DNA from: Promethearchaeota archaeon | GTDB lineage: Archaea; Asgardarchaeota; Lokiarchaeia; Sigyniarchaeales; SOKP01 | Assembly (NCBI GenBank): GCA_004524365.1 | Contig: SDNL01000005.1 | Location: 1 to 35,174 of the forward strand | Length of the DNA: 35,174 bases | Reading direction: 5' to 3' | Part shown: in pieces, positions 1-35,174 of the stretch | How the letters are laid out: every line of letters starts with the position of its first letter | Position numbering within the stretch: position 1 is the stretch's first letter | Made by a program: the position numbers and the translations under genes | Notes under the pieces: model-generated | Databases searched by the model: none | What the model was told of the DNA's origin: nothing | Seen by the model: only the letters and a program-made list of their open reading frames with translations

Positions 1-171
1 AATAGTAGTCCAGTTAGTTGGGGTGTCACAAGGTGGACAACAATATGCTTTCCCACTTACTCCTTGTTGTACCAATTTACCAATATTGGGTATTTTATCT
101 TCCGAAAGATATTTATCAAGAAGATACGGTATGGACTGGTCTATTCCAATCAATAATAATTTTCTTTTCAT
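1..171 (-). CDS. N-terminal part of an alkaline phosphatase / type I phosphodiesterase superfamily protein, truncated by window edge
   Basis: Reverse strand from ATG at 171: MKRKLLLIGIDQSIPYLLDKYLSEDKIPNIGKLVQQGVSGKAYCCPPCDTPTNWTT; start resembles the AP-superfamily 'hGxD...P.hxxLhxxG' N-terminus. Below ORF-track length cutoff. Confidence 0.65.
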   Translation of the reverse strand, partial: MKRKLLLIGIDQSIPYLLDKYLSEDKIPNIGKLVQQGVSGKAYCCPPCDTPTNWTTI

Positions 172-319
172 ACTTATCACATTTTGAAAGAATTTAGTTC
201 ATTTTTAATTTTATTATTCTCTTTTTCATATTTTCTCCATTTTTTTATTTTTTTATCAAAGTATATTTAATTTCATAAAAATTATTTAATCTTAAAGTAG
301 ATAAAAGTATAAATAAAAG

Positions 320-2383
320 ATGAATAAAAAGCAAAAGTATTTAGATTCCGAGCTTGATATTGAAACCCGTGTAGATTACCTTTTAAATAGACTTAACGTG
401 GATGAAAAAGTAAGGCTTATTCGAGGAAAGGATTTTTGGACTACGGAAGCGATTGAAAGACTTAAAGTACCCAAGTTTGGAATGACAGATGGGCCATTGG
501 GAGTGGCATATCATTCAAGTAATAAAGGAAAGACTACTAGATTTCCAGCAACAATCGCATTAGCTGCCACATGGAATAAGGAATTAGCTTTCAAGATGGG
601 AAAAGCAATGGGAAAGGAAACAAAGCTTGTTGGTCGCCATCAAATTCTTGCACCAGGAGTTAATATAATCCGTTCTCCTTTGTGCGGTAGGAATTTTGAA
701 TATTTAAGTGAAGACCCGATTCTTTCTTCCGATTTAGGGGCAGAAATAATCAAGGGAATTCAATCAGAAGAAATTGCTTGTTGTGTTAAACATTATGTTA
801 CAAATAATTCTGAAACCAAAAGAATGAGTATCAGTACAGAAATTGATGAAAGGACGCTTCAGGAAATTTATATTAAAAATTTTGGTCGAATAATTAGAAA
901 AGCAAATCCTTGGGGATTAATGGTCTGTTATAACCGAGTAAATGGAGTTTATGGAGCAGAAAATAAATATCTTTTGAAAGAGATATTAAGAGACCAGCTA
1001 GGGTTTACAGGTCATGTAGTTAGTGATTGGGGTGCGGCTCAAAGAACTTCAGGAGCCTCTGCTTGTATAAAAGCGGGCTTAAATCTTGAAATGCCAGGAA
1101 GTTTCATTTTAAGTAGGACTTATAGGAAAAAAAAGGTTAAAAAGGCATTAAATGAAGGAAAAATAAATGAAGATGATATTAATCATATAGTACGTCCACT
1201 ATTGCGTACCTTTTTTCGAGTTGGATTGTTTGAGCAAGAAAATCCCAATCCTCAAGGAAATATTGATATTCCAGAACATCAACAAATAGCCCAACAAATT
1301 GCTGAAGAAGGTATGGTATTACTAAAAAATCAAAACAACTTTCTCCCACTTAATTTAGAAAAAATCAAGAAAATTGCTATACTTGGACCGAATGCTTCTA
1401 GGGTATTCGGAAAACCTTATTATGGAGGTAGTTCAGCAGTTAAACCTCCTTTTGAAATAACTCCATATAAAGGATTAAATCAATATATTTCTGGAAAAGC
1501 AGAAGTAGTTTCTAATCCTGAGGATGCTGATATTGTATTGCTTGTAGTAGGCTTAAATCACGGAGGGCATTTTCTTTTGAATTATCTTTTAAATAAAGAA
1601 GGTGATACTGAAGGAAAAGATCGTACATCCTATAAATTACCAGAAGAACAAGAGCAATTAATCCATGAAACATTAAAAAAAAATCCGAATACAATTGTTA
1701 TTCTAATTGCAGGTAGTCCTATTGATGTTTCGGATTGGTATGATGATGTTCCAGCTCTTCTTAACGCTTGGTACCCTGGGATGATGGGGGGAAACGCTCT
1801 TGCTCGAGTCTTATTTGGCGAAGTTTCCCCATCGGGAAAATTGCCGCTTACATATCCAAAAAGTCTGGAAGATCATCCAGCCCATAAAAGTCCTCGAAGA
1901 TTTCCAGGAAATTTAGACGAGCTAAAAATTTATTATGAAGAAGGAATATATGTTGGATATCGATATTTTGATAGAAATGAAATAGAACCATTCTTTCCCT
2001 TCGGCTTCGGGCTCTCATATACAGAATTTGAGATTTCAAGTATAAGAATAGATAAAAAAGACATTCACAATGAAGACCAATTTGAAGTATCTGTGGATGT
2101 TAAAAATATTGGGAAAAGAAATGGAGCAGAAGTAATCCAGATCTATATTCAAGATAATGAATCTTCCGTAGATCGACCACCTAGAGAATTACAAGCCTTC
2201 GAAAAATTGTTTCTAAATCCAGGGGAAAAAAAAACTGTTTCATTCCAATTAGATAAATCTTCTTTAGAATTTTATTCTGAAAAAGAACATAAATTTAAGG
2301 CAGAACCAGGAAAGTTTACAATCTGGGCAGGTACATCGTCAAGAGAGCTTCCATTATCAATTGACATTAATTATAAATCATAA
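320..2383 (+). CDS. Glycoside hydrolase family 3 beta-glucosidase-like, with C-terminal fibronectin-III-like domain
   Basis: 687 aa; KHYVTNN, VSDWGA nucleophile motif, YPGMMGGNALARVLFGEVSPSGKLPLTYP, PFGFGLSYTEF; no obvious signal peptide. Confidence 0.93.
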   Translation: MNKKQKYLDSELDIETRVDYLLNRLNVDEKVRLIRGKDFWTTEAIERLKVPKFGMTDGPLGVAYHSSNKGKTTRFPATIALAATWNKELAFKMGKAMGKETKLVGRHQILAPGVNIIRSPLCGRNFEYLSEDPILSSDLGAEIIKGIQSEEIACCVKHYVTNNSETKRMSISTEIDERTLQEIYIKNFGRIIRKANPWGLMVCYNRVNGVYGAENKYLLKEILRDQLGFTGHVVSDWGAAQRTSGASACIKAGLNLEMPGSFILSRTYRKKKVKKALNEGKINEDDINHIVRPLLRTFFRVGLFEQENPNPQGNIDIPEHQQIAQQIAEEGMVLLKNQNNFLPLNLEKIKKIAILGPNASRVFGKPYYGGSSAVKPPFEITPYKGLNQYISGKAEVVSNPEDADIVLLVVGLNHGGHFLLNYLLNKEGDTEGKDRTSYKLPEEQEQLIHETLKKNPNTIVILIAGSPIDVSDWYDDVPALLNAWYPGMMGGNALARVLFGEVSPSGKLPLTYPKSLEDHPAHKSPRRFPGNLDELKIYYEEGIYVGYRYFDRNEIEPFFPFGFGLSYTEFEISSIRIDKKDIHNEDQFEVSVDVKNIGKRNGAEVIQIYIQDNESSVDRPPRELQAFEKLFLNPGEKKTVSFQLDKSSLEFYSEKEHKFKAEPGKFTIWAGTSSRELPLSIDINYKS

Positions 2384-2526
2384 ACTAAATATTTTCATTT
2401 AATTTATTTTTATTTGAAGAATAGATATATTTTCAATGAATAGTTAGAAAATTCGATAATTTTTAAATTGGAAATAAAAATAATCGATAATTATTGAAGA
2501 TAATAAATTAAAGATTGTGAATAATA

Positions 2527-3657
2527 ATGAAACCAAAAGTATTTCTTACCAGCAATGTTTTTTCCCCTACTCAAATCGGATCTAATGAAAAGATAAGCGA
2601 AAAAATCAAAGACAAGATAACTATTTTATGGAATAAATTAAATTCTATAGCAGAATTAAAAGTTTTTGATGGCCGCTTTCCTACAGAAGAACAAATACAA
2701 AATATAATAAATGATTTTAATCCCAATTTTATTGGGTGTCATTTAAGTCATCCGATTACAAAGGAAATGTTAGAAAACGAAAACATATTCGCTGTTCTTA
2801 CATCAACTGCAGGATACAATCATATAAAAAGATTAGAAGAGGATAATGTTCTCATAACTCATACTCCAGGAGTTCTCTATGAAACGGTTGCCGATTATAC
2901 TATTGCACTTATTATGGCAAATTTGCGAAATTTAATTGATTTAAATCGTTATGTATGGGGAGGGAATTGGACTCCTGATGATAAGTGGGATTTAGACCAA
3001 AATTTATCATCAGTAATAAATAATAAAACAATCGGCATCGTCGGATTGGGAGAGATTGGAACAGAGCTAATGAAACGATTATATGTTTTAGGAGTAAATA
3101 TTCAATATTATGATATTGAAAGATCTATAGAATTAGAAAAGCTACACCCTGGATTTGAATATCAGTCAGATTTAGGGTCTATATTCAAAGAATGCGATAT
3201 TGTCAGTCTACATATACCCTTAAATAATTCCACAAGAAATCTTATTAATGCAGAATTATTGAAAAAAATGAAGAAGGGGGCACTATTAGTAAATACCGCA
3301 CGGGGAGGTGTGGTTAATTTTGAAGATTTACTTAGATTGTTAGAAAAGAATGAAATAAATATTAATATCGCATTTGATGTATATCCTGAGGAGCCAATAG
3401 ATCCCGAAATTCTAAATCGATTTAAACAGATTAAGAAAAAGAATCCCAATATGAGGATCATCTTAATGCCGCATAATGCGTCAGCAGATGCCGATACTCG
3501 GGGACAGATGGATATCTTATTTTTAGAAGATTTTATTAAAATGATAAATTCAGAACATATTTATGATATAGAAAAAGCCCACTTAATTCCAGAGCATCAA
3601 GAAGCCCTCAATAAAACAGAGTGGCGGATCTTTCAATATTGGAAGGAGAAAAAATAA
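2527..3657 (+). CDS. D-isomer-specific 2-hydroxyacid dehydrogenase family (NAD-binding)
   Basis: GIVGLGEIGTELMKRL Rossmann motif, VNTARGGVVNFEDL, DVYPEEP, MPHNAS. Confidence 0.92.
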   Translation: MKPKVFLTSNVFSPTQIGSNEKISEKIKDKITILWNKLNSIAELKVFDGRFPTEEQIQNIINDFNPNFIGCHLSHPITKEMLENENIFAVLTSTAGYNHIKRLEEDNVLITHTPGVLYETVADYTIALIMANLRNLIDLNRYVWGGNWTPDDKWDLDQNLSSVINNKTIGIVGLGEIGTELMKRLYVLGVNIQYYDIERSIELEKLHPGFEYQSDLGSIFKECDIVSLHIPLNNSTRNLINAELLKKMKKGALLVNTARGGVVNFEDLLRLLEKNEININIAFDVYPEEPIDPEILNRFKQIKKKNPNMRIILMPHNASADADTRGQMDILFLEDFIKMINSEHIYDIEKAHLIPEHQEALNKTEWRIFQYWKEKK

Positions 3658-3735
3658 GTTCTATTTCAAAATTTTTTTTATTCACAATTATTTTTTAAAG
3701 ATAAAGAAATTCTAAGCAGAGGTTATTTCACAAAT

Positions 3736-4320
3736 ATGATTAGATCATTTATAGCGTTTGATTTGGAGAATAAAGAATCACTCCAAAACATACAAAACTT
3801 TCAAGATCGTTTAAAACAAAATCAATCAAGACTGAAGCCCATTAAACCAGAAAATATTCATATTACGGTAAAATTTCTGGGGGACATAAAAGAATCAATT
3901 ATACCTCAAATATATCAAATATTGGAAAAGGAAATTAATGAAAAAATACTCCGAAAAGAAGAATATACATATAAAATAAAACATGTTGGAAATTTCCGAA
4001 ATTATGGAATCATTTGGGTTGGTCTAGAAGGAAATATAGAATTAATGCAATCCATTAAAGATACAGTTGAAGAAAAGCTAAATGACCGTTTAAATATTAA
4101 AAAGGATAATCGCCGTAACTTTAAACCCCATATTACTATTGCACGATTAAAAAAGAAGCGAAGAGATTATAGCACATTTGAATCGTTCAAAAATATTTTT
4201 AAAGAAAATAGAAATAAAGAATTTGGAGAATTTAATATCCATAAAATCGTGCTGAAAAAGTCAGACTTAACTCCTAAGGGACCTATTTATTCTACGTATA
4301 ATGGAGAAGAATTTATTTAA
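3736..4320 (+). CDS. thpR: RNA 2',3'-cyclic phosphodiesterase (2H phosphoesterase)
   Basis: Two HxT motifs: NIHITVKFLGD and FKPHITIARLK; MIRSFIAFDL start. Confidence 0.92.
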   Translation: MIRSFIAFDLENKESLQNIQNFQDRLKQNQSRLKPIKPENIHITVKFLGDIKESIIPQIYQILEKEINEKILRKEEYTYKIKHVGNFRNYGIIWVGLEGNIELMQSIKDTVEEKLNDRLNIKKDNRRNFKPHITIARLKKKRRDYSTFESFKNIFKENRNKEFGEFNIHKIVLKKSDLTPKGPIYSTYNGEEFI

Positions 4321-4440
4321 TTCTTTTATCTATATATTTTTAAATATTATTTTTATCAGAAATAAATAGTTTTAATGGTTTATTTCTTTATCCTTAATTA
4401 AGTCATTATTAATTAAATCTTTTATGAGCTTTTGAGTTAT

Positions 4441-5241
4441 ATGAGAAAAATGAGGAATGAACATAAAAATAATCTTATAATATACATCCTTATTGCCTAT
4501 GGGATTACTTGGGCTATTCTTTTCCCTCTCATTTTCTTTTATTCTGCCATTAATTTCTATGCAAGAGAAATTTGGCATTCTTTTGGAGCAATAGGCCCTA
4601 CTCTCGCGGCGATTTTGATTCTGAGTAGAAAAAATGAGCAAAAACATCTCAAGTGGCTAAAAAAAGGGCTTATTAATATACCCCAATTAAAATTAATAAT
4701 ATTTGCCTTCATTCCATTAATTTTTTTCGGTTTAAGTCTTCTAATTGAAATAATCTTAGGAATTTCTGTTTTATTAGATGTTCTTAATGAAAATAATATA
4801 ACTAATATTGTCTCTCTTTTCTTTTTATTCCTACCAAGCATTAGTTATGGATTTTTTGAAGAGATTGGTTGGCGAGGTTATTTTTTACCCAAGTTACAAA
4901 AGGATTATAACGCTTTAAAATCCACAGTTATTCTTACGATTATTTGGTATTTTTGGCATATTCCTATGTTTTTTTATAGATTTGATCTTTTTTTTGCTAT
5001 ATTTTTCATGTTCCCTTTGATATTAAGTGGATCCATCGTATTTACATTTTTGTTTAATCAATCGAAGGGGAGTATTCTCATGGTTATTATTTTACATATA
5101 GGTTATGATATTGTAAGTTCAAGCGGGCTTTCAATCTTAGCGATTATCTTAATTAGTGCATTTTTTATTATGATGGACATTAGAGCAATCAAGATATATG
5201 GAGTTGAATCGTTATCACAAGAGGAGAAAATAGTTATTTAA
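4441..5241 (+). CDS. CPBP family intramembrane glutamic endopeptidase
   Basis: Multi-TM; EEIGWRGYFLPKL and WYFWHIPMF motifs. ATG at 4441 (or 4450) preferred over TTG 4432. Confidence 0.88.
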   Translation: MRKMRNEHKNNLIIYILIAYGITWAILFPLIFFYSAINFYAREIWHSFGAIGPTLAAILILSRKNEQKHLKWLKKGLINIPQLKLIIFAFIPLIFFGLSLLIEIILGISVLLDVLNENNITNIVSLFFLFLPSISYGFFEEIGWRGYFLPKLQKDYNALKSTVILTIIWYFWHIPMFFYRFDLFFAIFFMFPLILSGSIVFTFLFNQSKGSILMVIILHIGYDIVSSSGLSILAIILISAFFIMMDIRAIKIYGVESLSQEEKIVI

Positions 5242-5341
5242 TTCCTTTCATTTTTATATATGCTAAATAATAACTGTTGAGGATATTATAATTCTCTAAA
5301 AAAAATATTATAAGAATATATTTTAATAAATTTGATTTATT

Positions 5342-5791
5342 ATGAATAATAATAACGCAGAAGAACTACCAAACAACCCAATCGAAGCGCAGGGAATGCT
5401 AATCAAAGCATTTTATAAAAAGTTCGGAAAAGAAGCATTACCAATCATTAGAGATATGTGTGGGCGACAAGGACGTGCTCTGGGATTAAAAATTAAAAAT
5501 AAAGTGCCAAATACAAAATTATCTACAGTAGCAAAGGCATTTTCGGATAGCTATGATCCTAATGATATTGATGTGATAACCATTTCTGACGAAACTTTTC
5601 GAATTCAAGGTACCAAATGTCCTTTCGGGTTGGAAGGAACCTCGAGGGAATTATGTGAAGCTGTAATGGAAATCGACCATGAATATTTTCGTACAGCAGT
5701 CAATGAAAAGATTACTTTAAAAATCAAGCGGACTCTTGCGGCGGGAGACTCGCGCTGCGATGCAATTTATGAATTAAAAAGGGAGAAATAA
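5342..5791 (+). CDS. L-2-amino-thiazoline-4-carboxylic acid hydrolase-like family protein
   Basis: 149 aa with KCPFGLEGTSRELCEAVMEID...LAAGDSRCDAIYEL, typical of this Cys-containing family. Confidence 0.6.
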   Translation: MNNNNAEELPNNPIEAQGMLIKAFYKKFGKEALPIIRDMCGRQGRALGLKIKNKVPNTKLSTVAKAFSDSYDPNDIDVITISDETFRIQGTKCPFGLEGTSRELCEAVMEIDHEYFRTAVNEKITLKIKRTLAAGDSRCDAIYELKREK

Positions 5792-5815
5792 GATTATTTT
5801 CAAGAGGATATTTTA

Positions 5816-6514
5816 TTGAATATTAAAGCCGTTATTTGGGATTTAGATGGGACATTAATTCATTTTAAGATCGATTTTCTTCGGGCTCGGAGGGAAGCGA
5901 TAAAAATATTAAGGAATCATGGTATCCCCCGAGATGAATTAACGGTACGGAATAGTATATTAGAAAATATCAAACACGCGGTTGAATTATTTAAGGATAA
6001 AGGAAAATTATCCAACGAAATTGAATCAATACTTTCAGAGATAAATAAAAGAGTCAGCGAAATTGAATATGAAGCCGCTTTAGAAGCAACACGGATTGAT
6101 AAAATAGAAGATGTATTACAATTTCTAGAAAAGAAAGAATTGAAGCAAGCAATATATACTTTCAATATGCATAGAAATGCCGAAACTTCCCTAAAACAAA
6201 TTGACTTGCTTAATTATTTCGAAGTAATTGTAGGGAGAGATGATGTAGAAAATCCAAAACCTCACAAAGAGCATCTTTTAACCATCTGCCGAGAAATCGG
6301 TGTTTCTCCTGAGGAAATAATAGTTATCGGCGATACATATCGAGATATTCAAGGGGCTAAAAATGTGGGGGCGAAATCTATAGCAATTAGGACAAAAAGT
6401 TCCAGTTTTGCTAATGAAGAAATATTTAATAGTGCTGATATCATTATATCACAAGAAGAGATTTCAAATAACTTAATACTTGCGATCAAAAATTTATTAG
6501 ATACCCAAATTTAA
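5816..6514 (+). CDS. HAD family hydrolase (TTG start)
   Basis: VIWDLDGTLIHF (motif I), GRDDVENPKPHKEH, VIGDTYRDIQGAKNVGAKSIAI. Confidence 0.92.
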   Translation: MNIKAVIWDLDGTLIHFKIDFLRARREAIKILRNHGIPRDELTVRNSILENIKHAVELFKDKGKLSNEIESILSEINKRVSEIEYEAALEATRIDKIEDVLQFLEKKELKQAIYTFNMHRNAETSLKQIDLLNYFEVIVGRDDVENPKPHKEHLLTICREIGVSPEEIIVIGDTYRDIQGAKNVGAKSIAIRTKSSSFANEEIFNSADIIISQEEISNNLILAIKNLLDTQI

Positions 6515-6649
6515 GATGTAATATTGCGTCGGAAAAAAAATAGAGAACAATCTGATTAATTTAAAAAGAGATCAAAAGATTATTATTATAAAAACTTTTT
6601 ATACTACATAATTATTAAATTAATTAAAATTAAGAATATTCTAGTGTAA

Positions 6650-6907
6650 ATGTTCAAAGTTAAATATAATTTAGATGTATTGAAGCCACACCAACCTAGT
6701 AGTGATCTTGTTGCCCGAGCACTAATGGAAATTGAAGGTGTAAAAAAAGTTCGAGTTAGTGTCGATGAACTTGACCAAAAGACAGCTTCTCTGCACATTC
6801 GATTAGAAGGTGAGGATATAGACATCGATATGGTCTCCATTAAACTCGACGAACTTAATTGTGCCCTCCATAGCGTCGATGAAGTTGTAATTGAACGAAT
6901 CAAGTAA
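6650..6907 (+). CDS. DUF211 family protein
   Basis: 85 aa LDVLKPHQPSSDLVARALMEIEGVKKVRVSVDELDQKT...VEGEDIDID-type pattern of DUF211. Confidence 0.85.
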   Translation: MFKVKYNLDVLKPHQPSSDLVARALMEIEGVKKVRVSVDELDQKTASLHIRLEGEDIDIDMVSIKLDELNCALHSVDEVVIERIK

Positions 6908-7023
6908 GATGGAGAATTCCTTGAGAAATTTCCCTTTCACAAGTATGTCCGAAAGTTAATATTTTAATATGATTAAAATAGAAATAAATATATACACCAA
7001 ATATATAAAAGTGGATATTAAAA

Positions 7024-7377
7024 ATGTCTGGACCTAAAATAAAGGAAGTGCTGCAAGAAAAAGGTTCCATATCCGATGAGTTAGATTTTGCACTTGTGAA
7101 TTTCCTAATTAAAAATCGTGGGATAGGTTTTACACCTTGCAAGCCTCAATTGGTTAAGCTGGAAGACGGTCGCGAAGCGATTAAGGTTAGCATCGATAAT
7201 ACTTTTGTGAATAAGGAGAATCAATTAATGGGCTTAGGAATTGTGGGAAAAATATATGTAGACCCCGAGACCTTGAATATCTTATATGCTACCTCCAAGG
7301 AAGAAATTGAGGAAAATATAAAGAAGCTCGAGGATCGTGGTTTTGAACCACAGCCCCGTCCAAAAGGAAAGTACTAA
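7024..7377 (+). CDS. Conserved hypothetical protein
   Basis: 117-aa ORF with ATG start, charged composition. Confidence 0.65.
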   Translation: MSGPKIKEVLQEKGSISDELDFALVNFLIKNRGIGFTPCKPQLVKLEDGREAIKVSIDNTFVNKENQLMGLGIVGKIYVDPETLNILYATSKEEIEENIKKLEDRGFEPQPRPKGKY

Positions 7378-7518
7378 AGAAAGCTTCAAGGGAAGATAAG
7401 AAGAGAAAATAAAAGGAATATTATTGAGTTTAGATTATTCAAGGAAAGGATCACATTTTTATCTATTTTCTTTATATACATAAAACCTTTATATACAGTT
7501 ATTATTGAGAAAAAACAA

Positions 7519-8043
7519 ATGAATCAAACACAAGATATTAAAGATACTATTCGAAACTATCTTTTAGATGAAGAAATCCTTAGAAAACGGATTAAAAGTG
7601 AAAATGTTGAATTTGGATTTCAATTTGTCTTTCCCCCGGGAGAGCATAAACGCGTTCAATCGATGAATGTATTCCAACCTAAGAATAAAGATCTTCTCAT
7701 CATTTCCATTGGTACCCAAGTAAGCCCTCCTCATATAGAAGCTTTAGAACAACAGGGACTTCAAATGGCCTTTTTTAAAGAATTAAGGAAAACTCTTCAT
7801 CTTAAAAATATGTTTTTCTTTCTTGACCCCCAGAAATATAGGTATGAAATTAGCGAACAAGTATTTCTTGATGATGAGCATCTTTCCAAGAATGATTTTT
7901 ATCGGCTCGTTCGAAATGTTTTTAATATTCAAGCCTATAGTAATTTACTGTTAATCGATTTTTGTTCAGGATCATTACAACCCGAAGATGTGGATGATTC
8001 GGGGGATTTTGATTCAAAATCAAATTTTTCACTCTATACATAA
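7519..8043 (+). CDS. Hypothetical protein, possibly DUF2299-like
   Basis: 174-aa ORF; TATA-like TTTATATA about 30 nt upstream; family assignment from pattern memory only. Confidence 0.55.
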   Translation: MNQTQDIKDTIRNYLLDEEILRKRIKSENVEFGFQFVFPPGEHKRVQSMNVFQPKNKDLLIISIGTQVSPPHIEALEQQGLQMAFFKELRKTLHLKNMFFFLDPQKYRYEISEQVFLDDEHLSKNDFYRLVRNVFNIQAYSNLLLIDFCSGSLQPEDVDDSGDFDSKSNFSLYT

Positions 8044-8063
8044 TAAATATATGTTAGTTAATT

Positions 8064-8582
8064 ATGTTTAAGAATTGGCTTAGAGCACTCGGAAAGTTGG
8101 ATTATGTTCAAGGAAAGGAACGCCCCGATGTAGAATGCATTTTATGTGCGGTCAGAGATAATGATGATCGAGTAAGAATCTTAAAAATTTATCAAGATGA
8201 CATCCTCTTTGTATGCCTCAATTTATATCCCTATAATCCAGGCCATTTACTCATTGTCCCCATTCGTCATGTGAAACGATATATCAATTTAACAAGAATC
8301 GAAGTCATGCGAATTTCGCGAGCGATCCAAGGACTCCAACACTTATTAGATGACCTCTATAATCCTAAGGGGTATAATATTGGTATGAATGAGGGAAGAA
8401 TTGCAGGGGGCTCCATTGAACATCTTCATTTCCATCTCGTTCCCCGTTATGGAGAGGAATTAGGATATATAGACATTGTTGGAAAAACTAGAATAGTGGT
8501 AGAAAGCTTAGAATCGGTTAAGAAAAAATTAGCACATAGAATTGATACCTATTTAAATGAGGACTTCTTTTCAGAGTTTTAA
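8064..8582 (+). CDS. HIT family protein (histidine triad)
   Basis: NPGHLLIVPIRHVKRY and GSIEHLHFHLVPRY triad; CILC near N-terminus. Confidence 0.95.
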   Translation: MFKNWLRALGKLDYVQGKERPDVECILCAVRDNDDRVRILKIYQDDILFVCLNLYPYNPGHLLIVPIRHVKRYINLTRIEVMRISRAIQGLQHLLDDLYNPKGYNIGMNEGRIAGGSIEHLHFHLVPRYGEELGYIDIVGKTRIVVESLESVKKKLAHRIDTYLNEDFFSEF

Positions 8583-8701
8583 CTCGCTCTTTAATGATAT
8601 TTCTATTTTACTCATTAAGGATTTTACCATCGAGATAATAAAAAAAAAGAAAAAAAATATAAAATTATTTGTGTCTTTTATCGAATGTTTGAGAAGCGTT
8701 A

Positions 8702-8914
8702 TTAATACCAATCTGCAGCTGCCTTGCGTACATCAGCTTCAGTGATTCTCTTGCGTTTATCTTGTTCGGTTATCTTTATAGCAGCCTCAGTTGTTTCACC
8801 TGCGACATTCTCCAAATATTCTATTAATCGATCTAAAGCATCAGCAGCAACTAAATCTGCGCCTTGTCGCTTCATTAATCGTCTAATTGGTGCTTTGGCA
8901 ATATAATCGGCCAT
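8702..8914 (-). CDS. Archaeal histone (HMf-like, tail-less, 70 aa)
   Basis: IAKAPIRRLMKRQGADLVAADALDRLIEYLENVAGETTEAAIKITEQDKRKRITEADVRKAAADW: full histone fold with RKRIT/D pattern. Confidence 0.96.
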   Translation of the reverse strand: MADYIAKAPIRRLMKRQGADLVAADALDRLIEYLENVAGETTEAAIKITEQDKRKRITEADVRKAAADWY

Positions 8915-9249
8915 ATTTATTCATTCCTCCACTAATTTTTAAATTGTTTATATTTTATTTGTAGATAAAATTTGAAGTTTACTACTTTTGGAATAAACTT
9001 CCTTATTAATTATTACGCATTTCAAATATTTAAAGGTTATGGTTCGAAAGAAGATCTTTATGAATCTAAATTGATTTATTTCATAATTGAAAAAAGTTGT
9101 TAATAACTTAACAATCGACAAAAAATAAAATGAAACATAAATTTTTAAGTTCTTTTTTATCTTAACTAGTCGTTTTTTAGGAAAAAGTAGTAGGAAAAAA
9201 GTTAGGTTTAAAGAAAATTTTTATCAATAGATGGATATGAATGTCACGT

Positions 9250-9376
9250 TTGAACTTTTTGTCGATGCTCACCCATTCGAACTTTATTCTCGTGGTAAAC
9301 GAGAGATTTCATAAGATACGTAGCCGATATTCCTGAGTAGGAAATACTCATTAAGACTAGATACATAAAAGTTCAA
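9250..9376. ncRNA. Candidate structured non-coding RNA, class unknown
   Basis: Perfect 10-bp closing stem TTGAACTTTT (9250-9259) / AAAAGTTCAA (9367-9376) around two 6-bp hairpins: TCTCGT-GGTAA-ACGAGA (9288-9304) and TGAGTA-GGAAA-TACTCA (9334-9350); no ORF in region. Confidence 0.45.
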
Positions 9377-9598
9377 TAACTATATTTTTTTAAGGAGTTT
9401 AATACAGCTGAAAGATTAAAAAAAGAAGAATTATTGTATAATATAAAAATATTTATAAAGCTTAAGTCTTATTTAAAAATGTGATTTCCACAAGAAAGAA
9501 AGTTCATTAATAACTTAAAACCGAAAATTACAAATTAATTAAAAAATATTAACTAAACAAAGAACAAAGTGAGATAGTCTCTGATCATAAATAATCAA

Positions 9599-10441
9599 AT
9601 GAGAAAACTGCTAGACGAGGGGGAGATAGAAGAATTATTACGCGATCTGGGATTTACCAAAAATGATTCTAAAGTATTTCTTACGCTTGCGAAATATAAA
9701 GTCTTATCTCCAGCAGATATCGCAAAATTGAGCGATGTAGATCGCGCACGAGTATATGATTCCCTAAAGCGCCTCATGGAAAAGGGATATATCAGAAAAG
9801 AACCTGTAAAACGGGGGGCAAATTATAAGATAATCTCAATTAATAAAGTGTTTAAGAGCATTCGGAAAGGGTACAAAAAGAAAATAGATGATACTATCGT
9901 TTTAGAAAAATCGATTCCCGAGTTAGAAGTGCAAGAAGAAAACCCAGAGTCATCGGTTTGGGCGATTAGCACGAAAGGTAAGATTAGAAGTCGAATTAAA
10001 CAACTTATTAACGAAGCAGAGCAGAAAGTTTTATTTATTATCACACCCGACCTATTGATGGAGGAACTGGGCGGACATGAATGGATCATGGATGAAATAT
10101 GGGATAAGAAATTTGCAAATTCAGAGATTAAAATTGTAATTGCACTGAAATATTTTGATGCTTTGAAAGAAGATATTAAAAAGCTTTTGAATGTAGATGT
10201 TCAAATTCACGCAATTGAAGGCGAAAATGTGATCCCGTTCGGATTACTCATTACTGATAATGATTTCCTCCTAACAACTTTGGACCAGGTAAAGGAGGCT
10301 CCCGAATATACTTCTGGCATTTGGTTAGAAGATGGCTATGAGCGACAAATATTAGGCTATGAACATTTATTCAGACACTTTATCACTCAAGAATGTAAGC
10401 AAATTAAGCTTACTACAAAAACAAAACCTCCAGCGGCTTAA
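9599..10441 (+). CDS. TrmB family transcriptional regulator
   Basis: N-terminal wHTH LRDLGFTKNDSKVFLTLAKYKVLSPADIAKLSDVDRARVYDSLKRLMEKGYI plus C-terminal effector-like domain. Confidence 0.9.
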   Translation: MRKLLDEGEIEELLRDLGFTKNDSKVFLTLAKYKVLSPADIAKLSDVDRARVYDSLKRLMEKGYIRKEPVKRGANYKIISINKVFKSIRKGYKKKIDDTIVLEKSIPELEVQEENPESSVWAISTKGKIRSRIKQLINEAEQKVLFIITPDLLMEELGGHEWIMDEIWDKKFANSEIKIVIALKYFDALKEDIKKLLNVDVQIHAIEGENVIPFGLLITDNDFLLTTLDQVKEAPEYTSGIWLEDGYERQILGYEHLFRHFITQECKQIKLTTKTKPPAA

Positions 10442-10535
10442 TTAGCCAAACATAATATATTTTTTGAAAAGAATTAAATTTAAAAATTAGATATAAATAT
10501 ATAAATAAAACTACTCAAAAATCAAGGCGGTCAAA

Positions 10536-11099
10536 ATTTCCTATCGTGGTAAAATTATACTCACCGGCGACCCACAGGTTGGAAAAACCTCCCTATTATC
10601 TAGGTATTGCGATGATAAATTCCCTGATAATTACAATCCCACCGTTGGTGCTAATTTTCTAATAAAGGAAGTGGATCTTACAGATATTATTAGTCAACTG
10701 GATTTAGATAATGAATTAAAACGAGAAGTTGGAAAAAAAGGATTTAAAATATATTTTTGGGATATTGGAGGGCAACACGATAAATTATTTCAAAATGAAT
10801 ATTATTTCCAAGACGCAGTGGGCGCCATAATTGTATTTGACCTTATAAATAAAGAATCATTTGACCATTTGGATTTTTGGATCGATAAAATAAAAAGCCT
10901 CACAGGAAATGACGTTCCTTTTATTATCGTGGGGAATAAAACAGACCTATCAGAAGAACGGAAAATTGCGTTAAATACTATCGAAGAAAAAGCTGAAAAA
11001 CATGGAGTTGAGTATTTCGAAACGTCCGCAAAGAAAGATGAAAATGTTCGTAAGGCATTTGAATCCCTCGCGATTAAAGTGTTGAATAATCTTAAATAA
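10536..11099 (+). CDS. Ras-like small GTPase; probable ATT start
   Basis: Extending the 142-aa ORF upstream in frame gives (M)SYRGKIILTGDPQVGKTSLLSRYCDDKFPDNYNPTVGANFLIKEVDLT..., i.e. G1 P-loop GDPQVGKTS, switch I Thr, then WDIGGQ (G3), NKTD (G4), ETSAK (G5). Stop at 10506; no ATG/GTG/TTG before the P-loop. Confidence 0.92.
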   Translation: MSYRGKIILTGDPQVGKTSLLSRYCDDKFPDNYNPTVGANFLIKEVDLTDIISQLDLDNELKREVGKKGFKIYFWDIGGQHDKLFQNEYYFQDAVGAIIVFDLINKESFDHLDFWIDKIKSLTGNDVPFIIVGNKTDLSEERKIALNTIEEKAEKHGVEYFETSAKKDENVRKAFESLAIKVLNNLK

Positions 11100-11194
11100 A
11101 GATAAAAGGGAAAATTCTTATTAATCGCTTTATTTCTTTTTAATAATAGAAAATATGTGAAGTTACTACCTATATTATTCACCAATTTTAACAT

Positions 11195-11923
11195 ATGAAT
11201 ATCTTAGTAATTCCTATTAGCCCATTAGAGCAAGCTAAGTCACGATTACGGAGCGTCTTTTCTCAAGAAAAGATAAAGCTGCTCATCATCTCTATGGTGA
11301 AAGATCTCGGCGAAAAATTAGCACATTTAGATACTTTTGATTCTGTTATTGTGTATTGTGGAGATCATTCCATAGCAGAATTAGCAGAATCATATAATTT
11401 AATCGGATTAAAAGAAAAGAATCTGAACCACAAAAAGTCATTTGATAGGGTTATTGAGGAGGTAAACCAAATTGCTATTGATCAATTCAATGCGAAACAG
11501 ACGATTTTTACTTTTTTGGATACAGTTCTTATTTCAGAACAGAATCTTAGGGATCTTTCACAATTGATTAAGGAATATCAATTAGTTATTTGTCCCTCGG
11601 TTCATTCGGCTGGGATTTCTGTGTTAGGGAGAAATCCTCCAGACATCGTGCCAACCTGCTTTTCTGATACCTCAATTCCTTCCTTTCTCGGTCAACTTAG
11701 AATGGCCCAGAAAGCTGACATTCAAAAGATTAAAATTTATGATTCCTTTAGAGCAGGATTCGATATTGATATTAAACGCGATTTGGCACTCGCTTATGAA
11801 TATTTAAAGGCACTAAATTTAACAGATTCACATACATTCCAGTTTTTAGAACAGAATCTCACATTTTCCCTTAAAAAGAATCATAATAATAGAGAGCTTG
11901 ATATTATTACCAATCGAAAATAA
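11195..11923 (+). CDS. cofC: 2-phospho-L-lactate guanylyltransferase (CofC)-like, F420 biosynthesis
   Basis: N-terminus NILVIPISPLEQAKSRLRSVFS and nucleotidyltransferase pattern match CofC family. Confidence 0.72.
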   Translation: MNILVIPISPLEQAKSRLRSVFSQEKIKLLIISMVKDLGEKLAHLDTFDSVIVYCGDHSIAELAESYNLIGLKEKNLNHKKSFDRVIEEVNQIAIDQFNAKQTIFTFLDTVLISEQNLRDLSQLIKEYQLVICPSVHSAGISVLGRNPPDIVPTCFSDTSIPSFLGQLRMAQKADIQKIKIYDSFRAGFDIDIKRDLALAYEYLKALNLTDSHTFQFLEQNLTFSLKKNHNNRELDIITNRK

Positions 11924-11970
11924 GATTATGAACCGTCTGTAATTAACTTCTAATTATAAAAAAAATAAGC

Positions 11971-13206
11971 TTAAAAGGAGAATGTTATAGCTATCTTGAT
12001 CTCTTCATTAATGATTTGTTCGATAGTTTTCTGAAAGTTGTTCCTATCTCGCTTTAATTTCGCTAAATATTTTAGATAATCCTTATTTTTACTTTCCAGA
12101 TCGTTATTAATGTGCTCTAATCTTTGAGTAAGGACCCCAATTTTATTCTTTACATCATTTAATTGATCATCTAAACCCTTTTTCTTGATCTTTTTCTTAA
12201 TTTTCTGAATATTTTCTCGTAATTCCTTATAAGTTTCTAATTCATCATAGATTTCTCTTTCGTCAAAAATCTTATTAATCTGTTCTATAGACTTTTCTCG
12301 TTTGTCAGATTTTAAGTTTAGCTTTTTTTCCTCAAGAACATGGCGTAATTGGACTAGCAATCCTCGAAATTTGGTTAAATCTTGACCCTCTTTCATTAAG
12401 ACTCGTAATGGGTTCTTAATAAAATCTCTTACATAATTTTCATTAATGTTTGTGAGATGAATATTCTCGCGTTCAACTTCAACTTTAAGTTTTCGTAGCG
12501 CCTTTTTAAAACCTAATTCACCATTGATCTTCATTTTTAACTTAAATGCTTGGTCCCGGAATTTCTTCTTTTTTTGAAATAATTTATCTTTTTCCAAGGT
12601 TAAGAGTTTTGATTTTTGTTCTTCTAGCTCTTTCTTTGTAGTTTCTTGTTCTTTTTCCAGTTTATCTAAATCTTCGCGTGCGTTTTCTATATTATTTCTT
12701 AAATTATAAAATTTCGATAGTTTATCTACTAATTCTTCAGCTTCTTTTACATCTGTATATTTCTTTAACGCAAATTTCTCCAAAACTGCTTGTTTTTTTC
12801 CTAATTTCCTTGTATGATAATTTAATTCTTTTATCTCAGGTTGTACTTTACTTTTGAATTTTGGCAGACTTTTTTTTGCTGCATCATTAATTTCAGTAAA
12901 AAGTCTTTTTAGGTCTTTTAATAAAGCCATAATCCCATCATATGTAATTTCATCCTCAGGAATTTCTATTTGATCGATTTCTTTCTTAATTTTATCAGTA
13001 AAGAATGTAAGAGATCTAAGGGGTTTTTTCTTAAGTTCGTCCTTAATATCAAGAAAATGGTTCATTGTTTTTCTTATATCAATCAATCCTTCTTGAATAT
13101 CTTCTATTAATTTCTGGGCAGTTTTCTTCTTTTTATAGAAGATTTCATCAAGTTTCTCCAAATAATATTCCTCAAAATTTTCTAATTCAATCTCAACCAT
13201 TTTCAA
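11971..13206 (-). CDS. Large coiled-coil protein, function unknown
   Basis: 411 aa, long heptad-rich K/E/L segments over most of its length. Confidence 0.8.
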   Translation of the reverse strand: MKMVEIELENFEEYYLEKLDEIFYKKKKTAQKLIEDIQEGLIDIRKTMNHFLDIKDELKKKPLRSLTFFTDKIKKEIDQIEIPEDEITYDGIMALLKDLKRLFTEINDAAKKSLPKFKSKVQPEIKELNYHTRKLGKKQAVLEKFALKKYTDVKEAEELVDKLSKFYNLRNNIENAREDLDKLEKEQETTKKELEEQKSKLLTLEKDKLFQKKKKFRDQAFKLKMKINGELGFKKALRKLKVEVERENIHLTNINENYVRDFIKNPLRVLMKEGQDLTKFRGLLVQLRHVLEEKKLNLKSDKREKSIEQINKIFDEREIYDELETYKELRENIQKIKKKIKKKGLDDQLNDVKNKIGVLTQRLEHINNDLESKNKDYLKYLAKLKRDRNNFQKTIEQIINEEIKIAITFSF

Positions 13207-13282
13207 TCAATTGTTCTTAAATTAACATTCTTTAATTAACTTTATCTCATAATTATCAGTTCTTACCGCCTTAATCCCGCCT

Positions 13283-13483
13283 CTACTCGTGTTCGATTCG
13301 TTTATTAATCGTTGCTCGCTGGAGAGCTGTTTCAATCTTCCTTTCATCAAACCCAACGGTTTCTATTATTCTCATAATCTTCATACGGCGTGATTTGCCA
13401 CGAAGCTCTCTTTTTTCCATATACTGTTTGGCAAATTCTTCGATCCTTTCTTTATCATTCAATTCTTCATTACTGGCCGACAT
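13283..13483 (-). CDS. Small hypothetical protein
   Basis: 66-aa ORF, charged, downstream-adjacent to nothing conserved; coding call is weak. Confidence 0.5.
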   Translation of the reverse strand: MSASNEELNDKERIEEFAKQYMEKRELRGKSRRMKIMRIIETVGFDERKIETALQRATINKRIEHE

Positions 13484-13795
13484 ACACTATGGTAAAAATT
13501 TTGATCCATAAAAATTTTCTTACACTTGAAAGCAAGATTGCACTATAATATTAGTGTAATTTAAGAATAATTTTAAATTAAAAACCTTTTCGTCCGAAAT
13601 TCTCAAATTTGATCGTTCAATTTTCTATCTCAATCACTTCATATTTAAATTTCCTACAAACTTATTTTTGGATTTAATAAAAATTATATTTTGTTTTTAA
13701 TTTCCATAATCGTAAATTAGGTTTCATTTGAATAAAACTTAAATTATCAATAAATACATAAATTAAAAAAAAAACTAAAAAAAGAATACAATAAA

Positions 13796-15808
13796 ATGTC
13801 TGATAAAGAACAGACCAACGGTAACCTTCGAATTGGCATATATGTTTGTAAGTGAGGCGTGAATATCGGTAGTGTCGTAGATTGCGAAGCAGTGAAGGAT
13901 TTTGCGGAGCTCCAACCGAATGTAGTTGTTGCAAAAACAAATAAGTTTACTTGTAGTGATCCTGGTCAGCAAGTGATAAAAAATGATATTTTAGAGCTAG
14001 ATCTTAACCGTGTAGTTGTTGCTGCCTGAACTCCTAAGATACATGAACCGACATACCGTGATGTACTTATGGAGTCTGGGTTGAGCCCCTATTATTTCCA
14101 GATGGTTAATATTCGAGAACAATGTTCATTTGTCCATTCGGATGATAAAGAAGCAGCTACAGAAAAGGCAAAGCGATTAGTTTTAGCGGGAATTAATAGA
14201 GCACGACAATTGGAAGCAGTTCCTCAAGAAGAAATCTCAATTGAGAGGTCAGTCCTTATTGTGGGTGCTGGAATTGCTGGAATGAATGCTGCGCTTGATC
14301 TTGCTAATCAAGGGATAAATGTACACCTAGTAGAAAAAGAACCTACTATCGGCGGAAAGATGGCTCAATTAGACCGAATCTTTCCTACAGACGATTGTGG
14401 AATCTGAGTCTTGGCACCTATCATGGTAAATACATCAAAACACCCGAATATCAACCTTCTAACTTATAGCGAAGTAGTAGAATTTAGCGGGATTACAGGG
14501 AATTATAAAGTAAAAGTAAAAAAGAATCCTCGCTATGTAAATGAAGATAATTGTACGGGGTGTGGACTTTGTACTACAAAATGTCCTATGAATATGCCAA
14601 ATGAATTTGATCGTGGTATTGGGGAACGGAGTGCAATATATATTCCTTTTCCACAAGCTGTCCCAAAATTAGCATTAATCGATCGAGAAGCATGTATCGA
14701 ATGTAAGAGTTGCGAGCGAAATTGTCCCGCAGAAGCAATAGATTTCGAACAAGAACCTGAATATGTGGATTTAACTGTAGGGTCGGTCATTATCGCTACG
14801 GGTTGGGATGAGTATCCAATTTGGAAAACTAATGAATATAAATACGGGATTTATCCCGATGTAATTACACAAATCGAATTAGAACGTATGCTTAGCCCCA
14901 TAGGTCCAACGGACGGTCATGTATACCGAGTTTCTGATGGTAAACAACCAAAACGATTAGCAATGATCCAATGTGTTGGTTCCCGATCCCTTCGAGGAAA
15001 TCAATACTGCTCGGGAGTATGTTGTAGTGTAGCATTAAAAAATGCGCAACTGTTAAAGCAAGAATATCCCGATATGGAAATTGTAATATTTTATATTGAT
15101 ATCAGAACCACAGATAAAGGGAACGAGGAGTATTATCGAAAGATCAGAGAAACTAATATTGGATTCATAAAAGGAAAACCAGGAGACATTAAATTAAACG
15201 AAGATGGAACAATGCGTCTCTTTTATGATAACTCGTTATCGGATCAAGTGACTCATTTAGACGTTGATATGGTTGTATTATCCACGGGTATCATTCCATC
15301 ACAAGGTACGCAAGAGATCGTTGATACCATAGGATTAGAAAAAGGACCTGCTGACTTTTTGTCAGAGATACATGGGTGTTTAAAACCTCAAGAGACTAAA
15401 GATATGGGGATCTACATTTGTGGTTGCGCTGCTGGTCCTAAAAATATTCCCTATTCAGTATCTTCGGCATTAGCCGCAGCAAGTAAAGCATCAACATTAT
15501 TATCTAATGATACAATCAGCCAAGAATTAATCATTGCAGAAGTAGATAAAGATCTCTGTATGGGATGTCATAGATGTGAGAAATCATGTCCTTTCAATTC
15601 AATAAAAGTTGGAGATGAAGATATCGCCGTAGTTGATGAGTTAAAATGCAAGGGATGTGGTATATGCGCGAGTGTGTGTCCAGCAAGAGCTATTGAAGTG
15701 AAATATTATCGAGATACACAGTTTGAGGAGGAATTAAAAGGTATTGGAATGTTAGAATCTCCTCCTATAGAATCTGTAGCAAAAGAACAACAACCAGTAG
15801 GTGATTAA
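13796..15808 (+). CDS. hdrA: HdrA-type heterodisulfide reductase subunit A, selenoprotein with three in-frame UGA (Sec) codons (13853-13855, 14027-14029, 14405-14407)
   Basis: ATG 13796 in frame with ORF fragments 14069 and 14411. Reading TGA as U: ...GIYVCKUGVNIGSVVD..., ...NRVVVAAUTPKIHEPTYRD..., ...FPTDDCGIUVLAPIMVN...; these match HdrA CxCGxNI, VxAACSP..HEPTxR and DC..C.L.PxM motifs with Cys replaced by U. FAD GAGIAGM motif; multiple 4Fe-4S CxxCxxCxxxCP motifs downstream. Confidence 0.95.
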
Positions 15809-16229
15809 ACTGTCTAAACAAACCACATCAAGAAGAATTGTTGCATTTGCCTGTTGGAAATGAGGATATGCTGCCGCCGATTTAACCGGCACAACGAGGA
15901 AAACCTATTCTACAGATGTCCACCTCATTCGGGTGAGATGTACAGGACGAGTAGGAATTCATTTAATAATGCAGAGTTTTCTAAATGGTGCGGATGGCGT
16001 TGCAATCATTTCTTGAAAAGAAGGAGAATGCGAATTTGAACGGGGTAATTTAGTGGCCTATGACCACGTGCAAATGTTAAGCAAGATTTTTGAGCATTTA
16101 AACATCGAAAAGGAACGAGTTCAACAATATTTCTGTTCCGCTGCGGATGTAGAGAAATATATAACCTCAGTAAATGATATAGTAAAAAAAATACACAAAT
16201 TGCCTCCCTTACCAAAAAAAACCGATTAG
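15801..16229 (+). CDS. vhuD: MvhD/VhuD-type methyl-viologen-reducing hydrogenase delta subunit, selenoprotein with two in-frame UGA (Sec) codons (15861-15863, 16014-16016)
   Basis: GTG start overlapping the hdrA stop (GTGATTAA). With TGA=U: MIKLSKQTTSRRIVAFACWKUGYAAADLTGTTRKTYSTDVHLIRVRCTGRVGIHLIMQSFLNGADGVAIISUKEGECEFERGNLVAYDHVQ...QQYFCSAADVEKYITSVNDIVKKIHKL, matching MvhD motifs (FxCNWCxYxxADLAG, RVxCxGRV, GCHPGDCHYxxGN). Confidence 0.94.
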
Positions 16230-16288
16230 AATGATCTCTTCGAATAAATAATAGTCGAAGAAGGACTACCTTGCGAAGGTTATTCGGT
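16221..16288 (+). promoter_or_regulatory. Candidate eukaryote-like SECIS element in the hdrA-vhuD 3' UTR (core hairpin 16227-16268)
   Basis: Lower stem TAG (16227-16229)/CTA (16266-16268), 3-nt bulge AAT, tandem sheared G-A/A-G (GA 16233-16234 with GA 16264-16265), T-G and C-A non-canonical pairs, then perfect 7-bp stem TCTTCGA (16237-16243)/TCGAAGA (16255-16261), 11-nt loop ATAAATAATAG containing AA. Followed by ACCTT-GCG-AAGGT hairpin and outer ACCGA/TCGGT pairing. Confidence 0.75.
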
Positions 16289-16347
16289 TAAAAATGTTTT
16301 TACAATAAATATAACTGTAGTAATTAAGTTCTAAGTTTTTAAAACTA

Positions 16348-17844
16348 ATGGAAGTAATAATGAATATGACCAAGAAAGGAGATATTAACTGGATAGATCT
16401 TAAGAATGTTGCAAACACTTTAGATTCCTATAGAGTTCGGAATTTTATTGATTCAAAAGGCGATATTCTTGAAACAGAGGTATATAACGAAACTGAATAT
16501 GATAAGATTTTATTTCAAATGATAGACCAAGAGATACTAAAATATAGTCTTTTAAATTATTTATCACAAAAAGAAGTAAACAATCTCAGCTTCATTCAAG
16601 AATTCTCCAGTGAAAAACAGATTGAATTAAAAAAAACCTTAAGCTTGTTAAAGTTATTAGAAGCTGAGGGGTTAATTAGCTTGGAATATGTTTACAAAGA
16701 AAGCGAAGATAAAAAGGAATTTAAAGATCTCAATATAATCGTAGAAAATAAGGATATTTCCAATTTTAAGCCGATATATGAGCCAGTACAGTTAGTTTTT
16801 GATGAAGAAATATGTTCAGGATGCGGTTTATGTTCGGGGATATGTCCTATGGATTGTATTACTATAGAAAATGGTCATGGTAATGTTGATGATGATAAAT
16901 GCATCCGATGCGGACTCTGTTATTTCGTTTGTCCGCGGACGTATTTGCCAACTGATATTCTCGATATATATCAAGAAAATGGTTCTGTAATTAAGAATTT
17001 CGGGAATATAGGTTTTTTCTTGGATGCCTATGCCGCTCGTACAAAAGTAGATGAAATACGTGAAAAATGCCAAGATGGTGGAGTGACTTCAACTTGTTTA
17101 CATTATCTTTTTAGTAATGATTTGATTGATTATGCAATTGGGGCTAAAATGGGTGATGAACCTTGGAAACCGGAGCCAACTATTATTGAAAATAAGAACC
17201 AGATTCTTGAAACCGCAGGAACCAAGTATGTAAATAACCCCAATTTGAGCCTCTTAAATAATGGGGAGTTAAAAAATAAAAAAATTGCTGTCACTGGGGT
17301 ACCGTGCCAGATGCAAGCACTCTTAAAAAACAAAATCTATGATATCGGTATTCCTTCCTTAAATGCGGTCGAATATAGAATTGGGATTTTCTGTATGGAA
17401 TCTTTTGGTTACAATGAAGGTTTTTTAAAAATTTGCGAGAAATTGGAAGTAGATGTGAATGATGTCCAGAAAACCGATATTAACAAGGGTAAATTTTTCA
17501 TTTATACTAAGGATGGGCAAGAGTTAGCGGCCCCTATTAAAGAAGTAACAAGCTTAGCACGAGAAGATTGCGAAGTTTGCTTTGATCTAACCTCTGAATC
17601 TGCCGATATTTCCATTGGGTCTATTGGTGCTCCTTCAGGTTGGAATTGTGTACTGATACGAACTGAAAAGGGAAAGGAATTATTTAATGCTCTGCTCGAA
17701 AATGATTTAATCGAGTCAAAATCGATTTCAGAAGTTAAACCCGGTTTGGGTTTACTCAAGAAAATTGCTGGCGGTAAAAGAAAGAAAAGTCAAAAGCATA
17801 TTGACACCAAGCGGGAGGAACATAAAATATACCCTCGTTATTAG
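16348..17844 (+). CDS. Coenzyme F420 hydrogenase/dehydrogenase beta subunit (FrhB)-like with 2x[4Fe-4S] ferredoxin domain
   Basis: CSGCGLCSGICPMDCI...CIRCGLCYFVCPRTY ferredoxin; CQDGGVTSTCLHYLF, GVPCQMQAL, SIGSIGAPSGWNCVLIRTEKG typical of FrhB family. Confidence 0.9.
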   Translation: MEVIMNMTKKGDINWIDLKNVANTLDSYRVRNFIDSKGDILETEVYNETEYDKILFQMIDQEILKYSLLNYLSQKEVNNLSFIQEFSSEKQIELKKTLSLLKLLEAEGLISLEYVYKESEDKKEFKDLNIIVENKDISNFKPIYEPVQLVFDEEICSGCGLCSGICPMDCITIENGHGNVDDDKCIRCGLCYFVCPRTYLPTDILDIYQENGSVIKNFGNIGFFLDAYAARTKVDEIREKCQDGGVTSTCLHYLFSNDLIDYAIGAKMGDEPWKPEPTIIENKNQILETAGTKYVNNPNLSLLNNGELKNKKIAVTGVPCQMQALLKNKIYDIGIPSLNAVEYRIGIFCMESFGYNEGFLKICEKLEVDVNDVQKTDINKGKFFIYTKDGQELAAPIKEVTSLAREDCEVCFDLTSESADISIGSIGAPSGWNCVLIRTEKGKELFNALLENDLIESKSISEVKPGLGLLKKIAGGKRKKSQKHIDTKREEHKIYPRY

Positions 17845-18041
17845 CCCATCTTTTTATGAAGACAGGTTTCCTCCTTTATAACTTTATTATTACTTTTACT
17901 ACGATCACTCCGAAAAATTCATATTTGCTTCTTTTTTTGCCTTCTAATCCCTTTAGAGACTAACAAATAGAAAAATTAAAAAAAGGAATCAAAATGCTAT
18001 TTATTTTTTTAACCTAGGATAGAAAGATGATGTATCAAGGT

Positions 18042-19784
18042 TCACATTGAAATGGAACCTTTACGAAAATCAGTTTTTCCTATAATTGAATTGATCAATA
18101 CGGGATGCCCTTTTTTATTTAGATTTTTGGCTTCTTGCAAAACGCTATCTATATTATCAGCATTGTCCAATAGTAAGCCCTTGGCGCCACATCCTTCTGC
18201 TATTACATGATAATCATTATATCTTAAAACAGTTGCCACATCATCATTCAAATATTCTACTTGATCTCTTGTTATTTGAGTCCAACCGGCATCATTTCCC
18301 ACAACTGCGATAACGGGAAGATTATGTCTCACGAAAGTATCAAATTCGATGATACTATACCCTGCTGCGCCATCTCCGTATAAAAGCCAGACCTCTGAAT
18401 CGGGATCGCTTAATTTTGCTGCGATTGCAAATCCTGCTCCTACTCCTAAAGTTCCATAAGGTCCAGGATCTAACCAAGATAGGGGATCTTTGGGTTTAAC
18501 AAGGTAAGAGGCTGTAGCAACAAAATCTCCTCCATCACCAATTATTATACTTTTTTCATTCAAGTTAGCGTTTATTCTTTCACACAAAGTAAGGGGATTA
18601 ATATAATCTGTGGATACTTTAGTAAATTCTTTTATTTCTTCTTCTCTTTTTTCATTTAACTTTCTCAACTGCTCATTCCATTCGTTCCAATTAGAAATTA
18701 TACCATCCTCAACTATTTTAGAAAGTTCAATTAAATAGGTGGAGGGGTCTGATTGGATTCCCATATCTGGTTTTTTATTTTTCTTTATCGTTTCTGTGCT
18801 TCGATTGATTTTAATCAATTTAGCTGTTTTTTTAAGGCCTCTCCCATAATTCAACCTAAAATCTAATGGAATTCCTGCTAAGATAATAAGATCAGCATTT
18901 CTGAGAGCATATGATCTTTTATGTCTGAAATATATAGAATGATTAGCTCCTAATAATCCCCGAGCCATTCCACTTAAAAATGTGGGAATTCCCATTTTTT
19001 CAACTGCTATCGACAATTGATTTACAAATTCTACTCGTTTCATTACTTGATTTCCTAAAAGTAAAACTGGTTTCTTACATTGATAAAGGGCTTCTTTAAC
19101 TTCATCAAGGTGCTTATCATCAATCTGAAAAGGGGTAATCCCTTCTAAAAAAGAGATCTCTTCACTTTTTGGTGAACATGCAAACAACTTATCAACATGT
19201 CTCCGTAAATACCATTTGATTACTTTATCAACTAGTCCTTCTGGTTTTGAAATACCTGATTTTTCTCCATACCATTCTCTCACCAATGGCTCATCATAAA
19301 TTAAATCTATTGGACATTCAATAAATACTGGTCCAGGTATGCCAGATTTTGCTACATCAAATGCTTCTTCCATTATCGGAATGAGATCGCAGTCTTGTTC
19401 GATTGTAGCAGACCACTTAACTAAAGTATTAAATAATTGTATTTGTTCAATATCTTGAAGTGCCCCTTTTCCTTTAAGTACAGTAGCGACTGCTCCGCCT
19501 ATAAGAATTAATGGTGATTGTGCCATCTGTGCATTCTTAATAGCAGTAACAGAATTTGTTACACCCGGTCCTGCAGTTACTACAGCAACCCCCGGTTTAC
19601 CAGTCAATCTTGCAGTAGCATCGGCAGCAAAGACTGCCGTGGGCTCTTGCCTAACGTCGATTACCTTTAACCCTTGATTTTTAGCACCTACTAAAATAGG
19701 AGCGATATGACCTCCACATAATGTAAAAATATATTCAACTCCCTGTTTTTTAATCACTTCTGCTAATAATTCTCCTCCATTCAT
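18042..19784 (-). CDS. Thiamine-diphosphate-dependent enzyme, acetolactate synthase-like / ILVBL (2-hydroxyacyl-CoA lyase 2)-like
   Basis: [117 protein letters not shown]. Confidence 0.93.
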
Positions 19785-20176
19785 CTTTCATCCCTCTTTA
19801 AAATGTGCTCCTCTAGAATAAAGCAAACGAATGTCCCTTCGCAAACTAATAAATTATCTCTTCTTACTTCTACTTTCACAATATTTTTTTTTCCTTTTTT
19901 CTCTATTACTTTTCCCTCTGCTAATAAACTTTCTTCTTTTCGTACAGGTTTTAGAAATTTGATTTCTGCTGAGCCTAATACCACGTTTGGATGATTGACA
20001 GCCAACATTGCGGCATAATCTGCTAAACTAAAGATAAAACCACCATGGATCAATCCAGTATCATCTGTTATCATTCTCTCATTTGTGTTAAGTCTTATCT
20101 TGCTGTAATCTTCTTCTAATAATAATGGTTTTCCACTCCATTCAACATCAATCTTATTATGGGTTCTTTGCTTAAT
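19781..20176 (-). CDS. PaaI-like hotdog-fold thioesterase; probable ATT start
   Basis: LIHGGFIFSLADYAAMLAV hotdog motif. Upstream in-frame extension (M)KQRTHNKIDVEWSGKPLLLEEDYSKIRLNTNERMITDDTG completes the expected N-terminal strand; 4-nt overlap (ATGA) with downstream TPP enzyme. Confidence 0.82.
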   Translation of the reverse strand: MKQRTHNKIDVEWSGKPLLLEEDYSKIRLNTNERMITDDTGLIHGGFIFSLADYAAMLAVNHPNVVLGSAEIKFLKPVRKEESLLAEGKVIEKKGKKNIVKVEVRRDNLLVCEGTFVCFILEEHILKRDER

Positions 20177-20302
20177 TCATTTCACCCCTTAATTAAAAAT
20201 ATATAATTCATGAGGAAGATAAAGTGAATATAAAATTTAAAAACTCGGCTAATATTTTCAAAATGAATCATCAAAATATTAATCTTATATTTTTCCAATA
20301 TC

Positions 20303-20509
20303 TGTTGGAATGGTGTAATGATAAGAACTGAAAAGGGAAAGGAACTGTTTAAAGAAATTCTTGAAAATGACTTGAACGAATCTAAAGCGATCTCTGAAGT
20401 TAAACTGAGACTTATAATGCTCAAAAAAATAGTAAAGGGTAAACAAAAAGGACGTCAGAAATATATCGATAAAAAATGTGAAGAAAAAAAGCAATTTCCT
20501 AAATATTGA
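20303..20509 (+). pseudogene. Duplicated 3' fragment of FrhB-like gene (68 codons)
   Basis: CWNGVMIRTEKGKELFKEILENDLNESKAISEVKLRLIMLKKIVKGKQKGRQKYIDKKCEEKKQFPKY aligns gap-free with the last 68 residues of the 16348-17844 product (GWNCVLIRTEKGKELFNALLENDLIESKSISEVKPGLGLLKKIAGGKRKKSQKHIDTKREEHKIYPRY). Confidence 0.85.
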
Positions 20510-20677
20510 AACCTTTTTTGCATTAATGACATAATTTTCATTCCCTTATTTTTTATTCTATTAATTTTCTTATTTTTCTTTTAAGAATAAACTCCAATTT
20601 CCCATAGATTGATTAGAAATAGAAAAATTAATTAAAAAAGACCAATTAATTTAATCAAAGTAAGTCAAAGGTAGATT

Positions 20678-21202
20678 ATTATTTCGCAACCGTTACGACC
20701 ACAAAACTTCAAGGAACAAGTATATTTTACCCAATTCAGGAAAAGTATCGATGGGAATAATACCCTTGAATATGGGTTAACAAATATTAAAGGTATCGGG
20801 CAGAGATTTGCTCAAGCAGTCGTGAAAGCAGCAAATATGGACCCAAATTCACGAATTGGGGCTCTTTCCGAAAAAGAGATCGAATTACTCGAAGAAATTA
20901 TCACTAATCCTATTGACCATGGAATTCCAAGCTGGATGGTAAATAGGAAAAAGGATCTAAGGACTGGCAAGGATAGACATATTCTAGGGAACGAATTGGA
21001 GATTACTGTTAAGCGAGACATTGATAGAATGAAACGCATTAAAAGTTATAAAGGAATTCGACATCAACTGGGTTTGAAGGTTCGTGGACAGCGAACAAAA
21101 AGTACGGGAAGACATGGATTAGTTATCGGTGTCCAACGTAAAAAGATTCGCCAGCAAATGGAGAAGAAGGCCAAGAAAAAGAAGAAAAAGGAGGAGAGTT
21201 AA
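20678..21202 (+). CDS. rps13: 30S ribosomal protein S13; probable ATT start (20678 or 20681)
   Basis: In-frame upstream of the tracked GTG (20822): SQPLRPQNFKEQVYFTQFRKSIDGNNTLEYGLTNIKGIGQRFAQAVVKAA..., then GLKVRGQRTKSTGRHG. Preceded by TAG stop at 20672 and SD-like AAAGG. Confidence 0.93.
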   Translation: MISQPLRPQNFKEQVYFTQFRKSIDGNNTLEYGLTNIKGIGQRFAQAVVKAANMDPNSRIGALSEKEIELLEEIITNPIDHGIPSWMVNRKKDLRTGKDRHILGNELEITVKRDIDRMKRIKSYKGIRHQLGLKVRGQRTKSTGRHGLVIGVQRKKIRQQMEKKAKKKKKKEES

Positions 21203-21204
21203 GA

Positions 21205-21696
21205 ATGGGAGATCCACGACGATTAAAGAAGAAGTTTAAGAAACCCCGACATCCTTATCAAAAGGATCGTATTATGGAAGAGTTGGAGTTCATTGGAAAA
21301 TATGGATTACGCAATAAACGAGAATTCTGGAAAATGCGTTCAACATTAGGACGATGGCGAGAAATTGCTCGGCAATCCCGAACATTACCAGAAGATCGAG
21401 CAAAAGAGGTTCAGCAAACCTTAATTCAAAAGTTAATAAGGTTGGGTATTCTAGAAAATGATGCTACATTTGATGATGTACTTAATCTAACTGTGGAAGA
21501 TATATTAAGGAGACGCCTTCAAACACAAGTGCATGAAAGAGGTCTCTCTAAAACCATATATCACGCACGTCAATTAATAAATCATAAGCATATCCAAGTG
21601 GGAAACAAACGAATTGCCGCACCATCTTATCTGGTAAAACGCGAAGAGGAAGAATTAATCTCGTTTGCCCCGACAAGTCCTTTTAGCACAAAATAG
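21205..21696 (+). CDS. rps4: 30S ribosomal protein S4
   Basis: MGDPRRLKKKFKKPRHPYQKDRI...YGLRNKREFWKMRSTLGRWR...; classical archaeal S4. Confidence 0.96.
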   Translation: MGDPRRLKKKFKKPRHPYQKDRIMEELEFIGKYGLRNKREFWKMRSTLGRWREIARQSRTLPEDRAKEVQQTLIQKLIRLGILENDATFDDVLNLTVEDILRRRLQTQVHERGLSKTIYHARQLINHKHIQVGNKRIAAPSYLVKREEEELISFAPTSPFSTK

Positions 21697-21767
21697 AAAA
21701 ATAAACATCTAATTTATTAATAAATTCAAATAAAAAATATTATCATTATACATTCAAGGTGGAAAAT

Positions 21768-22154
21768 ATGCGTGGAAAAGAAGCAATTGTTCACATTTAT
21801 GCCTCATATAATAACACGCTTGTAACTGCTACAGATATCTCAGGTGCCGAAACCTTTTGTAGTTGTTCTGGTGGGATGATCGTAAAGCAAGATCGGAACG
21901 AGTCCTCACCTCAAACAGCGATGAAATGCGGGTTTCGAATTGCAAGCGAATTAAAGGATATAGGAATATCCAATATTCATATTAAAGTTCGAGCCCCTGG
22001 AGGAAATAAGTCTCAAACACCCGGTCCAGGAGCTCAAGCGTGTATCAGAGCTTTGGCACGCTCTGGGTTAAATATCGGAAGAATTGAAGAAGTTACACCT
22101 CGAAGCCATGATCACTGCCGAAGAAAAGGCGGTCATCGTGGACGCAGAGTCTAA
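21768..22154 (+). CDS. rps11: 30S ribosomal protein S11
   Basis: [23 protein letters not shown]...[57 protein letters not shown]-like AAGGTGG places start at ATG 21768 rather than GTG 21759. Confidence 0.97.
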
Positions 22155-22280
22155 ATTCATTTTTTTATTTTATACTTTTATAAAAAAAGTAATAATTAAA
22201 ATTGTTTTAGGTTTTAATTCGTTAAGATGTAGAGATACTGACGAATTTGAACTATGCATTAATAATATTACAAAGTTTCT

Positions 22281-22670
22281 TTAAGCACATTCTTGGCCTA
22301 AAATAGTTACAATTTGCTTTTTTTCTTTAAGAGATAATTCTTTCGAAGTTTTCCCGTGATTATGATATATATCAATAGGATCATTCTCAAACAACGATAA
22401 AAGAAGAATCAAAGCATTTTTAATCCGTGTTTTCTCATGAGTTTGTTCTAAATGACGCATTAAAAAAATTACCATCTGATTTTTCCATATTTCAATATCT
22501 TTTTCAGAAAAATCTTGATAATGGCTACTTTTGTAAAAGTTCAAAATCATATCATAATAATCGAAATTATCCTCTTGACTGCACATATACATTTTTCCCC
22601 TCATCATACCTATAAAGATAGATGATTGATTTATTAAAAAATAAAATGGGGTCCAATTTTTATTATACAA
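22281..22670 (-). CDS. Hypothetical protein (true start may be an internal Met)
   Basis: 129-aa ORF, unknown family. Confidence 0.5.
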   Translation of the reverse strand: MYNKNWTPFYFLINQSSIFIGMMRGKMYMCSQEDNFDYYDMILNFYKSSHYQDFSEKDIEIWKNQMVIFLMRHLEQTHEKTRIKNALILLLSLFENDPIDIYHNHGKTSKELSLKEKKQIVTILGQECA

Positions 22671-22823
22671 AATAAATATTCTAAAAGCATAAAGTTCTTA
22701 TTTTTGAATATGTTTAAATACAATAAGAAAGAGGATAAAATGCAGAATATTTTTTGAGCAATTATGCACTCAAGGATATGCATTTAGGAGAGGTTATTAG
22801 AAATATAAATAGGTGTTTAAGAA

Positions 22824-23219
22824 ATGAATTTAATTCGTGATTTATGGATAGTAAATGATGCGGGGGTTGTACTCTTTAGTCGAGTTTATGATGAAAAGAT
22901 CGATGCTCAGCTTTTTGGGAGTTTCCTAAGTGCAGTAAATGCATTTGCCGAAGAATTAGATCACGGAGGGCTGAATAGTTTTAGCATGGAAAAGAAAAAA
23001 ATTACTATGTTTAAGGAGCATAATTGCTTAATTATCGCAAGTTCCTCGCCAAAATATAGTAAAAAAGAAGTAAGCAAAGAATTAAAAGCTATAGCAAACA
23101 AATTTTTTGAAACATTCCCCCCGAAAATGATTGAAAAGTGGGATGGAGATGTAAGGGTTTTCAATGAGTTCGAAGAACAAATAAAACCCCATTTAGACGA
23201 ATTTCTTTTGTTGTTATAA
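22824..23219 (+). CDS. Longin/roadblock-like domain protein
   Basis: LWIVNDAGVVLFSRVYDEKIDAQLFGSFLSAVNAFAEELDHGGLNSFSMEKKKITMFKEHNCLIIASSSPKYSKKEVSKELKAIANKFFETF: beta-turn-beta plus helix layout of longin-like proteins found in Asgard archaea. Confidence 0.6.
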   Translation: MNLIRDLWIVNDAGVVLFSRVYDEKIDAQLFGSFLSAVNAFAEELDHGGLNSFSMEKKKITMFKEHNCLIIASSSPKYSKKEVSKELKAIANKFFETFPPKMIEKWDGDVRVFNEFEEQIKPHLDEFLLLL

Positions 23220-23289
23220 TCGAATTAATAATTAAGTTGCTTAATTGTCCAATATAATAGTAAATAAAAATGGAAGGAATTTGCTACGA

Positions 23290-23375
23290 TACACAGCCCT
23301 AAGATATGTTCACCAGCCAACGCTTAGCGGACTCGAAGGAATCCCCATCCTTTATTTAGGGCGGGGAGGCTTCAA
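23290..23375 (+). mobile_element. IS200/IS605 (TnpB)-type right-end / omega-RNA-like relic, solitary
   Basis: GAAGGAATCCCCATCC-TTTATTTA-GGGCGGGGAGGCTTCAA: typical RE hairpin GAATCCCC...GGGGAGG..TCAA; GCCCTAA (23296-23302) complementary to TTAGGGC (23356-23362) gives a possible pseudoknot. No tnpA/tnpB ORF adjacent. Confidence 0.6.
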
Positions 23376-23825
23376 TTCACAACATCCTTCACAAGAAAAA
23401 GCATAAACTTTAATATTGTCGATTCTTTCCAAGTTGCTTAATCTTAGTATAATCTCCTCCACTTGAAATTCACAATCAATTGATGTAAAGATTCCAAAAT
23501 AACAATTGGAATGACTCGTGCAAAATCCAGTAGAAGATATGATATTAAAACCTTCTTCTTTAATAAGTATAAGTGCATTTGTTAATAATTGAGGAACAAT
23601 TTTTTGTGCTTGGATCTCGAAGAGATGGACGGTATTCTCTTGAATAGGATAAAGAGAAAAATGTATATGGTTATCATCTGATTTTTTTTCTATTGATGAC
23701 ACCAGGAAAAAGTACTCATAGGCTTCCAGTTTTATTTGTTCATAAATATTAGTAGGGAGGTTCCATTCTTTTATATCCTTTCTACGGTATACATTCGCGT
23801 GAAATCTTGAAGCAATATCTGCCAT
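23352..23825 (-). CDS. Hypothetical protein, possible ACT-like domain, Cys-rich C-terminus
   Basis: 157-aa ORF; ...KVYAFSCEGCCELKPPRPK. Confidence 0.6.
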   Translation of the reverse strand: MADIASRFHANVYRRKDIKEWNLPTNIYEQIKLEAYEYFFLVSSIEKKSDDNHIHFSLYPIQENTVHLFEIQAQKIVPQLLTNALILIKEEGFNIISSTGFCTSHSNCYFGIFTSIDCEFQVEEIILRLSNLERIDNIKVYAFSCEGCCELKPPRPK

Positions 23826-23846
23826 ATTTTTAACCCAAAAAAAAGC

Positions 23847-23908
23847 TTATTATAATTTTGTATAATAATTTATGTTTTTTTATTTTTATTATAATATTGT
23901 ATAATAAT
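23847..23908. promoter_or_regulatory. Two copies of a palindromic operator-like element
   Basis: TTATTATA-ATTTTG-TATAATAA (23847-23868) and TTATTATA-ATATTG-TATAATAA (23886-23907), each a perfect 8-bp inverted repeat with 6-nt spacer, 39 bp apart, between divergent genes. Confidence 0.5.
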
Positions 23909-24012
23909 CTCTGTTGGAATTAAGAATAAAAATATATTAGTAATTGATTTATATTATATAAGGATAGAATTAAGAAAGAAAAGAAAAACCAATATTAGAA
24001 AAGAGGATAAAA

Positions 24013-25953
24013 ATGAGTCAAGAGGATAAAGATACTTCAATACTTAAAGAGATAAAAGAGCTTTTCGATTTTCTCATCAATGATAAACCAACGCCAGATG
24101 ATGAAATAGAGGCAAAAGAAGTATTATTAGAGAAGTTTCAAAAATTAAAAGATTTAAAATCTCGTCCAGCACAAGAGAAACTAATTAATAGCATTATAAA
24201 GGAGTTAGAAGATTGGGATACATTGGAACATTGGTTCTTCGAAACAGATCTACCAGAGGAGATCAAGGAATTCATTGATGAAATAGAAGGAAAAGAAGAA
24301 AAATCCTTAGAGAAAGATTCAATCACAGAGGAAGAAGAAAGAAAAAAAGATTCAGAAGCAAGCTCGCCCGAATTAGATATATCTAAAATAATTTCAGAAG
24401 TTACCAACCAATTCAAGGGAGAGATAGGAAATCTAGAAAAGAAAATAGAGAGTTTAACAAAAAAATTAAAAGAAAAGGACGAAAAACTCGGGGAAGTTAA
24501 AAAAGAGATTCAAAAGAAAAAAGAAAAACCCAAGTCTGAACCCGAACCTAAAAAGAAATCCAGATTACCTCCCATTAAAATTGAGCTTCCTCCCTCTTCC
24601 AGAAAAAGTCAAAAAACTGAGAAGAAGGTAAAAAAAATAGAAGAGGAAAAAGAGGAAGAACCTATAAATGAAGAAAAATTAATGGAAAAAATAATTGAAG
24701 AAAGAAAAGCTTTACTCGAAAAAAGTGTTCCAAAAAAACCAAGTAAAGAGCAAGACTTAACTCCAATACCTAATGAAGCAGAACCGGAAGATGAACAAAA
24801 CGATCTTGATAAAGCAGAAATCCCTCCAGTTGAAGAATTTGAATATGAGGGTTTTAATGATTTTGTGGAATCTGTTGAATCAAATGCTAGCGAACCCAAA
24901 AAACCATCCGAAGAGCCACCTGCACCTCCTGAAACAAAAGAAATACCGGAACCTAAAAAACCATCCGAAGCACCGCCTGCACCTCCTGAAACAAAAGAAA
25001 TACCGGAATCTAAAAAACGATCCGAAGAGCCACCTGCACCTCCTGAAACAAAAGAAATACCGGAACCTAAAAAACGATCCGAAGAGCCACCTGCACCTCC
25101 TGAAACAAAAGAAATACCGGAACCTAAAAAACCATCCGAAGCACCGCCTGCACCTCCTGAAACAAAAGAAATACCGGAACCTAAAAAACCATCTGAAGCT
25201 GCATCTACACCTCCAGGAATGGAAGAGATACCAAAGCCTGATGAATTAGTTAATGATACCAAAGTATCAGTAAGTGAAGGGGAAGAGAAACCAGAAAAAC
25301 CCTCTACCACTCCATCAATCGAATCAACCCCTCTTGAACCAGAACAAGATAATGATATAAGTGAAGAGAAAGAACCTTCTGATATCTCGGCTCCAGAACC
25401 TCAAGCCACATCAGTAGAAGTATCTGTGGAAGAATCATCAGAAAAACCTCAAAAAGTAAGTGGGATAGCAGAAATAAAAGTTGAAGAAGTCGTAGAGAAA
25501 AAGAAGAAATCCTCAGCTCAAGATCTTTATAATGTTTTCTCTGCAATGTTAAACGATTCAAAATCAAAAAAGTCTAGCGGTAAAAAATCTAAGTTAAAAG
25601 AGTCCGTTAAAAGTTTAATACCCACTTCAAAACCAGAAAAACCTAATGAAAAAGCTGAAGAAGCTCAAGAATTAACACAGGAGGGGTCAGAACAGCAAAA
25701 AGATGAGATTGAAATTTTTGAACAAGGTATCGAAACTTTACCTGATGATAAAGACCAGTTATATCAAGAATTAATTGCAATGGAAGGAAAAAGATATTCC
25801 TTGGAAAAAGATATTAACAAATTGGAAGAGCGCTATGAAAATGGAAGCATTGATGAATTTGAATTTAAAAATGAGATTCAAAAATTTAAAGTAAACTTGG
25901 AACGGATTACTTCCTACATTACAGATATTAGGCGAAAAATAGCAACGATGTAA
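24013..25953 (+). CDS. Large low-complexity/coiled-coil protein with Pro-rich tandem repeats
   Basis: 646 aa; acidic-helical N-terminus, K/E coiled coil, EPKKPSEEPPAPPETKEIP repeats, C-terminal helical hairpin QLYQELIAMEGKRYSLEKDINKLEERYENGSIDEFEFKNEIQKFK. Confidence 0.85.
   Translation: MSQEDKDTSILKEIKELFDFLINDKPTPDDEIEAKEVLLEKFQKLKDLKSRPAQEKLINSIIKELEDWDTLEHWFFETDLPEEIKEFIDEIEGKEEKSLEKDSITEEEERKKDSEASSPELDISKIISEVTNQFKGEIGNLEKKIESLTKKLKEKDEKLGEVKKEIQKKKEKPKSEPEPKKKSRLPPIKIELPPSSRKSQKTEKKVKKIEEEKEEEPINEEKLMEKIIEERKALLEKSVPKKPSKEQDLTPIPNEAEPEDEQNDLDKAEIPPVEEFEYEGFNDFVESVESNASEPKKPSEEPPAPPETKEIPEPKKPSEAPPAPPETKEIPESKKRSEEPPAPPETKEIPEPKKRSEEPPAPPETKEIPEPKKPSEAPPAPPETKEIPEPKKPSEAASTPPGMEEIPKPDELVNDTKVSVSEGEEKPEKPSTTPSIESTPLEPEQDNDISEEKEPSDISAPEPQATSVEVSVEESSEKPQKVSGIAEIKVEEVVEKKKKSSAQDLYNVFSAMLNDSKSKKSSGKKSKLKESVKSLIPTSKPEKPNEKAEEAQELTQEGSEQQKDEIEIFEQGIETLPDDKDQLYQELIAMEGKRYSLEKDINKLEERYENGSIDEFEFKNEIQKFKVNLERITSYITDIRRKIATM
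24892..25233 (+). repeat. Six 57-bp tandem repeats (five near-identical, last diverged)
   Basis: Unit gaacctaaaaaaccatccgaagagccacctgcacctcctgaaacaaaagaaataccg encoding EPKKPSE(E/A)PPAPPETKEIP. Confidence 0.93.
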
Positions 25954-25977
25954 TGATTTAATCTCATAATTAAAAGC

Positions 25978-26739
25978 TTAATCCTCTATCTTGAATAATG
26001 GTGGCATTTTACGCTTATGTTTAGAATATTCAAACATTCTTTTAACTTTTTCTACCTTTTTTGAATCAAATTCATCTAAATCCAGTCCATAATCCAATCG
26101 ATAGATGATTTCATCTAATAAATCATATACTATTCCTATTTCTTCTTCATCAGTTTGACCTTCCCAAAGACCAGCAGAAGGAGGTCTTTCAATTATTTTG
26201 TCAGGAACTTTCAAGGATGTTGCAAGACTTTCAACTTCACATTTATACAAAGCTCCAATAGGTTCAAAATCGACCCCTCCATCGCCATATTTTGTAAAGT
26301 ATCCTATCGCAATTTCAGTTCTATTTCCCGTTCCCGCTACTAAATAAGTTCCTCTTGATTGACCAATAAAATAAAGCATAGTCATTCGTAATCTTGGTTT
26401 TATATTAGCCCTTGCTAATTGATTTGTCTCGATCAATGATTCTGTAGCATTTAAAAAACTCTCATAGGTAGTTTTTAGATTAATTTTCAAAAATTCTATC
26501 CCAAGGGTATTTGCAACCAACTCTGCATCTTGAATATCCTTTTGGGATGATTCGCATGGTAAACTAACGCCAATTACATTTTTTTTACCTATCGCCTCAG
26601 CGGATAAAAAAGCAGTAACAGCACTGTCTATTCCACCAGAAAGACCCACAACGATGCCATCTGCATTTGCAGATTCTATGTATTGGCGAATCCATTTTTT
26701 GATTTCTCGCTTTAGATCCTCAATATTCAAAGATCTCAT
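25978..26739 (-). CDS. nadE: NAD+ synthetase (NH3-dependent)
   Basis: VVGLSGGIDSAVTAFL PP-loop; GTGNRTEIAIGYFTKYGDGGVDFEPIGALYK; PPSAGLWEGQTDEEEIG. Confidence 0.96.
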   Translation of the reverse strand: MRSLNIEDLKREIKKWIRQYIESANADGIVVGLSGGIDSAVTAFLSAEAIGKKNVIGVSLPCESSQKDIQDAELVANTLGIEFLKINLKTTYESFLNATESLIETNQLARANIKPRLRMTMLYFIGQSRGTYLVAGTGNRTEIAIGYFTKYGDGGVDFEPIGALYKCEVESLATSLKVPDKIIERPPSAGLWEGQTDEEEIGIVYDLLDEIIYRLDYGLDLDEFDSKKVEKVKRMFEYSKHKRKMPPLFKIED

Positions 26740-26844
26740 TTTTGAAGTTTAACTTTTTTAAAAATCTTTTATTACTATATATCAAGTAAATTAGAAAAAG
26801 TTTCTTAAAGAATCTTTAAGCAAAAGAGAACAAGGTATTATAAT

Positions 26845-27258
26845 ATGAGCGAAGAATTTAAAAAGTTAGTTGATCAATCGTTTGAAAAGAATATTAAACC
26901 AATTTGGTTATATACTAAGGATTATCTATATGGGATGATGCCCGCTGATGAGGAGGGAAATCGCTGGACAGAAGTTGTCTACACTTTAGAAGGAGATGAT
27001 CTACGTACCAAAGAAAGGAATGCGATGTTATCTTATCAATTCCTTTTTGAAGAGTTAGAGAAAGGAGTTTCATTCTACGATAAATCATTTAATGTAAATA
27101 ATCTAAAAACCTTCGCCGATTCGATTGCAGATAAGAACGATTCTGAGAAGATTAAAGCTTTGATTAATGAACTCAAGACTAATACGGAAAAATACTCAGA
27201 TGATATGCCTATTGTAAAAAGCGCAGAAGAATCAGGAGTTTTAAAAGACAAAGTATAG
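26845..27258 (+). CDS. Hypothetical protein
   Basis: 137-aa ORF with normal composition. Confidence 0.6.
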   Translation: MSEEFKKLVDQSFEKNIKPIWLYTKDYLYGMMPADEEGNRWTEVVYTLEGDDLRTKERNAMLSYQFLFEELEKGVSFYDKSFNVNNLKTFADSIADKNDSEKIKALINELKTNTEKYSDDMPIVKSAEESGVLKDKV

Positions 27259-27461
27259 TTTTTTATTCTTTTTTTAATTATTATTGAAATATTAAATATT
27301 TAGAAATCACTAGAGTGCTCAACTAATTGATCAGCGTCTCTTAGTGGAATCAATTCAATTTAAGCTATCATTTAAAATCTCATCTTTAACTTGATTAATC
27401 TCTTGAATGTTAATTCTTAAAATAAAGAAGAAAAAAGAGGATTCAATAAAACTTCTTTCTT

Positions 27462-27887
27462 TTATTGCCCTCGAAAAATCTTAAGAATTCCTGCCACAAT
27501 ACCTAATACTGAAGCGATTAAGAATACAGTAAAAGTGGAAGCAAATGCAAATATTGGGAGATCTTCTCCTATTTCAATTATCAAGGGCATATTTAAAAAA
27601 GTGATGATAATTGTAAAAATCAGAATTAAAGCATATAATATAATATTCAATACAGCTAATATGCGTTCCTTTTTTATTAAAAAGTTTAACACTGCTAATA
27701 AAATTGCTATAACACTAAAGGCAAAATAAACAATGAAAAACGGTCTAGCTGCATTTGCAACTGGCTCAATCTCCTCCAAACCTATATTTGCTAATATTAT
27801 GCTAATCATAATTCCAAAAATGGCTAAAAAGAAAACTATTATAGCACTAAATACCGCAAGAATGTTTCCAATCTTATTAAGATTCAT
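27462..27887 (-). CDS. Small membrane protein, about four TM helices
   Basis: 141 aa with four hydrophobic segments. Confidence 0.7.
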   Translation of the reverse strand: MNLNKIGNILAVFSAIIVFFLAIFGIMISIILANIGLEEIEPVANAARPFFIVYFAFSVIAILLAVLNFLIKKERILAVLNIILYALILIFTIIITFLNMPLIIEIGEDLPIFAFASTFTVFLIASVLGIVAGILKIFRGQ

Positions 27888-28076
27888 TTTACTCTGTCTA
27901 TTAAAATAAGTTAAATTTTATTAAGATCTTATTTAAAGAATAAGAAATCCCATTTAAAATTATTTTTAATTGAGATTGGTTGTATATTAGCGAACGAACA
28001 TCCTTATAAATAAAAAGAGAGGATAATTTTTAGGAAGGATTAAATCCTTAAGAGTCAGAGTGGGAGAATATATTAT

Positions 28077-28574
28077 TTACCCATACATTTCGTCCCTGCG
28101 AGGATATAAATGACGGAACTTCTCGTCAACTTTTTTTGCTAACTGATATCCCACATTAGGATTTTTTTCTTTGATAATTTTTCTTAAGTGATTTCCACGT
28201 TCCTTTGAGAAGTTTTCAATTCCACTAGCAACTATATTTTGATTTTTCTTGATAGGGACAACCATCCCAAATAGGTTTAGCATTTCCTCTTTGGAAAGCT
28301 TTTTTCCGTATATTTCTTGATCAATATCTTTGTCAATATTTCTCACAACAGTCCCCATTGATAGTGCAGAGAATGGACTTAAACTTCTTGATTTTAACCA
28401 AAAAGTATTTGGCTTTTTTTTAATAAACGTATCTTTATTACCTTGTTTATCTGTTGAGCCAATTATCCTCCAGTCCTTTGGATCCTTATCATATTCTTTC
28501 TTCATTTTTTTGATTACATTCGAGACTGGAGCAATTCCATGATAGTCCTCTTTTTCAATCTTTTCTTTTTTCAT
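28077..28574 (-). CDS. Hypothetical protein
   Basis: 165-aa ORF, basic, unknown family. Confidence 0.6.
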   Translation of the reverse strand: MKKEKIEKEDYHGIAPVSNVIKKMKKEYDKDPKDWRIIGSTDKQGNKDTFIKKKPNTFWLKSRSLSPFSALSMGTVVRNIDKDIDQEIYGKKLSKEEMLNLFGMVVPIKKNQNIVASGIENFSKERGNHLRKIIKEKNPNVGYQLAKKVDEKFRHLYPRRDEMYG

Positions 28575-28699
28575 ATTCTCAACTAGCTTTAATAAATCTA
28601 ATTATAAAAACTTATTACTTATTTTTCAATAGTCTAAAAATAGTATAGTTAAGGAAAAATGTATTATTTATTAACTTATATCTGATTTACATTCTTTAT

Positions 28700-30583
28700 A
28701 TGTCTTTCGAGAAAATAAGTGAGAAGAGAAAGGTTCAAAATTTGAGAAATTTTATCCAAAAAATTGAATCCCTAATCTCCGAAAAAAAATATGAACATGC
28801 GAGTAGATTAATATCTAAAATTAAGGAAAAAGAAGCTATTTTTCTTAAAGATTATGATAATCGAAAAAAGCATGGAGTATATTATACAGATTCAAAATTA
28901 ACCAAATTTATCATTCAAAAGACACTATTCAAATTCATTAACTATAAATTTTCCATAGATTTAGTTTCGTTAAAGGACTTAAGCAATTTAACTTTCGAAG
29001 AAAAGAATAATATAAAGGAAATTTTATTAAAAACATCAATTTGTGATCCTGCTTGTGGTTCTGGAAATTTCCTCACAAAAGTAGCTAAAATAGTTTTAAA
29101 TTTTATAAAAGAACTAAAAATAGAGCCCTTTCCAAAAGATATTAAAAACCTAATACTTAAAAACATCCATGGATTTGATATTAATCCGATAGCGGTCTCT
29201 TTAAGCAGAATAAAATTAATTAGATGGTTTATTGAAGAAAATCACGCTAATTTAAAGCATTATTACGAAATAAAAAAAATTCTTAATAAAAAAATTCAAA
29301 TAAAAAATAGTTTAATTGATGTAGATGCCGATAGGTTTGATATAATTATAGGGAATCCTCCTTACGGAAATATTCTAACGAAAAGCGAGAAAAGAATCCT
29401 AAAAAAAAAGAATATTTATTATAAAGACGCTTATTGTGCATTTCTACTGAGGTCTCTTGAAATTTGTAAGGGAATTGTGGGATTTTTGGTACCTAAAAGT
29501 TTTCTTTTAAGACAAAGTTATATAGATTTTCGGAATAAATTCTTATCGAGATCAAATTTATTAGAACTCTATAATATTGGATCTAATGAATTCAAACATG
29601 CGACAAATGAAGTCCAAATACTTATTTTTGGAAAAAAGGAAGGCGATAATGAGGATTTAAAAGTATATAATTTCCCGAATGAAGAAATAATAAACTATAG
29701 GAAACAAAACTTCGATGATTTAAGAGTATGTATTAATTCTAAATGCAACTGGAATAATTTAGCAAAGAGATTTTTTTTATACACTTATAAGGAAAAGTGT
29801 CCTATGTGTTCCTCCAATACTTTACCTTTAAATAGAATAAGAATTAAATGTAATCAAGAGATTTTTGATATTTTTACCCAAATTGAAAAATCAGGAGACT
29901 TAAACTACTTAAATATTAACAAATTTCCACAATTAATCAGAGGCGAGGAAGCTAACGGTTTAAAAAGAGTTAAAGAAGCTTTGAAAAAAAATAATGGTGG
30001 ATCGTGTTATTATTTAGATGCTAAGTATGATTTTCAGTATTTTTATTTTAATAAATCTCAGACATTTAACCTTGAATCAATTAGCGCAGATATATTAAAA
30101 GGTTCATCAAAAGAATATTATAAAGGACCAAAATTGCTTATTAAACATAATAACATTTATCCAGAAGCTTTATATACCGAAGAAAACACTTGTTTCACTT
30201 CTTCAATCTACTCATTATTGCATAAAAATCGAACTGAATTAAAGTATCTCTGTGCTCTTTTAAATTCTGCAGTCATTCACTTTTATTGTATTTTTGCAAT
30301 TAATAATCAAAATGACACAACGATCAATTTAAACCAATATATGATTCGTCATTTGCCTATTATTAGAATTAGTGATTCAAAAAAGGAGGAAATTGCCGAA
30401 TTAGTTGACCTATTAACTAAAGAATTTAAAAATTCTAATGGAGATTTAACAAAAGCCATAAAAGAAAAAACAATTATACTAAACGATATATTATTTAATA
30501 TATATAATATTGGAAACGATAAACAACGATATATGATTAAAGAAATAAAAAAGTACAATCCCTTTTTCAAAACAATTTTTTAA
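28700..30583 (+). CDS. Adenine-specific N6 DNA methyltransferase, Eco57I/TaqI-like class with C-terminal recognition-like domain
   Basis: KKHGVYYTD, ICDPACGSGNFL (motif I), DIIIGNPPYG (motif IV), Cys pairs INSKCNW...KCPMCSSN. Confidence 0.9.
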   Translation: MSFEKISEKRKVQNLRNFIQKIESLISEKKYEHASRLISKIKEKEAIFLKDYDNRKKHGVYYTDSKLTKFIIQKTLFKFINYKFSIDLVSLKDLSNLTFEEKNNIKEILLKTSICDPACGSGNFLTKVAKIVLNFIKELKIEPFPKDIKNLILKNIHGFDINPIAVSLSRIKLIRWFIEENHANLKHYYEIKKILNKKIQIKNSLIDVDADRFDIIIGNPPYGNILTKSEKRILKKKNIYYKDAYCAFLLRSLEICKGIVGFLVPKSFLLRQSYIDFRNKFLSRSNLLELYNIGSNEFKHATNEVQILIFGKKEGDNEDLKVYNFPNEEIINYRKQNFDDLRVCINSKCNWNNLAKRFFLYTYKEKCPMCSSNTLPLNRIRIKCNQEIFDIFTQIEKSGDLNYLNINKFPQLIRGEEANGLKRVKEALKKNNGGSCYYLDAKYDFQYFYFNKSQTFNLESISADILKGSSKEYYKGPKLLIKHNNIYPEALYTEENTCFTSSIYSLLHKNRTELKYLCALLNSAVIHFYCIFAINNQNDTTINLNQYMIRHLPIIRISDSKKEEIAELVDLLTKEFKNSNGDLTKAIKEKTIILNDILFNIYNIGNDKQRYMIKEIKKYNPFFKTIF

Positions 30584-30596
30584 GGAGTGAAGAAAA

Positions 30597-31127
30597 ATGA
30601 ATTATTCTATGTTTAAAAAATCCGAGTTTTTCGAATTCTTCAATTTAACTGAGAAAGGTTCTGCTGAATTAGATTCGGGGCTTAGAGAAGTTCATCTAAA
30701 AACAGGAGGTTTTCAAGAACATATAGATCTATTTATTTATCTTAACAAAAAAGAGGAAATTAAAAAAGGGAGACTTTTTTTAGATCGGGAATGGATAGGG
30801 GATATTAATTCGATAAATCCATTTGGGACAGATATTTCTAAAAGCTTTATTGATATCCTTTTTCCCAACTCACTTCTGCCCGATTTTAAAAAACATCTGA
30901 TTCATTATCTCTTTAATTTGAGAGGAAATAATCAGGTTTATATTCCATTACATAAGGCATTCCAAGAATTTGAAGATGCTGCACCAGAAACAATTCCCTT
31001 TTTGGATGTATATCGAGGAGAGAAAAAAAAGAGTACTAAATCAACAGAGAGCCTTATATTATCTATGGAAAACATCTTATCTGAAGATAAAGCTCGTTTA
31101 TTGATTGAAATTAATTTAAAAAACTAA
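30597..31127 (+). CDS. Uncharacterised partner protein in methyltransferase operon (candidate restriction/defence component)
   Basis: ATG 13 nt after methyltransferase stop with SD-like AAGGAGTGA; 176 aa. Confidence 0.7.
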   Translation: MNYSMFKKSEFFEFFNLTEKGSAELDSGLREVHLKTGGFQEHIDLFIYLNKKEEIKKGRLFLDREWIGDINSINPFGTDISKSFIDILFPNSLLPDFKKHLIHYLFNLRGNNQVYIPLHKAFQEFEDAAPETIPFLDVYRGEKKKSTKSTESLILSMENILSEDKARLLIEINLKN

Positions 31128-31152
31128 AAGTTTCAAAATATAGTTATTTATA

Positions 31153-32154
31153 TCAATCTAATGTAAAATAAAAGCCGCAATATTCATCCCCAGTTCCTAA
31201 AAAATTCTTACGTTCCAAATTTATGTTTGGATTAAATTTTTTCAATGCGGGTTCATAAAAAGGGATACACATCTTCTTACATATATCTTCGATCTTTTGA
31301 TGCCGCTCTGGATTACGTTGCATCGCTGCTTCGTAAGGACATTTTGTTATATGCATGATCGCCTCTTTAGGTTCATTTTTCTTAATTCCATATTCATATC
31401 CTTCACAACTCCAACAAAATGAAAGAACCTTAACTAAATCTTGTAGAGTGTCTCCTTCAATGTCTAAGTATCGTTTTACACGTCGAAATAATATTTTATA
31501 GAGTCTCTGCCAAACTTCAATATCAATTTTTAAAGCAGTGGACCAATCTGTCTTGTTTTCAACTTCTATAATCCACAAACCGTCCATTGTAAAAAAATTA
31601 TGCTTAAAATAGAATATTTTATCATCAATATTAGGATTAAAATCGAATAAATCTGGGGAAGGAATAAACTTCTTACCTTTAAAATAAAACTGAAAATCGC
31701 AATATTCATCTCCTAATCCATTAAATTTCTCTCGTTTTATCTCAATATGTTGATTAAATTCTTCAGCGATCTTTTTATAAAAAGGTATACACATATCTTT
31801 ACAAATAGCTTTTATTCTATTATGTCTTTCAGGGTTTCGTTGCATTGCAGCTTGATAAGGGCATAATCTAGCTATAAGAGTGCCATCCTTCCTAAGTTCA
31901 AAATTCCACCCCTCAATTTTCCAACGAAAGCATAAGATTTTAAAAAAACTTTCAATATTATTCTCTTTAAGATTTAAATATCGTTTAGTTCTGCGTAAAA
32001 TGATTTTAAGTAATCGTATCCATACCTTTAAATCAATATCTAACGCATCTTTGAACCCAATCTCCTTTTCCGTTTCAATCATCCAAAGTCCATCGAGTGT
32101 TTGGAAATGTCTCCCATAAAAGAAAAGCTCGTCCTTCTTAGATACCTCTTTCAT
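31153..32154 (-). CDS. Tandem-duplicated DUF6125-like Cys-containing protein
   Basis: Two homologous halves: F..LDGLWMIETE..IGFKDALDIDLKVWIRLLKIILRRTKRYLNL...CPYQAAMQRNPERH..I..ICKDMCIPFY...GLGDEYCDF and F.TMDGLWIIEVE...WSTALKIDIEVWQRLYKILFRRVKRYLDI...CPYEAAMQRNPERHQKIEDICKKMCIPFY...GTGDEYCGF. Confidence 0.8.
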   Translation of the reverse strand: MKEVSKKDELFFYGRHFQTLDGLWMIETEKEIGFKDALDIDLKVWIRLLKIILRRTKRYLNLKENNIESFFKILCFRWKIEGWNFELRKDGTLIARLCPYQAAMQRNPERHNRIKAICKDMCIPFYKKIAEEFNQHIEIKREKFNGLGDEYCDFQFYFKGKKFIPSPDLFDFNPNIDDKIFYFKHNFFTMDGLWIIEVENKTDWSTALKIDIEVWQRLYKILFRRVKRYLDIEGDTLQDLVKVLSFCWSCEGYEYGIKKNEPKEAIMHITKCPYEAAMQRNPERHQKIEDICKKMCIPFYEPALKKFNPNINLERKNFLGTGDEYCGFYFTLD

Positions 32155-32239
32155 TATAATTTACAAAAAATAGGTTTAAAATTAAACTTTTTGAAATATG
32201 ATAATAAAACTTTTATAATCATAAACATCATGGATAAAT

Positions 32240-33004
32240 ATGATTGAGAACTTTATTTTTGGAATCATCTTATCCTTTTTGGCGGGGCTTTCTACTGCCA
32301 TAGGAGGTATTATGGCTTTTGTTTTTAAGGATCCCGGACCAAAATTTCTTTCTGCTATAATGGGTTTTTCTGCTGGAGTAATGATCTTTATCAGTTTTGC
32401 CGAGTTGCTTCAAGAAGCCATAGCTGTGTATGAAATATTTGTTGGTTCCTTATTTTTCTTTCTTGGAATGGGGATTATGTTCATTATTGATGTTGCTATT
32501 TCACATAAATATCATTTTCAAGAGGATTATTTTAAAAAGGAATGTACTATTAATGATAGATTAACAAGGGCATCTATATTTGTGTTTTTGGGTGTTTTCA
32601 TTCATAATCTACCAGAAGGGTTAGCCACGATGGTCGGATCATTGGAAAATGTCGAATTAGGAATTATTTTAGCAATTGCTATTGCCCTTCATAATATTCC
32701 CGAAGGCATCGCGGTAGCAATTCCTACTTGTGCGTCCTTAGATGATGAGAAAAAGGGATTTTTCTGGGCATTTTTATCAGGGATGAGTGAGCCAATTGGA
32801 GCAATCGTATTCGGTTTAATATTTATTCCCTTTATTAACGAATATATCCTAGCAGCGCTACTTGCAGTCGTGGCAGGTATTATGGTGTATGTTAGTGTGG
32901 ATGAATTACTACCCGTTTCTCAATGTTTTGGAAATGAGAAGATGTCTATGATTGGATTAGTATCGGGAATGTTTATAATGGCATTAAGCTTGGCTTTCCT
33001 TTAA
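32240..33004 (+). CDS. ZIP family metal transporter (ZupT-like)
   Basis: HNLPEGLATMVGS and ALHNIPEGIAVAIP signature motifs; multi-TM. Confidence 0.94.
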   Translation: MIENFIFGIILSFLAGLSTAIGGIMAFVFKDPGPKFLSAIMGFSAGVMIFISFAELLQEAIAVYEIFVGSLFFFLGMGIMFIIDVAISHKYHFQEDYFKKECTINDRLTRASIFVFLGVFIHNLPEGLATMVGSLENVELGIILAIAIALHNIPEGIAVAIPTCASLDDEKKGFFWAFLSGMSEPIGAIVFGLIFIPFINEYILAALLAVVAGIMVYVSVDELLPVSQCFGNEKMSMIGLVSGMFIMALSLAFL

Positions 33005-33049
33005 AACCCTTTATTCTTTTTTTATATTCATAAATTAAATAAATAATCT

Positions 33050-33868
33050 TTAGCTTTCTTCCTTATCTTTAACAATTGTCCCTCCTGCCCTTCTTGTTGC
33101 TTTTTTCTTAAATTGTAATTGAAATCCAGGTGTATAATTCATATATTTCGGAATCGGATATCTCAATCCCGCCTTATGAGTTGCTTTCAAGCCTTTTATA
33201 ATTGTTTCAAGTTTAGTTTCTGGGAGGGAAAATAACACTTCATTATCTTCTGCACCACCCCATACTCTATCACCATTACCGAGAATGATTAATTGTGGTT
33301 CATTAGTTTGGAGTGGTTTAATCACCCCCTCATGGCATGATCCCATTCTTCCAGCGGCTGCAAAGTTCATCACACCCCCCTTCATATAGAGATAGCCTTG
33401 TATGAATCGCATTGCTTGAGCGGGATTACAATAAATTTGTATAATGTCTGGGATTATTTTTGTTCGTGTTAAAGGAGAAATTACAATACCGAAGTATTTT
33501 TCAGGAAGAAGATAAAGACAATCGTTTAGTTTCTTAGAGGTCTCCAAATCTTTCGAATAAAGTCCTACATTAAATTTATGTCCCCATTTAGCTGTTTCGT
33601 CTGATATATCATCCCATCTATATACCATTCTTGCCAATTTACATACTACATCCTCCTCAGTGATTGCGATCGTCCATCCATAGGAACGCGCCATTTTAAA
33701 ATTTTGACATACAAAGTTTTGTAAATTTAAGTCTTTTTTTGGTCTTTTAGCATTTTTAGGGATTTCTTCTTCACTCTTAATTAATTTTATAGCCAGTGGA
33801 AAGGATGTGGGTCTAATATATTCCTCAATTTCTTTTCCATAGTTTCTATACGGTTCTAAATCTTGCAT
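33050..33868 (-). CDS. DUF169 family protein
   Basis: PLAIKLIKSEEEIPKNAKRPKKDLNLQNFVCQNFKMARSYGWTIAITEEDVVCKLA; typical DUF169 N-terminus. Confidence 0.85.
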   Translation of the reverse strand: MQDLEPYRNYGKEIEEYIRPTSFPLAIKLIKSEEEIPKNAKRPKKDLNLQNFVCQNFKMARSYGWTIAITEEDVVCKLARMVYRWDDISDETAKWGHKFNVGLYSKDLETSKKLNDCLYLLPEKYFGIVISPLTRTKIIPDIIQIYCNPAQAMRFIQGYLYMKGGVMNFAAAGRMGSCHEGVIKPLQTNEPQLIILGNGDRVWGGAEDNEVLFSLPETKLETIIKGLKATHKAGLRYPIPKYMNYTPGFQLQFKKKATRRAGGTIVKDKEES

Positions 33869-34009
33869 AATTAATCTCTATATACAATTAGTATTTAACA
33901 AAAATAAGAATTAACAAATAAAAAAATTGCCTCTAGAGAATATTCAATTACTTTCCATTGCTCTAATTAAAATTTAAGAACAATAAGAAAAAAAAGAAAA
34001 AAATATAAT

Positions 34010-34192
34010 TTATTCACTTCGAACAAGGCTTTTAAGTTCTGTTTTTAAGAGATCCCTTATCGCAACTCGAATCGCCTCAGACCGATTGGGATAATAGTTG
34101 CTTTCTACTAATTCCTCAATTCCTTTGATATACTGCTCAGGAACATGACAAGTGATGAGTTTTATAGTTCGACACCCATTGTTTTTTAAAAT
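34010..34192 (-). CDS. Ribbon-helix-helix (CopG-like) DNA-binding protein; no canonical start, probable ATT
   Basis: Reverse-strand frame: (M)LKNNGCRTIKLITCHVPEQYIKGIEELVESNYYPNRSEAIRVAIRDLLKTELKSLVRSE*. VPEQYIKGIEELV...YPNRSEAIRVAIRDLL is the RHH pattern. Absent from ORF track. Confidence 0.82.
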   Translation of the reverse strand: MLKNNGCRTIKLITCHVPEQYIKGIEELVESNYYPNRSEAIRVAIRDLLKTELKSLVRSE

Positions 34193-34346
34193 ATTATTTT
34201 GTTAATTCTAGGGAGAGTATTTTGAAATATTAATTTATATAATACTAGAATAATACAAGCTATTGGTAATTTCAATATTGTATTAGCAGAGCTATTGATT
34301 AAACAAAAATCAATAATTTAAAATTATATCGAATTTTTGGTACAAT

Positions 34347-35009
34347 ATGAGTTTTTTGGATACATTTTACCAAAAGATTAATGGATGTTATTTTGCTTTT
34401 TTAGGTGCGGGTACTTCTTTATTAAGTATCTTTATTGCGTATATATTATTCATTCAAGTAGATCCCTCATTTACTATTTTTACCCATTTCATTAGCGATC
34501 TGGGTGATGGTCCAAATGGTTCCAATTTAGTCTTCAATATAGGCATTATTATTGGCTCCTTTATTTCTATCTTTTTCTATATATTTCTTACCAAGTTCTT
34601 AATAAATCATGATGGCAATACATTATTATCTGGGCTAGGATTAATATTTGGGATAGTCTCTTTTATAGGAGGGCTTTTAGTGGGGTCTTTTCCAAGTGCT
34701 ACTGCCCCCTTGGCTCATCGTGTTGGTGCCCTCATGTCGTTTGGTGGGTCTTTTTTCATTTCTATCTTTTATTCTCTTGCAGAATTAACTACTCCCAACT
34801 TTAATAAAAAAGTAGCAGTCTTAGGTTTCTTGATTGCCCCATTCCCGATTATGTTTCTTTTGACATACTTGTTTTTACATTTCCCAGGGATTAACAGTAC
34901 AATTCCGATTTTCATAGAATGGCTTTCTTACTTTACTAGAATGGCTTGGATTTTTACTCAGAGTATCTATATCTATAAATTACAATTAGAAAAGAAAAAC
35001 ATAAGCTAG
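34347..35009 (+). CDS. DUF998-like membrane protein
   Basis: FISDLGDGPNGSNLVFNIGIIIGS near N-terminus and six hydrophobic segments. Confidence 0.75.
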   Translation: MSFLDTFYQKINGCYFAFLGAGTSLLSIFIAYILFIQVDPSFTIFTHFISDLGDGPNGSNLVFNIGIIIGSFISIFFYIFLTKFLINHDGNTLLSGLGLIFGIVSFIGGLLVGSFPSATAPLAHRVGALMSFGGSFFISIFYSLAELTTPNFNKKVAVLGFLIAPFPIMFLLTYLFLHFPGINSTIPIFIEWLSYFTRMAWIFTQSIYIYKLQLEKKNIS

Positions 35010-35096
35010 GAATTTTTAGAAAGTAAATTAAGCCTTTAAATTTAGATAATAAAAGCAAAAATTAAAAATAAAAAAAATAATAATTAGATAGAAGGA

Positions 35097-35174
35097 TTAG
35101 AATTGATAAAAACCAATTAAATGGTTTTTCCACTTGCTCCAAGGTTTTAATTCTTCTCCTTCCTTTTTATTCAA
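35097..35174 (-). CDS. C-terminal end of a CDS cut by window edge
   Basis: Reverse frame LNKKEGEELKPWSKWKNHLIGFYQF* open to the edge. Confidence 0.35.
   Translation of the reverse strand: MNKKEGEELKPWSKWKNHLIGFYQF

Follow-up and report, generated by a model that had tools for sequence, protein, structure and literature searches.

The RHH frame and other genes in the window

The window, by which we mean the whole stretch of 35,174 nucleotides that was analyzed, contains on the minus strand a stop-to-stop frame of 64 codons (34010-34201) that is bounded upstream by an in-frame TAA at 34202..34204 (-) and reads CAA AAT AAT ATT TTA AAA AAC AAT GGG TGT CGA ACT ATA AAA CTC ATC ACT TGT CAT GTT CCT and onwards. 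The initial annotation had listed the codons from CAA to ATA between this TAA and the conserved region, and its list matches the sequence exactly. It had also described a clear CopG/RHH protein lacking a canonical start, and this description holds in both respects: the protein scores 33.2 bits against the Pfam profile RHH_1 (PF01402), where the cut-off for family membership is 20.5, and none of the 64 codons is ATG, GTG, TTG or CTG. From the profile match and the start-column alignment described below, the coding sequence of 51 codons was placed at 34010..34165 (-), with ATA at 34163-34165 as the putative start and TAA at 34010-34012 as the stop. A Shine-Dalgarno (SD)-like GGGTG, read from the sequence, lies at 34173..34177 (-), 7 nt before the ATA.

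Homologues of the RHH protein were found in 41 of the 41 genomes searched (its own genome counted), and the pair formed with the homologue in genome G004 shows 88% amino acid identity, with a pN of 0.12 and a pS of 0.79. Because homologues are present in every genome searched and pS lies far above pN, we regard the frame as a living gene under strong purifying selection, encoding a small putative DNA-binding regulator.

Three more genes in the window had been claimed to lack a canonical start, and this proved correct for all of them: each has ATT as its putative start and meets its first canonical codon 34 to 54 codons into the frame. The 4HBT thioesterase (19781..20176 (-)) would start at ATT 20174-20176, directly after an in-frame TGA; its leader, GGGGTGAAATGA, runs up to the ATT and places a GGTGA 5 nt upstream, and no canonical codon occurs before codon index 34, where the first one stands. 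For the Ras-like small GTPase (10536..11099 (+)) the putative start is ATT 10536-10538, where AAGGCGGTCAAA is followed by ATT TCC TAT CGT GGT AAA; an upstream ATC at 10521 was rejected in favor of this ATT, and the first canonical codon, at index 54, lies beyond the P-loop. The gene for ribosomal protein uS13 (rps13; 20681..21202 (+)) should start at one of the three consecutive ATT codons at 20675-20683, in the context AAAGGTAG ATT ATT ATT TCG CAA, the best aligned of them being 20681-20683; an SD-like AGGT (20669..20672 (+)) lies 8 nt before this codon, and the frame reaches a canonical codon only at index 49. The SD sequences of rps13 (AGGT) and of the GTPase (GGCGGTC) are weaker than that of the RHH gene. 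Two other candidates were discarded: the gene at 32240 has an ATG directly before the ATT in question, and rps11, an odd start in the list of open reading frames, has an SD-led ATG at 21768.

Some observations on the window concern other matters. An HdrA-like frame at 14030-15808 (+) is broken by a TGA at 14405-14407 (DDCGI-TGA-VLAPIM), and the hydrogenase-like region at 15864-16229 is split; the two look like selenocysteine proteins, which have been reported for Lokiarchaeota. A long coiled and acidic protein with a tandem proline-rich repeat (PEPKKPSEAPPAPPETKEI) is encoded at 24013-25953 (+).

Start codons in related genomes

The start of the RHH gene was placed by alignment of 20 relatives and then of 80 named loci from Lokiarchaeota, Thorarchaeota and other Asgard archaea. 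The start column holds ATA in the window genome, aligned with the ATG of relatives, and an ATT further upstream was rejected as the start on this alignment. Over the 80 loci the column contains ATG 53 times, ATA 12, ATT 6, GTG 3, ATC 2 and TTG 2, while in the two remaining rows, with CTA and CTC, an ATG stands a few codons earlier. In several homologues a stop codon stands immediately 5' of the AUA or AUU, as in genome G001 where TAA is directly followed by ATT, and no upstream start is possible in such homologues because the codon before the AUA or AUU is itself a stop. We write AUH for AUA, AUC or AUU (H being A, C or U). On a tree of uS13, uS4 and uS11 the use of AUH in the RHH gene is scattered over genera g1, g2, g3 and g9 rather than confined to a single clade, and RHH homologues starting with ATT or ATC were also found in distant Asgard families (L350 of G049 in f12, and G179-G181 in f26); the trait therefore extends beyond Lokiarchaeota.

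In every AUH version of the RHH gene the SD match covers 4 nt or more, at a spacing of 4-7 nt. In Lokiarchaeota the match covers 4-8 nt in AUH genes vs mostly 2-3 nt in ATG genes (Mann-Whitney p = 1e-5, a generous value since the rows are related, and a comparison that is weak outside genus g1).

Ribosomal protein uS4 (rps4; 21205..21696 (+)) starts with ATG in the window genome. In a phylum-wide scan 15 genomes of genus g2 match, with ATC in 11 cases, ATA in 1 and ATG in 3, vs ATG in 34/34 matching genomes from the remaining genera of its family. The ATC of uS4 in G013 of genus g2 (L288, C112) comes after AAGGTGATGCAAA, with an in-frame stop just upstream (TGA TGC AAA ahead of the ATC), and the start in G005 is ATA. 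The corresponding scan for the RHH gene gave 13 ATA, 2 ATT, 3 TTG and 0 ATG in genus g2. The pattern in both scans also admitted GTA, GTT, GTC, TTA, TTT and TTC as the first codon, and among the matches listed none of these occurs; all are ATG, GTG, TTG, ATA, ATT or ATC. Judged from the aligned codons, this spectrum is a start-codon signature and not that of an internal hydrophobic residue, and we regard uS4 of genus g2 as the decisive case for AUH starts.

For other genes we used a homology method in which the relatives vote for the start column. It returned AUH starts with GGTGA sites for an ABC ATPase in the window genome, where AACGGTGATTCT is directly followed by ATT, for a transcription-regulator-like protein in genus g3, for a HIT protein in G013, and for uS4 in G005 and G013. 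In G020 and G011 the HIT protein has an apparent ATT start that was set aside as ambiguous, a canonical codon lying within 3 codons. Outside the RHH family AUH and canonical starts number 3 vs 61 in g1, 3 vs 21 in g2 and 2 vs 22 in g3, compared with 0 vs 62 in the other genera of family f1; these are small numbers, and 12 columns with other codons represent alignment noise.

Relatives were also compared at the loci in the window. The GTPase starts with ATG, TTG, ATA or ATT in relatives, and the thioesterase with ATG, apart from an ATC in the same-genus genome G003. Canonical starts in relatives at all four loci, together with a lack of genome-wide ATT enrichment, would have spoken against the initial annotation, and this outcome did not occur: ATA, ATT or ATC recur among relatives at the RHH, GTPase and thioesterase loci. 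The exception is rps13, which has ATG in relatives and AUU in the window genome alone. The near-cognate AUH starts align to the canonical start of their orthologues and have no usable canonical codon in frame; conservation of the AUH start among relatives was found for RHH and uS4 in genus g2, and not for rps13.

Genome-wide signal and possible explanations

The proposal that ATT is enriched after SD sequences throughout the genome was examined at coding onsets, where AUH codons lying 5-8 nt after an SD 5-mer were compared with those at a control spacing, using no homology. In 488 kb of the window genome there are 19 SD-spaced AUH codons at onsets vs 8 at control spacing, an odds ratio of 3.6 relative to non-start codons (p = 0.002), and the enrichment is thus present. 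G004 gave an odds ratio of 2.5 (p = 0.012) and Thorarchaeota 1.4, while the excess is absent in the related Harpocratesius (0.93). Where frames of the window genome have no SD-led canonical codon, the AUH counts are 19/80 vs 4/75. A first raw count of SD-codon pairs in G004 (ATT 26 vs 13 expected, ATC 12 vs 2.5 expected) included non-coding frames and is suggestive only. An unsupervised start-free EM model of the window genome assigned approximately 1% to ATT, but such a model is underpowered for start codons that are seldom used and yet abundant in AT-rich noncoding DNA, so that AUH is either rare overall or invisible to this method; we keep the figure as evidence against a high frequency. 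ATG starts greatly predominate and AUH is a minority class, making up roughly 5-12% of testable starts in genera g1-g3, an estimate resting on few genes. From these comparisons, in which most genomes are MAGs, we conclude that initiation at AUA, AUU and AUC is real and recurrent in Lokiarchaeota, and variable between lineages. Of the genome-wide AUU (or AUA) initiation suggested earlier, the enrichment of SD-spaced AUH stands, while its generality must be narrowed to a minority class that varies by lineage, and AUC has to be added.

We consider it very probable that the RHH gene is an ordinary, expressed gene starting at AUA, that AUU and AUC are used likewise in a minority of Lokiarchaeota genes, and that a strong SD compensates for the codon. 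Archaeal initiation on SD mRNAs is known to preposition the 30S subunit, and aIF1 destabilizes non-AUG complexes (PMC6237735). In the RHH gene the GGGTG 7 nt upstream would position the 30S subunit at the AUA, and the initiator tRNA, which has the anticodon CAU and presumably carries methionine, would be accepted on a codon mismatched only at the third base. AUU and AUC may be used in the same manner in a minority of genes, including those for ribosomal proteins, in this and related Lokiarchaeota, with a strong SD offsetting the weaker codon. We infer that methionine is inserted at AUH by the usual initiator tRNA with a yield below that of AUG; the use of AUH in uS4 and uS13 suggests either a yield that is not very low or some compensation for it. 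More tentatively, and with somewhat more doubt than belief, every AUN codon could be a legitimate start in Lokiarchaeota and perhaps in the wider Asgard archaea, third-position checking being relaxed and SD strength being the main determinant, in which case AUA, AUU and AUC would be everyday start codons across the genome, ribosomal protein genes included.

A different explanation is that AUH acts gene by gene as an attenuator, as in bacterial infC or ccpN, its deliberate weakness holding down the level of regulators such as the RHH protein, and does not reflect a general leniency of the initiation machinery. It would fit the RHH regulator having AUH starts in many separate lineages, and in S. 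aureus AUU and AUA with an extended SD give approximately 10% (up to 30%) of AUG expression, including in the regulator gene ccpN (PMC13009471). However, uS4, uS13, the thioesterase, the GTPase and the ABC ATPase use AUH too, and the excess of AUH at coding onsets is general, so we hold attenuation to be possible but the less probable account.

Alternatively, AUH could be read by a second initiator tRNA that differs in its anticodon (NAU) or bears a modified C34. All three AUH codons do occur, but a third-position mismatch rule would explain this equally well, and the conventional initiator anticodon arm GGGCTCATAACCC is present in G001, G002, G013 and others, while the variants are scattered, with none tracking a clade of AUH users among the genomes examined; this makes an altered tRNA unlikely. 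Matches to aIF1 (SUI1) were found in 34/41 genomes, with profile scores of 47-54 bits in g1 and g3 and 65-70 bits in g6 and g8, but the AUH-rich g2 partly has higher scores, and we claim no link between aIF1 score and start-codon leniency. Inspection of the initiator tRNA and aIF1, also proposed earlier, revealed no relaxed form of either in the anticodon arms and profile scores compared. That sequencing errors, pseudogenes or frameshifts mask a real ATG is very improbable and already largely refuted: the window genome is a MAG that is 62% complete and divided into 166 contigs, but many MAGs of independent origin show the same AUH codons, pN far below pS indicates purifying selection, and in-frame stops leave no room upstream.

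Relation to known start codon usage

In Asgard archaea, on which reconstructions of the origin of eukaryotes are based, gene finders restricted to ATG, GTG and TTG will lose or truncate AUH-start genes; small genes like the RHH regulator vanish wholly from annotation and larger ones lose conserved N-termini. AUH starts may also provide a natural system for studying the control of start codons by archaeal aIF1, aIF2 and initiator tRNA. The search for earlier descriptions covered open-access literature and found none of recurrent AUH initiation in Asgard archaea, and its recurrent use, including in ribosomal proteins, seems to be new. A 2021 review regards archaeal non-canonical translation as demonstrated only at elongation and termination (PMC8211752).

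Bacterial infC and pcnB are known to have AUU starts. In S. aureus infC, ccpN, cvfC1 and citZ start with AUA or AUU (PMC13009471). The Lokiarchaeota starts resemble the infC and ccpN kind in combining a third-position near-cognate codon with a strong SD, in being kept across relatives and in occurring partly in regulators, but the bacterial cases concern a handful of genes and are read as attenuation, whereas here the organism is an archaeon and many gene families are involved, including ribosomal proteins. One Asgard tubulin was given, on inspection, a "rare ATT start codon" (PMC13394414), and shares with our cases the Asgard host and an ATT start deduced via homology and ribosome binding site spacing, but this was a single gene in a heimdallarchaeial genome and was treated as a rarity. 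Finally, a study covering 36 bacterial and archaeal groups found 1 switch from AUG to AUU among 61,358 ancestral AUG starts, a count that relied on annotated starts (PMC5622118). As with the AUG, GUG and UUG switches in that study, orthologous starts change codon here and the weaker codons have the better conserved SD, but in Lokiarchaeota, unlike in that study, the switches to AUH have been repeated.
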